Assembly: GCA_001464125.1 (NCBI GenBank)
Contig: LNEP01000011.1
Span: forward strand, 62,001-126,000
Length of the DNA: 64,000 nt
Source: Betaproteobacteria bacterium Ga0077540
GTDB taxonomy: Bacteria > Pseudomonadota > Gammaproteobacteria > Burkholderiales > Methylophilaceae
Reading direction: 5' to 3'
Shown: piece after piece, positions 1 to 64,000 of the stretch
Numbering within the stretch: position 1 is the stretch's first letter
Layout: each line of letters opens with the position of its first letter
Made by a program: the position numbers and the translations under genes
The notes under the pieces: model-generated
Told to the model about the DNA's origin: nothing
Databases searched by the model: none
Seen by the model: the letters and a program-made list of their open reading frames with translations, nothing else

Positions 1-1
1 C

Positions 2-985
2 GAGCAACAAGCCACCGATTTAAATACACGTTTGCAGGCTATCCGTATTATTGCCACTGTAGATAAAGCTTACTGGGCCTTATATGAAGCATGGGGTGAA
101 TTAGATGTGCGTAGGCAGCAATTTGAATATGCACAACAAAATTTGGCGATGGTGAAACGTCGCGTTGAAGAGGGTTTAACCGCGGCAGTAGAAGTAAACC
201 GTGCAGAAATTGGTGTGGCGGATAGGATGGAAGCCTTAATCATTGCTGAGACCAATCTTAAGCTGGCGCAGCGGCAACTGCGCTTCTTTCTCAATGACAT
301 CGGAGATACTCCACAGACTGATGTATTGGTGCCAGCCAGCCAGCCTAATCTGCTTAAGTATGAGTTTGATCGCCAAAAGTTATTGAATGATGCCATGGCT
401 GGACGCTTGGAGTTACTGGCGCAAGAAGTCAAATTGGCGGCGGACATGACCAATATTGAGTACCTTGAAAATCAAACTCTGCCGATGTTCACGCTGGATT
501 ATCAGTACGGTGCACTTTCTAATACATCGTCCGGCATTGGCAATACCTATCAAAATATTTTCGATGAATCCTTTAACGATTGGTCAATTGGGCTAAAGTT
601 TGAAATGCCAATTACCAACGAGGCCAGGAAAGCACGTTTAGAGCGCGCGGTGCAACAAAGAAATCAGCGCTTGGCCACCAAAAGCCTGCAACAGCTCACC
701 GTAAAAAAAGAAATTTTTGATGCATTAGATCAAGTTGATCAACAGTGGCAGCGTATTTTGGCAGCAAGGCAACAAGTATTAATTGCTGGTATCAACTACG
801 ATGCTGAGCTGAAGCAATTCAACGAGGGCTTGCGCACCATGACCGAGGTGCTCGAGACGCTCACGCGACTGGGTGAGGCGCAAATCAAAGAAGTCCGTGC
901 TATCAGCGATTATCAAATATCACTCGTCGACACAGCTTACGCCACAGGCACGTTGCTTGGCTACAGCAAGCTAAATTTTCAGTAA
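2..985 (+). CDS. TolC-like outer-membrane efflux protein (5' end missing)
   Basis: The reading frame is open from the left edge, so the start lies outside the window; the first in-frame TTG at 32 is unlikely to be the true start. The roughly 327 visible residues are rich in long amphipathic helices (A/L/Q/E/R) and carry the pattern of the outer membrane efflux protein family: a helical hairpin, a short beta segment with aromatic residues near the middle, then a second helical hairpin ending in a Tyr/Leu-rich tail. Such proteins form the outer-membrane duct for RND, ABC or MFS exporters. The partner pump would be upstream, outside the window. The gene ends 64 bases before an ArsR-type regulator. 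The family is clear but the substrate is not. Confidence 0.85.
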   Translation, partial: EQQATDLNTRLQAIRIIATVDKAYWALYEAWGELDVRRQQFEYAQQNLAMVKRRVEEGLTAAVEVNRAEIGVADRMEALIIAETNLKLAQRQLRFFLNDIGDTPQTDVLVPASQPNLLKYEFDRQKLLNDAMAGRLELLAQEVKLAADMTNIEYLENQTLPMFTLDYQYGALSNTSSGIGNTYQNIFDESFNDWSIGLKFEMPITNEARKARLERAVQQRNQRLATKSLQQLTVKKEIFDALDQVDQQWQRILAARQQVLIAGINYDAELKQFNEGLRTMTEVLETLTRLGEAQIKEVRAISDYQISLVDTAYATGTLLGYSKLNFQ

Positions 986-1014
986 TACCTTTCCGTTTTA
1001 GCTAAACAAATTTC

Positions 1015-1043
1015 TTGACAAACATAACTATATAACTAATTAT
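1015..1043 (+). promoter_or_regulatory. Candidate promoter of the ArsR-type regulator, leaderless
   Basis: TTGACA at 1015-1020 is a perfect -35 hexamer. With a 17-base spacer the -10 would be AATTAT at 1038-1043, which matches four of six consensus bases. Transcription would then begin at about 1050, which is the A of the regulator's ATG. No Shine-Dalgarno sequence precedes the ATG. Both facts fit a leaderless mRNA. Confidence 0.5.
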
Positions 1044-1052
1044 GTAGTTATG
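1023..1052 (+). promoter_or_regulatory. Inverted-repeat operator overlapping promoter and start codon
   Basis: ATAACTA occurs at 1024-1030 and again at 1032-1038, and its exact reverse complement TAGTTAT lies at 1045-1051. The inner pair forms a 7-6-7 palindrome; the outer pair extends to 8 bases (1023-1030 with 1045-1052). AT-rich dyads of this size are typical ArsR/SmtB-family operators. The site covers the probable -10 region and the ATG, so a bound dimer would block transcription. Autoregulation is inferred. Confidence 0.55.
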
Positions 1053-1355
1053 AAAACAATTCAATCCATACCAATTGAGTGGCAAGCTATCTCAGCCCTG
1101 TTCGTTGCATTAGGTGATGAGCAGCGACAGCGAATTCTGTTAGCATTCGATAAAGATGAACACTTAAATATTCTGCAAATTGTTGAACATTCCAAATTAA
1201 GCAGAACCGCAGTGACGCATCATCTAAAAGTACTACACAAAAGTGGGGCATTAAAAAGCGAAAAAATTGGCAAAGAGGTGTTCTTTTGGGTTAACAAAGA
1301 GCACATGATTGAAGCCATACATAATGTATTAAATTACATACAAAAAGAGATTTAA
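1050..1355 (+). CDS. ArsR-family winged-helix transcriptional regulator
   Basis: A 101-residue protein with a helix-turn-helix at about residues 39-62, including the recognition helix SRTAVTHHLKVL, and a wing at about 66-82 ending EVFFWV. This is the compact ArsR/SmtB architecture. It contains no cysteine at all, so the classic thiol metal site (ELCVCDL type) is absent. No clear alpha-5 His/Asp metal site is visible either. It may therefore sense a non-metal signal, perhaps a lipid-related one given its neighbours. Its stop codon overlaps an in-frame ATG of the acyltransferase gene that follows. An inverted repeat over its start suggests it represses itself and the downstream lipid genes. Confidence 0.85.
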   Translation: MKTIQSIPIEWQAISALFVALGDEQRQRILLAFDKDEHLNILQIVEHSKLSRTAVTHHLKVLHKSGALKSEKIGKEVFFWVNKEHMIEAIHNVLNYIQKEI

Positions 1356-1366
1356 TGGGGGTAAGT

Positions 1367-3499
1367 ATGCTGGCAAGTCTATTACGTAACGTTTGTAAGG
1401 TAATCTTTCGTGTCAAAGTGCATGGTTTGGAGCACGTTCCTCAAGAAAACCGATTACTGATAATCGCGAATCATGAGTCATTTTTAGATGGTTTATTGCT
1501 AGGGCTTTTTCTACCTAAACGCGCTACTTTTGTAGTCCACACCGGTGTGCTTAAAAATCGTATCTTTCGTCAGTTTTTAAGACTCACCCCCTATCTGGCC
1601 GTCGATCCCACTAGCCCTTTAGCCATGAAGCAAGTCATCCGTCGCTTAGATTTGGGTGAAAATGTGGTCATTTTCCCAGAAGGTCGCATCACGCTCACTG
1701 GCAGTTTAATGAAGGTTTATGATGGCCCAGGTTTTGTCGCCGCTAAGACCGGTGCGCGCATTTTGCCTGTCAGAGTCGAGGGTGCGGCGCAGTCTTATTT
1801 TGGGCGTTTGTCCGATGCACATCCTAGAAAAATACTGCCACGCGTCACATTGACTGTGCTACCTAGCACAGAAATTTCTATAGAAGACCCTACCAATCAC
1901 CCGCCTCTCACCGCACGGCAAAGACGACGTATTGCGGGTGAAGGCATGCGTGGCGTGATGCAGAAGATGCTGTTTCAGGCACAAAAAAGCCGCACATTTT
2001 TTGAGGCGTTTTTGGACACGATCGATAAGTTTGGTAGCCGTACCAAGATTATTGAGGACATGAATGGCGTAGAAGAAACCTACCAAATGTTGCTTAAGAA
2101 AAGCTTGGCGTTGGGCCGAATCGCCTGCAAAGTCAGTGCGCCCAGAGAAGCTGTCGGTGTACTGATGCCAAACGTGACCAATACTTTGGCCTTGGTGTTG
2201 GGGATGACCGCATTTAATCGTATCCCAGCCATGTTGAATTACACCGCAGGCACAGCGGGAATGCAAAATGCCTGTATTGCTGCAAATGTTAAAACCATCA
2301 TCACCTCACGTAAATTTATTGAGGCCGCTAGTTTGGAAGAGGTGGTTTCAAAATTCACAGATTTAAATGTGGTGTATTTGGAAGATTTACGCGCACAGTT
2401 TGGCGTTCGTGATCGTGCATGGTTAATGGGGTATGCACTGCACTATCCAAGAGCGGCCATAGAAGAAACACGGCCAGATGATATTGCGGTCATTCTGTTT
2501 ACATCGGGCTCAGAGGGCAAACCAAAAGGTGTAGTGCACTCACATAAAAGCATCTTAGCCAATATTGCGCAGATTATGGCAATACTTGATTTTAACCCCA
2601 CTGATAAATTTATGATGGTATTGCCGATGTTCCATGCCTTTGGCTTTACAGGGTCACTCTTACCAATATTGGGCGGCATCAAAATCATGGTGTTCCCCTC
2701 ACCTCTGCAATACAAAGTCATCCCCGAAGTCATCTACGATAAAGGTTGTACGGTATTGTTTGCAACCAGCACGTTCTTGGGCAACTATGCCAAATTTGCA
2801 CACCCCTACGATTTTTACAAATTGCGTTTTGTGGTGGCTGGGGCAGAAAAACTGAATGAGGAAGTGCGTAGAACTTACCACGAAAAATTCGGCATTCGTA
2901 TTTTGGAGGGCTATGGCACCACAGAGTGCGCACCTGTCCTATCAGCCAATACCCCTATGGCTAATCGCCACGGCAGTGTGGGGCAATTAATGCCAGGTAT
3001 TGAATACAAGCTTGAGCCAATACCGGGGATTGCAGAGGGCGGTGTGCTGCACGTGAAGGGTGAGAATGTTATGCAGGGTTATTACAAGTTTGATGAGCCT
3101 GCAGTATTAGAACCGCCCGAAGATGGTTGGTATAACACAGGCGATGTGGTGGAAGTGGATGCTGAAGGGTATATTTTTATCAAAGGCCGGGTGAAACGTT
3201 TTGCTAAAGTGGCGGGTGAAATGGTCTCGTTAGAGGTGGTAGAAAAAATCGCACATACCGCCGCACCCGAACATCAGCATGCAGCTTCAACACAAACCGA
3301 CCTGCAGCGTGGTGAGAATATCGTACTGTTTACCACAGACCCTGCTTTAAAGCGGGAAGACCTGCAAATTGTGGCTAAAAATTTGGGCAGTCCGGAGTTG
3401 GCGATCGCTAGAAAAATTGTGCAACTTGATGAAATCCCATTGCTAGGTACAGGTAAAACCGACTATGTCACTTTGAAACAGATGGCGGAAGCAACATAG
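1367..3499 (+). CDS. aas: Bifunctional acyl-ACP synthetase / 2-acyl-glycerophosphoethanolamine acyltransferase
   Basis: Re-acylates lysophospholipids at the inner membrane using an acyl-ACP made by its own ligase domain. The N-terminal PlsC-type acyltransferase domain has NHESFLDG (H36-x4-D41) and FPEGR at about 103-107. The C-terminal AMP-forming ligase domain has FTSGSEGKPKG near residue 378, then EGYGTTECAP and a YNTGD block. At 710 residues it is close to E. coli Aas (719), which it resembles closely from its first residues. That is why the ATG at 1367, preceded by a purine-rich GGGGGTAAG, is preferred over the ATG at 1355 that overlaps the arsR stop. lplT, the transporter for its substrate, follows 179 bases later, as in enterobacteria. 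Confidence 0.93.
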   Translation: MLASLLRNVCKVIFRVKVHGLEHVPQENRLLIIANHESFLDGLLLGLFLPKRATFVVHTGVLKNRIFRQFLRLTPYLAVDPTSPLAMKQVIRRLDLGENVVIFPEGRITLTGSLMKVYDGPGFVAAKTGARILPVRVEGAAQSYFGRLSDAHPRKILPRVTLTVLPSTEISIEDPTNHPPLTARQRRRIAGEGMRGVMQKMLFQAQKSRTFFEAFLDTIDKFGSRTKIIEDMNGVEETYQMLLKKSLALGRIACKVSAPREAVGVLMPNVTNTLALVLGMTAFNRIPAMLNYTAGTAGMQNACIAANVKTIITSRKFIEAASLEEVVSKFTDLNVVYLEDLRAQFGVRDRAWLMGYALHYPRAAIEETRPDDIAVILFTSGSEGKPKGVVHSHKSILANIAQIMAILDFNPTDKFMMVLPMFHAFGFTGSLLPILGGIKIMVFPSPLQYKVIPEVIYDKGCTVLFATSTFLGNYAKFAHPYDFYKLRFVVAGAEKLNEEVRRTYHEKFGIRILEGYGTTECAPVLSANTPMANRHGSVGQLMPGIEYKLEPIPGIAEGGVLHVKGENVMQGYYKFDEPAVLEPPEDGWYNTGDVVEVDAEGYIFIKGRVKRFAKVAGEMVSLEVVEKIAHTAAPEHQHAASTQTDLQRGENIVLFTTDPALKREDLQIVAKNLGSPELAIARKIVQLDEIPLLGTGKTDYVTLKQMAEAT

Positions 3500-3678
3500 A
3501 GAATGATGTAAATGGTCGATTGGGGTGGTGCATAGTGAGGGCATGTTAGACCTGAACATGGTGCAAACATTAAACTTACTGAGCTATGTTGAATATTTCT
3601 GATTACGATGATGATATGAAGATAAAGTCTTTCTTTCCTAAGCGCTAAAAGCCCAGGACTAATTTATAAAGTGCAACC

Positions 3679-4878
3679 ATGACAACTATAATAAATAACA
3701 GCTCAGACAAGTTATTCTCGCGCGGTATGATCGCCGTGTTAATTGCGCAATTTATGTCTGCTTTTGCAGACAATGCATTATTGTTTGCAGCAATCGCGTT
3801 GCTAAAGGCTGGATCAGCACCAAACTGGCAGGTACCGCTATTGCAGGAGTTCTTTGTAGTAGCGTTTATTATTCTGGCACCTTTTGTCGGACCAATAGCT
3901 GATGGTTTTCCTAAAGGGCGGGTGATGCTAACAGCCAACTTGCTCAAGTTATCGGGTGCTACGGTAATGATGCTAGGACTAAACCCACTGTTAGCTTACG
4001 GCTTGGTGGGTATTGGTGCCGCAGCTTATTCCCCGGCCAAATATGGCATTTTGAGTGAGCTGGTGAGCGCAAATCAATTAGTGAAAGCCAATGGTCTGAT
4101 TGAAGGATCAACGATTGTTGCTATTTTGTTAGGTGCGGTTTTGGGTGGAAAGATCGCAGATATGTCCGTAATGTTCGCATTAACAGCCGTTTGTGCCTGC
4201 TATCTATTGGCAGCAGGCGTCAATACCTTGATACCTCGTTTACCTGTTGCAAGACCAGACACCAAGTTATCACTCTTAAAGTTAATAAAAGAATTTTTAG
4301 AGGCGCTTAGAGTGCTCTCGTTCAATAAAGACGCTCGTTTTTCATTAATAGGCTCTAGTATTTTTTGGGGGACAGGATCAACTTTGCGCTTACTATTGGT
4401 TGCATGGGTACCTGTGGCGCTAGGTATTAACGACTTGAGTATGCCTGCAAACTTGAGCGGCGCCGTTGCAGTAGGTATTGCGATTGGAGCTGCGTTTGCG
4501 GCCAATTTCGTTCGACTTGAACATGTGAATCGTGTGCTTCCAGCAGGTTTGCTGATTGGGGTGCTCATCATTATGTTTGCGCAAACAACTCAACTATCCA
4601 TCGCCATTGGTTTACTCATCCTAATAGGTTCAGCAGGTGGGTTTTATGTGGTGCCACTCAACGCTTTGTTGCAAGAACGTGGACATGAAACGGTTGGTGC
4701 AGGCAATGCGGTGGCAGTACAAAACTTTTTTGAAAACTTTTGTATGATGACATTGATAGGTATCTATATTGTTCTGCAAAAAAATGATGTACCTGTCATC
4801 ACCACAACCTGGGTATTTGGCGGAATTATTTTAATGGCGATAAGCCTACTGGCGCTTAAAAGGTTACGGAAACTATAA
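3679..4878 (+). CDS. lplT: Lysophospholipid transporter LplT (MFS)
   Basis: A 399-residue protein with about 12 hydrophobic segments that flips lyso-phospholipids across the inner membrane to Aas for re-acylation. Recognisable LplT blocks include FADNALLFAAIALLKA near the start, AAYSPAKYGILSEL in the first half, TLRLLLVAWVPVALGI in the middle and GGFYVVPLNALLQERG followed by GAGNAVAVQNFFEN near the end. It lies 179 bases after aas. No strong ribosome site is visible before the ATG, but the N-terminal extent matches the family. A fatty-acid hydroxylase follows after 22 bases, suggesting co-transcription. Confidence 0.93.
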   Translation: MTTIINNSSDKLFSRGMIAVLIAQFMSAFADNALLFAAIALLKAGSAPNWQVPLLQEFFVVAFIILAPFVGPIADGFPKGRVMLTANLLKLSGATVMMLGLNPLLAYGLVGIGAAAYSPAKYGILSELVSANQLVKANGLIEGSTIVAILLGAVLGGKIADMSVMFALTAVCACYLLAAGVNTLIPRLPVARPDTKLSLLKLIKEFLEALRVLSFNKDARFSLIGSSIFWGTGSTLRLLLVAWVPVALGINDLSMPANLSGAVAVGIAIGAAFAANFVRLEHVNRVLPAGLLIGVLIIMFAQTTQLSIAIGLLILIGSAGGFYVVPLNALLQERGHETVGAGNAVAVQNFFENFCMMTLIGIYIVLQKNDVPVITTTWVFGGIILMAISLLALKRLRKL

Positions 4879-4900
4879 AGACATTAAGCATATCCGTTCA

Positions 4901-5647
4901 ATGCATACTTTAATCTCCCTCACCGCTAGCGATAATCCTTTACCGCTGATGTTTTGTGCGACCGTCTTTTTTCTGAGCATTTATTGCACTTTTGCAGGCT
5001 TGGTGTATTTGCTGACAAAACAGCTTGATCGGACCATTGAAAAGCGAGAAGCCACTGGCAAGCAGATGGCGACAGAGCTTACTAACTCTATGCGTACGAT
5101 AGGATTGTTTGGCATTGGCATGATAGTGCCATGGTTGTTGATACAAAATGGATTGGCCAGCATTGATGTGAGCCACACTAACGTGCAAATTGTATTGGAG
5201 TGCTTAGCACTAATAGTGTGGAACGATATACATTTTTATTTCGTACACCGTTTGCTACACACACAGCACAAATGGTTTAACTTTAAGACTTTACATGTCA
5301 CGCATCACAAATCCGTGTCTGCCACCCCGTTTGCCGCTTATAGTATGAGCGTATCAGAGGCCATCTTACTAGGAAGTGTGATGCCCATAGCCATGCTAGT
5401 GTGGGATTTTTCGGCTATTTCGCTACTCTTCTTACCCATCTGGTCCATCTGCATTAACGCATTAGCACACTCCAACTGTGATCTTTTTCCTCATGCCAGT
5501 CAGCGCTCTTGTTTAGCGCTGGTGAAGCATCACCAACATCATCACTCGCATTATCACGGTAATTACAGCTTCTTTTTTTGGCAGCTGGACGCCTTCTTTG
5601 GATCTTTACACAACTCAAAAAAACAGGATACCCATGACACCATTTAG
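4901..5647 (+). CDS. Membrane fatty-acid hydroxylase / sterol desaturase family protein
   Basis: A 248-residue integral membrane protein with the histidine clusters of the non-heme diiron hydroxylase/desaturase superfamily: H111, H116 and H120 in HFYFVHRLLH; HVTHH at 132-136; and a dense cluster HHQHHHSHYHG at about 210-220. Hydrophobic segments lie near residues 15-40, 68-85, 98-110 and 150-190. These enzymes insert hydroxyl groups or double bonds into acyl chains, sterols or carotenoids. There is no sterol or carotenoid gene in the window, and the neighbours are lipid genes, so an acyl chain is the likelier substrate. Its last 14 bases overlap the ketosynthase gene, which suggests translational coupling. 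Confidence 0.85.
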   Translation: MHTLISLTASDNPLPLMFCATVFFLSIYCTFAGLVYLLTKQLDRTIEKREATGKQMATELTNSMRTIGLFGIGMIVPWLLIQNGLASIDVSHTNVQIVLECLALIVWNDIHFYFVHRLLHTQHKWFNFKTLHVTHHKSVSATPFAAYSMSVSEAILLGSVMPIAMLVWDFSAISLLFLPIWSICINALAHSNCDLFPHASQRSCLALVKHHQHHHSHYHGNYSFFFWQLDAFFGSLHNSKKQDTHDTI

Positions 5648-7508
5648 CCATGTATACATCACCGACACTGCCAGCTTTATGCCAGGAAAAGCGGTAAACA
5701 ATGAAGGAATGGATCAGTATATTGGGTCAATCAATCGCATGTCAGATCGCATCAAAATGCGCATTTTGGCTGAAAATGGCATTCAGCATAGGCATTATGC
5801 TATTGATGAAAAGGGTCAATCGTTACATTCGGTAACTTCTATGGGTGCTAATGTGGTAGCGGCTTTAAGTAAAAATAATATGCCTCAATTCTTGGCTGCC
5901 GCAACTACTGGAAGTGATTGTGCGGCACCGGGCCTTGCCAACTTAATTCAAGGGGAATTGGCGCTTCCACCGCTAGAAACACTATCGGTATCAGGCATAT
6001 GTGCAGCATCTATAGGTGCGCTTAATGCGGCAGCTTCTGCAATTCAATCAGGCGCTGCAGATACCGCAATCACGGTAGCCAGTGAGTTTCCTTCTAGGCT
6101 GTTTAAAGCCTCCCGCTTTGAAAACCGGGAGGCGGATATCGATTTTGATGCACATTTTTTACGCTGGATGCTGTCAGACGGTGCTGGCGGCGTGATGCTG
6201 AGGAATCAAGCAGCGGCGCAGGGAATATCATTCAGGCTAAAGTGGATTCATCAGCGATCATTTTCCGGGGATATGCCTACCTGTATGCAAGTGGGTCAAT
6301 CCATTGGTAACACGCTACCTGGCTACTTGGACTACCCGACTTTGGCAGAAGCAGAAAAGGCTGGCGCTTTCGATTTACGCCAAAATATCAGAACACTGCC
6401 TAACTTATTTGATATGGGGCTACATGAGTATGCTGGCTTGGTGAAAGATGGGTATGTTAACCCATCAGATATCGACTGGTTTTTGTGTCATTACTCATCC
6501 GAGCGCTTTAAGCCGATGATGGCAGATTTAATGCAAGAAGCGGGTATTGCTATTCCAACTGAAAAATGGTTTTCTAATCTATCAAGCAAAGGCAATACTG
6601 GCTCCGCATCAATTTTTATTATGCTGGATGAGTTTTTCAAAACTAAAAAAGCTTCATTAAAAGTAGGGCAACAAATATTTGGTTTTGTACCAGAGTCAGG
6701 ACGCTTTAGTGTTGCCTATTTTTTACTGGAAGTGGTGGATTGCAACACAGTTACAAGTGCTACGCAGCAACCTGCATCTCATGCTGTAGTAGACTTTGCG
6801 ACCGATTTAGCACCAGCCCCTATGTCGGCAGAAGGTCAAACTGGCGTGGTTGCGGATACGCTCAAAGGCTTGATGGCGGTATGGCATGATTACCGCTCAG
6901 AAGTATTCCGTACAGATATTGCTTGCGCGATCATGCAAGGAAACATTCAGCTTGCTGATTATTTGAGCTGGATGGAGTGTTGGATTCCACAGGTGCGCGA
7001 AGGCAGTCTTTGGATGCGACGTGCAGTATCCAGCATGAGCCCACAATACCAACAACTAGCGCAGCTTGTACAAACGCATGCGGGTGAAGAGCAGCTTGAT
7101 TGGCAAGTGTTATACCAAGACTATGTACAGGCTGGGGGTAAGCTTGACGCAAGCCATTTAAGACGCAACCCCGGTGGTGAGGCGTTAAATGCTTTTATGC
7201 ACAGTTATGCAGCGCGTAAAGACCCGATAGGCTTACTTGGTGGCATCTACATTATTGAGGGCACTGGACAGCGGATTGTGCCCACTTTACTGCCCAAATT
7301 GAAGCAGCATTTAAGAGTGTCCTCATCCATTTTAAAATTTATTGAGTACCATGGTGAAAATGACCAAGCACATATGATGCGGTGGTTAGAAGCAGTTAAA
7401 CTGGTGGTGAAAATTGACAGCAGTGCTGCAAAAGAGATTGTGAGCGTGGCACAAACTGTCGCTACCTTATATTTGCAGCAATGGAAATTCGTACCCGTTA
7501 GCGACTAG
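5634..7508 (+). CDS. Ketoacyl synthase III fused to a heme-oxygenase-like diiron domain
   Basis: A 624-residue two-domain protein, roughly twice the usual KAS III length. Residues 1-375 are a thiolase-fold KAS III with an intact triad: Cys123 in SVSGICAASIGAL, His286 in FLCHYSS and Asn321 in KGNTGSAS. The surrounding sequence, including VASEFPSRLFKASRF, resembles the StlD/DarB ketosynthases of stilbene and dialkylresorcinol pathways; this is recall, not a search. Residues about 400-624 are helical and look like heme-oxygenase-like diiron oxidases, with Glu542 and the pattern H573-x3-D577-x2-H580. The expected first-helix E-x6-H pair is not obvious. The ATG at 5634 is chosen over an upstream in-frame TTG (5598) because AGGA sits six bases before it. 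The product is unknown. Confidence 0.8.
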   Translation: MTPFSHVYITDTASFMPGKAVNNEGMDQYIGSINRMSDRIKMRILAENGIQHRHYAIDEKGQSLHSVTSMGANVVAALSKNNMPQFLAAATTGSDCAAPGLANLIQGELALPPLETLSVSGICAASIGALNAAASAIQSGAADTAITVASEFPSRLFKASRFENREADIDFDAHFLRWMLSDGAGGVMLRNQAAAQGISFRLKWIHQRSFSGDMPTCMQVGQSIGNTLPGYLDYPTLAEAEKAGAFDLRQNIRTLPNLFDMGLHEYAGLVKDGYVNPSDIDWFLCHYSSERFKPMMADLMQEAGIAIPTEKWFSNLSSKGNTGSASIFIMLDEFFKTKKASLKVGQQIFGFVPESGRFSVAYFLLEVVDCNTVTSATQQPASHAVVDFATDLAPAPMSAEGQTGVVADTLKGLMAVWHDYRSEVFRTDIACAIMQGNIQLADYLSWMECWIPQVREGSLWMRRAVSSMSPQYQQLAQLVQTHAGEEQLDWQVLYQDYVQAGGKLDASHLRRNPGGEALNAFMHSYAARKDPIGLLGGIYIIEGTGQRIVPTLLPKLKQHLRVSSSILKFIEYHGENDQAHMMRWLEAVKLVVKIDSSAAKEIVSVAQTVATLYLQQWKFVPVSD

Positions 7509-7513
7509 TTCAA

Positions 7514-9004
7514 ATGATAAATAAAATAGCTTATTTAAGTGCTGCTGTGCTGTTCTGGGTATGTTCTTTTGCATTAGCAATGGATCAATCTAGTGATTTT
7601 ATTGATACACAAATTGCAGCGCATCCGGATAAAACGGGTGTCTTCGTTTTAGATAAAGGGGAAGACGCTCTGATAGCGCGAGCATGGTTGGCTGACTATG
7701 CAAAACAAACCATAGAAGTGCAATACTTTATTTGGAGTGATGACAATATTGGGACACTTGCCTCAGAAGCCCTGCTGCGTGCGGCTGATAGAGGAGTGAT
7801 GGTGCGTGTAATTGTCGATGACCTATTGATCAATGCACCTGACCAAACGTTATTGGCGCTGGCTTTACACCCCAACATTAACATCAAAATTTATAATCCG
7901 CAGCATTCAGTAGGCGTGCCATTTCACAAAAGACTCATCAATATCATCACTGATTTTCGTGGAGTTAATCAGCGCATGCACGATAAAACTTTTATTGTGG
8001 ATGGCAAAATTGCTATTACTGGTGGGCGTAACATGGCTACTGAATACTTTGATTACAATCATTCCTATAATTTTAGAGACAGAGATGTATTACTTTTAGG
8101 GAAAGACGTTGCAGGCATTAAATCTAGTTTTGAGCGTTTTTGGAAAAGTCCTTTAAGTGTCAGCGTAGAACATTTATATGACGGCATAGGGATTTTTAAA
8201 AAAAATGTACAGGTAGAAGATAGTCAAGTTAAAGAAATTTACCAGTCGCTCCACGATTATGCACAATCTAGCAGTAATTTCTCTGCATATTTGCGTGGTG
8301 TGATTAGTAACATTCATAATGCCTTTAATGCTATATCCCAGCAAATTATCTGGACAAATGTCTCGGTGATAAGTGACTTACCCGGTAAAAATAAGGCTTC
8401 TGGGCTGGCGGGTGGAGGTCAATCCACATCAGCACTTGTTCAATTGGTTAACGCCTCGCAGAAGCAAATCACCATTCAATCGCCATATTTAGTCATGTCA
8501 GACCAGGCTGTTTCATTGTTCCAATCTGCCATTAATCGCGGCGTTAAAGTGCGAATTAATACCAACTCATTAGCGGCCACCGATAACATTCAGGCATTTA
8601 GCGGTTATCGTAATCAACGTAATCAGCTACTTAAAATGGGCGTAAGCATTTATGAATACAAACCCAACCCAATCGTCAAAAAACATCTAATAGCCGCTTC
8701 AATATTGGCACATAAGCGCTCACCTAAATTTGCAATTCACGCTAAAACAATGGTGATTGATTCGGAAACTGTCTTTATTGGCACATTCAATTTCGATCCT
8801 AGATCTGAAAATTTGAATACAGAAATAGGTGTTGTAATACACAACACCAACTTGGCTAAATCAGTAGAAAAGGCAATCAAAACAGATATGCAGCCCGATA
8901 ACAGCTGGAACGCCGCAACGGATAACCCTGACCGGTATGTCAGTTTCACTAAGCGCTTGAAAGTGTGCTTATTACAAGCCTTACCGATTAAAGCATTGTT
9001 GTAG
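7514..9004 (+). CDS. Secreted phospholipase D-family protein (cardiolipin-synthase-like)
   Basis: A 496-residue protein with two complete HKD motifs, H156-x-K158-x4-D163 (MHDKTFIVDG) and H409-x-K411-x4-D416 (IHAKTMVID), the phospholipase D superfamily signature. The second is followed by FIGTFNFDPRSENLNTE, typical of the cardiolipin-synthase/PLD branch. A signal peptide of about 22 residues (cleavage after ALA) replaces the transmembrane helices of classical cardiolipin synthases, so action on phospholipid headgroups in the periplasm is likely. It starts five bases after the ketosynthase-diiron gene stops, so they probably form one transcript. Whether it hydrolyses or transfers headgroups cannot be told. 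Confidence 0.85.
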   Translation: MINKIAYLSAAVLFWVCSFALAMDQSSDFIDTQIAAHPDKTGVFVLDKGEDALIARAWLADYAKQTIEVQYFIWSDDNIGTLASEALLRAADRGVMVRVIVDDLLINAPDQTLLALALHPNINIKIYNPQHSVGVPFHKRLINIITDFRGVNQRMHDKTFIVDGKIAITGGRNMATEYFDYNHSYNFRDRDVLLLGKDVAGIKSSFERFWKSPLSVSVEHLYDGIGIFKKNVQVEDSQVKEIYQSLHDYAQSSSNFSAYLRGVISNIHNAFNAISQQIIWTNVSVISDLPGKNKASGLAGGGQSTSALVQLVNASQKQITIQSPYLVMSDQAVSLFQSAINRGVKVRINTNSLAATDNIQAFSGYRNQRNQLLKMGVSIYEYKPNPIVKKHLIAASILAHKRSPKFAIHAKTMVIDSETVFIGTFNFDPRSENLNTEIGVVIHNTNLAKSVEKAIKTDMQPDNSWNAATDNPDRYVSFTKRLKVCLLQALPIKALL

Positions 9005-9028
9005 CTAACTTTGGAGAGCGAGAGTAGC

Positions 9029-9952
9029 GTGGATAATAGACGTCAAAAAAAAGTAGCTTTACCCCGATCTGCACCCAATTTAGAGGCTGCTCATAATCCA
9101 GATGATCCAGACCCTTGGCAAAGTCTGTGGTTGGATCAATCAACACCTATCAATCCAGGTGTAAAACAGGCCTGGCTCCGCGATTCCAATACTTGGTCTC
9201 GCCAATTTTTATTGCCGGTAGTCAGACCGCTGGCCAGGCTCAGCATTGTCTTACTGCAAGTCATTAAAATTATTATCCCTAACCGATTTTGCTCATCACG
9301 TTTACTACATAAGTTATTGGCTTGGGCTTTGTCGATTTTTGCCACTCCGGAAGCCAATTGGTTAATTCTGCGGCATTTCTGGATTGGTTCTGAAAATCTG
9401 GCTTTTTTGAATGCCAATATTAAAGGCGCTGGTGTCGCTATGCATCCGCTGCGACCATACGATTTACCAGATTTAAAAGACAATTTATTTATACAGCATG
9501 ACTTAAATTTATTTAACTTTATCACTCGGCTCAACTTGTCGTTGCGGGCGAACAATGTTGGGGATGTTCAAGCCAATCAATCATTAGATTTCTCCATGAT
9601 TTCAGAGGATGGCAACTTCCCAATCGCACCTCAAAATGATGGCTGGTTAAATGTATTAGATTTGCAAACATGTATCGATATTTTCACCCCTATTTACCAG
9701 CTGTTTTTGACAGATAAAGATTTTTGGCGCTCTGTGCACTCATTGCAATTTGATGAGACGATAGGCATTTATGCGGCCAAAGTGTTGAATAAGCCTGAGG
9801 GCTTAATATTGGTGAATAACAAACATCCGATGGTCGTTCCTGCGACATGGTCAGCTGGTTATCGCTTGGTACTGCATGGACTGTCAGCTGAAATGCTGCA
9901 TGCGCTGTTGGTTCAAGCTAAACAGCAGTCACTACAAAAGGGTGCTGGCTGA
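9029..9952 (+). CDS. Protein of unknown family at the end of the lipid cluster
   Basis: About 307 residues, family not recognised. The N terminus is charged and proline-rich with PDDPDPWQSLWLDQ. Hydrophobic stretches lie near residues 65-85 (LLPVVRPLARLSIVLLQVIKI) and 100-110, and the C-terminal half is soluble-looking. WLILRHFWIGSENLAFLN and a HPLRPYDLPDLKD segment stand out as possible conserved cores. There is no signal peptide, so it may sit at the cytoplasmic face of the membrane. GTG at 9029 is preferred because GGAGAGCGAGAG precedes it; a TTG at 9011 in the same frame overlaps that ribosome site. It starts 24 bases after the PLD gene, which ties it to the same transcript. Confidence 0.6.
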   Translation: MDNRRQKKVALPRSAPNLEAAHNPDDPDPWQSLWLDQSTPINPGVKQAWLRDSNTWSRQFLLPVVRPLARLSIVLLQVIKIIIPNRFCSSRLLHKLLAWALSIFATPEANWLILRHFWIGSENLAFLNANIKGAGVAMHPLRPYDLPDLKDNLFIQHDLNLFNFITRLNLSLRANNVGDVQANQSLDFSMISEDGNFPIAPQNDGWLNVLDLQTCIDIFTPIYQLFLTDKDFWRSVHSLQFDETIGIYAAKVLNKPEGLILVNNKHPMVVPATWSAGYRLVLHGLSAEMLHALLVQAKQQSLQKGAG

Positions 9953-10010
9953 GTATGTTAAGCGATATAATCAGCGTTTTTAGCACTCGCTGCGTCTTAC
10001 ATTCAAACTT

Positions 10011-12002
10011 ATGCATTTTCTAAATATTTTCAGCGTATTCAAACGTACAGTTTGGCGCTTAGCGCTTAAGGCAGGCCCATTTGCGCCTTTAATCTCCATG
10101 TTGTTATTGGGCTTGGTGATTTTGTCATTGTCACGACTGGGTTTGGTGTTGTGGAAATTTGACCGTGTACATGCGACTGGTGAGTTATTGGCCGTCATGT
10201 ATCAAGGCGTTCGCGTAGATATCATCGAGCTCGGTTTGATTGCGCTGATTCCGCTATTGCTCGCACCCATATTGGCCATTAAACGCCTTTTTAACATTTG
10301 GAAGTGGCTCACCTATAGTTGGGTGTTGATAGCAATCGTGTTGCTCGTATTTTTAGAGGCCGCTACGCCTGGTTTCATTATGGAATACGATGTAAGACCT
10401 AACCGTATTTTTGTGGAGTATCTAAAGTATCCACATGAAGTAATGGGTATGTTATGGACTGGCTTCAAAGTGCATATCTTTGCAGGTGTGCTATTTACTG
10501 TGCTGGCATTTTTAGGGATGCGCTACTGGATGCAACCATGGTGTAACGCCCAATCTACTTGGACTAACCAACGTTTATGGTTGGTGTGGCCGCTAATCTT
10601 TGTGCTCACGCTATTAGGTATACGTTCAACCTTAGGCCATCGACCAGCCAATCCCGCATTATTTGCAATCACCCAAGATAGCATGGTCAATAGCCTGATT
10701 TTGAATTCTGGATATTCTGTTTTCTACGCCATTTATAGCTTGCAACATGAGGCAAAATCCAGCGAAATCTACGGCAAAATGGACAAAGCGGAAGTGTTTA
10801 AAATCACTGGCGCTAAAGATACCGAACTGCCTACTTTAACCACACTCGTGCCATCAGCCAAACGCGATAAACCACTTAATCTGGTCATTATTTTGCAAGA
10901 AAGCTTGGGTGCTGGCTTTGTGGAATCGTTGGGTGGCAAACCCGTTACCCCAAATATTGAGCGTTTAAAAGACGAAGGTATTTGGTTTGAGCAGTTATAC
11001 GCCACTGGTACCCGCTCTGTACGTGGTATTGAAGCGGTCGTCACTGGCTTTCAGCCAACACCTGCGGATAGCACGGTGAAGCTCTCTTTGAGTCAGAAAA
11101 ACTTCTTTAGCTTGGCCAGTTTGTTAGAAAAACAAGGCTATATCACCGAGTTTATTTATGGCGGTGAATCGCACTTTGATAACATGCGTAGCTTTTTTAT
11201 GGGCAACGGTTTTCAACAAATTGTGGATCAAAAAGACTATAAAAATCCGGTATTTGTTGGTAGCTGGGGTGCCTCTGATGAAGATTTGTTGAATAAAACA
11301 CATGAGCAATTGCTGGCGCACTATGCCAGCGGAAAACCATTTTTCACGCTGGCATTCAGTTCATCTAACCATGCACCGTTTGAGTTTCCAGACGGGCGTA
11401 TTGAGCTGTACGAGCAACCCAAAGCCACAGAAAATAATGCGGTCAAATATGCAGATTATGCCGTGGGTGAGTTTATTAAAAAGGCCAAAGCCAGCCCCTA
11501 TTGGAAAGACACCATATTCTTGATTGTGGCAGACCATGATATTCGTGTACGTGGCGAAACCTTGGTACCGATTGAGCATTTTCATATCCCGGGATTAATT
11601 CTGGGCGCGGATGTCAGCCCTAAACGCATTAAGGCCATAACCAGTCAGATTGATTTGCCTGTGACCGTCTTATCACTGATGGGTGTGAATGCCCAGCACC
11701 CGATGACAGGAACGGACATGACTAAGATCCCAGAGGATTATTTGGGGCGCGCCATGATGCAATACAACTACAATTTTGGATGGATGGAGCAAACCCAGCC
11801 CATCACAGACAAAATGATTCCCAACCAAGTGGTGGTGCTACGTGAGGGCAAAGCACCTGCTTTTGGGGTGTATGATACGCAAAACAAGCATCTCAATGAG
11901 ACTCCACCCCCAGAGAACGCAACCGCATTAGAGCAACGTGCGCTGGCTAATTCACTATTGCCTTCCCTGTTGTATACCGAACAACGCTACCGGTTGCCCT
12001 AA
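10011..12002 (+). CDS. LtaS-like phosphoglycerol/phosphoethanolamine transferase (alkaline-phosphatase fold)
   Basis: A 663-residue inner-membrane protein with about five transmembrane helices in residues 20-220, followed by a periplasmic sulfatase-fold domain from about residue 288. Metal-site candidates are Glu297 in LQESLG and Asp508-His509 in IVADHD; the likely nucleophile is Thr334 in YATGTRSVRG, matching the catalytic Thr of LtaS. Gram-negative members modify periplasmic glycans or lipopolysaccharide with phosphoglycerol or phosphoethanolamine. The stop codon TAA shares its last base with the ATG of the kinase-like gene that follows, so the two products are probably made together and act on the same surface polymer. 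The substrate is not determined. Confidence 0.85.
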   Translation: MHFLNIFSVFKRTVWRLALKAGPFAPLISMLLLGLVILSLSRLGLVLWKFDRVHATGELLAVMYQGVRVDIIELGLIALIPLLLAPILAIKRLFNIWKWLTYSWVLIAIVLLVFLEAATPGFIMEYDVRPNRIFVEYLKYPHEVMGMLWTGFKVHIFAGVLFTVLAFLGMRYWMQPWCNAQSTWTNQRLWLVWPLIFVLTLLGIRSTLGHRPANPALFAITQDSMVNSLILNSGYSVFYAIYSLQHEAKSSEIYGKMDKAEVFKITGAKDTELPTLTTLVPSAKRDKPLNLVIILQESLGAGFVESLGGKPVTPNIERLKDEGIWFEQLYATGTRSVRGIEAVVTGFQPTPADSTVKLSLSQKNFFSLASLLEKQGYITEFIYGGESHFDNMRSFFMGNGFQQIVDQKDYKNPVFVGSWGASDEDLLNKTHEQLLAHYASGKPFFTLAFSSSNHAPFEFPDGRIELYEQPKATENNAVKYADYAVGEFIKKAKASPYWKDTIFLIVADHDIRVRGETLVPIEHFHIPGLILGADVSPKRIKAITSQIDLPVTVLSLMGVNAQHPMTGTDMTKIPEDYLGRAMMQYNYNFGWMEQTQPITDKMIPNQVVVLREGKAPAFGVYDTQNKHLNETPPPENATALEQRALANSLLPSLLYTEQRYRLP

Positions 12003-14248
12003 TGACCAGCGCTTCCTATCAGCCTTCCATGCTGACCAAGCAGGTTGTCCGTGATGGCCTGAGCTATTTTCTGCGCGGTGGGCTGTGGTTGCGCCAAGCG
12101 CATTTGCCTGTCAATGACCATGTGATTGCAGATGACTTTATTGGCGTATGCGTGGCGACTCAAGAAGATCCGGCATTAGACGCTTATGTGATTGCGCAAT
12201 TGCGCATGCTGGGCATCAAGCGTGTACGTTTAGATTTTACTTACGGTGATTTAGAGAGCGCTAACGCACGCTTTTTATCAGCGTTGATTGCTGCAGGCTA
12301 CCGTGTCAATCTGCATTTGGTACAACCTTTCCAGGCTGCCAAGCAAATGTTGCTGGCAGAGGAGCAAGACATCTGGCGGCAGTTTTTGCATGATGTGCTT
12401 GACCGTTTTGGCAGTCAACTTACCCATATCGAAATAGGCTCGACCATTAACCGCAAACGTTGGAGCGGCTATAGTTTTGATGGTTTTCTTGCGACATGGG
12501 ATATTGCTTACAAGCTCATCAAAGCACGCAATATCACTATCGCCGGGCCCAATGTTCAAGATTTTGAGCCGTTTTATAACGTTAGTTTGCTAAATCAATT
12601 AAAGGCTCGTCAGCAGCTGCCCGATATCTGCAGTAACAATTTATTTTGTGAGCGCGTGCCTGAGCCGGAAAGTAATGACCATCGTGTATTTAAATATCAG
12701 TGGACTACTTGGTTTGATTACAACTTAATCAAAAAAGCGCGATTATTACAGAAAATCAATCTTGATTTTGGCGTTTCTGCACTGATTTCACCGGTAGCAT
12801 TTTGGTCTGTTTTTCGTATACAGCGCCGCTACCCAGATGCACTAGAAAAACAGGCCGATTACGCCGTACGTTATTTCCTATTGTTAGCTGCTTCGGGCGC
12901 ATTACAGCAAACCAACTGGGGCGCCTTAATTTGTCAGCGCGAAGGCTTGATTAGCGACGGTTTGACCGAGCATGATTACCCAGCGCTAGAACGCGTTACG
13001 CATTACGCACATGCAGATGGTCAAGTTACCAATTACACGCATCGTCCCAGCTTTGCAGCAGTGAAAACCTGTGCCGCGCAGATTCAGGGTGCGCGTTATG
13101 TGGGTGCTTTGGCTAATGGTGATGGCTTAGAACATCATCATTTTGAAAAAGATGGTCACACTATCCATGCTATTTGGACACAAAATGGCAAAGTAGCCTT
13201 TTTAGATGCTGTCTACTCTCAAGCTGTTCTAGCACAAGCTGTCATGGTGAGTCGGGATGGAATAGTGCTACCCAACACACATGTATTTGTGACTGAATCA
13301 CCTATGTATTTGATTTGGCATCACTCTACCGAAATAGCGGCTGAGCCAACTTTGGCCAAGGATTTGTTGATTTATGCACATCAACCAGACCTAAAATATT
13401 TCCGCTTTGATGAAGGTGATTGGCAAGGTTTAGTGCTCGCTAAAGATGCAGAAGACGCGGCTGTATTGATGCGTGAATTGCATCCAGAAGGCTTGCAGGC
13501 ACCCCACAAAGCAGGAGCTTTGCGCCATGCGCGTAATGCAATCTGGGCAGTGCCGGATCCAAGAAATCCGGAGCGGCAATTGACGATTAAACAGCCAGTC
13601 AAAATGTATCCACACAAAGCCTTTTTAGATCGTTTTAAACCCAGCAAGGCCAAGCGTAGCTGGAATGGGGCGATGGAGTTGATGCGTCGTGGTATTGGCA
13701 CAGCTATGCCGGTGGCTTACTTTGAAAAAGTAGGCGACGCTAGCTTAAAGCAAAACTTTTATGTGTGTGAATACGTGCCGTCAGAGGCCAACATCGGGCA
13801 AATATTTGCTGCTTTTGCGCAGGGAGAAACCCATTTTAATAACTTCCCGGCAGAAGACGTCTATTTCCAATTTGCGCAATTCTGTCATGATATGCACGGC
13901 CGCTTGATTTACTTCAGGGATTTTTCCGGCGGCAATATTCTGGTCAATCTGGACGCAGATAAACAGCTTACGTTCTCATTAATTGATACCGCACGTTTGC
14001 GTACATTTGCCATGACGCCTTTTCCCGAGCAATATCGTCTTGCCGATATGACACGTGCTTGCCACAAACTACATTGGGCAGGGCGTGAGCGCTTGATGCA
14101 AATTTATTTTGGTATGTTGGGCCGTCAGTTTACTTGGCGTCATCGTCTAGCATTCCATCTCTATGATTTCAAAGTGCGTTTAAAGAAAACCATAGGCCGT
14201 AAAGGCTGGAAACGCATGCTACGAAAGATAAAAGGATTAAAGGCCTGA
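12002..14248 (+). CDS. Two-domain protein: glycosidase-like N-terminal half, lipopolysaccharide-kinase-like C-terminal half
   Basis: A 748-residue soluble protein. Residues about 35-330 look like a (beta/alpha)8 glycoside hydrolase (alternating strands, FDGFLATWDIAYKLIKA, LPDICSNNLFC), but where family members carry an acid/base GNEPN motif this reads IEIGSTINRKRW, so hydrolytic activity is doubtful. Residues about 530-748 resemble lipopolysaccharide/Kdo-type kinases: YFRDFSGGNILV near residue 639 stands for the catalytic loop and FSLIDTARLR for the metal-binding Asp. No signal peptide. The gene is translationally coupled (TAATG) to the LtaS-like transferase, which suggests phosphorylation of a surface sugar that is then decorated further. 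Function is inferred from fold only. Confidence 0.7.
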   Translation: MTSASYQPSMLTKQVVRDGLSYFLRGGLWLRQAHLPVNDHVIADDFIGVCVATQEDPALDAYVIAQLRMLGIKRVRLDFTYGDLESANARFLSALIAAGYRVNLHLVQPFQAAKQMLLAEEQDIWRQFLHDVLDRFGSQLTHIEIGSTINRKRWSGYSFDGFLATWDIAYKLIKARNITIAGPNVQDFEPFYNVSLLNQLKARQQLPDICSNNLFCERVPEPESNDHRVFKYQWTTWFDYNLIKKARLLQKINLDFGVSALISPVAFWSVFRIQRRYPDALEKQADYAVRYFLLLAASGALQQTNWGALICQREGLISDGLTEHDYPALERVTHYAHADGQVTNYTHRPSFAAVKTCAAQIQGARYVGALANGDGLEHHHFEKDGHTIHAIWTQNGKVAFLDAVYSQAVLAQAVMVSRDGIVLPNTHVFVTESPMYLIWHHSTEIAAEPTLAKDLLIYAHQPDLKYFRFDEGDWQGLVLAKDAEDAAVLMRELHPEGLQAPHKAGALRHARNAIWAVPDPRNPERQLTIKQPVKMYPHKAFLDRFKPSKAKRSWNGAMELMRRGIGTAMPVAYFEKVGDASLKQNFYVCEYVPSEANIGQIFAAFAQGETHFNNFPAEDVYFQFAQFCHDMHGRLIYFRDFSGGNILVNLDADKQLTFSLIDTARLRTFAMTPFPEQYRLADMTRACHKLHWAGRERLMQIYFGMLGRQFTWRHRLAFHLYDFKVRLKKTIGRKGWKRMLRKIKGLKA

Positions 14249-14255
14249 TTGCTAA

Positions 14256-14280
14256 TCTCATGAAAACCATGAGACAGTTT
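14256..14280 (+). terminator. Hairpin after the kinase-like gene
   Basis: TCTCATG (14256-14262) pairs perfectly with CATGAGA (14268-14274) across a five-base loop and is followed by CAGTTTT. It lies eight bases after the kinase-like stop codon and separates that transcript from pqqA. The short T run makes it a moderate terminator. Confidence 0.5.
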
Positions 14281-14384
14281 TAAGCGCTTTATACAGGTGA
14301 TATTTTTGATGCGGGCGTATAGTAGATTCACGTTATGGATTTGCACTCACAGTAATGTTGAAGTAAACCAAACGAATTTTAACT

Positions 14385-14391
14385 AAAGGAG
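14385..14391 (+). promoter_or_regulatory. Strong Shine-Dalgarno site of pqqA
   Basis: AAAGGAG lies seven bases before the ATG at 14399, nearly ideal in sequence and spacing and stronger than the site of almost any other gene here. It implies that the very short peptide is made in large amounts. Confidence 0.75.
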
Positions 14392-14398
14392 AATCATT

Positions 14399-14470
14399 AT
14401 GTGGACAACACCAGCTGCTACTGAAATGCGTTTCGGTTTCGAAGTTACAATGTACGTAATGAACAAGTAA
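14399..14470 (+). CDS. pqqA: Pyrroloquinoline quinone precursor peptide PqqA
   Basis: A 23-residue peptide, MWTTPAATEMRFGFEVTMY followed by VMNK. The Glu15-x3-Tyr19 pair is the hallmark of PqqA: PqqE joins these two side chains and they become the PQQ ring system. Length and spacing equal those of Klebsiella PqqA (also Glu15/Tyr19). PQQ is the cofactor of the periplasmic methanol dehydrogenases. None of pqqB, C, D or E lies nearby, so this is a detached copy. It has its own ribosome site (AAAGGAG) and a hairpin terminator 20 bases after the stop. It may be the sole pqqA or an extra copy; the window cannot decide. Confidence 0.95.
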   Translation: MWTTPAATEMRFGFEVTMYVMNK

Positions 14471-14490
14471 TTCTTGTTATTCGTATGTTA

Positions 14491-14515
14491 AAGGGTGCTT
14501 ACAGCACCCTTTTTG
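14491..14515 (+). terminator. Rho-independent terminator of pqqA
   Basis: AAGGGTGCT (14491-14499) pairs with AGCACCCTT (14503-14511) across a three-base loop, followed by more T residues. It makes pqqA a short single-gene transcript and may also act weakly on mltA transcription from the opposite side. Confidence 0.85.
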
Positions 14516-14540
14516 ATTTTTGGTTATATATACGCCAGGC

Positions 14541-15791
14541 TCACGGCGCAGGCAATTTAAATTCTTTAGGTAGCAATACCCAAATCGTGCCAGATTGCTT
14601 CATTGCCCCTGCCATTTTCCCTGCGTAGTTACCACTCCCCCAGTAGAAATCGGCTCGAACACCGTCTTTAATCGCACCACCGGTATCTTGTGCAATCATC
14701 AAGCGCTGTAAAGGTTTGGTGCTGTTTGGATATGTGGTAGATAAATAAATAGGCGCACCTAAGGGGATATACTTCGGGTCTATTGCTACGCTACGTTCTG
14801 CTGAGAGCGGTACACCCAATGCGCCCAATGGGCCGGGCAAGTTGGCCGGCAACTCTCTAAAAAACACATAACTAGGGTTGGTGTTTAGTAGCTCGCGCAA
14901 TTTACCCACATTTTTACGTCCCCAGTCTTTAATCCCCTGCATAGATGCTTGGCTGGCCGTGAGTTCACCACGTTGTATCAACACTTTACCAATCGAGTTA
15001 TAGGCATGCCCGTTTTGATCCGCGTAACCCACATGCATTTGTTCACCCGTATCCAACTGAATCAAGCCGGAGCCTTGGATTTGCAGGAAAAATGCATCAA
15101 CAGCGTCATCGACCCACACCAACTCGCTACCAGCCAAAGGTGGTTTCTCAGATTCAATTTCTGCACGCGTCAAGTAAGGCACAAGTCTATTCCCGTCCAG
15201 TTTGCCGCGTAACCGTTTAAATTTGAGTTCCGGAAAGAGTGAGCTCAGGTCGACGGTGATTAAATCTTTAGGTTGGCTATAGAGTGGGAATGCATATTGC
15301 GCAGATTTGGTACGGCTTCCTTTCAAAATCGGCTCATAGTAACCGGTAATCAGTCCGCTATTGCTGCCGGCGATAGTGCTGGTGCTGTAAACATTAAAGT
15401 AGCGCGTAAAGTAATCAATAATTTGGGTGTTGTCTGGCGTAATTAATGTTGCCGCTGCTTGGCAGGCAGGTTGCCACTCAGGCTTGTTTTTTAGGGTGGA
15501 ACAGCTGGTGAGCCAGGCTTGCCAGCCTTCCGTTAAATTATCTTGCTTCCAAGTTTCAATCTCACGCCAATCAGCAGGTTTCAGTAAGCCATATTCTGGA
15601 ATCTTGCTACCAGGTACTTCCGGCTTAGTCTCGGGGGCTGGCGTTGGCTCAGGACTTGGTTTGCTAGGCTGTGTGATGACGGGTTCGCAGCGACATGGCG
15701 CTTGCTCTTTAACAACTTTCTTGCCGCATGCGGTCATCATTAGCACCAAGATTAGTAGTAGCCAATGATGTCGTATGCGCAATGAGGTCAT
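14541..15791 (-). CDS. mltA: Membrane-bound lytic murein transglycosylase A
   Basis: A 416-residue outer-membrane lipoprotein that cleaves peptidoglycan glycan strands to 1,6-anhydromuramic ends. The signal peptide ends in lipobox MTAC (Cys22). A low-complexity Pro/Glu/Thr-rich linker (about 35-65) precedes the MltA domain, with SGLITGYYEPILKGS and FFLQIQGSGL. The C-terminal 3D domain includes VAIDPKYIPLGAPIYL and MIAQDTGGAIKDG, holding the catalytic Asp residues. Downstream of apaG in the same direction, sharing one base with its stop codon. The gene is slightly longer than the 365-residue E. coli enzyme because of the linker. Confidence 0.93.
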   Translation of the reverse strand: MTSLRIRHHWLLLILVLMMTACGKKVVKEQAPCRCEPVITQPSKPSPEPTPAPETKPEVPGSKIPEYGLLKPADWREIETWKQDNLTEGWQAWLTSCSTLKNKPEWQPACQAAATLITPDNTQIIDYFTRYFNVYSTSTIAGSNSGLITGYYEPILKGSRTKSAQYAFPLYSQPKDLITVDLSSLFPELKFKRLRGKLDGNRLVPYLTRAEIESEKPPLAGSELVWVDDAVDAFFLQIQGSGLIQLDTGEQMHVGYADQNGHAYNSIGKVLIQRGELTASQASMQGIKDWGRKNVGKLRELLNTNPSYVFFRELPANLPGPLGALGVPLSAERSVAIDPKYIPLGAPIYLSTTYPNSTKPLQRLMIAQDTGGAIKDGVRADFYWGSGNYAGKMAGAMKQSGTIWVLLPKEFKLPAP

Positions 15792-16174
15792 TAATGTAAT
15801 ACCCTGTGTTGATATAGCTGAAACGGCTCAATAATTGCCTCAAATAGGGTGCCATCTTCTGCCACCATTTGATAGGTGCCACGCATTTCACCAGAGGCGG
15901 TAGTCAGCAAAGTACCACTGGTGTATTCAAATTGTGCATTGGGTTCAAGCAGCGGTTGCTCGCCAATCACACCCAATCCTTTTACCTCATCCACTTCATT
16001 GTTGGCGTTGGTGATAATCCAGTGTCGGCTAATCAGCTGTGCGGCAACCGTGCCAGTATTGGTAATGGTCACGGTGTAGGCAAACGCAAACTTTGATTCA
16101 TCTGGCTTAGATTGCTCCGCAAGAAACGTTGTTTTCACCCTCACCGTGCAGGCGTAATGCTTTTTCTCTGCCAT
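15791..16174 (-). CDS. apaG: ApaG family protein
   Basis: A 127-residue single-domain protein of fibronectin-III-like fold. Typical ApaG blocks are present: YTVTITNTG, ISRHWIITNANN, VDEVKGLGVIGEQP, YTSGTLLTTASGEMRGTYQM. Its exact role is unsettled; in enterobacteria it is linked to divalent-cation resistance and to the dinucleotide polyphosphatase ApaH. It starts three bases after the thiG stop and shares its final base with the mltA start, so thiS-thiG-apaG-mltA form one tight minus-strand operon. apaH and ksgA, its enterobacterial neighbours, are absent. Confidence 0.92.
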   Translation of the reverse strand: MAEKKHYACTVRVKTTFLAEQSKPDESKFAFAYTVTITNTGTVAAQLISRHWIITNANNEVDEVKGLGVIGEQPLLEPNAQFEYTSGTLLTTASGEMRGTYQMVAEDGTLFEAIIEPFQLYQHRVLH

Positions 16175-16177
16175 GGA

Positions 16178-16969
16178 TTAATTGCTACCTGAAATCATTC
16201 CAGTAGTGGGCGAGCTAGGTGAAGCTGAGTAAAGTTTTTTGGCCATACGCCCAGCCAAATAAGACTCTCTGCCAGCTTCGACTGCTTTTTTCATGGCGCC
16301 AGCCATCAGTACAGGGTTTTGTGCAGCTGCAATTGCAGTGTTCATCAGTACACCTTGGCATCCTAATTCCATGGCAATCGCGGCATCGGCAGCACAGCCT
16401 ACGCCCGCATCGACCAATACTGGAATCTTGGCGTTTTCAATAATGATTTGTAGATTCCATGGATTCAAAATGCCCATGCCAGAACCAATCAGAGATGCCA
16501 ACGGCATGACTGCGCAGCACCCAATATCTTCTAGCTGCTTAGCAATAATCGGGTCATCAGAGGTATAGACCATCACATCAAAGCCCTCTTTCACTAATGT
16601 TTTGGCGGCGCTTAAGGTTTCTATCACGTTGGGATACAGCGTTTTTGGGTCGCCTAATACTTCCAGTTTCACCAAATTGTGACCATCTAATAATTCACGC
16701 GCCAAGCGCAAAGTACGCACTGCATCATCTGCGCTGTAGCAGCCGGCAGTATTGGGTAAATAGGTAAACTCTTCCGGTGGTAAGTAATCCAGCAGTGAAG
16801 GTTCATTGGCGACCTGACCAATATTCGTCCTTCTGATGGCTACAGTGACAATTTGGGCACCACTTGCGTCAATGGCAGCACGTGTTTCGGTAAAATCTTT
16901 ATATTTACCTGTCCCTACCAGCAATCTGGAGTGATAATTTTTTCCTGCAATAACTAATGCATCGTTCAT
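16178..16969 (-). CDS. thiG: Thiazole synthase ThiG
   Basis: A 263-residue TIM-barrel enzyme that forms the thiazole phosphate of thiamine from 1-deoxyxylulose 5-phosphate, dehydroglycine and ThiS thiocarboxylate. Seen: [11 protein letters not shown] near the N terminus, the Schiff-base lysine segment [16 protein letters not shown], the phosphate-binding [18 protein letters not shown] and [11 protein letters not shown]. Length is typical. It follows thiS by 21 bases in the same transcript. No TPP riboswitch was recognised upstream of thiS. Confidence 0.95.
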
Positions 16970-16990
16970 CTTTATGTTCTCTTTTGTTAC

Positions 16991-17194
16991 TTATCCGCCA
17001 CCGACTGCGCCAACAATTTCCAATTGATCACCATCATTTAACATGACATTTTCAAACTGGCTACGTGGCACAATTTCACCGTTACGCTCAATAGCAATGC
17101 GCTTTCCCACCAGATCCATGGCAGAAACCAGTGCGCTCACTGTAAACGCTTCACAATCAAAATGTTTATCTTTTCCGTTGATGATCAAATGCAT
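16991..17194 (-). CDS. thiS: Sulfur carrier protein ThiS
   Basis: A 67-residue ubiquitin-like protein ending IVGAVGGG. The terminal Gly-Gly is adenylated and converted to a thiocarboxylate that donates sulfur for the thiamine thiazole. Internal features are typical: MHLIINGKDKHFD, SALVSAMDLVGKRIAIERNG and LNDGDQLEIV. It is the first gene of the thiS-thiG-apaG-mltA operon. One extra glycine follows the usual GG end, which is common in the family. Confidence 0.93.
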   Translation of the reverse strand: MHLIINGKDKHFDCEAFTVSALVSAMDLVGKRIAIERNGEIVPRSQFENVMLNDGDQLEIVGAVGGG

Positions 17195-17374
17195 AGCAAA
17201 TCGGGCAGCTGCTGTAAAGATTGTTATTTTACGTAATTATGCTGACACATGGGGCGTTAATAATGATTTATTTAGATGAAAATTTATCTGTGGCACAGTC
17301 TATGCTTGTCATCTTGCAACTAAGTTATGCGTTATCAGCAGTAAGCACAACATTTAACTGGTTGATTTAAATTG

Positions 17375-17389
17375 TCATGATTTACATGA
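17375..17389. promoter_or_regulatory. Dyad TCATG-N5-CATGA upstream of the small orphan gene
   Basis: TCATG (17375-17379) and CATGA (17385-17389) form a short perfect dyad inside the 296-base gap between the divergent thiS and the small gene at 17494. It could be an operator, but the short arms make chance possible. The rest of the gap is AT-rich with no recognised riboswitch. Confidence 0.25.
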
Positions 17390-17444
17390 TAGTGCGACTA
17401 AAGTGTGTAGAAATTGAATTTTTTTAACGATTAAAGCTCTACGT

Positions 17445-17472
17445 CCATACGAACACAATTCGTGTGGTTTTT
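17445..17472 (+). terminator. Hairpin with T run in the leader of the small orphan gene
   Basis: CCATACGAA (17445-17453) pairs with TTCGTGTGG (17459-17467) across five bases with one G-U pair, followed by TTTTT at 17468-17472. This has the form of an intrinsic terminator, yet it sits only 22 bases before the small gene's start and follows no gene on that strand. An attenuator or a leader stem is therefore possible. Confidence 0.5.
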
Positions 17473-17493
17473 AACTCCCAAAAGGAAACGATG

Positions 17494-17670
17494 ATGCAAG
17501 TAACAGAAAGAGTACAAGTACAAAAGCATAATGCTTTGTTAGATGAAATTTACGCACCTGCTATTTCTGAGAAATCAGACAAGGTAAAACAGCAGGAAGC
17601 TGATATTTTGGTATTGCAAAGAAACAAAAATCTAAACCGATTTTTAGAAGCTAGTTGCGATTGCGTTTAA
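17494..17670 (+). CDS. Small protein of unknown function with a CDC tail
   Basis: A 58-residue polypeptide, MQVTERVQVQKHNALLDEIY at the start and FLEASCDCV at the end. AAAAGGA (17480-17486) stands seven bases before the ATG at 17494, so translation is likely; another ATG at 17491 is four bases from it. It is charged and helical-looking, without a signal peptide or membrane segment, and its only cysteines are the two near the C terminus. It is a lone gene flanked by hairpins on both sides. No family is recognised. A leader-plus-core layout like that of some modified peptides comes to mind, but no modifying enzyme is adjacent, so this is speculation. Confidence 0.6.
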   Translation: MQVTERVQVQKHNALLDEIYAPAISEKSDKVKQQEADILVLQRNKNLNRFLEASCDCV

Positions 17671-17679
17671 TGTAGCGCC

Positions 17680-17717
17680 GTCCGCTGTTAGGCATTTTTA
17701 ACGCCTAATAAACGGAC
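17680..17717 (+). terminator. Two-step stem after the small orphan gene
   Basis: GTCCG (17680-17684) pairs with CGGAC (17713-17717), and inside it TTAGGC (17688-17693) pairs with GCCTAA (17703-17708). It lies ten bases after the stop codon. There is no T run after it, so it may stabilise the mRNA end or be followed by the shared hairpin at 17740-17762. Confidence 0.45.
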
Positions 17718-17733
17718 ATCACTCATCAAGCAA

Positions 17734-17763
17734 TAAAAAAGAGGATGGCATAGCCACCCTCTC
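17734..17763 (-). terminator. Terminator of gnd
   Basis: On the minus strand AGAGGGTGGC and GCCATCCTCT pair with one mismatch across a three-base loop and are followed by six T residues (AAAAAA at 17735-17740 on the plus strand). It lies 24 bases beyond the gnd stop and may also serve the small gene converging from the left. Confidence 0.75.
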
Positions 17764-17786
17764 TCAAGTTTTTACTTCCCTAAAAC

Positions 17787-19301
17787 TTACTCAATCGTCA
17801 ATTGCGGACGACCAGCCTCTGGCCAATCCAAGTGGAAGAACTGACCACGTGGTTGATCTTTACGCTCATAAGTATGCGCGCCAAAGTAATCGCGTTGGCC
17901 TTGTAGCAAGTTCGCAGGCAAGTCAGCACTGCGGTAACCATCGTAGTATGCCAATGCTGCTGCAAAACCTTGTGCCGGAATACCGTTAGTCACAGCTAAC
18001 GCAATCACTTTACGCCAGCCCGCTTGACCTTCGTTCATCGCATTGGTGAAGTACGGGTCTAACATCAAGTTTTTCAGACGTGAGTTTAACGCGTAAGCAT
18101 CGGTAATTTTTTGCAAGAAGCGTGCACGGATAATACAACCACCGCGCCAGATTTGTGCAATCTCACCAAAGTTCAATTTCCAGTTATAAGCCACTTGTGC
18201 TTTATCAATCAGTTGGAAACCCTGTGCGTAAGCGCAGATTTTTGAGCAGTACAAGGCGTTTTTAATGGCTTCGATAATCGCTGCCTTGTCTGTTTCTTTT
18301 ACCAGTGTTGGGCCTTTTAAGATCTTGCTGGCTTCAACACGCTCTTCTTTCAAGCTAGACAATGCACGTGCATATACCGCTGCTGCAATCGCGTTGGCCG
18401 GTGCGCCTAGTTCAAGTGCATTGGCGGCTGTCCATTGGCCTGTGCCTTTTTGACCAGCAGTGTCCAGAATTTGGTCAACCAAGAAGCCTTTGCCTGTAGG
18501 GTCTTTTTGTTGCAGGATATCTGCAGTAATCTCAATCAAGAAGCTAGAAAGCTCACCTTTGTTCCACTCGGCAAACACTTTGCCAATTTCATCGGCCGGC
18601 ATGCCCAGTAGGTTTTTCATCAACCAGTAAGCTTCACAAATCAATTGCATATCGATGTATTCGATACCATTGTGTACCATTTTTACGTAATGACCAGCAC
18701 CGTCTGGGCCAATGTATTCTGCACAGGAGAAGCCGCCTTCCACTGGTTTGCCAGGTGTGCCACCTTCTAACGGTGCGCCAGTCACTGGATCAACTTTAGC
18801 AGCAATATCGCGCCAGATAGGTTCTAAGCTAGCCCATGCTTTGCGTGTGCCAGATGGCATGAGAGACGGACCAAAACGCGCGCCAGTTTCACCGCCTGAA
18901 ACGCCTGAGCCAATAAACTCAATGCCTTTGGCAGCCAATTCTTTTTCGCGGCGGATGGTGTCTGTCCACAATGCGTTACCACCATCAATGATGATGTCGC
19001 CTTGCTCAAGGAATGGTAATAAAGCATTAATGGTCACATCGGTTGCGCTACCTGCTTTTACCAATAACACGATTTTACGTGGGCGTTTGATGCTTAATAC
19101 AAAAGAAGCTAAATCGGCATGGCCCACTACACGCTCATGGGATGGTTCATTTTGTTTGCATTCCTCGATAAAGTTCAGCATTTTCTTTGGGTCGCGGTTG
19201 TAAACAGCGATGGTGTAGCCGTGGTCAGCAATGTTTAAGGCCAGGTTTTGGCCCATCACTGCCAAGCCTACCAATCCAATATCCGCATTTTTTGTAGTCA
19301 T
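17787..19301 (-). CDS. gnd: 6-phosphogluconate dehydrogenase, decarboxylating
   Basis: A 504-residue enzyme making ribulose 5-phosphate, CO2 and a reduced nicotinamide cofactor. In RuMP-cycle methylotrophs it carries the cyclic oxidation of formaldehyde to CO2. Seen: Rossmann motif [18 protein letters not shown], substrate motif [19 protein letters not shown], catalytic [13 protein letters not shown] and C-terminal [15 protein letters not shown]. It is longer than E. coli Gnd (468) through an insertion near residues 175-200 containing [17 protein letters not shown]. After the cofactor-binding strand it reads VYNRDPKK, with Asp where NADP-preferring enzymes have Ser or Thr, which may relax cofactor choice. 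It is monocistronic. Confidence 0.95.
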
Positions 19302-19330
19302 AATAATCTCTATAAATGGTTAATTTAGTT

Positions 19331-19361
19331 GAAAAAAAGCACAGACTTTTGGCCTGTGCTT
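19331..19361 (-). terminator. Terminator of the dienelactone-hydrolase-like gene
   Basis: On the minus strand AAGCACAG (19361-19354) pairs with CTGTGCTT (19344-19337) across nine bases and is followed by a run of seven T. It lies about 110 bases beyond the hydrolase stop and 30 bases before gnd, separating the two transcripts. Confidence 0.8.
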
Positions 19362-19468
19362 GGACTAGGGTATGTATTGAACATACCATGCGTGTTGTTT
19401 TAAAAATCGCAACAGGCATAACACGTTCAGCACCATAGTTTTCTTTGTCTCAAGTGTTCTGTGTTCGT

Positions 19469-20218
19469 TTACTTGAGTACGTTACCGAACATTTGCAAGG
19501 TCAACTGGTATCCGAGGTTGACCAACTGTGCATCGTAACGTTCACCTTCATCACGCATAAAAGCATGTTGCCCGTTAAACTCGTGCCAGGTGTATTGCAA
19601 GCCTGGGATAGCCGCAAAGCGGTTATACAGCTCGGCACGTTTGTCGCCCGGGATATGCGGGTCTTGCTTGCCCCAGATCATGAGCAATTCGCCCTTAATC
19701 TCGTTGACGCGCTCCATGCTGTGTTGGCCAGGTTTGTTTGGAATCACTGTAGTATGCAAGTCGGTGGCATAGAAACAGGCAGTCGCTTTTACTTCCGGCT
19801 GCAGGGCAGCGCGAAACGCCAGATGACCACCAATGCAGAAGCCAGCTGCGCCCAGATTGCCATCGTACCAAGCTTGTTTATTTAAAAACTCAATCATGGC
19901 ACGGTTATCGGTGTCGTAGGCCTGAACGTCTTTAGCCATCTTGTCAGCATTGCCTTTGTCGCGGCCTGCATCGTCATAGCCTAACACCGTGCCGATTGGA
20001 TTCAATTCATGAAACACCTCTGGCACTAACACAGCATAGCCATGACCAGCCAAAAATCTTGCAGCGCGCTCAATCGGACCGGTTTGCTGGAAAATTTCAG
20101 AATAAAATAAAACTGCTGGGACTTTTTTATCGCCAGCTGGGCGGTGAATGTAGGTTCGCATTACGCCGGTTGGAGTATTCAAATCAGCAATTTCGGTTTT
20201 GATGAGCATGGCTTGCAT
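19469..20218 (-). CDS. Dienelactone hydrolase family alpha/beta-hydrolase
   Basis: A 249-residue cytoplasmic enzyme with a Cys-Asp-His triad: Cys in GFCIGGH (the Cys nucleophile of dienelactone hydrolases rather than Ser), Asp in MIWGKQDPHIPG and His in NGQHAFMRDEG. The N terminus TPTGVMRTYIHRPAG is typical of the family, which hydrolyses carboxylic esters and lactones. No aromatic-degradation gene lies nearby, so the natural substrate is unknown. A downstream hairpin with a T run shows it is transcribed alone. Confidence 0.88.
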   Translation of the reverse strand: MQAMLIKTEIADLNTPTGVMRTYIHRPAGDKKVPAVLFYSEIFQQTGPIERAARFLAGHGYAVLVPEVFHELNPIGTVLGYDDAGRDKGNADKMAKDVQAYDTDNRAMIEFLNKQAWYDGNLGAAGFCIGGHLAFRAALQPEVKATACFYATDLHTTVIPNKPGQHSMERVNEIKGELLMIWGKQDPHIPGDKRAELYNRFAAIPGLQYTWHEFNGQHAFMRDEGERYDAQLVNLGYQLTLQMFGNVLK

Positions 20219-20388
20219 CCAGAAAATATATTTTTGAACCCAATATTTTACAGTGCTTTAAAGGCATTTTCACCTCATATTGACGGCTAATTGAGAATTA
20301 TTTATGAATACATGCAAATGATGTGCACGCTAAGAATTATTTGCGCGCTAAGATGTCCATTTCTGTACATAAATATCAGAGAATTATT

Positions 20389-21411
20389 ATGCGACTTATC
20401 TTAACTCTATGTTTGGCTGGCGTGGCGCTGACGGCATTGGCCGAGCCTAGTACAGACCTTACCTATCAGCTCAAGGGCTCAATAGCCAAAGTACATGTGG
20501 TGACTAAAACTGGCGGGCATGGTGTGGGCACGGGCGTAGTGGTGGCAAAAGACATGGTCGCTACCAACTGTCACGTGCTGGCCAATGCCAATGGCGTCAA
20601 TATCACCAAATTTGGCGATAGCTTTACCCCAATTGGCATGAAGGCGGATTGGAAACATGATTTATGTGTTTTGCGCTTTCAATATTTAGATCTGAAGCCT
20701 GTGGAGCTTGGGGATTCCGAAGTGTTGCAGTATGAGCAATCTATGTTTTCAATTGGCTTTCCTGGCGGACCGCCCAAGCCGCAAGTCACGTTTGGCAAAA
20801 TCAAAGCGCTCTATCCGCACGATGATAGTGTGATTGTGCGCACTGATGCCTCGTTTATCATGGGTGCCAGTGGCAGCCCAGTATTTGATGAACAAGGTAA
20901 GTTGATAGCGATTAGCACCTTCAAGAGTCCGGGGCGTGGCGCATATTTTTACAATATACCGGTCAAGTGGGTTAAAGCGTTGCTTGATGCTCCTGATACC
21001 ACTTCGTTGCAATCAGACATTTTGCCGTTTTGGGACGCGCCGCCTGAAGCAAGGCCTTTCTTTATGCAGGTGGTCATACCTTATCAAAATAATGACTGGC
21101 CAGAATTAGCGCGCATTGCAGCGGCTTGGATTAATCAAGCGCCCAATACTGCAGAAGCACATTATTACCTTGCAGTAGCACAAGCAAATCAAGGATTGGT
21201 CGCTGAGGCTAAGAAAGAATTTAAGAAAACACTGGCGTTGCAACCACAACATACAGATAGCTTAATCGGCCTTGGCTTGTTGGCGAATCGTGACGGCGAT
21301 GCGGGTGAAGTTGCCCGTATGCATGCCGCTTTACAGGCTATTCATACCGACTTAGGTGAGGCGTTTAATGTTGCGCTTAAGAATCAGACAGTAGAAAATC
21401 AAACTCAGTAA
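20389..21411 (+). CDS. Exported trypsin-like serine protease with C-terminal TPR repeats
   Basis: A 340-residue protein with an 18-residue signal peptide (MRLILTLCLAGVALTALA). Residues about 25-210 are a trypsin-fold domain with His in ATNCHVLAN, Asp in KHDLCVLRF and Ser in MGASGSPVFDEQG, so the triad is complete. Residues about 245-335 contain TPR-like helices (AEAHYYLAVAQANQGLVAEA, then PQHTDSLIGLGLLANRDGDA). There is no PDZ domain, unlike DegP/DegQ. The ATG at 20389, preceded by AGAGA, is chosen because the signal peptide starts there; an upstream ATG at 20323 would bury it. Role in periplasmic proteolysis is inferred. Confidence 0.85.
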   Translation: MRLILTLCLAGVALTALAEPSTDLTYQLKGSIAKVHVVTKTGGHGVGTGVVVAKDMVATNCHVLANANGVNITKFGDSFTPIGMKADWKHDLCVLRFQYLDLKPVELGDSEVLQYEQSMFSIGFPGGPPKPQVTFGKIKALYPHDDSVIVRTDASFIMGASGSPVFDEQGKLIAISTFKSPGRGAYFYNIPVKWVKALLDAPDTTSLQSDILPFWDAPPEARPFFMQVVIPYQNNDWPELARIAAAWINQAPNTAEAHYYLAVAQANQGLVAEAKKEFKKTLALQPQHTDSLIGLGLLANRDGDAGEVARMHAALQAIHTDLGEAFNVALKNQTVENQTQ

Positions 21412-21623
21412 TCGCTGCTGCGACCAGTGGAGTAGCCTTGCGGAACATCTTGTTGCCATTCTCCGCAGTTGTCACAGCGGTGATCGTGCATGGTAGGACT
21501 AAACACAAGCTGTGTGCTGTTGCAGAACTTGCAAACGGCTTGTGCAGTGCTTTCAGATTTATGATGGAGCGAATGGTGCTCGGTCGCTACCTTGGTACTA
21601 CCTAATCCGTATTTGTTGTCCAT
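21405..21623 (-). CDS. Small zinc-ribbon protein
   Basis: A 72-residue protein with two CxxC pairs, CKFC and CDNC, spaced as in a zinc ribbon, and a His-rich N-terminal part (EHHSLHHKSE). AAAGGA eight bases before the ATG at 21623 supports this start over a longer reading. Function is unknown; it may bind nucleic acid or protein. Its last seven bases overlap the 3' end of the convergent protease gene. Confidence 0.65.
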   Translation of the reverse strand: MDNKYGLGSTKVATEHHSLHHKSESTAQAVCKFCNSTQLVFSPTMHDHRCDNCGEWQQDVPQGYSTGRSSDY

Positions 21624-21702
21624 GGGTATGGTCCTTTCAACAGGAATAGCCTTCTGGAAAATACAACTATAAGTGCTTAAGTTACGCTTTTTTGTTAGTA
21701 CT

Positions 21703-21729
21703 CGCAAGCATGTAGTTTGCTTGCGTTTT
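21703..21729 (+). other. Perfect 8-bp hairpin at the MliC-like gene end
   Basis: CGCAAGCA (21703-21710) pairs with TGCTTGCG (21718-21725), loop seven bases, followed by TTTT on the plus strand. The flanking genes are on the minus strand, so the T run faces the wrong way to terminate them. It may stabilise the 3' end of the lipoprotein mRNA. Confidence 0.4.
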
Positions 21730-22087
21730 ATTTGGGTATTGCTTGTGCTTTACATGCGGTGTAAGACAATACATCGCCGTCGGTCAACGTAGTTTGGTCG
21801 CCCGCCAATACTAGCGTAATTGCGCCAGTGACATAGCGATTTTTATCGGTGCTGGATTGCGCAAGATTGACTTCATGGTCTGGGAAAATCAACCAAGCAT
21901 CTGCGCCTTTGTTGAGCATGCGCACAAAAAATCGTTTATTACCCTCGCAAATATATTCCGTGGCGTTTTCTGGATTTTTAGAGATCTCTTTTGATTCAGA
22001 TTTAAATATTTTAAAAGGTGCCACCATGCTGCACGCAGAGAGCACTATGCAGGTTAGTGCAATGGCTGAAACTTGCTGATAATTCAT
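21728..22087 (-). CDS. Lipoprotein with MliC-like lysozyme-inhibitor domain
   Basis: A 119-residue protein starting MNYQQVSAIALTCIVLSAC, a lipoprotein signal with lipobox LSAC. The mature part has the pattern of MliC/C-type lysozyme inhibitor domains: YICEGNKRFFVRM at the start, an internal NRYVTGAITLVL segment and a final SYTACKA, with the two conserved cysteines. Such proteins protect peptidoglycan from lysozyme. The match is weak and made by eye. An in-frame upstream start (22123) is rejected because it would place 12 residues before the signal peptide. Confidence 0.6.
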   Translation of the reverse strand: MNYQQVSAIALTCIVLSACSMVAPFKIFKSESKEISKNPENATEYICEGNKRFFVRMLNKGADAWLIFPDHEVNLAQSSTDKNRYVTGAITLVLAGDQTTLTDGDVLSYTACKAQAIPK

Positions 22088-22176
22088 GTGTTGCCTTAAT
22101 AATAAAAAATTCAACAGGTTCATTTTGCCATCTTCTCTCTATGCCGACAATCTTAGACACGGCTCAGCCGGCTGGT

Positions 22177-23133
22177 TTAGAAGTTTTCTCGATAGCCGGC
22201 ACGCGTCAAACGGTCGCGAATAGCAGCCCACTCTGGCAGATTTGGAGGCAGAAAAATCAAGATAGTACTGGCCTGCAATTGGTCTAGTTTGTGTAGCGAT
22301 TCATACAAATGTTCTGCCACTTCGGCAGGCGTGTCTGATAAAGCAATGCAGTGCTGAAAACCTGAGTTAAGATTAGTTGTCACGTTACCAATCAGCAATG
22401 TGGCGCAGTCTTGATGCGTTTGAGCGTATTTTTGTAGCTCAATATACTCATCAAACAATTGTGTCGGCGTGCGCGGAGAGTAATGTAGCAAATGCTGTCC
22501 AGGCGCTTTGGGTGTAGCCATAGCATGCGCTAAAGCAGGTTTCCCAGCGATTGCTTCAATCTGCGCTTGCGTAATCATGCCATGACGCAATAACTGCCAA
22601 GTATCACCATCTACGCTTACGATGGTGGATTCAATCCCCACTTGGCATGCGCCGCCATCTAATACCGGAATATCTTGACCCAAGCTTGATTCCACATGCG
22701 CTGCGGTAGTGGGGCTGAGTTGGGTATAACGATTGGCGGAAGGCGCTGCCAATGCCAATCCACTTTCTTGCAGGAGTTGTAAGGTGAGTGGGTGCGCAGG
22801 AACGCGTAGCGCTACCGTTGGCTCGCCAGCACGAACTACAGTTGAGACGGTGGGCTTGGCTTTGAGCACTAAGGTAAAGGGACCGGGCCAAAACGCTAAG
22901 CCTAACTTTTGCGCCAAAGGTGGAAACTCAGAGGCGAAATCATCGACTTGCGCCGCACTGGCAATATGCACAATCAGTGGGTTGTTGGCTGGCCGTTGCT
23001 TCGTTGCATATATCTTATGTAATGCCGATTCGTTCTGCGCATCACCCGCCAACCCATAGACGGTCTCGGTGGGTATCGCTACCACTTCGCCACGCTTTAA
23101 AAGCGCAATCGCGTCTGCCAAACTTACCCGCAT
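22177..23133 (-). CDS. tsaC: L-threonylcarbamoyladenylate synthase, long Sua5 type
   Basis: A 318-residue enzyme that makes threonylcarbamoyl-AMP for the universal t6A modification of ANN-decoding tRNAs. The YrdC domain (1-200) shows PTETVYGLAGDA, KIYATKQRPANNPLIVHI, FWPGPFTLVLK, VALRVPAHPL and LAAPSANR. The C-terminal part (about 235-318) is the extra Sua5 domain, joined by a linker with APGQHLLHYSPRTP, so this is the long form rather than the short TsaC/YrdC of E. coli. ATG at 23133 is chosen over an upstream TTG. Confidence 0.92.
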   Translation of the reverse strand: MRVSLADAIALLKRGEVVAIPTETVYGLAGDAQNESALHKIYATKQRPANNPLIVHIASAAQVDDFASEFPPLAQKLGLAFWPGPFTLVLKAKPTVSTVVRAGEPTVALRVPAHPLTLQLLQESGLALAAPSANRYTQLSPTTAAHVESSLGQDIPVLDGGACQVGIESTIVSVDGDTWQLLRHGMITQAQIEAIAGKPALAHAMATPKAPGQHLLHYSPRTPTQLFDEYIELQKYAQTHQDCATLLIGNVTTNLNSGFQHCIALSDTPAEVAEHLYESLHKLDQLQASTILIFLPPNLPEWAAIRDRLTRAGYRENF

Positions 23134-23203
23134 GCCAACCCAGCCAGTAATCAAAACGCTATTTTACTACTGGTTTGGTATTTTCTTATCTAGCACGTTT
23201 GCG

Positions 23204-23764
23204 TTACGCAGCCTTTTGCAGTGCGCGCGCGTCCGTTGCTGGAGTGTAGTCATGCGCCGAGAAGGGGTGAGTGACCATCTCACTCCTTTCCACGACTTCT
23301 GCCGCTTTAGGCAAGCCAGCTACCGCGCGCTGAATTGCCAATTTGGTTGCCGCATAATTCCAGTCCTGAATTTTGGTGTTGTCCTCAGCATCCCAATGGA
23401 TAAACACGCCCACACAAATAAAGATATCATCGGCTTCCTCTAATGGAATGGTGCCCTCTTTCACTGCATCAGTCACTGCTTTTGCTACACCGGATTGCGC
23501 AGGCCCAAACATTTGCACCGCTTGTTTGGCGTCTTTGATATCGACTTTGTTGAACATGACGGTGGCTGGTTTCGCCATTAAATTGGGGGCCACTACCGCC
23601 AGCAATGCGTTATCGCCACGTTTTTGGTTGGTGAGGGTGAGTGAAAAAGCGGTTTCGGCAGCACTGCCGCGTGGGCCCATAATCAGGTCCACATGAGCCA
23701 CCTCGTTGCCTTCGCCAACGAGGGCCTCTCCCACTAATAATTTGTTGATTTTTAAGGTTTTCAT
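23204..23764 (-). CDS. fae: Formaldehyde-activating enzyme
   Basis: A 186-residue protein condensing formaldehyde with tetrahydromethanopterin, the entry to the H4MPT oxidation pathway of methylotrophs. Strong family blocks are [20 protein letters not shown] (with the catalytic His), [51 protein letters not shown] and [18 protein letters not shown]. The C terminus runs about 18 residues past the usual HPFA end ([13 protein letters not shown] and on), so it could be a paralogue rather than the main enzyme. AAAGGA before the ATG at 23764 fixes the start. It is transcribed away from a cupin gene across a 167-base gap. Confidence 0.93.
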
Positions 23765-23931
23765 GGTAACACTTCCTTTCTGCTTTCTAGCCCTATCGGG
23801 CGTTAAAGAAGAGACGGACAAACCTTAGAGCTCATCAAAATGCGTTCATTATTATGACCAATAATTGCGCTGATGGTTGCAACGATTTAGCTGTTAAAAT
23901 AGCGCATCGTTAACTATTTAATAGAGTTCCC

Positions 23932-24264
23932 ATGAGCCAAATTATCGTAGAAAAAAATCCAGCACAAACTAAATTAGACGGACTAGGCGTAAGCAAATGG
24001 CCAACATGGCAAAAAGAAGTGTCCACGTTTCCGTGGCATTTTTTAGAGCAAGAAATTGCGTATATTTTAGAGGGTGAATGCGTGATTACCCCCGAAGGTG
24101 GCAGCCCAGTAAGCTTTGGCAAGGGTGATTTGGTCACGTTTCCTGCGGGCATGAAAGCCAGCTGGGAAGTGAAACAACCACTGCATAAACATTACAAATT
24201 AGATGGCAATATTCTTTGCCAAACATGGTTGCGCATTAAAGATAAGCTCGGCTTAGTCAAATAA
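23932..24264 (+). CDS. Small cupin-domain protein
   Basis: A 110-residue single cupin of the DUF861 (EutQ-like) type: FPWHFLEQEIAYILEGECVI then PVSFGKGDLVTFPAGM and SWEVKQPLHKHY. Such stand-alone cupins are often annotated as enzymes of unknown substrate. The usual metal-binding His/Glu set is reduced here. It is divergent from fae. Function unknown. Confidence 0.8.
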   Translation: MSQIIVEKNPAQTKLDGLGVSKWPTWQKEVSTFPWHFLEQEIAYILEGECVITPEGGSPVSFGKGDLVTFPAGMKASWEVKQPLHKHYKLDGNILCQTWLRIKDKLGLVK

Positions 24265-24284
24265 GCTAAGCCTACCCAACCCAG

Positions 24285-24923
24285 TTAACCGGCTTTTCTA
24301 AAGGTTAGGTTAATGCGTGTCTTGCTCAGCTTGGGGTGCTGATTGGCTTGAATGGTCATCACCCCATGATAAAACTTGCGCGAGGCGCCACCCCACACCA
24401 CCACATCGCCGTGACTGAGTAAAATCTGAATCGGTTTATCGCTACGCTTGTTGCCCCCAAACTGAAATCTTGCTGGAATGCCTAACGATACGGAAACTAT
24501 CGGCTGGGTAAAATCGCGCTCGTCTTTGTCGCGATGCAAGCCCATTTTAGTGCCGATTTGGTATTGGTTAATCAAGCACGCATCGGGCAAAAAATCATCA
24601 AAGCCTGCGGCGCTGGCTGCTGTTTGCGCTAGTTGTATAAAGCTATTGGGCATGGTCGGCCAAGGTAACTGGCTGATGGGATCCACTGCCGAATACCCAT
24701 AGCCAGTGGTATCGCCCACCCAACCCAACGCGCCACAGCTGGTGGTGGCCACTGACATTGGGTAGCCCATTGGTGTCATCATGGTTCGCAAGGGTGCGGC
24801 AGCAATGACCTTATTTAGGTCATCAAGCAACTGCTGTTCATCCTGCAAGGCAAAGCCACGCAAGTACACCAAGCCAGAGGCAAACGTTTGTTGGGCAGGT
24901 TCTAACGCTGAAAATAATTGCAT
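24285..24923 (-). CDS. alkB: Alpha-ketoglutarate-dependent DNA/RNA demethylase AlkB-type
   Basis: A 212-residue Fe(II)/2-oxoglutarate dioxygenase that removes 1-methyladenine and 3-methylcytosine lesions. Seen: the iron motif HRDKDE (His-x-Asp), the distal His in FYHGVM and the oxoglutarate-binding Arg pair in SKTRINLTFR, plus NQYQIGTKMGLH and GYSAVDPISQLPWP in the substrate lid region. Length and order match E. coli AlkB. It starts 63 bases from the divergent glycosylase gene, forming an alkylation-repair pair. Confidence 0.93.
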   Translation of the reverse strand: MQLFSALEPAQQTFASGLVYLRGFALQDEQQLLDDLNKVIAAAPLRTMMTPMGYPMSVATTSCGALGWVGDTTGYGYSAVDPISQLPWPTMPNSFIQLAQTAASAAGFDDFLPDACLINQYQIGTKMGLHRDKDERDFTQPIVSVSLGIPARFQFGGNKRSDKPIQILLSHGDVVVWGGASRKFYHGVMTIQANQHPKLSKTRINLTFRKAG

Positions 24924-24986
24924 AGGGCTGAGCGGTTACATAGATTAAGTGATGACGCTGATGTTGAGGTATGCCACAATTTTGCC

Positions 24987-25607
24987 ATGACCACAGAACA
25001 TATTCCATTTGCTGAGGCCACGCAATGGCTAAGCAACATAGACAGCGATTGGCACCGATTAATTCAGCAAGTCGGCGTTTGCACACTTCAGCCTACCAGC
25101 TATACAGAGCCCTACGAGGCGCTGGTGCGCGCAGTGGCTTATCAGCAGTTGAGCACCAAGGCGGGGGATGCCATTTTTGCTAAATTCAAATCGCTTTTTG
25201 ATGGGAATATTCCCAATCCAACCACCTTGGCAGAGGCGACCTTTGATGATTTGCGTGCGTGTGGTTTTTCCGGGCGCAAAGTAGAAACGTTACAAGGCAT
25301 TGCGCAAGCCGCGTTATCCGGCATTGTGCCTGCGCGCACACTGGCGGATGAAATGAGCAATGAGGCGCTAATTGAGCAATTGGTGACGCTAAAAGGCATA
25401 GGCCAATGGACGGTGGAGATGATGCTGATATTTACGCTAGGACGTTTAGATGTATTGCCGGTGGATGATTTGGGCGTGCGTGAGGGCTATAAGCGTTTGA
25501 AATCATTACCAGAGGCACCCAAACCCAAAGTATTGGCTGAGATTGGCTCGGCTTGGCGGCCTTATCGCACTGTGGCGAGTTGGTATTTGTGGAGAGTGCC
25601 TAAATAA
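24987..25607 (+). CDS. DNA-3-methyladenine glycosylase, AlkA/Mag type
   Basis: A 206-residue HhH-GPD glycosylase that excises alkylated bases. It has the helix-hairpin-helix LKGIGQWTVEMMLIF followed by the catalytic Asp in VLPVDDLGVREGY. AYQQLSTKAGDAIFAKF and RACGFSGRKVETLQGIAQA are typical of the short Mag1-like form that lacks the N-terminal domain of E. coli AlkA (282 residues). The ATG at 24987 gives the natural N terminus; an earlier in-frame ATG (24918) would overlap alkB. Head-to-head with alkB. Confidence 0.9.
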   Translation: MTTEHIPFAEATQWLSNIDSDWHRLIQQVGVCTLQPTSYTEPYEALVRAVAYQQLSTKAGDAIFAKFKSLFDGNIPNPTTLAEATFDDLRACGFSGRKVETLQGIAQAALSGIVPARTLADEMSNEALIEQLVTLKGIGQWTVEMMLIFTLGRLDVLPVDDLGVREGYKRLKSLPEAPKPKVLAEIGSAWRPYRTVASWYLWRVPK

Positions 25608-25748
25608 TATTTTTCTGAGTTTAATTGTTAAATTGTTTTTGCAAGACGGTTCACTCTAGTGACTTTAAAATTAAACTCTAACAATTTGTGTGAAGATTTA
25701 TACTTTAGGGTTATCAATTCAGCGATAGTGAACAATTACAATATTTGA

Positions 25749-26057
25749 TTATGACTTTGCTGTGAAGGAATTAGCCTCAATGAGACTAACTTTCCTAATC
25801 CTGATGCATACAATATCCACCAGCACGATTACAGGAACCATTGCTAATAATGCCAACCAAGGATTTTCATCAAAATAATTTTTTGCAAGGTAATAAATAG
25901 TATAGCCAGCGCCACCCAATCCTACGCCTACAATATTTGTTCGCTCAATTGTGCTTAAATTGCCGCATTTGGAACACTTGATGTATTTATTTATTTTTAG
26001 CCAATTTTTTACTGGGTTAATTCTGGCTTGGCAACTAGGGCATTCAAATAGATGCAT
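25749..26057 (-). CDS. Small zinc-ribbon membrane protein of unknown function
   Basis: A 102-residue protein. The N terminus MHLFECPSCQARI and the later CSKCGNL form a zinc ribbon (two CxxC pairs), then two hydrophobic segments follow near residues 43-60 and 68-88. This layout is common among small uncharacterised membrane proteins. The 141-base gap before it (25608-25748) is AT-rich and holds nothing recognised. Function unknown. Confidence 0.65.
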   Translation of the reverse strand: MHLFECPSCQARINPVKNWLKINKYIKCSKCGNLSTIERTNIVGVGLGGAGYTIYYLAKNYFDENPWLALLAMVPVIVLVDIVCIRIRKVSLIEANSFTAKS

Positions 26058-26163
26058 GGTTTATCCTGACGCAAAAATATATCCTATTTCACTTTGATAT
26101 TTCCGTAAAGCAACGTTAATTAAGAAAAAATTACAATTTTTAGAGCCTAAAAAGGCGTTAAAT

Positions 26164-27090
26164 TTAATGGCTCACCCACTCAATACTAACACCTTGTTCT
26201 TTAGCCGTAGCTTCCATCTGCGGAATGGCTTGTTCAAGCCTATATAAATAATCAGTCGCGGTTTCTTGGTGAAACCCTAGCACCAGCACAGGTTTTTGTT
26301 CAGCCATCAACGTTTTAAACATATCGACAATTTGTTTTGTGCTGGTGTAATCGGCCAAGCAAGCGTTATTGGGGTATTCGGTTAAGCTGTTGGATAGTGG
26401 AAAAGGTTGTTCCAGCGCGGTGCTGGTGGGGTGTAATTGACGCAACATGCTGACCATACCACTTTGCTCGTGCCAGCGCGTGGTGAGTAGATTTGCATCA
26501 ATACGCGAGCTATCCCAAGTAAAGTCATTGGCTTGCAAGGCTGCAATCAGTTTGGGGCCTAATTGCCAACCACCTGCCCTAAAATGCTTGGGTTTGCTAA
26601 AGCCATTGGACACCAACACATTGCTGCTGCAAGCAATCAACTTAGTTAAATCGGCTTGTGAATAGGCATATTCTAAGCTGACGGTGTAACCGCAATCGCC
26701 TTCGGTGCAGGCTTCATCTAAGTCTGCAAACGAATGGCTGTTTTGGTATGGTACGCCGCAATATTCCACTAGCGATTTCCACGCATGTACGTGCAGGCCT
26801 TGCGTGTCTTGCGGTAAAAAGGTGCTGCGTATAACGTTGACCGTTTGCGCGGCGCGTTCGGTATCGCGTAAAAAATACACAGGGTTGAGTAATTGCAGCA
26901 TGGGGATATGCGGAAACCGCTTGCGAAACGCTTGCATCGTCTCGATATTCTCTTGCTCTAACGATGCGCCCTCCCAATCCACTGTCACGTAGACTTGTAT
27001 GGTCTGTTGTGCTTGCAAGTGCAATGAAACTAGCAGCAGAGCCATGCAGCAAATGCAGTGGGTGAATCGGTTAAGCATGCAGATGTCCAA
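26164..27090 (-). CDS. Exported polysaccharide-deacetylase-like protein
   Basis: A 308-residue protein with a signal peptide ending near LHLQAQ; the start may be the Met at residue 5 (27078). It resembles divergent NodB-fold deacetylases: TVDWEGASLE near the start holds the Asp/Trp/Glu of the first motif, GLHVHAWKS a His-x-His, HFRAGGWQLGP a motif-3-like Arg, and LVLGFHQETATDY a final His. Several cysteines (CGVPY, EACTEGDCGY, NACLADY) suggest disulfides. Activity on a cell-envelope glycan is inferred. It stands alone between intergenic gaps. Confidence 0.65.
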   Translation of the reverse strand: MDICMLNRFTHCICCMALLLVSLHLQAQQTIQVYVTVDWEGASLEQENIETMQAFRKRFPHIPMLQLLNPVYFLRDTERAAQTVNVIRSTFLPQDTQGLHVHAWKSLVEYCGVPYQNSHSFADLDEACTEGDCGYTVSLEYAYSQADLTKLIACSSNVLVSNGFSKPKHFRAGGWQLGPKLIAALQANDFTWDSSRIDANLLTTRWHEQSGMVSMLRQLHPTSTALEQPFPLSNSLTEYPNNACLADYTSTKQIVDMFKTLMAEQKPVLVLGFHQETATDYLYRLEQAIPQMEATAKEQGVSIEWVSH

Positions 27091-27277
27091 TCAGCAACGC
27101 GTGGTGTATGAAACGAAAAGTTAGTGCGCCCAATCTATATCAGCAGAATCGCACTGGGCAACGATGGCTCATCGGCATGTTTGCACATGCTTACTGCATT
27201 ATTCTTGGCACTAACGCCATCATTGTACCTAAACACGCGCGCTCGCATCTAGGCAGATGAAACGCGTGAATTAAATT

Positions 27278-27283
27278 TATAAT
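27278..27283 (+). promoter_or_regulatory. Perfect -10 box placed for a leaderless MFS transcript
   Basis: TATAAT at 27278-27283 would start transcription at about 27290, the A of the MFS gene's ATG. There is no Shine-Dalgarno sequence in between and no good -35 hexamer, so the promoter call is tentative. Confidence 0.45.
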
Positions 27284-27289
27284 GGTTGT

Positions 27290-28525
27290 ATGGAAAATTC
27301 TATTCAGCAGTTGTTTCGTAATCATCAGTTTGCGTTTGTAAAGTTGTTGGCTTTTCGTATTCAAATGGTGTTGGCTTATCAGATGATGGCTGTGGTGGTG
27401 GGTTGGCATATTTATGAGCTCACCCATGACCCATTGGCGCTTGGCTTAATTGGTTTGGCAGAAGTGATTCCTTACTTTTCTTGTGCTTTGTTTGCCGGGC
27501 ATGCGGTAGATCACTATTATTCGCGGCGTGCGTTTGGGGTATTGGCGGCGGTGATGCTTTGTCTCAATGCGCTCACCCTGATGGCTGTGTCTGATGGCTG
27601 GATTGCGGGTAACCCACAATGGTGGATTTACGGCTCAATCGCCTTCACTGGCATTGCCCGTGCCTTTATTGCCCCCAGTTACAACACTTTATTTGCCATT
27701 ATTGTGCCCAGAGCGTCCTTCGGCCGCGGTGCTGGCATTGGTAGCTCCATCTTTCAAATTGGCTTAATTCTTGGCCCTGCGGTTGGTGGCCTGTTGGTGG
27801 GGTTTGCCAGCAAAACCATGGCCTATGCCTTGGCCAGTGCCTTGTGCGCTGGCGCGGTGGTGGCTTTGCTGATGCTAAAAGTACAAGAGCCACCCGCCCA
27901 AGATAGTCCACCTGTATTCAAGAGCATTGGTGAGGGTTTGCGATTTGTGTGGGGTAACCAGATTGTGTTTGGTGCACAAATGTTGGACATGTTTGCAGTG
28001 CTATTTGGTGGAGCCGTCGCGCTATTGCCAGCATTTGTGCATGATGTTTACCAGATGGGGCCAGAGGGCTTGGGCGTGTTGCGTGCTGCCCCGGCAGTGG
28101 GAGCGATTGTTACAGGGGTATGGTTGACCAGACACCCTATTAATTTGCATGCGGGGCGTTGGCTGTTGGGTGCAGTTGCTGGCTTTGGTGCTTGCATGAT
28201 TGCGTTTGCGCTTAGCCCTTATTTTTGGCTGGCAGTGCCAATATTGATGCTGTCAGGCGTACTGGACGGCATCTCTGTGGTGATGCGCCAAACCATTTTG
28301 CAGTTGGCGACCCCAGATGGCATGCGTGGCAGAGTGTCGTCCATCAATGGTATCTTTATCGGCTCATCCAATGAATTAGGTGCGTTTGAATCCGGCGTAG
28401 CTGCAAAGCTTTTGGGTTTGATTCCTTCTGTGATTTTTGGCGGCATGATGACCATCGGCATTGTGGGGCTGACGGCTAAATTGGCGCCCAAATTGCGCGA
28501 TTTGGAATTGAAGCAATTGCATTAA
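27290..28525 (+). CDS. MFS transporter, EntS-like
   Basis: A 411-residue inner-membrane transporter with about 12 hydrophobic segments. Start and topology resemble the enterobactin-exporter-type MFS family: FRNHQFAFVKLLAFRI, MMAVVVGWHIYELTHDPLAL and GLAEVIPYF, with a loop AGHAVDHYYSRR after helix 2. Later PDGMRGRVSSINGIFIGSSN is the conserved cytoplasmic loop. No siderophore gene lies near, so the substrate is unknown. The full N terminus is needed for the family pattern, supporting the ATG at 27290. DUF4186 follows after four bases. Confidence 0.85.
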   Translation: MENSIQQLFRNHQFAFVKLLAFRIQMVLAYQMMAVVVGWHIYELTHDPLALGLIGLAEVIPYFSCALFAGHAVDHYYSRRAFGVLAAVMLCLNALTLMAVSDGWIAGNPQWWIYGSIAFTGIARAFIAPSYNTLFAIIVPRASFGRGAGIGSSIFQIGLILGPAVGGLLVGFASKTMAYALASALCAGAVVALLMLKVQEPPAQDSPPVFKSIGEGLRFVWGNQIVFGAQMLDMFAVLFGGAVALLPAFVHDVYQMGPEGLGVLRAAPAVGAIVTGVWLTRHPINLHAGRWLLGAVAGFGACMIAFALSPYFWLAVPILMLSGVLDGISVVMRQTILQLATPDGMRGRVSSINGIFIGSSNELGAFESGVAAKLLGLIPSVIFGGMMTIGIVGLTAKLAPKLRDLELKQLH

Positions 28526-28529
28526 CATC

Positions 28530-28886
28530 ATGCGCGATTTGGATGATTTGTTTGCTGTACTCGCCCGTTCTACGTTTAGAGCTGGCTTTAAGCTGAATGC
28601 GCGAGATTTAAGCTATCTACAGGAAAAAGGCATTTCACAAGTGCTCAACCATGCTGAAGACTTTGTGGCAAAGCGCCTTGCCCCCGCAGTGATTGAAAAT
28701 GAAGGTAAACAAACGCCCATGCGCGGGCATCCAGTGTTTGTGGCACAACATGCCACGGCTTGTTGCTGCCGTGGCTGTTTACAAAAGTGGCATGCCATTC
28801 CACAAGGGCGAGTGCTTACATTGGAGGAACAAGCCTATATTGTGGTGGTGCTAGAGCGTTGGCTGCAAGCCTATATGCCGAGATAA
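28530..28886 (+). CDS. DUF4186 family protein
   Basis: A 118-residue protein with the DUF4186 pattern: FRLSxxD-like segment GFKLNARDLSYLQEKG, HAEDFVAKRLAPA, GKQTPMRGHPVFVAQHATA and CCCRGCLQKWHAI. The conserved His, Cys and Arg residues suggest a metal site or enzyme, but no function has been established for this family as far as I know. It starts four bases after the MFS gene and its 3' end overlaps the convergent lrgB by 16 bases. Confidence 0.85.
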   Translation: MRDLDDLFAVLARSTFRAGFKLNARDLSYLQEKGISQVLNHAEDFVAKRLAPAVIENEGKQTPMRGHPVFVAQHATACCCRGCLQKWHAIPQGRVLTLEEQAYIVVVLERWLQAYMPR

Positions 28887-29611
28887 GGGCGCAGGTGGGT
28901 GAGTACGATGGGCAGGCCAATGGCGCTAATGACACCATTCAAGCCCATGGCCATGCTGGCAAAAATCCCCGCCTCTTCGTTCACACTAAACGCACGGGTA
29001 ATGCCCAAGCCATGTGCGCCGACGCCAATGGCGGTGCCGCGTATCCACCATTGTTGTACCTTTAACGCATTGAGAATATAGGGCGCCAAAATCGCGCCCA
29101 ACATCCCCGTAATCACCGTGAATACTGCGGTGAGCGTGGGGGAAACATTGATGCGCTCCGCAATGCCCATGGCGATGGGCGCAGTGACAGATTTGGCGTA
29201 CATACTGCCTACCATGTTGTTGCTTGCACCCATCCACTGTGCAATGGCAACCGCGCTGACAATAGACACCGTGCTACCTGCTGTAAGCGCTACCCACATA
29301 TGAAAGATTTTGCCTTTCATACGCCTAAAGCCGTTGTAGATAGGCACGGCTAGTGCCACCGTGGCGGTGCCTAATAAAAAGTGTACAAACTGTGCCCCTT
29401 CAAAATACTTTTCATAGGGCATGTTCAGCGCACTGATAATCAGGCAGGTTAGCACCACCGAAATGGCTACGGGATTCACAATAGGGTTTCGGTTGGCGCG
29501 CACATACAAGATATAACCCAACTGATAAGTGGCTAGCGTGATTATCAAGGCAAACAGCGGATCGCCAGAGAGGTACACCCAAATTTCAGAGATGGGTAAA
29601 CGCTCATTCAT
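28871..29611 (-). CDS. lrgB: LrgB/CidB family membrane protein
   Basis: A 246-residue integral membrane protein of the LrgB family with about seven hydrophobic segments. Typical blocks are FLLGTATVALAVPIYN, KSVTAPIAMGIAE, TGMLGAILAPYILN and GTAIGVGAHGLGITRAF. With LrgA it modulates murein hydrolase activity or exports small organic acids such as pyruvate or glycolate. The start at 29611 (MNERLPISEIW) fits the family better than 29629. It overlaps the 3' end of lrgA slightly, so the two are co-translated. Confidence 0.9.
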   Translation of the reverse strand: MNERLPISEIWVYLSGDPLFALIITLATYQLGYILYVRANRNPIVNPVAISVVLTCLIISALNMPYEKYFEGAQFVHFLLGTATVALAVPIYNGFRRMKGKIFHMWVALTAGSTVSIVSAVAIAQWMGASNNMVGSMYAKSVTAPIAMGIAERINVSPTLTAVFTVITGMLGAILAPYILNALKVQQWWIRGTAIGVGAHGLGITRAFSVNEEAGIFASMAMGLNGVISAIGLPIVLTHLRPYLGI

Positions 29612-29972
29612 GGCGCTGACCTTTGCCAAATTTAAGTGAGAAATACCAAAATACTTTCAGTACTACTGCAGTCACGCCGATGGTAAGAATGACACTCACG
29701 ATGAGCGCTGTAGAGACGGCAAGTGCGTGCGTTTGCAATTCGGGTAGAAATAACACTACGCCAACTGAAGCGGGCACGAATAACAGCCCTAAATGCTGCC
29801 TAAAGCTATCGGCTACTTGGCCAAGCGGCTCGTTAACCTCACCTTTAATGATGAGAAAGACGACCAGAAAGATTAAACCCAATACTGGCCCTGGAATGCT
29901 AGGGAGCAAGAACTTAGAGGCTAACTCGCCCAAGCCTTGCCACAAAAATAACTGAACCAAACCTTCAATCAT
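29604..29972 (-). CDS. lrgA: LrgA/CidA family membrane protein
   Basis: A 122-residue holin-like protein with four hydrophobic segments, including FLLPSIPGPVLGLIFLVVFL and a FVPASVGVVLF stretch typical of LrgA/CidA. Partner of lrgB, which follows with an eight-base overlap. The usual LytSR two-component regulators are not in the window. Confidence 0.9.
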   Translation of the reverse strand: MIEGLVQLFLWQGLGELASKFLLPSIPGPVLGLIFLVVFLIIKGEVNEPLGQVADSFRQHLGLLFVPASVGVVLFLPELQTHALAVSTALIVSVILTIGVTAVVLKVFWYFSLKFGKGQRHE

Positions 29973-30154
29973 GCGGGTGCTTTGTGTGAATTAAAGTTTT
30001 AAGTTATCACACTTTTATTTTGATTTTTGGTCCAAAACCGAAATTTATTGCAAAACACCATCTAAACCTGCTGCTATGCGTGCCCTGTAAAAGTGCAAAC
30101 GGGTTGTGCATGCTAAAATAACGTTCGTCAACTCACTGAATTTGAAAGTATTGT

Positions 30155-33100
30155 ATGTCGGTCATCAAGATTAGCCCCCAAGAAACTCAATTGCGCAATT
30201 TGTTGGCGCAACGCATCCTGATTTTGGATGGTGCGATGGGGACCATGATTCAGCAATACAAGCTGACCGAGGCAGATTATCGAGGCGAGCGTTTTGCTGA
30301 TTTTAAAGGCCCCGCTGGCGAACGCGAATTGTTTGTGAAAGGCAATAATGAGCTGTTGACGCTGACGCAACCGCAGGTGATTCAGGAGATACACGAAAAA
30401 TATCTCGAAGCAGGTGCCGACATTATCGAAACCAATACCTTTGGCGCCACCAGCGTTGCGCAGGACGATTACCACATGGCGCATCTGGTGTATGAGATGA
30501 ATGTGGAAGCGGCCAAATTAGCCAAAGCCGCCTGCCAAAAATACAGCACGCCCGATAAGCCAAGGTTTGTGGCGGGCGCTTTAGGCCCAACGCCTAAAAC
30601 TGCATCCATCTCACCCGATGTGAATGACCCGGCTGCACGTAATGTAACGTTTGATCAGTTGGTGAGTGCTTACTTAGAACAAACGCGCGCCTTGGTAGAG
30701 GGTGGAGCAGATATCTTAATGGTGGAAACCATCTTTGATACGCTCAACTGTAAAGCCGCTTTGTTTGCGATTGATAGCTTTTTTGAAGAGGTGGGTTATA
30801 CCCTGCCACTGATGATTTCCGGCACGGTCACGGATGCTTCTGGACGTATTTTATCCGGTCAAACCGTCACAGCTTTCTGGCATTCTGTGCGTCATGCTAA
30901 ACCACTCACGGTTGGTTTAAACTGCGCCTTGGGCGCTACTTTAATGCGCCCATATGCAGAAGAGCTTTCGAAAGTAGCCGATACTTTTGTGTGTATCTAT
31001 CCCAACGCCGGCTTGCCCAACCCCATGAGTGATACTGGCTTTGATGAAACGCCAGATGTGACCTCCAGCCTGGTGAAAGAGTTTGCCGTGAGTGGTTTTG
31101 TGAATATCGCGGGTGGTTGCTGCGGTACTACGCCGGCGCACATCAACGCCATTTACGAATCTATTAAATCCCTGCCACCGCGAGCAGTGCCTGAGCAGGC
31201 TCCTGTCACCAAGCTATCAGGGTTGGAGCCATTTATCATTAATGAGGAGTCGTTGTATGTGAACGTGGGTGAGCGTACCAACGTCACAGGCTCTAAAGCA
31301 TTTGCGCGCATGATTATCAACGAGCAATATGAGGAAGCGTTGAGCGTGGCGCGCCAACAGGTAGAAAATGGCGCACAGGTCATTGACATCAACATGGATG
31401 AAGGCATGTTGGACGCTGTAAAAGCGATGACGCATTTCCTCAATCTGATTGCATCAGAACCTGATATCGCGCGCGTGCCCATCATGATCGACTCTTCCAA
31501 GTGGAACGTGATTGAGGCCGGTTTGAAATGCGTACAAGGCAAAGCCGTCGTCAACTCTATCTCCATGAAAGAAGGCGAAACCGAGTTTTTACGCCAAGCT
31601 AAATTATGCCGCCGTTACGGCGCCGCCGTGATTGTGATGGCGTTTGACGAAAAAGGCCAAGCCGATACCTTTGAACGCAAGATTGAAATTTGTAAGCGTG
31701 CCTACGATTTGCTGGTGAGCCATGATTTTCCTCCAGAAGACATCATATTCGACCCGAACATTTTTGCTATCGCCACCGGTATTGAAGAGCACAACAACTA
31801 TGCGGTGGATTTTATTGAGGCCACACGCTGGATTAAGCAAAACCTGCCACACGCCAAAATCTCTGGTGGCGTATCTAATGTAAGTTTCAGCTTCCGCGGT
31901 AATGACCCTGCACGTGAGGCGATTCATACCGTGTTTTTATATCACGCCATTCAAGCGGGCATGACCATGGGCATTGTCAATGCCGGCATGATGGGGGTAT
32001 ATGATGACCTAGACCCTGAGCTGAAAAAGTGCGTAGAAGATGTGGTGTTGAATCGCATCACCGACCCCAATAACTTGCTTGCTCCTACTGAGCGGCTGAT
32101 TGAAATTGCTGGCACGCTCAAAGCCGGTGGCAAAAAAGAGGAAGCCACATTGGCGTGGCGCGGCACACCTGAGCAGCCTGTCAGTGTGAATAAGCGTCTG
32201 GAATACGCCCTAGTGCATGGCATTACCGAGTTTATTGTGGAAGACACAGAAGAAGCGCGTCTTGACGTGATGAATAAAGGCGGTCGCCCCATTCATGTGA
32301 TTGAAGGGCCGTTGATGGATGGCATGAACGTGGTGGGTGATTTGTTTGGCCAAGGCAAAATGTTCTTGCCGCAAGTGGTGAAATCCGCGCGCGTGATGAA
32401 ATCCGCCGTGGCACATTTGATCCCGTTTATTGAAGAAGAAAAAGCAGCAGAAGAAAAACGCACCGGTATTGTGGCAAAGCCCAAAGGCAAGGTGGTGATT
32501 GCCACGGTAAAAGGCGATGTGCATGATATTGGTAAAAATATCGTTAGCGTTGTGCTGCAATGTAATAACTTTGAAGTGGTGAACATGGGCGTGATGGTGC
32601 CAGCGGCTGAGATTTTGGCGATGGCCAAAGCCGAAAACGCCGACATCATTGGTTTATCCGGCCTGATTACGCCATCTTTGGAAGAGATGGCCTACATTGC
32701 CAAAGAAATGCAGCGTGACCCACACTTCCAAGATGCACAGACGCCATTGCTCATTGGCGGTGCAACCACATCGCGTGCCCATACGGCCGTTAAAATTGCA
32801 CCACATTATGAGGGGCCGGTGATTTACGTGCCGGATGCCTCGCGTTCAGTGTCGGTCATGCAAAACCTGCTCACGCCGGAAACGCGCGGTGCGTATTTGG
32901 CTGAAATTCAAGCCGATTACGAAAAAGCGCGTCATCAACATGCCAACAAAAAAGGCGTGCCGTTGCTCACCTTGGCAGAAGCGCGCGCCAACAAAGCAAA
33001 ACTCAGCTTTGAGGCTACTTATGCACCGGTGAAGCCAAAATTTATTGGTCGTCGCGTATTTAAAAACATTGATTTGGGCTTAATTGCGCAATATATTGAT

Positions 33101-33946
33101 TGGGCGCCATTCTTCCAAACATGGGATTTGGCTGGTTTCTATCCGTCCATTCTTACCGATGAGGTGGTGGGCGAAGCAGCCACCAAAGTATTTGCCGAAG
33201 CGCAAATTATGCTCAAAAAAATCATTGATGGCCGCTGGTTAACTGCTAATGGTGTGATTGCTTTGCAACCCGCAAATACAGTGAACGACGACGATATTGA
33301 AATCTATACCGATGAATCGCGTGAGCAAGTAGCGTTTACTTACTACGGTATGCGTCAACAAACAGTGAAGCCGGTGATTGATGGTGTAGCACGCCCCAAC
33401 CAATGCTTGGCAGACTTTATTGCGCCCAAAGGCCACGGTGCCGATTACATTGGCTTGTTTGCGGTAACAGCGGGTTTGGGGATGGAAAAGCGCTTGGCCG
33501 AATACGAAAAAAATCATGATGATTACAATGCCATTATGTTTAAATCCTTAGCGGATAGGCTGGCAGAAGCATTTGCAGAATACATGCACGAGCGGGTACG
33601 TAAAGATTTGTGGGGCTATGCTCCAGAAGAACAACTGGATGTGGATGCACTAATTAAAGAAACGTATTTGGGCATACGTCCTGCGCCGGGTTACCCTGCT
33701 TGTCCAGACCACACCGTTAAACCCGATATGTTTAAGCTGTTGCAGTGCGATGAAATTGAGATGACTTTGACTGAATCATTTGCCATGATGCCAGCAGCGG
33801 CCGTGTCTGGCTTTTATCTTGCACACCCTGAGGCCAAGTACTTTAGTGTGGATAAAATTGGCAACGACCAATTGGAAGACATGGCGAAACGTCGTGGTTT
33901 AGACAAAGAATATCTTGAGCGTTGGTTAGCCCCGAATTTGGGGTAA
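30155..33946 (+). CDS. metH: Cobalamin-dependent methionine synthase
   Basis: A 1263-residue modular enzyme that moves the methyl of 5-methyl-tetrahydrofolate to homocysteine through cobalamin. Domains in order: homocysteine-binding barrel (about 1-335; [13 protein letters not shown], zinc Cys in [11 protein letters not shown]), folate barrel (about 360-630; [18 protein letters not shown]), cobalamin cap and Rossmann domain ([12 protein letters not shown], the DxHxxG base-off motif, about 790), and the C-terminal activation domain binding S-adenosylmethionine ([15 protein letters not shown]). Length is normal. No cobalamin riboswitch core was recognised in the 182-base leader; a TAAAAT box ends 36 bases upstream. 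Confidence 0.97.
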
Positions 33947-33963
33947 AAGGTAAAGGAAAATGG

Positions 33964-34686
33964 ATGCTTAAATATCTCTTAGGATTGATCTGTTTGGCAT
34001 TTAGCCAACTTGCCACGGCGGATTCAAATGAGATCGCCCAAGCAAAAAATGTGATTGATACCATACTGCATGACAATAATGCCTTTGCAAAACATCACAA
34101 GCACCAATACTTTGAACGATTTGCGAAATCTCAACACCCTCGGGCAACGGTAGTCACATGCGCTGACTCGCGTGTGCACGACCAAGCACTTGAGCATGAC
34201 CCAGATAATGATTTATTTATAGTTCGAAATATTGGGAATCAAATAACAACAGCGGAGGGCTCTGTTGAATACGGTGTGCATCATTTGCATACGCCATTAT
34301 TATTGATTGTCGGGCACTCTGCTTGTGGTGCTATAAAAGCGGCTGGTGGTGACTATAAGAATGAATCCGTTGCGATTAAGAGAGAGTTATCTACAATAAA
34401 ACTTAGTCATGCCATATCACCAGAGGATGAGCGAGAGGTGTTAAATGGCGTCATGGATAACGTCAATTATCAGGTAAATCTTGCACAGAAAAAATTTGAT
34501 CTTGAATTAAAGCAAGGCCATTTAGTTATCATTGGTGCTGTGTATGATTTTACAAATGTGTTGAGTCATGGGGAGGGAAAGTTGACAATCACCAATATCA
34601 ATGGTGACACTAACCCAAAACATATTAGAGAGTTTATCCGCTCAACTGAACACCATCGACCAATTTTAAAACAACAAAAATCATAA
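33964..34686 (+). CDS. Periplasmic beta-class carbonic anhydrase
   Basis: A 240-residue enzyme interconverting CO2 and bicarbonate. Zinc ligands are all present: Cys66 and the Asp68-Arg70 dyad in VTCADSRV, His118 and Cys121 in VGHSACGA. The first 19 residues (MLKYLLGLICLAFSQLATA) form a signal peptide, unusual because most beta-class enzymes are cytoplasmic. The ATG at 33964 follows AAAGGA and gives this signal peptide directly; a longer reading from 33922 would overlap metH. Methylotrophs release CO2 from formaldehyde and formate oxidation, so trapping or venting it at the periplasm is plausible. Confidence 0.9.
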   Translation: MLKYLLGLICLAFSQLATADSNEIAQAKNVIDTILHDNNAFAKHHKHQYFERFAKSQHPRATVVTCADSRVHDQALEHDPDNDLFIVRNIGNQITTAEGSVEYGVHHLHTPLLLIVGHSACGAIKAAGGDYKNESVAIKRELSTIKLSHAISPEDEREVLNGVMDNVNYQVNLAQKKFDLELKQGHLVIIGAVYDFTNVLSHGEGKLTITNINGDTNPKHIREFIRSTEHHRPILKQQKS

Positions 34687-34687
34687 T

Positions 34688-36061
34688 ATGCATATTCACA
34701 TTTTAGGCATCTGTGGCACGTTTATGGGCGGTATCGCGGTGCTTGCCAAGCAGGCCGGGCATCATGTTACCGGCTGTGATGCCAACGTCTATCCCCCCAT
34801 GAGCACGCAGCTGGAAGCGCAAGGTATAGAACTCATTGAAGGTTTTTCACCTGACCAAACTCAACTAAATCCTGATATTTACGTGATTGGCAACGTGGTA
34901 ACGCGCGGCAATCCACTCATGGAAGCCATCCTTAACCAAGGCTTGCCCTATATTTCGGGCCCGCAATGGTTGGCAGAGAATGTATTGCAAGGTAAATGGG
35001 TGATGGCGGTGGCGGGCACGCACGGTAAAACTACTACCAGCTCCATGTTGGCTTGGGTGTTGGAATATGCGGGGTTAGCCCCTGGCTTTTTAATTGGCGG
35101 TGTGCCCGAAAATTTTGGCGTGTCGGCGCGTTTGCCTCATGTGCCAGTTCAAGACAAAAACAGTATTTCTCCCTTCTTTATCATAGAAGCCGACGAATAC
35201 GACACCGCCTTCTTCGACAAACGTTCCAAGTTTGTACACTACCATCCACGCACCGCAATTTTAAATAATCTTGAATTTGACCACGCTGATATCTTTGCCG
35301 ATTTAGCGGCGATTGAAACGCAGTTTCACCATTTGGTACGTACCGTCCCGCAACAAGGTTTGCTGGTGGTGAATGGCCGAGAAGACTCCATGCAGCGCGT
35401 ATTAGCGCGTGGTTGTTGGACACCGGTGGAATACTTTGCTGGCGAGCAAGACTGGCAAACGGCTAACTTAGCAGAGGACGGTAGTTTTGATGTGGTGCAC
35501 CAAGGACAAACCCTAGGCCGCGTCACTTGGGATATGTTAGGCGACCACAACCGCATGAACGCATTGGCGGTGATTGCGGCAGCACGTCATGCTGGGGTGG
35601 CGGTGGAGACCACGATTGAGGCATTGGCAGCGTTCAAAAATGTGAAGCGCCGTATGGAAGTCAAAGGCACCGTCAAAGGCATCACTGTGTATGATGATTT
35701 TGCACACCACCCTACCGCCATTGATACCACGGTGGCAGGCTTGCGCCACAAAGTGGGCAAGGCGCGCATTTTGGCTGTTCTTGAACCGCGTAGCAACACC
35801 ATGAAATTGGGTGTGATGAAAGATGCACTGCCAGCCAGTTTAAGAGAGGCCGATGTGGTGTACTGCTACGGTGCCAATTTGGGCTGGGATGCTGCCGAAG
35901 CACTTAAACCGATTGCGCATAAGGCGCAGACCTTTGATAATTTGGATATGCTGGTCAAAACCATTGTTGCAGCAGCCAAAGCGGGCGATCACATATTGGT
36001 GATGAGCAATGGTGGTTTTGGCGGGGTCCATCAAAAAATTTTAGATGGCTTAAAAGGGTAG
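34688..36061 (+). CDS. mpl: UDP-N-acetylmuramate:L-Ala-gamma-D-Glu-meso-DAP ligase (murein recycling)
   Basis: A 457-residue Mur-ligase-fold enzyme that attaches recycled tripeptide directly to UDP-MurNAc. It has the Mpl opening HILGICGTFMGGIA, ATP loop AGTHGKTTTSSML, EADEYDTAFFDKRSKFVHY and the central LNNLEFDHADIF; the C-terminal domain has YDDFAHHPTAI and LEPRSNTMKLG. These distinguish it from MurC. It lies two bases after the carbonic anhydrase gene and eight bases before a tonB gene. Confidence 0.94.
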   Translation: MHIHILGICGTFMGGIAVLAKQAGHHVTGCDANVYPPMSTQLEAQGIELIEGFSPDQTQLNPDIYVIGNVVTRGNPLMEAILNQGLPYISGPQWLAENVLQGKWVMAVAGTHGKTTTSSMLAWVLEYAGLAPGFLIGGVPENFGVSARLPHVPVQDKNSISPFFIIEADEYDTAFFDKRSKFVHYHPRTAILNNLEFDHADIFADLAAIETQFHHLVRTVPQQGLLVVNGREDSMQRVLARGCWTPVEYFAGEQDWQTANLAEDGSFDVVHQGQTLGRVTWDMLGDHNRMNALAVIAAARHAGVAVETTIEALAAFKNVKRRMEVKGTVKGITVYDDFAHHPTAIDTTVAGLRHKVGKARILAVLEPRSNTMKLGVMKDALPASLREADVVYCYGANLGWDAAEALKPIAHKAQTFDNLDMLVKTIVAAAKAGDHILVMSNGGFGGVHQKILDGLKG

Positions 36062-36068
36062 CAAGCAT

Positions 36069-37052
36069 TTGGCACGCAGTAAACCACAGCCAGCGACCGT
36101 AAAAACAACGGTCAAACAGCGCATGAAGCGTGACCCACTCTGGGTTGCGTTCTGGTTGTCGGTGCTGGTGCATGTGGTGATACTGAGTATTAAATTTCAG
36201 CCAGAACTCAAAAAATTCAAAGACCAATTGCCCACTATCGAAGTCATGTTGGTCAACTCTAAAACTAAAGATGCGCCTACCAAGGCAGATGTGCTGGCGC
36301 AGGCTAACTTGGATAGAGGTGGTAACACCGATGCCAATCGCAAGATGAAAACGGCGCTGCCCTCGCCCAACCAAAAGACGCAAGAAGTTAAACTGATACA
36401 ACAGGCCGAGCCCAGTAGTGCCAAAAAATCTAGTCGCTTAAGCGCTGAAGAGCTGCGTGAGCAAAAGCAAGTGCAAGAGCTGGAAAAGCAAGCACAAGCC
36501 TTGATGACGCAAATCGAAGCTTTGCAAAAAGTACAATCGCAGCCCACACAGCAGGCCAGCGCTGCAGACCCTGAGGTGGGTAATCAACCAGCTACTTTAA
36601 AATCGCTGAATACAAGAGATTTAATTGCTTCAGCGAAAGAAATTGATCGACTAGAAGCCTTGATTGCCAAACAGCAAGACGAATATCAAAAACGGCCTAA
36701 ACGTAAATTCATAGGTGCCCGTACGCAAGAATATAAATACGCGATGTATATCGAAGCTTGGCGTCAAAAAGTAGAGCGTATAGGCAATCTCAACTATCCG
36801 GCAGCGGCTAGAAATCAAAAGCTTTATGGACAGTTGCAAATGACGGTCTCGATTAAATCCGATGGCACTTTGGAGGAAATTAAGGTAAACCGCAGTTCAG
36901 GCCATAAAATCTTGGACGAAGCCGCCAAAAAAATCGTGGAGTTATCGGCACCTTTCGCAGAATTTCCTGCCGATATACGACGTGATACCGACATTTTGAG
37001 TGTGACTAGGACTTGGACGTTTACGCAAGAAGACGCTCTTTCCACCGAGTAA
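36069..37052 (+). CDS. TonB-family energy transducer
   Basis: A 327-residue protein with one N-terminal membrane anchor (WVAFWLSVLVHVVILSIKF, about residues 26-44), a long charged and Gln-rich spacer with coiled-coil character (about 120-160, LREQKQVQELEKQAQALMTQ) instead of the usual Pro-rich spacer, and a C-terminal TonB domain (YPAAARNQKLYGQLQMTVSI, then LDEAAKKIV). It transmits inner-membrane energy to outer-membrane receptors. exbB and exbD are not beside it. TTG at 36069 has AAGGG upstream; the Met at 36123 is an alternative start. Confidence 0.82.
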   Translation: MARSKPQPATVKTTVKQRMKRDPLWVAFWLSVLVHVVILSIKFQPELKKFKDQLPTIEVMLVNSKTKDAPTKADVLAQANLDRGGNTDANRKMKTALPSPNQKTQEVKLIQQAEPSSAKKSSRLSAEELREQKQVQELEKQAQALMTQIEALQKVQSQPTQQASAADPEVGNQPATLKSLNTRDLIASAKEIDRLEALIAKQQDEYQKRPKRKFIGARTQEYKYAMYIEAWRQKVERIGNLNYPAAARNQKLYGQLQMTVSIKSDGTLEEIKVNRSSGHKILDEAAKKIVELSAPFAEFPADIRRDTDILSVTRTWTFTQEDALSTE

Positions 37053-37079
37053 TGCTTTTTCTATTGTTTTTATGCGGCG

Positions 37080-37217
37080 TTATTTTCGCTTGTCGTACTT
37101 GTTGTACTGTCTGCGCTCAAATGTCTTGCCCACTAATTTACGTATTGCTTTGCTATCGAAAATTTTTTTAAACTTATCGCTAATATTAGGTAAAAAATGA
37201 CCAATCACTTTAAGCAT
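37080..37217 (-). CDS. Possible small basic protein antisense to the ferredoxin start
   Basis: A 45-residue reading frame on the minus strand in the gap between tonB and the ferredoxin gene, beginning MLKVIGHFLPNISDKFKKIF and ending YNKYDKRK. It is very rich in Lys and Arg, and its composition looks more protein-like than the overlapping plus-strand frame. It has no clear ribosome site and overlaps the first 21 bases of the ferredoxin gene, so it remains doubtful. Confidence 0.25.
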   Translation of the reverse strand: MLKVIGHFLPNISDKFKKIFDSKAIRKLVGKTFERRQYNKYDKRK

Positions 37218-37511
37218 CACGTATTTTTTTGTCTAAACCAACGCGATAACGGCGAAGATTGCTGCATGAAAAAAGGCGCTGAAGCAGCGTTTGACCACAT
37301 GAAGGCCCGCGTTAAAAAGTTAGGTTTAAATGGTGAAGGCAAAGTCAGAATAAATCGCGCTGGTTGCCTAGACCGATGTGGTGAGGGCCCGCTCATGGTG
37401 GTATATCCCGAGGCGGTTTGGTATACCTTTGTCGATAACGAAGACTTGGATGAAATCATCGAAAGCCATTTGGTCAATGGCAAGGTCGTTAAACGCTTAA
37501 TGGTGGATTAG
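37197..37511 (+). CDS. Thioredoxin-fold [2Fe-2S] ferredoxin
   Basis: A 104-residue protein like the small (2Fe-2S) ferredoxins of the NuoE/Shethna branch: HHVFFCLNQRD near the N terminus and RAGCLDRCGEGPLMVVYPE in the second half supply the cysteine ligands, with VWYTFVDNEDLDEIIESHL after. Four cysteines in C-x(n)-C and C-x3-C positions could hold one cluster. The electron partner is unknown. The preceding 144-base gap contains only the doubtful small frame described above. Confidence 0.85.
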   Translation: MTNHFKHHVFFCLNQRDNGEDCCMKKGAEAAFDHMKARVKKLGLNGEGKVRINRAGCLDRCGEGPLMVVYPEAVWYTFVDNEDLDEIIESHLVNGKVVKRLMVD

Positions 37512-37540
37512 CAAGTTTTAAAGCCTTACCAATCAAACAA

Positions 37541-37966
37541 TTAAGACAATGCACATTCCACGTGTGCTTTTACGTTTGCAGTGAGTGTTTTTATTTGTTC
37601 GGCAGTTAATGGCTGTGTAGAGGTGTTGCGCACAGCCTCCCCCCAATGACTATTCGGAAAATGTTTGTCGGTTTCAAAGCGCGGAATCACATGCCAGTGC
37701 ATATGTGGCGTTTTGTTGCCTAAACTAGCCAAATTGATTTTGTCAGGCTGGATTATTTCACGCACAGCCGTCTCTACCGCAAATACTACTTTCATGGTGC
37801 GTGCGCGGTCTTGCGGCGATAAATCGGTCATTTCTTTCACATGTGACAGTAACTCAACCCTGCAGTAGGCTGGATAATCAACATCTTGTAGTAATACCAC
37901 ACGGCAAAAATCATCATGCCACAATATTGGGTGCGGACTGGCTTGGCAAAGTGGGCATGAAGGCAT
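37541..37966 (-). CDS. HIT-family nucleotide-binding protein
   Basis: A 141-residue histidine-triad protein with MHWHVIPRFETDKHFP near residue 95 as the HxHxx catalytic segment and an N-terminal CPLCQASPHP zinc-type pair. The family hydrolyses nucleotide phosphoramidates or dinucleotide polyphosphates. It begins three bases after the nadA stop, so it is probably co-transcribed with nadA. Confidence 0.88.
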   Translation of the reverse strand: MPSCPLCQASPHPILWHDDFCRVVLLQDVDYPAYCRVELLSHVKEMTDLSPQDRARTMKVVFAVETAVREIIQPDKINLASLGNKTPHMHWHVIPRFETDKHFPNSHWGEAVRNTSTQPLTAEQIKTLTANVKAHVECALS

Positions 37967-37968
37967 TG

Positions 37969-39066
37969 CTATGACGCTTGTAGCATTCTATCCAAGGTTA
38001 ATTTCGCCAATTCCGCCTCATGCTTAGGCACTTTGATTTGATTGACTACATTGCCCTCAGCTAAATTCTCTAAACACCACGCCAAGTGTTGCGGGTCAAT
38101 ACGTGCCATGGTCGAGCACTCACACACCACATGGCTCATAAACTGCACATGCTTGCCTTGCGGTTTCATTTGCTCAGCCAAGCGCGTGACCAAATTGAGT
38201 TCAGTCCCTACCAACCACTTGGTATTGGGGGGTGCTTCCGAAACGGTTTTGAGAATATATTCAGTAGAGCCCACGTAATCGGAGTTTAAGCACACTTCAA
38301 ACGGTGCTTCGGGGTGGGAAATCACAAAACCATCTGGATGCAGTTTTTTAAAATGTTCAATGTTTTGTGGACGGAACATTTGGTGGACCGCACAATGGCC
38401 TTTCCATAGCAAGATTTTAGCGTTTTTAATTCGCTCGACTGTTAAGCCGCCCAAAGGCTGGTCAGGATCCCATACTGGCATTTGGTCCAGTGGAATACCC
38501 ATTTTGTGACCACTCCAACGGCCTAAGTTTTGGTCTGGGAAGAACAGTACTTTTTCGCGTTGTTTAAAGCCCCATTCCAGAATTTTTGGGGCATTTGTGC
38601 TGGTGCACACAATGCCACCATGCTCACCACAAAAGGCTTTTAAATCGGCGGCTGAGTTGATATAGGTAATCGGCGTGATTTCTTCATCAAAATTGAGTAC
38701 TTTATTTAACTCACGATAACTACGCTCAACCTTCGCAAGGTTGGCCATGTCCGCCATCGAGCAACCTGCGGCTAAGTCTGGCAGTATCACGATTTGTTCA
38801 GGGCGGCTCAAAATATCAGCCACCTCTGCCATGAAGTGCACACCTAAAAACACAATATATTCGGCATCTAAGCTATCGCAATATTTAGAAAGTTTTAGCG
38901 AGTCACCTGTGTAATCCGCATGACGGTAAACGCTCTCATGCTGGTAGTGATGCCCTAAAATCACCAAACGTTTGCCAAGTTTTTCACGGGCAGCCAAGAT
39001 ACGTGCTTGGCAATCGTCATCTTTGGCAGATTGAAACTTTTCAAATTTGATGGTGGCAGTTTGCAT
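37969..39066 (-). CDS. nadA: Quinolinate synthase NadA
   Basis: A 365-residue [4Fe-4S] enzyme joining iminoaspartate and dihydroxyacetone phosphate to quinolinate in NAD synthesis. Seen: GHHYQHESVYRHADYTGDSL, VFLGVHFMAEVADILSR, LPDLAAGCSMADMA with a cluster Cys, SNAP-like CTSTNAPKILEWG, FFPDQNLGR and HPEAPFEVC, then SHVVCECSTM with another. Length is normal. nadB and nadC are not nearby. Confidence 0.96.
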   Translation of the reverse strand: MQTATIKFEKFQSAKDDDCQARILAAREKLGKRLVILGHHYQHESVYRHADYTGDSLKLSKYCDSLDAEYIVFLGVHFMAEVADILSRPEQIVILPDLAAGCSMADMANLAKVERSYRELNKVLNFDEEITPITYINSAADLKAFCGEHGGIVCTSTNAPKILEWGFKQREKVLFFPDQNLGRWSGHKMGIPLDQMPVWDPDQPLGGLTVERIKNAKILLWKGHCAVHQMFRPQNIEHFKKLHPDGFVISHPEAPFEVCLNSDYVGSTEYILKTVSEAPPNTKWLVGTELNLVTRLAEQMKPQGKHVQFMSHVVCECSTMARIDPQHLAWCLENLAEGNVVNQIKVPKHEAELAKLTLDRMLQAS

Positions 39067-39200
39067 AATTCAACAGTCAAAATAGATAAGCAATATTTTA
39101 CAACTTAATGGAATGGCTTGCTTAAGAAACGTGTTTATTCGAGGATATGCTGGGGTGATGCGATTAGCATTGAATGTGTAAAAGAATTAAAGAAAGACGG

Positions 39201-39647
39201 TTAAAGACGTTGCCCATATTGAGCCCCCAAACGTTTTAGGGCATCCACATTCGTCCATGAAAACACACGCTTCGCAGCCTCACGCCAATCCACCCATTGA
39301 TATTGAGTATGCTCATTGGGCTCAAGGGTCACCGCTAGTGTGTCTGGCAATAATAAGCCAAATAAATGCTCGGTATTTTCGGTAACGCCAGGGGCGTAGC
39401 GGTGGCGCCAATGCGGGTAGATTTCGTACACATTGCTCGCTTGCCAATCTTGAAAGTCATAGGCCAAAGCATCTAATCCCGTTTCTTCTTTCACCTCGCG
39501 GATGGCTGCTTGATAAGGGGTCTCGCCTATTTCGATGCTACCTGTGACTGACTGCCAAAATCCGGGCTTGTCTGCGCGCTCCATCATCAGCACCTGCAAA
39601 TCAGCGGTATGAATAAGCACTAAGGCAGACACGGGAATTTTATGCAT
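39201..39647 (-). CDS. nudB: Dihydroneopterin triphosphate diphosphatase
   Basis: A 148-residue Nudix hydrolase with the box GSIEIGETPYQAAIREVKEE (G-x5-E-x7-RE-x2-EE) complete. SALVLIHTADLQVLMMERAD, GFWQSVTG and the C-terminal TQYQWVDWREAAKRVFSWTN match NudB, the folate-pathway enzyme that removes pyrophosphate from dihydroneopterin triphosphate. It lies 32 bases from ispH and reads the same way. Confidence 0.9.
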   Translation of the reverse strand: MHKIPVSALVLIHTADLQVLMMERADKPGFWQSVTGSIEIGETPYQAAIREVKEETGLDALAYDFQDWQASNVYEIYPHWRHRYAPGVTENTEHLFGLLLPDTLAVTLEPNEHTQYQWVDWREAAKRVFSWTNVDALKRLGAQYGQRL

Positions 39648-39679
39648 GAGACATCTATGGTTGTTTAATAAACTTGTAT

Positions 39680-40684
39680 TTATTTGGATAGGGCTTTGCT
39701 AGGTGCGTTGACCAAATTTTTTGGCAATTGAAACACCACGCTCTCGGTCACACCTTGCAACTCTCTGACCTGACTCGCCCCCATTTGTTGCAATTGGGCG
39801 ATGACTTCTTTTACCAACACCTCTGGCGCAGATGCACCAGCAGACACCCCAATTTTTTGTTTACCTACTAACCATTCTTGTTTTAAAAAGCTGGCATTGT
39901 CCACCATGTAGGCTTCCACCCCTTGGTTTTGCGCCACTTCACGCAAGCGATTGGAGTTTGAACTGTTGGGCGAGCCGACAATAATCACCAAATCACAATC
40001 TTTGGCCATGATTTTCACCGCATCTTGGCGGTTTTGCGTGGCATAACAAATGTCGTCGCTTTTAGGGGCTTGAATGTTCGGAAAGCGCGTCTTAAGCGCA
40101 TTAATCACTTGTGCCGCATCGTCCATGGAGAGTGTGGTTTGCGTCACAAAGGCTAATTTATTGGTATCTTTAACCTGTAGTTTTTCCACATCATCCGGCG
40201 TCTCCACCAAATACATGCCTTGCGCGTTGGGGTCGCCTCCCACCTGTCCCATGGTGCCCTCTACCTCGGGGTGGCCTTTATGCCCAATCATGACAATTTC
40301 TAGGCCTTCTTTACGCATTTTGGCCACTTCAATATGCACTTTGGTGACAAGCGGGCAAGTGGCATCATATGCCGTCAGGCCACGTGCATCAGCCTCAGCA
40401 CGTACGGCTTTAGAAACGCCATGCGCACTGAATATGACGGTGCTACCGGTGGGGATTTTGTCCAAATCATCGACAAAAATCGCGCCTTTATCACGCAGTT
40501 GGTTCACCACAAATTTGTTATGCACCACCTCGTTACGCACGTAAATGGGGGCGCCAAATTTCTCTAGCGCTTGTTCCACAATAATAATGGCACGGTCTAC
40601 CCCAGCGCAAAAGCCGCGTGGGTTGGCTAATACAATGTCGGGTAGTGTTTGATTGGATGGTGAACTCTGATTCGACTGGCTCAT
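39680..40684 (-). CDS. ispH: 4-hydroxy-3-methylbut-2-enyl diphosphate reductase
   Basis: A 334-residue [4Fe-4S] enzyme, last step of the MEP isoprenoid pathway. Cluster cysteines are in [26 protein letters not shown] and [11 protein letters not shown]; substrate motifs are [24 protein letters not shown] and [15 protein letters not shown]. The ATG at 40684 follows GAGAG; an in-frame ATG at 40759 would run into the purU promoter. Divergent from purU. Confidence 0.95.
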
Positions 40685-40725
40685 TTGTACTCTCTCGTGA
40701 TTGCTCAGTGTGTGGCCGCATCGGG

Positions 40726-40731
40726 TATAAT
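40726..40731 (+). promoter_or_regulatory. -10 box of purU
   Basis: A perfect TATAAT lies 32 bases before the preferred purU start, in the gap between divergent ispH and purU. A possible -35 TTGCTC at 40701-40706 gives a 19-base spacer, somewhat long. It rules out purU starts upstream of about 40738. Confidence 0.6.
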
Positions 40732-40762
40732 CACACCACTTTATATGATGTGCATGCACGCA

Positions 40763-41641
40763 ATGGCTATGAAAAATACCGCAACACTGTTAATAACCTG
40801 TCCAGATGCAAAAGGCATCGTGGCAGCGATTGCTGATTTTTTGTATCAGCACAATGCAAATATTTTACACGCAGACCAGCATCAGGATGCAGAAAATAAT
40901 CTGTTTTTAATGCGTGTGGAGTGGGATTTAGCGAATTTTAATGTGGATGAAGCTTCGTTCAGCCAAGCATTTTCGCCCATAGCTGCCCGCTTTAACATGA
41001 CTTGGCAACTCAAGTTATCCCAACATAAAACGCGCGTAGCCATAATGGTGTCGCAATATGACCATTGCTTGGCCGATTTACTGCATCGACACAAAAGCGG
41101 TGAACTGGCATGCGAAATTCCACTCGTTATCAGTAATCACCGTGATACCGAAGCGCTGGTGAAGTTTTATGGCATTGATTTTCACTACTTACCAGTGACC
41201 AAAGAAAGCCCGACAACTAAAGCAAACAAGGCTGATGTAGAAGCGGCACAGTTTAAATTGTTTGAACAATACGATATCGATTTAATCGTATTAGCGCGCT
41301 ACATGCAAATTTTGTCGCCCGATTTTGTAGCGCGTTATCCGCAAAAAATCATCAATATTCACCATTCCTTCTTACCTGCGTTTATAGGTGCACGCCCTTA
41401 CCATCGCGCATTTGAACGCGGTGTAAAACTGATTGGTGCGACCAGTCATTACGTGACCGAAGTGCTGGATGAAGGCCCGATTATTGAGCAGGATATTGAC
41501 CGTATCTCGCATCGAGACCAAGTAGAAGATTTGATTCAGAAAGGTCGAGATTTGGAGCGTGTGGTGCTCTCAAAAGCGGTGCGCTGGCATATAGAAAACC
41601 GTATATTGCTTTACGCGAACAAAACGGTGATTTTTGACTAA
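40763..41641 (+). CDS. purU: Formyltetrahydrofolate deformylase
   Basis: A 292-residue enzyme that releases formate from 10-formyl-tetrahydrofolate, balancing one-carbon pools. An N-terminal ACT domain ([37 protein letters not shown]) precedes the formyltransferase fold with catalytic Asn/His/Asp: [40 protein letters not shown] and [18 protein letters not shown]. Starts at 40763 or 40769 are both possible. A strong hairpin terminates it before the convergent lysA. Confidence 0.94.
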
Positions 41642-41654
41642 TCGAATCACTAAA

Positions 41655-41684
41655 CAAAAAAGCGAGCGCTAAGCTCGCTTTTTT
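41655..41684. terminator. Bidirectional terminator between purU and lysA
   Basis: AGCGAGC (41661-41667) and GCTCGCT (41673-41679) pair across five bases with A runs before and T runs after, so the stem extends and a T run appears on either strand. It lies between the convergent 3' ends of purU and lysA. Confidence 0.88.
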
Positions 41685-41696
41685 ATTGTTGGTGTT

Positions 41697-42959
41697 TTAA
41701 GGGAGCAGTTTTTCCAGTGCAAACAGTTGTTCGATGCTTTCCCGCTGGCGAATGAGGTGGAAATTTTCACCGTCGACCATAATCTCGGCAGCGCGGGCAC
41801 GCGTGTTGTAATTGCTGGCCATGCTCATTCCATAAGCGCCAGCAGATTTGACGGCGAGTAAATCGCCCTCTTTGATATTCAATGCACGGTCACGTCCCAA
41901 GAAGTCGCCACTTTCGCATACTGGGCCAACAATTTCGTAATTTGCTTGCGCACCATCGCGTGGCTGCACTGCAACAATATCGTGATACGCATCATACAAC
42001 GCTGGTCGCATGAGATCGTTCATAGCAGCATCGACAATGGCAAAGTTTTTGGGTTTATCCACATCATCCGCATTGCCCATTTTCAGGTATTCCACCTTGG
42101 TCAGCATCACTCCGGCATTACCAACCAGCGCACGGCCTGGCTCAAACAACACTTTTAGATTGCGACCGGCCAGCTTTTGCAATATGGCTTGGGTGTAGTC
42201 GCCAAATGCAGGCGGTGTTTCGTCTGAATAGGTGATGCCAATCCCGCCGCCCACATCAATATGCGTAATATGAATACCTTTGCTTTCTAAGTGGTCAATC
42301 AGGCCAAGTACGCGATCAAGCGCATCCAAAAATGGCGAAAGTTCTGTGATTTGGGAACCAATATGACAATCTACGCCATGAATCGATATGTTTGGCATGT
42401 TGGCGGCTTGCTCGTAAAGTGCAATTGCACTCTCAAAAGCAACGCCAAACTTATTGTTTTTGAGCCCGGTAGAAATATACGGGTGTGTTTTGGCATCTAC
42501 GTTAGGGTTTACCCGTAAAGAAACGGGCGCTACTTTGCCCATGCTGCCTGCGACGGCATTCAACCTGTGCAGTTCGCTTTCAGATTCGATATTGAAACAC
42601 AAAATGCCAGCATTCAAGGCTGTGCGCATTTCTTCATGGCTTTTGCCTACACCTGAAAACACGACTTTTTTTGGATCGCCACCTGCCGCCAACACACGTG
42701 CCAATTCACCACCGGAAACAATGTCAAATCCGGCCCCTAATTTTGCAAACAAATTCAAAATAGCTAAGCTAGGGTTGGCTTTTACAGCAAAGCAAATCAA
42801 ATGATTTGCGTTTGTGAGTCCTGCTTGAAACTGCTTGAATGCATCTGTCAACGCTGCTTTTGAATACACATAACAAGGTGTTTGGTATTGCTCGGCAATG
42901 GTGGTTAATGAAACTTGTTCGGCACAGAGTGTGCCGTTTTTGAATTGAAATGAACTCAC
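41697..42959 (-). CDS. lysA: Diaminopimelate decarboxylase
   Basis: A 420-residue PLP enzyme, last step of lysine synthesis. Seen: YVYSKAALTDAF, FAVKANPSLAIL (PLP lysine), FDIVSGGELARVLAAG, GVDCHIGSQITELSPF, DVGGGIGITY and the C-terminal VCESGDFLGRDR with the catalytic Cys, then GAYGMSMASNYN. It starts 22 bases after the short lptM gene, the arrangement seen widely in beta- and gamma-proteobacteria. Confidence 0.96.
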   Translation of the reverse strand: MSSFQFKNGTLCAEQVSLTTIAEQYQTPCYVYSKAALTDAFKQFQAGLTNANHLICFAVKANPSLAILNLFAKLGAGFDIVSGGELARVLAAGGDPKKVVFSGVGKSHEEMRTALNAGILCFNIESESELHRLNAVAGSMGKVAPVSLRVNPNVDAKTHPYISTGLKNNKFGVAFESAIALYEQAANMPNISIHGVDCHIGSQITELSPFLDALDRVLGLIDHLESKGIHITHIDVGGGIGITYSDETPPAFGDYTQAILQKLAGRNLKVLFEPGRALVGNAGVMLTKVEYLKMGNADDVDKPKNFAIVDAAMNDLMRPALYDAYHDIVAVQPRDGAQANYEIVGPVCESGDFLGRDRALNIKEGDLLAVKSAGAYGMSMASNYNTRARAAEIMVDGENFHLIRQRESIEQLFALEKLLP

Positions 42960-42981
42960 GGTAATGACTTAAAAATAATAG

Positions 42982-43146
42982 TTAGTAACTTGAAGACGGC
43001 GCGGTTGGTGCTGGTTGCGGCGAAACCTCTGGCGTATCTTGCGGATATTGCTGCTCCGGAATGTATAACGGCCCTTTGGTGCCACAGGCGGAAAGCAACA
43101 TCAAGAGTAGTGATAAAAAGGCAGCTTTGGCATAAAAGTTACGCAT
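42982..43146 (-). CDS. lptM: Small outer-membrane lipoprotein LptM (YifL-like)
   Basis: A 54-residue lipoprotein, signal MRNFYAKAAFLSLLLMLLSA with the lipobox Cys21, then CGTKGPLYIPEQQYPQDTP and a Pro/Ser-rich tail. The CGxKGPLY signature identifies LptM (YifL), which helps the LptD-LptE LPS translocon mature by mimicking substrate and guiding disulfide exchange. Placement directly before lysA matches the conserved neighbourhood. It is short enough to be missed by automatic gene callers. Confidence 0.9.
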   Translation of the reverse strand: MRNFYAKAAFLSLLLMLLSACGTKGPLYIPEQQYPQDTPEVSPQPAPTAPSSSY

Positions 43147-43374
43147 AGTGACACACCATGAATCGCATAAGAGTAAGCCGAAATTTTATCATTAATGATT
43201 ATAAATCAGTGATTAATATCAAGAACAGAACCGTTTATATCCCTTAATTTACCGATTGTCGGATGCCAGTAGACTTTCAAACAATGTATTTGGCATGATA
43301 AGAATGTGTAATTGGGGAGTATTAGAATGGTTAAAAGTCCAGTTTTAAAAAGTGGGTTGTTTATAGAGTGCGCT

Positions 43375-43794
43375 ATGCAAAATATACGCAATCAGCAAAA
43401 AGGATTTACTTTACTTGAACTGATGGTGACCTTTGCGATTATTGCCATTCTTGCAACAATCGCTATTCCGGCTTACTCAGAATACGTTAAGCAAGGCAAA
43501 GTGGCTGAGGCCACCTCAACACTTGCTGACCTAAGAATTAGAACTGAGCAGTATTTTCAAGATACCCGTACTTATGTAAATGCACCATGCACACCCGCCC
43601 CTGGTACAACTAAACATTTTGATTTTGTTTGTAATGCGGACGCCACCACCTACACTATTACTGCGACTGGAAAAGCAGATCAGGACTTAAGTGGGTTTGA
43701 ATTCACGATTAACCAAGACAACTTAAAAACCTCGAAATATGAAGGTGCCACAGGTGCCACCTGTTGGATTACCAAAAAAGGTGGAACATGTTAG
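43375..43794 (+). CDS. pilE: Type IV pilin, PilE-like minor pilin
   Basis: A 139-residue prepilin with leader MQNIRNQQKG and a cleavage site before FTLLELMVTFAIIAILATIA, with the conserved Glu5. The mature part has two disulfide-type cysteines, in APCTPAPG and at the C terminus (GGTC). It opens the minor-pilin operon. The ATG at 43375 gives the prepilin leader; an upstream ATG at 43312 would not. The stop overlaps the fimT start. The 228-base gap upstream has no clear sigma-54 box. Confidence 0.92.
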   Translation: MQNIRNQQKGFTLLELMVTFAIIAILATIAIPAYSEYVKQGKVAEATSTLADLRIRTEQYFQDTRTYVNAPCTPAPGTTKHFDFVCNADATTYTITATGKADQDLSGFEFTINQDNLKTSKYEGATGATCWITKKGGTC

Positions 43795-44345
43795 TGGTCA
43801 AGACATACTCGCATGTTCGGGGCTTCAATATGATTGAGCTTGCTGTAGTGATGGGCGTGATAGCTATCGTCACTACAGTTGCGTTTCCAAGCTTTATGTC
43901 CATGATAGGAAATGCCCAAATGCGTGGCGTTGGTGAGTCTTTTAAGAACGGGCTGCAATTGGCACGTGCTGAAGCGGTTACACGCAATCAGCAGGTTAGA
44001 TTCAAACTGAATGCCGACAACTCTTGGGAAGTCGGTTGCGTGACTGTGGTGGGCGATACGGATGGTGATGGCGTAGAAAATTGCCCGTCTATTATCATGC
44101 GTAAAGCAGCAAAAGAAGGCTCTAGCAGTAATATTGCTGTAACTCGGGTAGGGAGTGACAACGTTATTTTTAATGGTTTTGGTAACCGAGCAACCATCGC
44201 TGGGCAACTATCAGAAATTAATATTGATAACACCAGCATGAGTGAGACTACCAAAAGAAAGATTCGCGTGATTCTACCCTTTGGTGGTTCGGTCAGAATG
44301 TGCGAGCCCGCAATTACAGAACCTACAGATCCAAGAAAGTGTTAA
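43788..44345 (+). CDS. fimT: Pseudopilin FimT/GspH-like
   Basis: A 185-residue minor pilin with prepilin site VRGFNMIELAVVMGVIAIVT and a GspH/FimT body (MRGVGESFKNGLQLARAEAV and RNQQVRFKLN). AAGGTGGAAC just before the ATG at 43788 makes a good ribosome site, overlapping the pilE stop codon, so the two genes are coupled. Part of the priming complex that starts pilus assembly. Confidence 0.88.
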   Translation: MLVVKTYSHVRGFNMIELAVVMGVIAIVTTVAFPSFMSMIGNAQMRGVGESFKNGLQLARAEAVTRNQQVRFKLNADNSWEVGCVTVVGDTDGDGVENCPSIIMRKAAKEGSSSNIAVTRVGSDNVIFNGFGNRATIAGQLSEINIDNTSMSETTKRKIRVILPFGGSVRMCEPAITEPTDPRKC

Positions 44346-44351
44346 GTGAGT

Positions 44352-44726
44352 ATGAAAAGAAAACATTTTAAAAGTAAAGAATCTGGCTCAGTGCTGATTG
44401 AAGCGCTGGTATCAGTGCTAATTTTTTCCATGGGAATTTTGGCGCTAGTAGGTTTACAAGGGGCCATGGTTAAAAATAGCTCAGATGCAAAATATCGTTC
44501 GGATGCCAGTTTTATTGCCCAAGAGCGTTTGGGATTGATGTGGACAGACCCCACCAATGTAGCCAACTATGTTGAGGATGAAACCCCTGTCGCCCTATTG
44601 CCCAACGGAAAACGCACCGTCACAGTTGGCCCAAGAAGGTTTGCCACAGTAACGGTAACATGGCAGGCGCCAGGTATGGACCCGCATCAGTATGTGACTT
44701 CCGCTTACATTAGCGCAGCCAATTAA
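44352..44726 (+). CDS. pilV: Type IV pilus minor pilin PilV
   Basis: A 124-residue short minor pilin: KESGSVLIEALVSVLIFSMG is the prepilin site with conserved Glu5, then ILALVGLQGAMVKNSSDAKY, typical of PilV. The ATG at 44352 is taken rather than GTG at 44346. Third gene of the operon. Confidence 0.85.
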   Translation: MKRKHFKSKESGSVLIEALVSVLIFSMGILALVGLQGAMVKNSSDAKYRSDASFIAQERLGLMWTDPTNVANYVEDETPVALLPNGKRTVTVGPRRFATVTVTWQAPGMDPHQYVTSAYISAAN

Positions 44727-44743
44727 ACATAAAGATAAATGCT

Positions 44744-45862
44744 ATGAACAATACGCAACGAGGGTTTAGCTTGATTGAACTGATGATAGGTCTTGTCATT
44801 GGTTTGATTGCTACTTTGGTCATTACCAATGTGTTTAGCAAATTTGAACAACAAAAACGTGTGACTACCGGTGGTGCAGATGCACAAACCAATGGCTCTA
44901 TAGCTTTGTATACCATGCGCCGTGAGATTGAAAACGCAGGTTACGGCCTGCCTGTGTTCAATCAAGATATTACCCCGTTACGTTGCCCGATCAATGTGAC
45001 TTATGACCATGATGTTAATGGCGCCACGCCAGAGATTGGACTCTCACCCGTTGTGATAATTGACGGTGGGGCGGGCAGCGATAACGTCGTAGTGCGTTAT
45101 GGCTCAACGATGAAGAGTGGAGCAAGTGTTGAGATTCAATCAGTGCCGGATCCAACGCCTACGCTTCAAGTGCCAACAGCTCTTGGTTGCACTAAGAACG
45201 ATACAGCCTTGGTGATTCAAGAAATCTCAACGACCACGCTCAGATGTGCCATGGGGCGCGTTACCGAAGTGGCAACCGCACCTAACCAAAGAATTAAATT
45301 AACGAATATTTCACCATCAGGAACAGCCGTACCTGTCACAGCAGGTTTCAAAGTTGCCTGTATGGGTGCTTGGAATGAAACTAATTTCCGACTAACGAAT
45401 AATCAGTTGATGAGAACCGGTGCAACTGTGGCGCCGGCTAATCCTGATGAGACTGCTTTACCGGATGCTACGGAGTTTCCAGTGGTGTCGGATATTGTGA
45501 GTATTCAAGCGCAGTATGGTGTATCTCAGGTTGATACAAGTAATTTGGTCACGCAATGGGTGGATGCAACTGGCATCTGGAGTGCAGGTGCGATGACCGT
45601 AGCTAATCGTAATCGTATTAAAGCCGTCAGAGTGGCTGTAGTTGCGCGCAACTCACTGAGAGAACAGATGCCAGTAAGTCAAAGCTGCGACGGCGTTGCC
45701 GCTGGCTTGGCGCGTGTTTGTATTTGGAATGAAACTACAAACGTTAATTTAGCCGCAGATGCTAATTGGCAAAATTATCGATACAAAGTTTACGAAACAG
45801 TTATTCCTTTAAGAAACGTATTGTGGAATAGAATCGCGTTCTGTGGAGGTACGCCATGCTAA
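44744..45862 (+). CDS. pilW: Type IV pilus minor pilin PilW
   Basis: A 372-residue minor pilin with prepilin site QRGFSLIELMIGLVIGLIAT followed by NVFSKFEQQKRVTTGGADAQ, the PilW pattern. The middle is poorly conserved and contains many Cys and Pro. PilW bridges pilin priming proteins and PilY1. The last seven bases overlap the pilX start. Confidence 0.88.
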   Translation: MNNTQRGFSLIELMIGLVIGLIATLVITNVFSKFEQQKRVTTGGADAQTNGSIALYTMRREIENAGYGLPVFNQDITPLRCPINVTYDHDVNGATPEIGLSPVVIIDGGAGSDNVVVRYGSTMKSGASVEIQSVPDPTPTLQVPTALGCTKNDTALVIQEISTTTLRCAMGRVTEVATAPNQRIKLTNISPSGTAVPVTAGFKVACMGAWNETNFRLTNNQLMRTGATVAPANPDETALPDATEFPVVSDIVSIQAQYGVSQVDTSNLVTQWVDATGIWSAGAMTVANRNRIKAVRVAVVARNSLREQMPVSQSCDGVAAGLARVCIWNETTNVNLAADANWQNYRYKVYETVIPLRNVLWNRIAFCGGTPC

Positions 45863-46476
45863 ATAGCCGTAATAAATCTACACAGCAAGGACTAGTGCTT
45901 TTTGTGGCGTTGATGGCGTTGGTGGTGATGTCTCTGGCAAGTGTGGCACTCATTCGATCTGTGGATACCAGCAGCCAAATTACTGGTAACCTGGCGTTTA
46001 AACAAAGCACATCCATTACATCTAGCTACGGTCTTGAGGCAATGGCCGATACGATTGGTAGTCAACTCAAAATCTACGCCACCACAAACGACCCCGCCAA
46101 CGGCTTTTATGCAGTGTGTACAACATTTGATAACGGTGCTACAGGCCAGTGCAATGGTGAAAATTTAGTACAAGATGCCACTTGGACAGATGCAAATAGC
46201 AAATTAGCCACCGGTGCAGGTATAGCCGATGGTAAAGACCCTTACGGAAACACAATTCGCTACATAGTGGAGCGGATGTGCAATCAGGCAGGAAATTCAA
46301 GTGTCGACAATTGCTTAATGGCGACAAGCCCAACGGACACATCATCAAAAAACGTGGTGGGTTTAGGCTCTCCAATATTACAGCCCATCAGCGAGCCATT
46401 ACCGCTTTACCGCGTGACGGTGCGCATTACCGGACCTAAAAATACAACTACTTATGTACAAGCATTTGTCTCTTAA
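45856..46476 (+). CDS. pilX: Type IV pilus minor pilin PilX
   Basis: A 206-residue pilin-like protein; QQGLVLFVALMALVVMSLAS is its N-terminal helix, typical of PilX, which lacks the Glu5 residue of other pilins. SSQITGNLAFKQSTSITSSY follows. Overlaps pilW and lies 12 bases before pilY1. Confidence 0.87.
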   Translation: MLNSRNKSTQQGLVLFVALMALVVMSLASVALIRSVDTSSQITGNLAFKQSTSITSSYGLEAMADTIGSQLKIYATTNDPANGFYAVCTTFDNGATGQCNGENLVQDATWTDANSKLATGAGIADGKDPYGNTIRYIVERMCNQAGNSSVDNCLMATSPTDTSSKNVVGLGSPILQPISEPLPLYRVTVRITGPKNTTTYVQAFVS

Positions 46477-46488
46477 CGAGGTATAAAC

Positions 46489-49400
46489 ATGAATTCATCT
46501 ATCAAACAAAACTTACTAATATCACTAAGCTTTCTGTTTGCCCTTGGCTTTTCTAATGGTGTCAGCGCTGCAAACCATGTGGAGATTTCAAGTACCCCTT
46601 TGGTTAACTCAGGCACTTCGGATGTGTTGCCAAACATTATGTTTGTGTTGGATAACTCAGGGAGTATGGCAAGGGAATATACGCCAGATTGGGCAACGGC
46701 ATCCTCTAATTGGCTTGAGAAAAACGGTACCTACAATACGCAGTACTATAATCCAAATATCACTTATACTCCTGCCGTAAAATACGACGGTGTCTCGATG
46801 GGAAGCCAATTATCACCATGGACTTCTGTAAAGAATGATGTCACTGATACTGGCGCGACAAAAGGGGGTACCGTTAGCCTTGTGGGGAATGCGGAATATT
46901 ATCTATATGTACCCGGTGAGTATTGCACTACACAGGCACTCACTTCTTGCATTATAAGCAATGTGCCAACTGCTACTTATAAATTTCCTGCTCCTATTCG
47001 TTGGTGCAATAATGGTACAAATGCTACAACAAGAAATTTAACAAGTACAACAGCATGCCAATCTATAAGAGTAGACGGCTCTTTTACAAGTCATAGACAG
47101 CCGAGATCGACCTATACTTTGACCTTTAATGTTTCAGGTTCCACAACCGTAAGTAGCGTCAAAATCAACAATATTGAAATCTTAAGGCAGTCAGTTAGTG
47201 CAAATGGCTCATCAAACATTGCAGCAGAAGTCTACGATGAACTTTGTAGAAGTGGCGTCACGGGCGGTCAATGTCAGTTAACCAATAACGTGCGAGTTAG
47301 TCTCTCCAGCGGTACAATCACATTTAGGTCGTTTGCAGGTCAACCGCTCAATCCAGCTTCCCCAGTTCAAGTGAAGCTGACTAATGGCACCGCCACAGGG
47401 GCAGTTGTAACACCTAATGCAAATGATGTGGCTGGTAGCTTAGCGTATGTCGACATTGTTAATAGTATTAACAGTTACACAGTTCCAGGAGAAACTACCA
47501 AAGCCGTTGATCGAACAGACTGTGCTGGCACTGTGTGTACCTATGCAGAAGAAATGACCAACTACGCTAACTGGTACACCTACTATCGCACACGTATGCA
47601 AGCCATGAAAACTGCTGCTAGTATTGCGTTCAAAGGGATTGATAATCGGTATCGCGTTGGTTTTATCACCATATCCAGTCAATCTAGCAATTATTTACCC
47701 ATAGCCAAATTTGAATCTGGTAGTAATGGGCAAAAAAGCAAGTGGTATAAGCAGTTGTATGTCACATCTCCTGATGGGGGTACACCATTGAGGTCAGCGC
47801 TGTCTATTGTGGGTAGGATTTATGCTGGCAAAAAGCCCATAGGTAGTGCCGATCCAGTCGAGTACTCCTGTCAGCAAAACTTTGCGCTTCTCACCACCGA
47901 TGGTTATTGGAACACTGATTATCCATCTGATGTTAAGGACATTAAAGGGAACGCAATTGGTAATTTAGATAAAACATCACCACGGCCGATTTATGAAGGT
48001 CCTACAGCAACATCAGGTAGCTTAGCGGATGTGGCCAAGTATTATTTTGATACGGATATTCGCAATCAAACAGATTTCAATAACTGTAGTAATGGCACAG
48101 CAGGCAGTAATGTGTGTGGTACTGCTGATGATCATCCTAAACAAAATATGGTGACGTTGACACTGGGCTTAGGCATAGACGGCACATTGTTATATACCGA
48201 CGATTATAAGGATCAATCTTCTGGCGATTTCGCTAATATCAAGAGTGGCTCAGCAAACTGGCCGGATCCAAGAACTGCAGATAGGACTGTAGCAGCTGAA
48301 AACGGCACTCGTATTGACGATTTGTGGCATGCTGCAGTCAACGCGGGTGGTACCTACTACAGTGCCAAAAACCCTAAATTACTTAGAGACTCCCTGATTA
48401 AAGGTTTGTCTGAAATTAAGAGTGTGTTTGGTGCGGGTTCAGCAGCTGCAGCAAGTAGCTTGGCACCGACCACGGGGGACAACTTCCAATATGTAGCCAG
48501 CTATCGCTCTGTTAAGTGGACAGGTAACTTAGAGGCTAGAACAGTGGACGTGCAAACCCTCAAAACCAGTGAAAAAGCGGTTTGGTGTGCAGAAAATGTC
48601 GCTGGTGGTACTTGTACAGCGCCAGCCACATTAAAAGCTGTAACTTCTGGTGGAGTACAAACTTTTTATTGTGAAACTCCTGGATCGAACACCGATGCGT
48701 GTGGTGACATTGGAGGGCAGTTAGGCACAGGCGGCACTGCGGATGCTTGTTATGTAGAAGTGAGCACCACTTGTACAGGTAAGATGTCTACTTTAGTTTC
48801 GGAAGCTACTGATAATCGCAAAATTTTTGTAAATAATGGTGGAGCATTAACTAACTTTACAGCAGGTGCATTAAGCCCGTCGGCACAAACTGCCTTTGTT
48901 AATGGCTATGACAACCTAAGTCAGTTTGCGGACTTTACAACCACTCAACAAAATAACAGTAATAAGGTCGCAAACTTGGTGAGTTTTCTTCGTGGTCAAT
49001 CCCAGTTTGAGAACCGTAACTCGAATCCAGACCCAGAAAAACGCCTATTCCGTGCAAGAGAGGCTATCTTGGGGGATATTACGCAATCTAAACCTGCTTA
49101 TCTTAAAAAGTCACCATTGAATTACGTAGACCCTGGTTATACAGCGTTTAGGGATTCAGTTGGCCCAAGCAGACAAGGTACTGTGTTTGTAGGCGCAAAC
49201 GATGGTATGTTGCATGCCTTTAATGCGGATAATGGAGTTGAAATGTGGGCGTTTATTCCAACCCCGGTCATAAAAAATCTACCAAAATTGGCTGATAGGG
49301 ATTACGCAATCAAACACCAAAATTATGTCAATGGTAACCCTTACTTAGCAGATATTTGCGTGGCTGGTTGTGATACGGCAAGCGCACAATGGAAGACCAT

Positions 49401-50553
49401 TCTGGTAGGTGGTCTAAACGGGGGTGGTCGTGGTTATTACGCTTTGGACGTTACCGACCCAACCAGCCCATCCATGCTTTGGGAGTTCACTGCCGATAAC
49501 GATAGTAGCCTAGGCTATACCTTTGGTGAGCCGGTGGTGACAAAGCTAAGTGCCGGCACTAATGCTGGCAGATGGGTTGTACTGCTTACCTCTGGTTATA
49601 ACAATGGCACATTGGATAATGATGGTGTTACCTCAAATAATCCTGTGGGTAATGGTCAGGGCTATTTATATGTACTTAATGCGTTTAATGGAGCACTAAT
49701 TTCTAAAATTGGCACGGGTGCTGGTTCGCCATCCGCGCCGAGTGGTCTTGGAAAAATTGCAGCCTTCGCAAACGATGCATTCAAAAATAACTTCGCTACT
49801 TATGCTTATGCCGGTGATCTTGACGGTAGTTTATGGCGATTTGATATTAATGGAAACGTTGTAAAATTGGCAACGTTGAGAGACCCGAGTGGTGTACCAC
49901 AACCCATCACTACAGCGCCACAACTGGGTTTAATTAACAAAAAACGTGTGATTTTTGTGGGCACTGGTAAATACTTGGAGCAAGAGGATTTAATCAGCAC
50001 CCAAGTGCAGTCTGTGTATGCCATCAAGGATGATGACGTTGCTGCTGAAATTTCTAGCCTAAGAGGCGGCGGATTAGTCATGCAAACGCTCAGTACCGAT
50101 GGGGATTTCAGAACATCCACATCAGAAAGTGTTGACTTCGGTACCGGCTTTGGTTGGATGGTGGATTTCCCTGCCGGCGAACGTGTTAATGTAGACCCAT
50201 TACTTTTAAATGGTGTCTTATTAATGCCAACCACAGTGCCTAATAGCACAAGTTGCTTGGGTGGTGGATATGGCTGGTTTAACTACTTTAATTACAAAAC
50301 AGGCGGCTCACCGATTATTGCTGGTGGCGTGGTATCAGAAAAGCTGAATACCCCAGCGGTTGGCTTTAACATTGTGTACGATCAGGACCGTAAACCAGTA
50401 GTTTCTGTGGTGGAAAGTAACGATCCAACACCGCATCATTTGAAAAACAAAGATGTGGCGGCCAATTCTGATGCAACAAGAGAAACAGTGTATGAGAAGT
50501 ATGACGATGGAACTTACGGTAGACGTTCAATCTGGCGTGAGCTAATCAGATAA
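46489..50553 (+). CDS. pilY1: Type IV pilus tip adhesin PilY1
   Basis: A 1354-residue exported protein with a signal peptide ending near VSAA. The N-terminal part holds an integrin-like VWA motif, NIMFVLDNSGSMAREY (DxSGS MIDAS) at about residues 45-65, and variable sequence to about 700. The C-terminal part (about 880-1290) is the PilY1 beta-propeller: RQGTVFVGANDGMLHAFNAD, LVGGLNGGGRGYYALDV, SGYNNGTLDNDG and YAGDLDGSLWRFDINGN, the last with a calcium-binding Asp pattern. It is thought to sit at the pilus tip with the minor pilins and control adhesion, retraction and surface sensing. Ends at a strong terminator. Confidence 0.92.
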   Translation: MNSSIKQNLLISLSFLFALGFSNGVSAANHVEISSTPLVNSGTSDVLPNIMFVLDNSGSMAREYTPDWATASSNWLEKNGTYNTQYYNPNITYTPAVKYDGVSMGSQLSPWTSVKNDVTDTGATKGGTVSLVGNAEYYLYVPGEYCTTQALTSCIISNVPTATYKFPAPIRWCNNGTNATTRNLTSTTACQSIRVDGSFTSHRQPRSTYTLTFNVSGSTTVSSVKINNIEILRQSVSANGSSNIAAEVYDELCRSGVTGGQCQLTNNVRVSLSSGTITFRSFAGQPLNPASPVQVKLTNGTATGAVVTPNANDVAGSLAYVDIVNSINSYTVPGETTKAVDRTDCAGTVCTYAEEMTNYANWYTYYRTRMQAMKTAASIAFKGIDNRYRVGFITISSQSSNYLPIAKFESGSNGQKSKWYKQLYVTSPDGGTPLRSALSIVGRIYAGKKPIGSADPVEYSCQQNFALLTTDGYWNTDYPSDVKDIKGNAIGNLDKTSPRPIYEGPTATSGSLADVAKYYFDTDIRNQTDFNNCSNGTAGSNVCGTADDHPKQNMVTLTLGLGIDGTLLYTDDYKDQSSGDFANIKSGSANWPDPRTADRTVAAENGTRIDDLWHAAVNAGGTYYSAKNPKLLRDSLIKGLSEIKSVFGAGSAAAASSLAPTTGDNFQYVASYRSVKWTGNLEARTVDVQTLKTSEKAVWCAENVAGGTCTAPATLKAVTSGGVQTFYCETPGSNTDACGDIGGQLGTGGTADACYVEVSTTCTGKMSTLVSEATDNRKIFVNNGGALTNFTAGALSPSAQTAFVNGYDNLSQFADFTTTQQNNSNKVANLVSFLRGQSQFENRNSNPDPEKRLFRAREAILGDITQSKPAYLKKSPLNYVDPGYTAFRDSVGPSRQGTVFVGANDGMLHAFNADNGVEMWAFIPTPVIKNLPKLADRDYAIKHQNYVNGNPYLADICVAGCDTASAQWKTILVGGLNGGGRGYYALDVTDPTSPSMLWEFTADNDSSLGYTFGEPVVTKLSAGTNAGRWVVLLTSGYNNGTLDNDGVTSNNPVGNGQGYLYVLNAFNGALISKIGTGAGSPSAPSGLGKIAAFANDAFKNNFATYAYAGDLDGSLWRFDINGNVVKLATLRDPSGVPQPITTAPQLGLINKKRVIFVGTGKYLEQEDLISTQVQSVYAIKDDDVAAEISSLRGGGLVMQTLSTDGDFRTSTSESVDFGTGFGWMVDFPAGERVNVDPLLLNGVLLMPTTVPNSTSCLGGGYGWFNYFNYKTGGSPIIAGGVVSEKLNTPAVGFNIVYDQDRKPVVSVVESNDPTPHHLKNKDVAANSDATRETVYEKYDDGTYGRRSIWRELIR

Positions 50554-50572
50554 TAAATCATTAAAATCATTT

Positions 50573-50600
50573 AAACGCCTTGGAAACAAGGCGTTTTTTT
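50573..50600. terminator. Terminator after pilY1
   Basis: AAACGCCTTG (50573-50582) pairs with CAAGGCGTTT (50587-50596) across a GAAA tetraloop, followed by TTTT. A perfect 10-base-pair stem closed by a stable GNRA loop. It also faces the convergent Gx transporter gene (stop at 50605) and may serve both. Confidence 0.9.
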
Positions 50601-50604
50601 ATGT

Positions 50605-51108
50605 TTATTTATCTAGCAACTTTGCAGTAATTAGACCATTCACTACACCAAAGAACAGTGCAGCTAACGCAAAAACCGGAACCAACACCATGACGCTACC
50701 GTGAGGAATGAGTAAAAGCCTGACCAAGATGAGCTGCCCTGCAATATGAGCAAAAGCAGCCAATATGCTTAATGTGATGACGCTAAAATAGCGTTTGGGT
50801 AGCCTGACAGCAATTGTGAGTGCAACCAAACTAAGTACTGCGCCGCTTAGGCTAAGTAAAAATGTTGGCGTTAAAAACTGACCCAGTAGCAAGCTACTTG
50901 CGAACACCCTTAGTAAACTGACCCATACAGCGGCTTGAATGCCATAACGTTGCAACACATAAAGCACTACGATATTGGCAACCCCTGGCTTTACCCCGGG
51001 TAATGGTGAAGGAAATGCGGATTCAATTAAATGCAGCCCAATCGCAAATGCGGTGAGTTTCGCAATGCGATGGTCTTCATCTGTTGTTTGAAAATGTAGC
51101 TGCGGCAT
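50605..51108 (-). CDS. Gx transporter family membrane protein (heptaprenyl diphosphate synthase component I-like)
   Basis: A 167-residue protein with about five hydrophobic segments. The start HRIAKLTAFAIGLHLIESAF, SPLPGVKPGVANIVVLYVL and LLLGQFLTPTFLLSLSGAVL match the Gx/HppS component I family, named in Gram-positives as a partial heptaprenyl diphosphate synthase but better described as a membrane protein next to flavin-transfer genes. It overlaps the NusGII gene by one base and follows apbE in one operon. Confidence 0.8.
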   Translation of the reverse strand: MPQLHFQTTDEDHRIAKLTAFAIGLHLIESAFPSPLPGVKPGVANIVVLYVLQRYGIQAAVWVSLLRVFASSLLLGQFLTPTFLLSLSGAVLSLVALTIAVRLPKRYFSVITLSILAAFAHIAGQLILVRLLLIPHGSVMVLVPVFALAALFFGVVNGLITAKLLDK

Positions 51109-51512
51109 CAGTAATTGAGCGTGTCAAAAGCGGCTTTTGCACCAGTCAGTTCGATACTAATTTGATTGGGGATGCAGATGGCAGTTTGATTGGCATGAGA
51201 GAGCCAGCCTTGATGAACACAATACTGGTTATGGCAGGGTGAATGCTTAAAACGCACTTTACCCTGTTGAATTTCAATGACAGATTTACCCAATTTGCCT
51301 GCAACGGTCAGTGTTTTGGTTTGCATCAAGCTGTATTCCCCAAGTACAGCATTTCCAGCGCGAATGCGCAGTGTTGCTGCTGGTTGGTGTGACCAAAGTG
51401 TCGCAAAACTGATCACTATCAACCCTAAGCTAAGTAAGATAATGCACCAATCCCCTAATAAAGGTTTGGGGAAGTTATTGAAGTGTGCGGACACGTTTTT
51501 TTGCGTCTTCAT
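51108..51512 (-). CDS. Membrane-anchored NusG domain II protein
   Basis: A 134-residue protein with one N-terminal membrane segment (WCIILLSLGLIVISFATLW) and an outside NusG domain II. The domain signature is seen in KHSPCHNQYCVHQGWLSH then AICIPNQISIEL. The C-x4-C pair and ICIPN sequence are typical. NusGII proteins stand with ApbE and Gx genes in flavinylation clusters, though their function is unclear. Start overlaps the apbE end by 38 bases. Confidence 0.8.
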   Translation of the reverse strand: MKTQKNVSAHFNNFPKPLLGDWCIILLSLGLIVISFATLWSHQPAATLRIRAGNAVLGEYSLMQTKTLTVAGKLGKSVIEIQQGKVRFKHSPCHNQYCVHQGWLSHANQTAICIPNQISIELTGAKAAFDTLNY

Positions 51513-52515
51513 CTAGCCATTCTAGACGTTGTTGCATTTCTGGTGTGGCCAAGATTTGACCATCTTCTTGGATGACCAATACGTTGGATACCTCCATCTT
51601 TTTTGCAAACTCTGCTTTATTTGAAAGCTCGCTGATAAAAATTGGTTTAGAAGCAACATCAGACAATACCCCTGCACGTGCCCCGGGTGGTATCAACACA
51701 GTGACAGATTGCGTACCTTGAGCTGGCTCGCCAGTGCGTGGGTCAATAATGTGGCAGTAACGTTTACCGTCTAGTATAAAAAACCGCTGGTAATCACCAG
51801 AGGTGCCAATGGCCCAGCCGCTCTCCAAGGCAATGGTGGCAATGGCATCTGGTTTTCTAGGATGTTGAATGCCTACAACCCAAGGCCTATCACCATGCTT
51901 GCCAAGGGCAATCACATTGCCGCCAATGTTGATCAAGGCATTTTCTACATGAAACTCGTTGAGTAGCTTAAGTCCAACATCTAACGCATAACCTTTGGCA
52001 TACCCTCCTAAGTCCAGTTTCACATGGGGGTTATTGCTAGTAATTTGCCGGCCATTCATCACAACATCCGTCATTTTGGGTTGCTCTGCTAGTAGGGCTT
52101 CCAGTGTGGTTTGGTCCGGTGAGACAGCGGTAAATTCGTCGCGCTGAAATCCCCAAACCTTGATTAATTTACCGATGGCAGGGTTAAATAGACCTTCGGA
52201 TTGAATGGAAAGCTGGGTAGCATCTTGGATGATATTCACAATATCTGGCTCAATCAGCTTGGGTCTGTTCTCAGTAAACGTGCGGTTGATACCATTGATT
52301 TCACTGGGTTTCCATGCATGTAAGCGATTATGGATTTGTTGAAACTCACGCGTGATCTGACTAGTAATCTGCTGTGCCTGACTTTCCTCCTCTCCGTAAA
52401 TGGAAATGTCTACCAGCGTCCCAAACACATAGGTTTGCGTGTGGTAAAGCGGGTCTAATTGAATGCTGCAGCTGAGTTGCGTGAAGCAGGTAAGAAGCAA
52501 AATAAAGTAGCGCAT
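51475..52515 (-). CDS. apbE: FAD:protein FMN transferase ApbE
   Basis: A 346-residue lipoprotein (MRYFILLLTCFTQLSC, lipobox LSC) that attaches FMN to Thr or Ser of secreted electron-transfer proteins. The ApbE pattern is present: QTYVFGTLVDISIYGEEE, GLFNPAIGKLIKVWGF, HVKLDLGGYAKGYALDVGL, NIGGNVIALG, YCHIIDPRTGEPA and SDVASKPIFI. Downstream of gshB by 19 bases and overlapping the NusGII gene, so in one operon. Its target protein is not in the window. Confidence 0.92.
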   Translation of the reverse strand: MRYFILLLTCFTQLSCSIQLDPLYHTQTYVFGTLVDISIYGEEESQAQQITSQITREFQQIHNRLHAWKPSEINGINRTFTENRPKLIEPDIVNIIQDATQLSIQSEGLFNPAIGKLIKVWGFQRDEFTAVSPDQTTLEALLAEQPKMTDVVMNGRQITSNNPHVKLDLGGYAKGYALDVGLKLLNEFHVENALINIGGNVIALGKHGDRPWVVGIQHPRKPDAIATIALESGWAIGTSGDYQRFFILDGKRYCHIIDPRTGEPAQGTQSVTVLIPPGARAGVLSDVASKPIFISELSNKAEFAKKMEVSNVLVIQEDGQILATPEMQQRLEWLDEDAKKRVRTLQ

Positions 52516-52534
52516 AAGCGCTATGATAGCCGGA

Positions 52535-53488
52535 CTAACGCGTTCCTTCCAGCGCAACCATTTCCTCTAGCGCTTTAACCCAAAGGTCAGCCGGATTGCA
52601 GTCGGTTTGTGCAGCGATTTCCACCATGCCGGTTGGGCTGGTGACATTGATTTCAGTGAGGTGCTCACCAATCACATCCAGCCCAACTAAAAATAAGCCT
52701 TCTGCTTTAAGTGTTTTACCCACGGTACGTGCAATTTCCCAGTCGCGCTCCGTTAGTGGTTGCGCCACACCTTTGCCGCCAGCTGCCAAGTTGCCACGTG
52801 TCTCGCCAGGTTTGGGAATACGTGCCAATGCATAAGGTGCAGGCTCGCCGTTGATGACTAAAATACGTTTATCGCCTTGCTTGATGGCGGGCAAATAGCG
52901 CTGCGCCATGATTGTGCGTTGCTCGTATTCGGTAACCGTTTCCAAAATCGCACCTATATTGGGGTCTTGCTCGGTCAAGCGGAAAATGCCACTTCCCCCC
53001 ATGCCATCCAGCGGTTTGACGACAATATCTTGATGTTGCGCCAGAAAATCACGAATACGCGCGTTATTATTGGTAACCAAAAATTCCGGTGCAAATTGCG
53101 GAAATTTGGCCACAGACAGTTTTTCGTTCCAGCTGCGAATCGCTGTTGGATTGTTCAGCACGCCCGCACCTTGTTGTGCGGCAAGCTCTAGCAAATAGGT
53201 GCTATATAAGTATTCGTTATCAAAGGGCGGGTCTTTGCGCATCAGCACCGCATCAAATACGCTGGGTAGATAGTGTTCGCTAGCGCCTAATTCATACCAT
53301 GATTCGTTTGCTGTGAGTGATAATACATTGGCGCGCACATGCACTGAGGCTTGCTGTAAATACAGATCATGCTGCTCGCACACAAACAAGCTGTGGCCGC
53401 GCGCTGCCGCCGCGCGCATCATCGCAACGCTGGTGTCTTTGTAAGACTTAAGCTGGTGAATCGGGTCAATGATGAACAGTAGCTTCAT
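52535..53488 (-). CDS. gshB: Glutathione synthetase
   Basis: A 317-residue ATP-grasp enzyme adding glycine to gamma-glutamylcysteine. Seen: FIIDPIHQLKSYKDTSVAMM, VLMRKDPPFDNEY, NEKLSVAKFP, VKPLDGMGGSGIFRL, KRILVINGEPAPYALARIP and GNLAAGGKGVAQPLTERDW, with the C-terminal EINVTSPTGM. Follows gshA after 28 bases. In methylotrophs glutathione also feeds formaldehyde detoxification. Confidence 0.96.
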   Translation of the reverse strand: MKLLFIIDPIHQLKSYKDTSVAMMRAAAARGHSLFVCEQHDLYLQQASVHVRANVLSLTANESWYELGASEHYLPSVFDAVLMRKDPPFDNEYLYSTYLLELAAQQGAGVLNNPTAIRSWNEKLSVAKFPQFAPEFLVTNNNARIRDFLAQHQDIVVKPLDGMGGSGIFRLTEQDPNIGAILETVTEYEQRTIMAQRYLPAIKQGDKRILVINGEPAPYALARIPKPGETRGNLAAGGKGVAQPLTERDWEIARTVGKTLKAEGLFLVGLDVIGEHLTEINVTSPTGMVEIAAQTDCNPADLWVKALEEMVALEGTR

Positions 53489-53516
53489 GATGCGCCTTGC
53501 GTAAATTCAATATGGA

Positions 53517-54827
53517 TTACTGATTCAATGGATCTTGCTCTTCCAACTCAATGGCTGCTGCCAGCAAGGCTAAGCGTGCCACCACGCCGTAGGCATAAAA
53601 GCGATTGGGCGGCGCGTCTGGTAAGCCTGCACAGTCTGGCAACGTACAGGGCTTTTCAAAGGCCAGTGGCACAAAATGCATGCCAGGAGCGTTAAGATTC
53701 TCATCAACAGCACGCCCGGTATGCACACGGTAAAAGCCACCAATCACAAAGTGGTCCATCATATACACCACTGGTTCAGCCACCGCGTCGTTAATGCTCT
53801 CAAAAGTGTAAACACCTTCTTGAATAATCACTTCGGACACTTGCATGCCTTCTTTGACCACTGACATTTTATTGCGGGTTTTGCGGTTTAAGTCACGTAC
53901 ATCATCCGGAGATTTCACGGTCATGATGCCCATGCCATAAGTACCGGCATCAGCTTTAACAATCACAAACGGCTCTTGTGTGATGCCATATTCCGCATAT
54001 TTGGCTTTAATTTTAGTCAGCAGCTCATCCACTTTTTGTGCCAAACATTCTTCACCGGTACGCGCGTGGAAATCAATCTCACCACAGGTATCAAAGTAAG
54101 GGTTCAATATCCATGGGTCTATGCCTAAGAGTGTGGAAAATTCATCAACTACTCGGTTGTAAGCTTCAAAGTGTTGCGATTTTCGGCGTGTGGACCATCC
54201 GGCATGCAGAGGTGGAATCAGGTTTTGCTCTAAGTTTTGCAGAATCGGCGGAATGCCGCCTGATAAATCGTTATTTAGCAGCACGGCGCAGCTATCAAAG
54301 GCTTCATAGGTTACGCCATCCAAACTACTTTGCTTGAGCACGATGCGGTTTTTCTCACGTACAACTGGTTCCAGCACTAGGCTATGACCATCATGCGTTT
54401 CCAAACGTGTAATGGTCGTAATCTCCGGAGAAATGCTGCCGATGCGCACATCTAATCCTGCAGCACGCATGATATTGCTCAATTCATACACATTGCGCAA
54501 ATAAAAGGTATTACGCGTATGGTTTTCGGGAATAATCAGCAAGCGTCTCGCTTCTGGACAGATTTTTTCTACCGCCACTTGTGCGGCTTGTACGCTTAAG
54601 CTTAAGAATTCTGGATTGAGGTTGTTAAAGCCTCCCGGGAACAAATTGGTGTCGACCGGCGCCAGCTTGAAACCAGCGTTACGCAAATCAACCGAGGCAT
54701 AAAACGGTGCGGCGTATTCTTGCCATTGGCTACGAAACCAATGTTCAATTTGCGGCATGGCCGCCAACATGCGCTTTTCTAAGTCTAGTAATTGGCCGTT
54801 TAATGCAGTGGTTAGATGGGGCACCAT
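53517..54827 (-). CDS. gshA: Glutamate-cysteine ligase
   Basis: A 436-residue ligase forming gamma-glutamylcysteine. The family is the beta-proteobacterial/Acidithiobacillus-type GshA, unlike E. coli GshA (recalled from memory). Characteristic stretches: VDLRNAGFKLAPVDTNLFPG, FNNLNPEF, IPENHTRNTFYLRNVYEL, LLNNDLSGGIPPIL, VVKADAGTYGMGIMTVKSPD and EVIIQEGVYTFESIN. Co-directional with gshB and followed by it. Confidence 0.93.
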   Translation of the reverse strand: MVPHLTTALNGQLLDLEKRMLAAMPQIEHWFRSQWQEYAAPFYASVDLRNAGFKLAPVDTNLFPGGFNNLNPEFLSLSVQAAQVAVEKICPEARRLLIIPENHTRNTFYLRNVYELSNIMRAAGLDVRIGSISPEITTITRLETHDGHSLVLEPVVREKNRIVLKQSSLDGVTYEAFDSCAVLLNNDLSGGIPPILQNLEQNLIPPLHAGWSTRRKSQHFEAYNRVVDEFSTLLGIDPWILNPYFDTCGEIDFHARTGEECLAQKVDELLTKIKAKYAEYGITQEPFVIVKADAGTYGMGIMTVKSPDDVRDLNRKTRNKMSVVKEGMQVSEVIIQEGVYTFESINDAVAEPVVYMMDHFVIGGFYRVHTGRAVDENLNAPGMHFVPLAFEKPCTLPDCAGLPDAPPNRFYAYGVVARLALLAAAIELEEQDPLNQ

Positions 54828-54919
54828 AGTGTTTGTTATCCAAAAAATTGATTATTTATTATGGATGGCGTCTGCACGTCACTTATTCAAGTGTGCTTAG
54901 CGTACTCTTTTTGTTAGAT

Positions 54920-55885
54920 TTAGACCACTGCGTGCGCTTGCAGGTCAGCATGGTAACTACTTCTGACCATTGGGCCACTGGCGGCGTTATCAAAGCCCAT
55001 TGCATCTGCTTGGGTTTTTAAGTAGTCAAACGTAGCAGGTTCAACATAACGCATCACTGGTAAATGGTGCACGCTAGGCTGTAAATATTGACCGAGTGTG
55101 AGCATGCTGACTTGGTGCGCTCTTAAGTCTTGCATCACCGCTATAATTTCTTCATCGGTTTCGCCCAAACCAAGCATCAAGCCAGATTTAGTGGGAATGT
55201 GCGGGTACATCTCGCTAAATACTTTGAGCAGATTGAGTGAGTTTTGATAGTCTGAACCTGGCCGTGCTTGTTTGTATAAGCGTGGCACGGTTTCCAGATT
55301 GTGGTTCATCACATCGGGTGGCGCTTTGCGCAATATTTCTAGCGCGACATCTAAACGCCCACGAAAATCCGGCACTAAAATTTCGATTTTGATGTGCGGC
55401 GAGTATTTACGAACGGCTTGAATACAATCAACAAAGTGTTGCGCACCGCCATCCTTCAAATCGTCACGGTCTACTGAAGTAATCACAACATATTTCAGCC
55501 CCATTTGCGCAATGGTGCGCGCTAAATTTTCCGGTTCGTTCACATCCGGTGGCAATGGCTTGCCGTGCGCTACATCACAGAATGGGCAGCGGCGTGTGCA
55601 AATGTCACCTAAAATCATAAAGGTCGCGGTGCCGCCACTAAAACATTCGCCGATATTGGGGCAACTGGCTTCTTCACACACCGTATGCAGATTGTTCTCG
55701 CGCAATACACGCTTAATCTCTTGAAAGCGTGCTGAATCCGGCACCTTCATGCGGATCCACTCGGGTTTACGCAACATAGGTTGCGGCACGATTTTAATAG
55801 GGATACGTGCCGTTTTTTCGGCATCTACTTCCTTGACACCCGCGATTTTCTTAGCGGGTGGCGTGACATTTATCGGGTCGGCCAT
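54920..55885 (-). CDS. lipA: Lipoyl synthase
   Basis: A 321-residue radical SAM enzyme that inserts two sulfurs into octanoyl-protein. Both clusters are visible: auxiliary C-x4-C-x5-C in [16 protein letters not shown] and radical SAM C-x3-C-x2-C in [26 protein letters not shown] and [18 protein letters not shown] follow. The N-terminal 40 residues are rich in Lys/Pro. Overlaps the end of lipB by 16 bases. Confidence 0.96.
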
Positions 55886-56496
55886 GCGTTTAATTTCTTT
55901 TCTAATATGGAGAGTAAGGCCTCTCCTATTTCTGTCAGAGTGGCTTGGATACCAAGCGCTTTGGTTTGCGTCATGCTTAAGCCGGCATATCCACAGGGAT
56001 CAATGGCCTCAAATGGCGTTAAATCCATGTCGATATTCAAACTCAAACCATGATAACAGCATTGGTTTTTTAAGCGTAATCCCAGAGAAGCAATTTTTTT
56101 GGCATCGACATAAACGCCGGGTGCGTCTGGCTTTGCTACCGATGCTACGCCATACAATGTCAGCACTTCTATCAAACTTGTTTCTAAGATGGTGACAAGC
56201 TGTCGAACATTCAAGCCACGTCGAGCTAAATCAATCAAACAATAAATGACGAGTTGGCCGGGGCCGTGATACGTGATTTTACCGCCACGGTCTACCATCA
56301 CCACAGGAATGTCATTGTAAGGTAAGCGCACACCTTTGCGGTTGAGCCCTAGTGTGTATACCGGCGGGTGCTCGGTTAACCATAGTTCATCTGCAGTATC
56401 GGCCGTTCTGGTTGCAGTAAGCGTTTGCATAGCTTGCAACGTGGTTGGGTAATCCGTCAGCCCTAATCGTTTAAGTTGAATGTCCATGACGTTCAA
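55870..56496 (-). CDS. lipB: Octanoyl-ACP:protein N-octanoyltransferase
   Basis: A 208-residue transferase providing the octanoyl group for lipoate attachment. [39 protein letters not shown], Cys/Lys active-site pair in [20 protein letters not shown] and [20 protein letters not shown] show this. The start may be the Met three codons later (56487). Precedes lipA. Confidence 0.94.
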
Positions 56497-56525
56497 GGTG
56501 GCCGTGCAGGCTTGCCGCCAAAAGA

Positions 56526-56807
56526 TTAAAGCACCACTTTCACCATGGGGTGAGCCGTTAGCGTGCGGTAAATATCATCCAATTGTGGCTTGGAGGTGAC
56601 ATAGACCAAGCAGGTCAGGCTGATGTATTTGCCACCAGCGCTGCCGCGCATCTCAATTAAATGCGCCCCAAAATCTGGGATGTGTTGCTGGATGGCTTGC
56701 GTGATGGCTGAGGTGAAGTCTGGGTGCGTCTCGCCCATCACCTTGATGGGGAAGTTACACGGAAACTCAATCAGCGTTTCCTGCGAGCTTGGGTCAATAT
56801 CGGCCAT
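56526..56807 (-). CDS. ybeD: YbeD/DUF493 family protein
   Basis: A 93-residue ferredoxin-fold protein found between dac and lipB in many proteobacteria. [20 protein letters not shown] then [20 protein letters not shown] match DUF493. No established function; a regulator role in lipoate metabolism has been proposed. Lies one base after the dac stop. Confidence 0.92.
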
Positions 56808-56808
56808 A

Positions 56809-57945
56809 TTATTGCAGCATCAGTTTGATGCTATCTAACATACGACTAAAGAAGCCACCCGCTTCGACCGCTTTAACCGCAATCAATGGCCGCTCGGCTA
56901 ATTGTTTGCCATCTAAAGTAAAGGTGATTTTACCGATGACTTGCTTGGCTTTCACTGGTGCAATCAATGGTTGCTGGCTGGTCATGCTGGCTTTAACGCG
57001 AGCATAATCGCCTTTTGGTAGAGAAAAATAGACGTCTTGCGCAACCGTAGCATTAACCAGTTTCTCGTTGCCTTTCCAAACGCGTAATGCATTAATCGGC
57101 TGGCCTTGTCTGTATACCAAAGTGCTTTCAAAAAACTGAAAGCCGTAATTAAGGAGTTTTTGGCTTTCAATCGCTCGCGATGCTTCTGACACCGCACCCA
57201 GCACGACAGAAATCAGGCGGGTATCGCTACGCTTAGAGGATGCAATCAAACAATAACCAGCAGATTCGGTATGGCCTGTTTTCATGCCATCCACATTAGC
57301 ATCCAACCACAATAATCGGTTGCGGTTAGGCTGTGTGATTTTGTTAAAGGTGAATTCCTTCATGGAGTACAGGCGTTTGTAATCTAAAGGGAAATCACGG
57401 ATGAGCGCGCTGGCTAACAAAGATAAATCGTAGGCTGTTGTGTAATGTTGCGCATCGGGCAGGCCGGTCGCATTCATGTAATGTGTGTTCTTCATGCCCA
57501 ATTTAGCGGCTTTTTTATTCATTAAGTCGGCAAACTGTTCTTCAGACCCTGCAATGCCTTCTGCTAATGTGATGGAGGCGTCGTTACCGGATTGAATAAT
57601 CAAGCCATGCAAGAGCTCGTCCACGGTCACTGGTTTGTTTGGTTCGATGAACATTTTCGAGCCTTCAATTTTCCAGGCTTTTTCGCTGACGGGTAACGTT
57701 TGATCCAGTTTCAAATAGCGGTTTTGAATGGCTTCAAACGCAAGATATGCCGTCATGATTTTAGTTAGCGATGCGGGCTCAACGCGCTCATTTTGTTTAA
57801 AGCCGGCCACGATGGTGCCGCTGTTGTAGTCCTTGAGAATATAGGCATTCACCGCTAAGTTTGGTGGTGGTGTGACTTCCGCATGAACGCTGGCAACCAG
57901 CAAACTACTAAGCATGAAAAATAAAGTTTGGATCAGTGTGCGCAT
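56809..57945 (-). CDS. dacA: D-alanyl-D-alanine carboxypeptidase (PBP5/6 type)
   Basis: A 378-residue serine DD-carboxypeptidase trimming pentapeptide side chains. Signal peptide ends near SVHAEV. Motifs: SxxK in PASLTKIMTAY, SxN in IIQSGNDASITLAEG and KTG in MKTGHTESAGYC. A C-terminal domain with a terminal amphipathic helix (FFSRMLDSIKLMLQ) anchors it to the membrane. The ATG at 57945 gives the signal peptide directly. Between rlpA and ybeD. Confidence 0.94.
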   Translation of the reverse strand: MRTLIQTLFFMLSSLLVASVHAEVTPPPNLAVNAYILKDYNSGTIVAGFKQNERVEPASLTKIMTAYLAFEAIQNRYLKLDQTLPVSEKAWKIEGSKMFIEPNKPVTVDELLHGLIIQSGNDASITLAEGIAGSEEQFADLMNKKAAKLGMKNTHYMNATGLPDAQHYTTAYDLSLLASALIRDFPLDYKRLYSMKEFTFNKITQPNRNRLLWLDANVDGMKTGHTESAGYCLIASSKRSDTRLISVVLGAVSEASRAIESQKLLNYGFQFFESTLVYRQGQPINALRVWKGNEKLVNATVAQDVYFSLPKGDYARVKASMTSQQPLIAPVKAKQVIGKITFTLDGKQLAERPLIAVKAVEAGGFFSRMLDSIKLMLQ

Positions 57946-57955
57946 AATTGAATCG

Positions 57956-58927
57956 TTATTGTGTGTGAATAATACTGTTGATATTGAGTCTTTGCTTGAT
58001 GTCTGCCGCAATTTGACTAGCTTTGTTTCTAGAGGCGTAAGGGCCTAATTTCAAGCGATATATCTGACTATTATACACGTGGTTAATATCTTGACCGTTT
58101 GCGATGCCAAGGTTTTGAATTTTTTGCTTGAGGGCGCTGGCGTTGGCTTCTAATTTAAATGCACCGACTTGCACAAAAAATTGTTGTAAAGTAGTTTGCA
58201 GGGAACTGCTAGATGCACTGTTACTGGATGTGGTGTTGCTTGGAGTTGAGCTACTTGCAATGGCTTCTACAGATTGGGGTTCAGGAGCTGCTTGTTTGTT
58301 CTGCGAGGCATAGCGCTCGGCATCCACTGCCTCAATCTCTACGCGTGCGCTTCCTTTATCTAAAATACGTAATTTGTGTGCAGCAGCATAAGATAAATCA
58401 ATAATGCGGCTGTGTTTGAATGGCCCCCTGTCGTTTACTCTCACAATCACTGTGCGACCATTGCTAGGGTTGGTTACCTTTACATAGCTTGGCAAAGGTA
58501 ATGTCGGATGGGCAGCTGTCATGGCATACATGTTATAAACCTCGCCATTGGCAGTTTTGCGACCATGAAATCGTTTGCCGTACCACGAGGCGACGCCAGC
58601 CTGCTTAAATGGTTGATAGCTTTTCATCGGCACATAGGTTTCGCCTAATGCTTGATAAGGGCGTGTGGCTGGAGGATGAATCACCTCTTGTTTGGGAACG
58701 GCGTCTGGAATTTCATCTAAATTGCTAGGTGGATTCGCTTCAGGGCCATCATCCATATAATAGCCGCCAGGGGTATCCACCTCAGCTTGGGCGCTAGGAG
58801 TTGTTTGCCCTGAGCTTGATTGTGGCGTGCTTTCACGTTCTAAAGGTGGGGCTGGTCTGGTTGTTTGTTGGCCGCCACAAGCGGTGAGCAGTGTTGCGAT
58901 AAACAGCGAGAGTATTATCTTATGCAT
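57956..58927 (-). CDS. rlpA: Septal-ring lytic transglycosylase RlpA
   Basis: A 323-residue outer-membrane lipoprotein (MHKIILSLFIATLLTACGG, lipobox LTAC). A Pro/Ser-rich linker precedes the double-psi beta-barrel with GVASWYGKRFHGRKTANGE and NDRGPFKHSRIIDLSYAAA, containing the catalytic Glu/Asp/His set. A C-terminal SPOR domain (FFVQVGAFKLEANA) binds denuded glycan at the septum. Between rodA and dac. Confidence 0.94.
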   Translation of the reverse strand: MHKIILSLFIATLLTACGGQQTTRPAPPLERESTPQSSSGQTTPSAQAEVDTPGGYYMDDGPEANPPSNLDEIPDAVPKQEVIHPPATRPYQALGETYVPMKSYQPFKQAGVASWYGKRFHGRKTANGEVYNMYAMTAAHPTLPLPSYVKVTNPSNGRTVIVRVNDRGPFKHSRIIDLSYAAAHKLRILDKGSARVEIEAVDAERYASQNKQAAPEPQSVEAIASSSTPSNTTSSNSASSSSLQTTLQQFFVQVGAFKLEANASALKQKIQNLGIANGQDINHVYNSQIYRLKLGPYASRNKASQIAADIKQRLNINSIIHTQ

Positions 58928-58945
58928 GGTATTAAATCCGTTTCA

Positions 58946-60043
58946 TTATCCGGCAGCCACTAGTTTTTTATGTGTCTGTATACTCATTAATAATCCGAAT
59001 CCAAGGCCTAGCGTTAGCATCGAAGTGCCTCCATAGCTGATTAATGGTAGGGGCACACCCACTACGGGTAGTATGCCGCTGACCATGCCCATGTTTACAA
59101 AGCAGTATGTGAAAAAGGTCATGGCAATGCTGCCGGCCAGTAATCTAGAAAATGTGCTTTTGGCTTGAGAGGCAATATAAAAACCTCGCCCAATGATGAT
59201 AGCAAATAGGGTTAATAGAAGAATATTTCCTATCAAACCAAACTCTTCACCAAATACAGCAAAAATAAAGTCGGTGGTACGCTCTGGTAAGAAATCTAAT
59301 TGTGTTTGCGTACCATTCAGCCAACCTTTGCCAGCAACGCCGCCAGAGCCAATGGCAATAGTGGATTGAATAATATGATAGCCGGAGCCCAGTGGGTCTT
59401 GTGTGGGATCTATAAGAATCTCGATTCTGCGGCGCTGATAATCATGCAGTAATGACCAAAAGATAGGGCTAAGCGCACCAACAAGTACTACGCCACCCAG
59501 AATAAAACGCCAACTTAGGCCGGCTAAAAAGATGACATAAAAGCCAGAGGCAGTGACTAGCATAGCGGTACCTAAGTCAGGCTGCTTCATGATCAATAGT
59601 ACAGGCACCATCAAAATGACCGCCCCGATAATAAAGTCTAATGCTGTTAGGTTGGATTCGCGTTTAGAAAAGTACCATGCCAGCATAATCGGCGCCGCAA
59701 GTTTGAGCAGTTCAGACGGTTGGATTTTAGTAATGCCAATATTGAGCCAACGTCTGGCACCATGGCTGATATCGCCAAATAGTGCAACAGCGATTAGGAG
59801 TAATACCCCAAGAATGTAAGCAGGTATTGCAATCCGCTCTATATGCTGTGGTTGCACGTTAGCCACTGCCCACATAGCAACCAATGCCACCGCCATATTA
59901 ATCATTTGCGCACTGACTCTGGAGAGTTGTTGCCCAGAGGCACTGAACAGCACAAGCAATCCCACCAGCATGGCAAATAAAATGCATGCAAGCAGCACTG
60001 AATCAATATGCTTGAATAAACCAGTGATGAATTTGCTAATCAT
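58946..60043 (-). CDS. rodA: Rod-shape glycosyltransferase RodA
   Basis: A 365-residue SEDS peptidoglycan polymerase with about ten membrane segments. Seen: WLNIGITKIQPSELLKLAAP, VLLIMKQPDLGTAMLV, GSGYHIIQSTIAIGSGG, LPERTTDFIFAVFGEEFGLI (catalytic Asp region) and VGVPLPLISYGGTSMLTLG. The ATG at 60043 overlaps the mrdA stop by eight bases. Confidence 0.95.
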   Translation of the reverse strand: MISKFITGLFKHIDSVLLACILFAMLVGLLVLFSASGQQLSRVSAQMINMAVALVAMWAVANVQPQHIERIAIPAYILGVLLLIAVALFGDISHGARRWLNIGITKIQPSELLKLAAPIMLAWYFSKRESNLTALDFIIGAVILMVPVLLIMKQPDLGTAMLVTASGFYVIFLAGLSWRFILGGVVLVGALSPIFWSLLHDYQRRRIEILIDPTQDPLGSGYHIIQSTIAIGSGGVAGKGWLNGTQTQLDFLPERTTDFIFAVFGEEFGLIGNILLLTLFAIIIGRGFYIASQAKSTFSRLLAGSIAMTFFTYCFVNMGMVSGILPVVGVPLPLISYGGTSMLTLGLGFGLLMSIQTHKKLVAAG

Positions 60044-61985
60044 AGTGTTCTTCTTCAGCGTGTGTCTCTGCAGCGTTATTCGCTGGGCTATTAGGGGGTG
60101 GTACAACTGCATTTGGCGCTATTTCTTCTGCAGGCTCTTTCCCCAATAAATAGTAATCCATGACTTTGCGTGCAATTGGGCCTGCAGCGGAGCCGCCATG
60201 CCCGCCATTTTCAACAATCACTGCCAGCGCGATTTTGGGTGCTTCAGCAGGTGCATAGGCAATGAACAGCGCGTGATCGCGATGGCGCTCGTTGATGCTA
60301 TGTTCGTTGTATTTTTCGTTTTGTTTAATGCCAATCACCTGTGCTGTACCGGTTTTAGCTGCAATACTATAGCCAGCATTAGCACCCACTGAGGCCGCAG
60401 TCCCGCCGGGAAGTGTTACGTCTACCATGCCAGCTTTTACAATGTCTAGATTTTGCGATTTAAGATTAAGTTTATCAAGTACCGTGCGCGCTATCGGCGT
60501 AACCACGTTCGTTTTGGAGTTAACTACCGCATTGACAATGTGTGGGCGGATTGCTGTACCTTGGTTAGCAAGCGTTGCTGTGGCATACGCCAACTGCATA
60601 GGCGTTACCAATGTATAGCCCTGACCAATCCCTACAATTACAGTTTCACCCATATACCATGGTTGTTTAAAGCGCCTTTTCTTCCACTCTGGCGTAGGTA
60701 GCAAACCAGAAACCTCACCATGAATATCAAGCCCAGTTTTTTGCCCGAAGCCAAAGTGTCTGACAAAATCGGTCAAACGCTCAATACCCAGCTCCATCGC
60801 TAGGCCGTAAAAAAACGTATCGCAAGAGATAGTGATGGCTTTGCGCATGTCTACACTGCCGTGCCCGCTTGGCTTCCAATCGCGATAGCGGTGGCGGCTG
60901 TTAGGCAGTGTAAAGTAACCTGCATCCTGAATGCTGTAAGGAGGCTCGCGCTTGCCAGCTTCTAGACCTGCTAACGCTACAAACGGTTTAAAAGTAGAAC
61001 CCGGTGGATAAATGCCTTTAAGTGTACGATTGATTAGTGGTTTATCTATGGAGTTGTTCAGCGCATTCCAATTGTCGTAATCAATCCCATCGACAAACAG
61101 GTTTGGGTCAAAGGTTGGCATGCTGACAAAGCCAAGCACCTCACCTGTGCTGGGCTGAATAGCGACCAATGAGCCTCGACGATCACCAAAAGCCTTTTCT
61201 GCAATCGCTTGTAACTTGGCGTCAATTGATAACACAACGTTGTTGCCAGAGGTAGGCGCAGCACTAGAAAGCACCCTCACGGCTTTGCCGTCGGCATTGA
61301 TTTCTACTTGCTGAAAACCAGTGCTGCCATGCAATTCACGCTCGTAAGCCTGTTCAACGCCGCCTTTGCCAATGTGGTCGGTGCCCTTATAGTTAGAGAT
61401 GACATTGTCCTCTTTGAGCTTGGCCAAATCCTTCTCATTAATACGGCTGATATACCCGATGGCGTGTGTCCCCAATTTACCTTGGGGATAATGTCGGTAG
61501 AGTCTGGATTTCAGCTCTACGCCTGGAAAGCGATAACGATTAACCGCAAATTTCGCTGCTTCAATCTCATTCAGATGTGTACGAATAGGAACGCTCTCAA
61601 AAGAGTGGCTTTCAGCTTTCAGTTTTTTAAAGCGCTTGAGATCGACCATGCTGATTTCAACTAGCTCTGATAGATTGGCAATGGTGGTGTCCATATTGCT
61701 GACTTTAGACGGCGTAACTTCCAGTGTGTACACAAAAAAATTGTGTGCTAACACGATACCGTTACGGTCAAGTATTAGGCCCCGATTGGGTGATATGGGG
61801 ACAATGGAAATACGATTGCTTTCGGCTAGTGTGTGGTAGTAATCGTGGCGTTGAATTTGTAAATAATAAAAGCGCAATCCAAGTGCGCCAAAAGCAATCA
61901 GCGCCAACAAAGCAGCAATCGTCAGACGTACACGAAAATTGTGCTGTTCGTTGAGGTGGTTTCTGAGTTCTGCGCTATATGCCAT
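60036..61985 (-). CDS. mrdA: Penicillin-binding protein 2
   Basis: A 649-residue elongasome transpeptidase with one N-terminal membrane helix, a pedestal domain and the transpeptidase domain: SxxK in YPPGSTFKPFVAL, SxD-like ISCDTFFYGLAMELG and KTG in AAKTGTAQV. A Pro/Asn-rich C-terminal tail ends EEEHYD. Partner of RodA, which follows with an overlap. Confidence 0.96.
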   Translation of the reverse strand: MAYSAELRNHLNEQHNFRVRLTIAALLALIAFGALGLRFYYLQIQRHDYYHTLAESNRISIVPISPNRGLILDRNGIVLAHNFFVYTLEVTPSKVSNMDTTIANLSELVEISMVDLKRFKKLKAESHSFESVPIRTHLNEIEAAKFAVNRYRFPGVELKSRLYRHYPQGKLGTHAIGYISRINEKDLAKLKEDNVISNYKGTDHIGKGGVEQAYERELHGSTGFQQVEINADGKAVRVLSSAAPTSGNNVVLSIDAKLQAIAEKAFGDRRGSLVAIQPSTGEVLGFVSMPTFDPNLFVDGIDYDNWNALNNSIDKPLINRTLKGIYPPGSTFKPFVALAGLEAGKREPPYSIQDAGYFTLPNSRHRYRDWKPSGHGSVDMRKAITISCDTFFYGLAMELGIERLTDFVRHFGFGQKTGLDIHGEVSGLLPTPEWKKRRFKQPWYMGETVIVGIGQGYTLVTPMQLAYATATLANQGTAIRPHIVNAVVNSKTNVVTPIARTVLDKLNLKSQNLDIVKAGMVDVTLPGGTAASVGANAGYSIAAKTGTAQVIGIKQNEKYNEHSINERHRDHALFIAYAPAEAPKIALAVIVENGGHGGSAAGPIARKVMDYYLLGKEPAEEIAPNAVVPPPNSPANNAAETHAEEEHYD

Positions 61986-61997
61986 GCCAATATGTCA

Positions 61998-62471
61998 CTA
62001 GTGCCTAGGGCGGGTAGGCGCACCAAACATCAGCACCATCAGTTGCCACAAAATCAGGCTGGTAATCACCGGCCAGAAATATGACAAACCAGGGTTGTCA
62101 TAGTCAGCGAACAGTTTCAGCATTAGCACAATCGCGCGCTCAGCTATCAGCAGTGCGAAAATATAGATAGTCAACTGCCAGCGATTAAACAAGACTAGGC
62201 GTCGCTGGTATAACAATGCTAAAAAAGCGGCAAATCCAAATGCCAGTGCGTGTTGACCGAGCAAACTACCTGTAGATAAGTCCACAATCAAGCCGGCAAA
62301 CCATGACAATCCCACGTTGACTAAATATGGCGCACGAATCACCCAATATAGCGTGACGACTAGCAAAAAGTCGGGCCTGAGAATGACGCCTTGACCAGAC
62401 CATGGATATAGCTGAAAGGTTAGCGCGACTATCAGCGTAAGTAATACTGTAGTGATATTAACGGGGCGCAT
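61998..62471 (-). CDS. mreD: Rod shape-determining protein MreD
   Basis: A 157-residue membrane protein with about five hydrophobic segments, FQLYPWSGQGVILRPDFLLV and AGLIVDLSTGSLLGQHALAF among them, typical of MreD. Starts 14 bases inside mreC and is followed by mrdA after 12 bases. Confidence 0.93.
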   Translation of the reverse strand: MRPVNITTVLLTLIVALTFQLYPWSGQGVILRPDFLLVVTLYWVIRAPYLVNVGLSWFAGLIVDLSTGSLLGQHALAFGFAAFLALLYQRRLVLFNRWQLTIYIFALLIAERAIVLMLKLFADYDNPGLSYFWPVITSLILWQLMVLMFGAPTRPRH

Positions 62472-63435
62472 TTGGTTTTAATTTGGGCTTAGCCACAAGT
62501 TTGGGGTCGGGTTTGGTAACAACTGGTGGTGTTGCTGGAGCGCTAGGGGGATTCTCCTCCTCAATAGTCATTTCAGGCTCAGGCAAGCTAAGTATCAGTA
62601 ACTGCAAGTGATTGTTGACTCCTGCAATCGGAGTGCTGACGATTTTAGCAAAAGGAGAGTCGGGGCTTTGGCGCACTTGCGTCACTTTTGCAACGGCTAG
62701 TCCTGCTGGATACACCCCATCAATGCCAGAGGTGACTAACTTATCTCCCACTTTAATGTCTACGCTAGTCGGTAAAAAGGGTAAGTCGATGGTGTTACTT
62801 TTGCCCTCGCCAAAAGCGATAGCACGTAACTGGTTGCGTTCCACTTGAATGGGAATAGAAAGATTGTCATCTGTGATTAACGTGACCTCCGCGCTAAATG
62901 GGAAAGCGCGTGTTACTTGACCAACAACTCCTTCTGCATCCACAACTGCTTGTCCGGCCTTGACTCCATGCTGAGTACCACGGTTTATCACAATAACATT
63001 GCTGAAAGGATCACGACCCATGTGTAGGATTTCTCCCAAAATCGCTTTAGGAATCAGCGGAGCATTACCTTTTAGCAGCGTCTTTAGGTGGGAGTTCTCT
63101 AGTTCGATGGTTGAAAGTCTTTGCAGCATGACTTTGTGCTCGACGGCCTGCTGTTTAAGCTGCTGATTTTCAACAAGCAACCGATTGTGTGAGGTGAAAT
63201 ACTGGCGGATATTCATACCCCATTCGCTAGGGGCATTCGCTACCATTTCTAACGGATGCAAGGCGGCAATAAAAGTTTGGCGAAACTGTGCAAGGTAGTT
63301 GAGGCGCGAATCCACTGCCATCAGCACGATAGACAATGCACAGAAAAACATCATGCGTGAAAAAGGGCTGGGGCCACGAACAAAAAACGCTACTGATTCT
63401 TGCGGTTCTAGTTTCTGGTGTACACCCTTAAGCAT
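62458..63435 (-). CDS. mreC: Rod shape-determining protein MreC
   Basis: A 325-residue periplasmic scaffold with one N-terminal membrane helix, a coiled coil (about 80-120, RLLVENQQLKQQAVEHKVML) and two beta-barrel domains: VIVINRGTQHGVKAGQAVVD, EGVVGQVTRAFPFSAEVTLI and PVGDKLVTSGIDG-like VGDKLVTSGIDGVYPAGLAV. The C-terminal tail is Pro/Lys-rich. Lies 55 bases after mreB. Confidence 0.94.
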   Translation of the reverse strand: MLKGVHQKLEPQESVAFFVRGPSPFSRMMFFCALSIVLMAVDSRLNYLAQFRQTFIAALHPLEMVANAPSEWGMNIRQYFTSHNRLLVENQQLKQQAVEHKVMLQRLSTIELENSHLKTLLKGNAPLIPKAILGEILHMGRDPFSNVIVINRGTQHGVKAGQAVVDAEGVVGQVTRAFPFSAEVTLITDDNLSIPIQVERNQLRAIAFGEGKSNTIDLPFLPTSVDIKVGDKLVTSGIDGVYPAGLAVAKVTQVRQSPDSPFAKIVSTPIAGVNNHLQLLILSLPEPEMTIEEENPPSAPATPPVVTKPDPKLVAKPKLKPNAPR

Positions 63436-63490
63436 GCCAATTTAGTGCTGAATAAGTTACGAGTAATGATCAATAAAAATCGACTAACGA

Positions 63491-64000
63491 TTACTCGTTA
63501 GCAAACACGTTGCCTAGTTTATCCATATCTTCAAGTGCTCTGCCACAGCCGCGAGCTACGCAGGTCAGCGGATCTTCCGCCACAATTACTGGTAGGCCGG
63601 TTTCTTCCATCAGCAATCTGTCCAAGTCGCGCAGTAATGCGCCGCCGCCGGTCAACACCATGCCTTTTTCGGCAATATCTGCACCCAACTCTGGCGGCGT
63701 TTGCTCCAAGGCAGATTTCACTGCGCCAACGATAGAGTTTAGTGGCTCGGTGAGCGCTTCTAAGATTTCATTGCTTGAGATAGTGAACTTACGTGGTAAA
63801 CCTTCTGCCAAGTTGCGGCCTGTGACTTCCATTTCCAAGACTTCTGAACCCGGGAAAGCAGAGCCGATTTTTTTCTTGATGGCCTCTGCGGTAGGCTCAG
63901 AGATTTGCATGCCATAGTTCCGGCGAATGTAATCAATAATGGCTTGGTCAAACTTGTCACCGCCCACACGTTCAGATTTAGCGTAAACGATGCCACCTAG
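63491..64000 (-). CDS. mreB: Rod shape-determining protein MreB (N-terminal part missing)
   Basis: The frame is open to the right edge; the window holds the last 169 residues of about 347. [20 protein letters not shown] then [20 protein letters not shown], and later [17 protein letters not shown] with [18 protein letters not shown], are typical of the actin-like MreB ATPase fold (ATP-binding GG and adenine motifs). It heads the mreBCD-mrdA-rodA cluster. Confidence 0.97.

What the first reader, a model, noticed from the sequence alone, without database searches (positions are those of the whole stretch)
1050..9952. Candidate uncharacterised lipid-making locus: arsR-aas-lplT-hydroxylase-KASIII/diiron-PLD-unknown
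Seven co-oriented genes with overlaps or gaps of at most 179 bases combine lysophospholipid repair, acyl hydroxylation, a DarB/StlD-like condensing enzyme fused to a diiron domain, a secreted phospholipase D and a protein of no recognised family, next to an outer-membrane duct and under an ArsR-type regulator. Seen: order, motifs, overlaps. Known: each family acts on acyl chains or lipids. Inferred: together they make, modify and place an unusual membrane or resorcinol-like lipid. No acyl carrier protein or DarA-type cyclase is in view, so the product is open.
Basis: partly seen in the sequence, partly recalled or inferred. Interest (0 to 1): 0.78.

Follow-up and report, generated by a model that had tools for sequence, protein, structure and literature searches.

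The report
Unknown fatty-acid ring-making gene trio
Inside a seven-gene run lies a conserved trio of enzyme domains (a chain-joining synthase, an oxygen-using iron-type domain and a protein of unknown fold) that stays together in distant Proteobacteria and probably makes an undescribed ring-containing lipid.

The parts
1050..1355 (+). arsR-type winged-helix regulator without any cysteine; backbone gene, also present in 3 of 5 relatives lacking the cassette
1355..3499 (+). aas: acyl-ACP synthetase / 2-acyl-glycerophospholipid acyltransferase; backbone gene
   Evidence: NF005959 919.6 bits over cut-off 886; 87 of 187 family genomes
3494..10043 (+). inserted cassette: stretch with no blastn match in relative L099, whose homology stops at 3493 and resumes at 10044
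   Evidence: GC 43.3% for 3500-10000 against 46.1% for the window
3679..4878 (+). lplT, lysophospholipid transporter type; stands where relatives have a different LplT-like MFS protein
   Evidence: NF008397 497.5 bits over cut-off 297
4901..5647 (+). membrane fatty-acid hydroxylase superfamily protein (FAH), accessory tailoring enzyme
   Evidence: PF04116; 26 of 30 betaproteobacterial-type loci
5634..6770 (+). ketosynthase domain, sister to StlD/DarB; C124, H287, N322, with Cys286 before the catalytic His (numbers count from base 5631, one codon before the ATG; the domain border at 6770 is approximate)
6771..7508 (+). haem-oxygenase-like diiron (HDO) domain in the same frame; D490 where canonical HDOs have His, plus E487, E543, H574, D578, H581
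   Evidence: PF14518
7514..9004 (+). secreted-looking phospholipase D-like / cardiolipin-synthase-like protein, two HKD motifs, accessory (signal peptide by eye)
   Evidence: PF13091, PF00614; below the cardiolipin synthase cut-offs
9011..9952 (+). DUF6999 protein, third member of the conserved trio; predicted all-helical with no confident known fold
   Evidence: PF22523 387 bits

Best explanation
The working unit is a three-part module: DarB/StlD-like ketosynthase (KS), HDO domain and DUF6999, carried here in an acquired cassette. The KS takes two acyl thioesters from fatty acid synthesis and joins and cyclises them as DarB does (a beta-ketoacyl unit plus an unsaturated acyl unit giving a 2,5-dialkyl-cyclohexane-1,3-dione or its carboxylate). 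The HDO domain, using O2, oxidises that ring intermediate, most simply by an UndA-like oxidative decarboxylation/dehydrogenation that gives a resorcinol-type ring, and so takes the place of the aromatase DarA. DUF6999 does a further conserved step of unknown chemistry. FAH, and in relatives a desaturase or an SDR, tailor the product; LplT, Aas and PLD may supply or place chains. Shown: families, active-site residues, conserved linkage, fusion, absence of the DarA-place gene, cassette insertion. Inferred: the reaction order, the ring product and the role of the HDO.
Against: No product or activity is known. The window KS (342 bits), L018 (362) and six more trio KS (322-398) score below NCBI's StlD/DarB cut-off of 450, while four of four DarA-linked KS scanned pass it (568-599). 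Cys replaces the Pro before the catalytic His in 38 of 38. So the KS reaction may differ from DarB's. Glu109, a candidate base by analogy with PpyS E105, is Ala in 4 of 38 trio KS (all outside the beta type), though it is Leu in 2 of 7 DarA-linked KS. The name DarA for the comparison gene rests on gene order (as in the table of PMC3949708), a DarH match nearby in the two loci scanned for it and recall; it has no Pfam or NCBIfam match, and its plasmid relatives are 'hypothetical protein'. The HDO lacks the usual His ligand, so it may not do UndA-like chemistry. DUF6999 rather than the HDO could be the DarA substitute. Several stretches held are short (L019 5.5 kb, L022 4.0 kb, L093 5.8 kb), so absence there is local.
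Confidence: 0.4

Rival explanations
1. The KS makes a non-aromatic head-to-head product (OleA- or PpyS-like beta-keto acid, pyrone or long-chain ketone) and the HDO decarboxylates, desaturates or hydroxylates it; no resorcinol is formed.
Against: StlD stands well above OleA in fold and is the best PDB sequence match; the StlD/DarB model is the best NCBIfam match for the window KS and for all seven other trio KS scanned.
Confidence: 0.3
2. One reading: the seven genes are one lipid-making and lipid-placing operon under ArsR control, with Aas, LplT and PLD as working parts.
For: Co-orientation and overlaps; Methylobacillus L013 repeats nearly the whole set; a fused LplT-like/Aas protein follows the trio in L079, of another class.
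Against: Backbone without cassette in 5 of 5 relatives fetched for this; aas in 87 of 187 against KS/HDO in 6 of 187 genomes. Of 37 trio loci scanned with aas, 31 show none in the stretch held, although some stretches are short and L014 has one about 12 kb upstream of the KS; PLD lies between HDO and DUF6999 in 4 of 37.
Confidence: 0.15
3. The HDO domain is mainly an oxidative-stress or O2/peroxide-handling partner rather than a product-forming oxidase.
For: DtpC of Acinetobacter, with an HDO-like domain, protects against desiccation-linked oxidative stress (PMC13232832, passages); the ligand set here is unusual.
Against: Fusion to a ketosynthase and a fixed third partner point to a shared substrate.
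Confidence: 0.05

Closest known systems
DarA/DarB (StlD) dialkylresorcinol and cyclohexanedione pathway
   Same: KS of the same wider family: StlD is the best match in sequence and fold, with the same Cys-His-Asn triad
   Different: No DarA-like gene in the trio stretches held; HDO and DUF6999 instead; Cys not Pro before the catalytic His; below NCBI's StlD/DarB cut-off
HDO superfamily enzymes such as UndA, SznF, BesC and PolF (PMC13108848, passages)
   Same: PF14518 match over its cut-off, HxxxDxxH helix, conserved Glu before it
   Different: Asp in place of the ExxH His in 17 of 17 rows; an invariant His one turn earlier; fusion to a ketosynthase
Aas/LplT lysophospholipid repair pair
   Same: Both proteins pass their NCBI equivalog cut-offs
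   Different: Here lplT belongs to the cassette and aas to the backbone
OleA head-to-head condensing enzyme

Membership tests
StlD/DarB ketosynthase (NCBIfam NF005293) | score over the curated cut-off of 450 bits | tested here: not met
   341.8 bits for the window KS; 361.9 for L018; 322-398 for six other trio KS. Yardstick: four DarA-linked KS score 568-599
StlD/DarB ketosynthase (NCBIfam NF005293) | Cys-His-Asn triad on a KASIII fold | tested here: met
DarAB(C) dialkylresorcinol gene cluster | DarA-type aromatase beside DarB | tested here: not met
   no match in the stretches of all 38 trio loci; found in 7 of 7 unfused loci fetched; none in the own genome as held. The DarA name of the query rests on gene order and recall (no HMM match)
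DarAB(C) dialkylresorcinol gene cluster | cyclohexanedione or resorcinol product | not testable with these tools
   needs expression and LC-MS
HDO superfamily | haem-oxygenase-like fold family PF14518 | tested here: met
   32.6 bits against a cut-off of 28.9; profile match to 3dde, E 4e-11. L105's HDO protein alone does not reach PF14518
HDO superfamily | 3H/3C (or 3H/4C) metal ligand set with ExxH on the first core helix | tested here: not met
   Asp at the His position in 17 of 17 rows, a sample of the 38 loci, aligned against the HDO of the same genome, L104, and 3dde; whether invariant His103 takes over is open
DUF6999 (PF22523) | match over the gathering cut-off | tested here: met
   387 bits against 27
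DUF6999 (PF22523) | a known fold | tested here: inconclusive
Aas bifunctional acyltransferase/ligase (NF005959) | equivalog cut-off 886 bits | tested here: met
   919.6 bits
LplT (NF008397) | equivalog cut-off 297 bits | tested here: met
   497.5 bits
ArsR/SmtB metalloregulator (NF033788) | cut-off 55 bits | tested here: not met
   53.7 bits; the protein has no cysteine. PF01022 (arsR HTH) is over its own cut-off
Cardiolipin synthase (TIGR04265) | cut-off 290 bits | tested here: not met
   107.8 bits

The most novel reading that the evidence does not exclude
A new lipid pathway in which a DarB-like ketosynthase hands its ring intermediate within one chain to a haem-oxygenase-like iron domain with a non-canonical, carboxylate-rich ligand set (Asp for His), which aromatises it with O2 instead of a DarA-type aromatase; DUF6999 is a third enzyme of unknown fold and chemistry. 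The trio would be a compact, mobile, widely spread route to an undescribed class of ring lipids.
Probability: 0.33. Interest if true: 0.75.

Novelty: new variant of a known kind. Interest (0 to 1): 0.6.

Why it matters
It gives a clean, testable exchange: a StlD/DarB ketosynthase with a DarA-like partner in one set of loci, a sister ketosynthase with HDO and DUF6999 in the other. If the HDO does the aromatisation it would be a new reaction for that superfamily with an unusual metal site, and it would lead to a first function for DUF6999. The trio is small (about 2.8 kb here without PLD), occurs in named strains (Methylobacillus sp. MM3, Pseudorhodoferax soli DSM 21634, Pseudoalteromonas sp. 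THAF3) and may be present in Caulobacter vibrioides, so it can be tested directly.

Tried and rejected
Considered and set aside. (1) A seven-gene operon: rejected by the empty-site comparison. (2) Mobile-element borders: no direct or inverted repeats of 14 or more bases (seed 11) at 3300-10300 and no tRNA in the window, so the mode of insertion is unknown. (3) Promoter/terminator scan: counts within one standard deviation of shuffles, so nothing is claimed on transcription. (4) A biotin-type role like BioE: the passages seen place that enzyme with ferritin-like oxygenases (PMC12915131), another fold. (5) Sequence relatives of DUF6999 in the PDB: none up to E 10; fold search gave no confident match. 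(6) Metal-site geometry could not be measured: no model coordinates among the script files. (7) The HDO domain's fold inside the 625-residue model was not tested on its own: the KS domain filled the lists; that model has pTM 0.57, so the domain arrangement is not used. (8) Literature: searches in an open-licence library only. 'DUF6999' and 'PF22523' occur in no held paper; no title or abstract listed showed a KS-HDO fusion (capped listings); subscription papers are not covered. (9) A name for the DarA-like query: none from Pfam, NCBIfam or annotated plasmids.

Results against the reading, told again: trio KS below the DarB cut-off; Glu109 is Ala in 4 of 38; L019 (one in-frame stop), L022 (frame change) and L024 (separate genes) are not fused by the script, though the tree carries them in its 'fused' label; L015 counts as fused by the script but its KS is cut by a frameshift; the tree warns of long branches, and the separate-gene KS fall in two places. 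The blast tables keep the best non-overlapping hits at E<=1e-4; one search shows hits over 60 bits. Weak PLD hits (22-32%) in L065-L068 and L072 and a 23% SDR hit in L016 were not counted.

Full report
Observation. The window (G000 contig C11, 62001-126000) starts inside a TolC-type gene that follows an ABC exporter and an HlyD-type gene (those two names are my reading). HMMs give arsR-type HTH, aas and lplT (both over their NCBI equivalog cut-offs), a membrane fatty-acid hydroxylase (FAH), a KASIII domain with a haem-oxygenase-like diiron (HDO) domain in the same frame, a two-HKD phospholipase D and DUF6999. Downstream lie a sulfatase-fold gene (best NCBIfam matches: phosphoglycerol transferase and lipoteichoic acid synthase models, below cut-off) and a gene with a WaaP/Kdo-kinase domain.

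Backbone and cassette. The KS/HDO is found in 6 of 187 genomes of the same family, the window's included; a close aas in 87 of 187, the six included. I fetched the aas region of five of the 81 genomes with aas and no KS/HDO (L098-L102; L103, a sixth stretch, is the upstream part of the L014 trio genome). All five carry aas, an LplT-like MFS gene unlike the window's lplT, the sulfatase and the kinase; three (L099, L100, L101) also arsR; none shows FAH, KS/HDO, PLD or DUF6999 at E<=1e-4. DNA homology of the window to L099 ends at 3493 and resumes at 10044. So lplT-FAH-KS/HDO-PLD-DUF6999 is a cassette standing where the MFS gene stands in these relatives, while arsR and aas are resident. Its GC is 43.3% against 46.1% for the window; 6.5 kb windows range from 43.2 to 49.7%, sd 1.4. 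No repeats or tRNA mark its ends.

The core trio. A scan of genome contigs with the KS/HDO gave 15 loci; an order-level search of 399 genomes gave 17 full-length KS/HDO matches including the window; searches with DUF6999 gave 9 of 398 and 6 of 240 genomes, one shared, and one plasmid. After removing two duplicates (L063 = L025, L064 = L018) there are 38 distinct loci, the window included, and KS, HDO and DUF6999 lie together in this order in all 38, with PLD between HDO and DUF6999 in four. Fifteen of them, the window included, are hits of DUF6999-only searches, so that part is free of the KS/HDO query bias. KS and HDO are in one open frame in 27 of the 30 loci of the betaproteobacterial type (one is labelled Lysobacteraceae, one only Pseudomonadota) and separate genes in the other 8. 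Public annotation of Pseudoalteromonas sp. THAF3 names the three 'beta-ketoacyl-ACP synthase III', 'iron-containing redox enzyme family protein' and 'hypothetical protein'. The control genome Caulobacter vibrioides rings for DUF6999, for the HDO family and for the StlD/DarB model, where the cut-off status is not told per genome; that it holds the trio side by side is inferred.

Accessory genes. At tblastn E<=1e-4 in the stretches held: FAH in 26 of the 30 betaproteobacterial-type loci, absent in L018 and L024, a short C-terminal FAH remnant only in L011 and L012, and none in the 7 other loci scanned (L105 was not scanned for it). A fatty-acid desaturase lies by the KS in 17 of 30; an SDR with 89-100% identity to the query (the query's own locus included) follows in 5 of 30. 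PLD sits between KS/HDO and DUF6999 in 4 (window, L011, L012, L013); L066 has a 32% PLD hit just before FAH. aas is seen in the window, L011, L012, L013 and L015 and, in another class, directly after the trio in L079, there fused to an LplT-like domain; L014 has it about 12 kb upstream of the KS. In L094 and L095 (other class) the trio stands between neighbours that do not recur among these loci.

DarA is replaced. Seven of the eleven unfused KS loci were fetched (L081-L087); all seven have the same gene just before the KS, which I call DarA-like. The name rests on gene order: in Azoarcus darA stands next to darB, with a BtrH-like gene and ABC genes further on (table in PMC3949708, passages), and here a DarH (BtrH-related) match follows the KS in the two loci scanned for it. 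No Pfam or NCBIfam model names it. Two DarA-like queries find nothing in the window, in the 33 rows L011-L025 and L063-L080, or in L093-L097 and L105. The own genome has no match (no positive control in that call). One genome, G564, holds both kinds: trio L066 and DarA-linked L087. In print, DarB is a DAR cyclase and DarA a DAR aromatase (PMC3949708, passages), KS of this class make 2,5-dialkylcyclohexane-1,3-diones from a beta-ketoacyl and an unsaturated acyl thioester (PMC4578411, passages), and the diones are intermediates of the resorcinol pathway (PMC4414361, passages). Hence the proposal that the HDO, or less likely DUF6999, does the oxidation. An oxidative decarboxylation of a ring carboxylate would give the resorcinol oxidation level directly; that step is my inference from UndA chemistry.

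The HDO. Over 17 rows (17 of the 38 loci) H103, E107, D110, E163, H194, D198 and H201 (domain numbering; 483, 487, 490, 543, 574, 578, 581 in the fusion) are invariant. Aligned with another HDO-family protein of the same genome (L104, 110 bits to PF14518) and with PDB 3dde, D110 stands where the ExxH His stands. The review seen describes 3H/3C for most HDOs, 3H/4C for about a quarter, and a mononuclear variant (PMC13108848, passages). A 2H/4C set, or His103 taking over, is possible; without coordinates this stays open.

Verdict. Real and not chance. The unit is the trio, a variant of a known kind (DarB-type condensing pathways) with two parts for which I found no counterpart there.

Noticed in passing
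L104 (own genome C11:169000-174500), about 45 kb beyond the window's end: A second HDO-family protein (PF14518, 110 bits) with a canonical ExxH lies between an AMP-ligase-like gene and an SDR-like gene (the two neighbours named by eye); a possible separate small pathway.
   Followed up: partly
window 10011-14248: A sulfatase-fold gene and a 748-residue protein with a WaaP/Kdo-kinase domain follow the cassette and are kept as a pair in relatives with (L011, L012, L014) and without it (L098-L102).
   Followed up: partly
L011:9908-9982 and L012:9908-9985: A C-terminal remnant of the FAH gene sits just before the KS/HDO gene, which suggests deletion of the hydroxylase.
   Followed up: partly
L080:11441-12007 (-) and L105:5672-6229: An unclassified His-containing, apparently membrane-bound protein of 185-188 aa (64% identical between the two) precedes the KS in both of these trio loci; no Pfam match over a cut-off.
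   Followed up: partly
L079:5697-9098 (-): A fused LplT-like/Aas protein directly follows the trio in a genome of another class, an echo of the aas-lplT link in the window.
   Followed up: partly
L066 and L087 (genome G564): One genome holds both the KS/HDO-DUF6999 trio and a DarA-linked StlD/DarB locus, so the two are not mutually exclusive in a cell.
   Followed up: no
L020, L021, L022: MAG records labelled Bordetella parapertussis carry the trio; the species label may be wrong.
   Followed up: no
L015:8517-10396: The KS is split by a frameshift in this MAG, a sequencing error or a decaying copy.
   Followed up: no
L014:12798-15202: Two unclassified proteins (550 and 246 aa) lie between DUF6999 and the sulfatase gene in this relative; no Pfam or NCBIfam match.
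   Followed up: no
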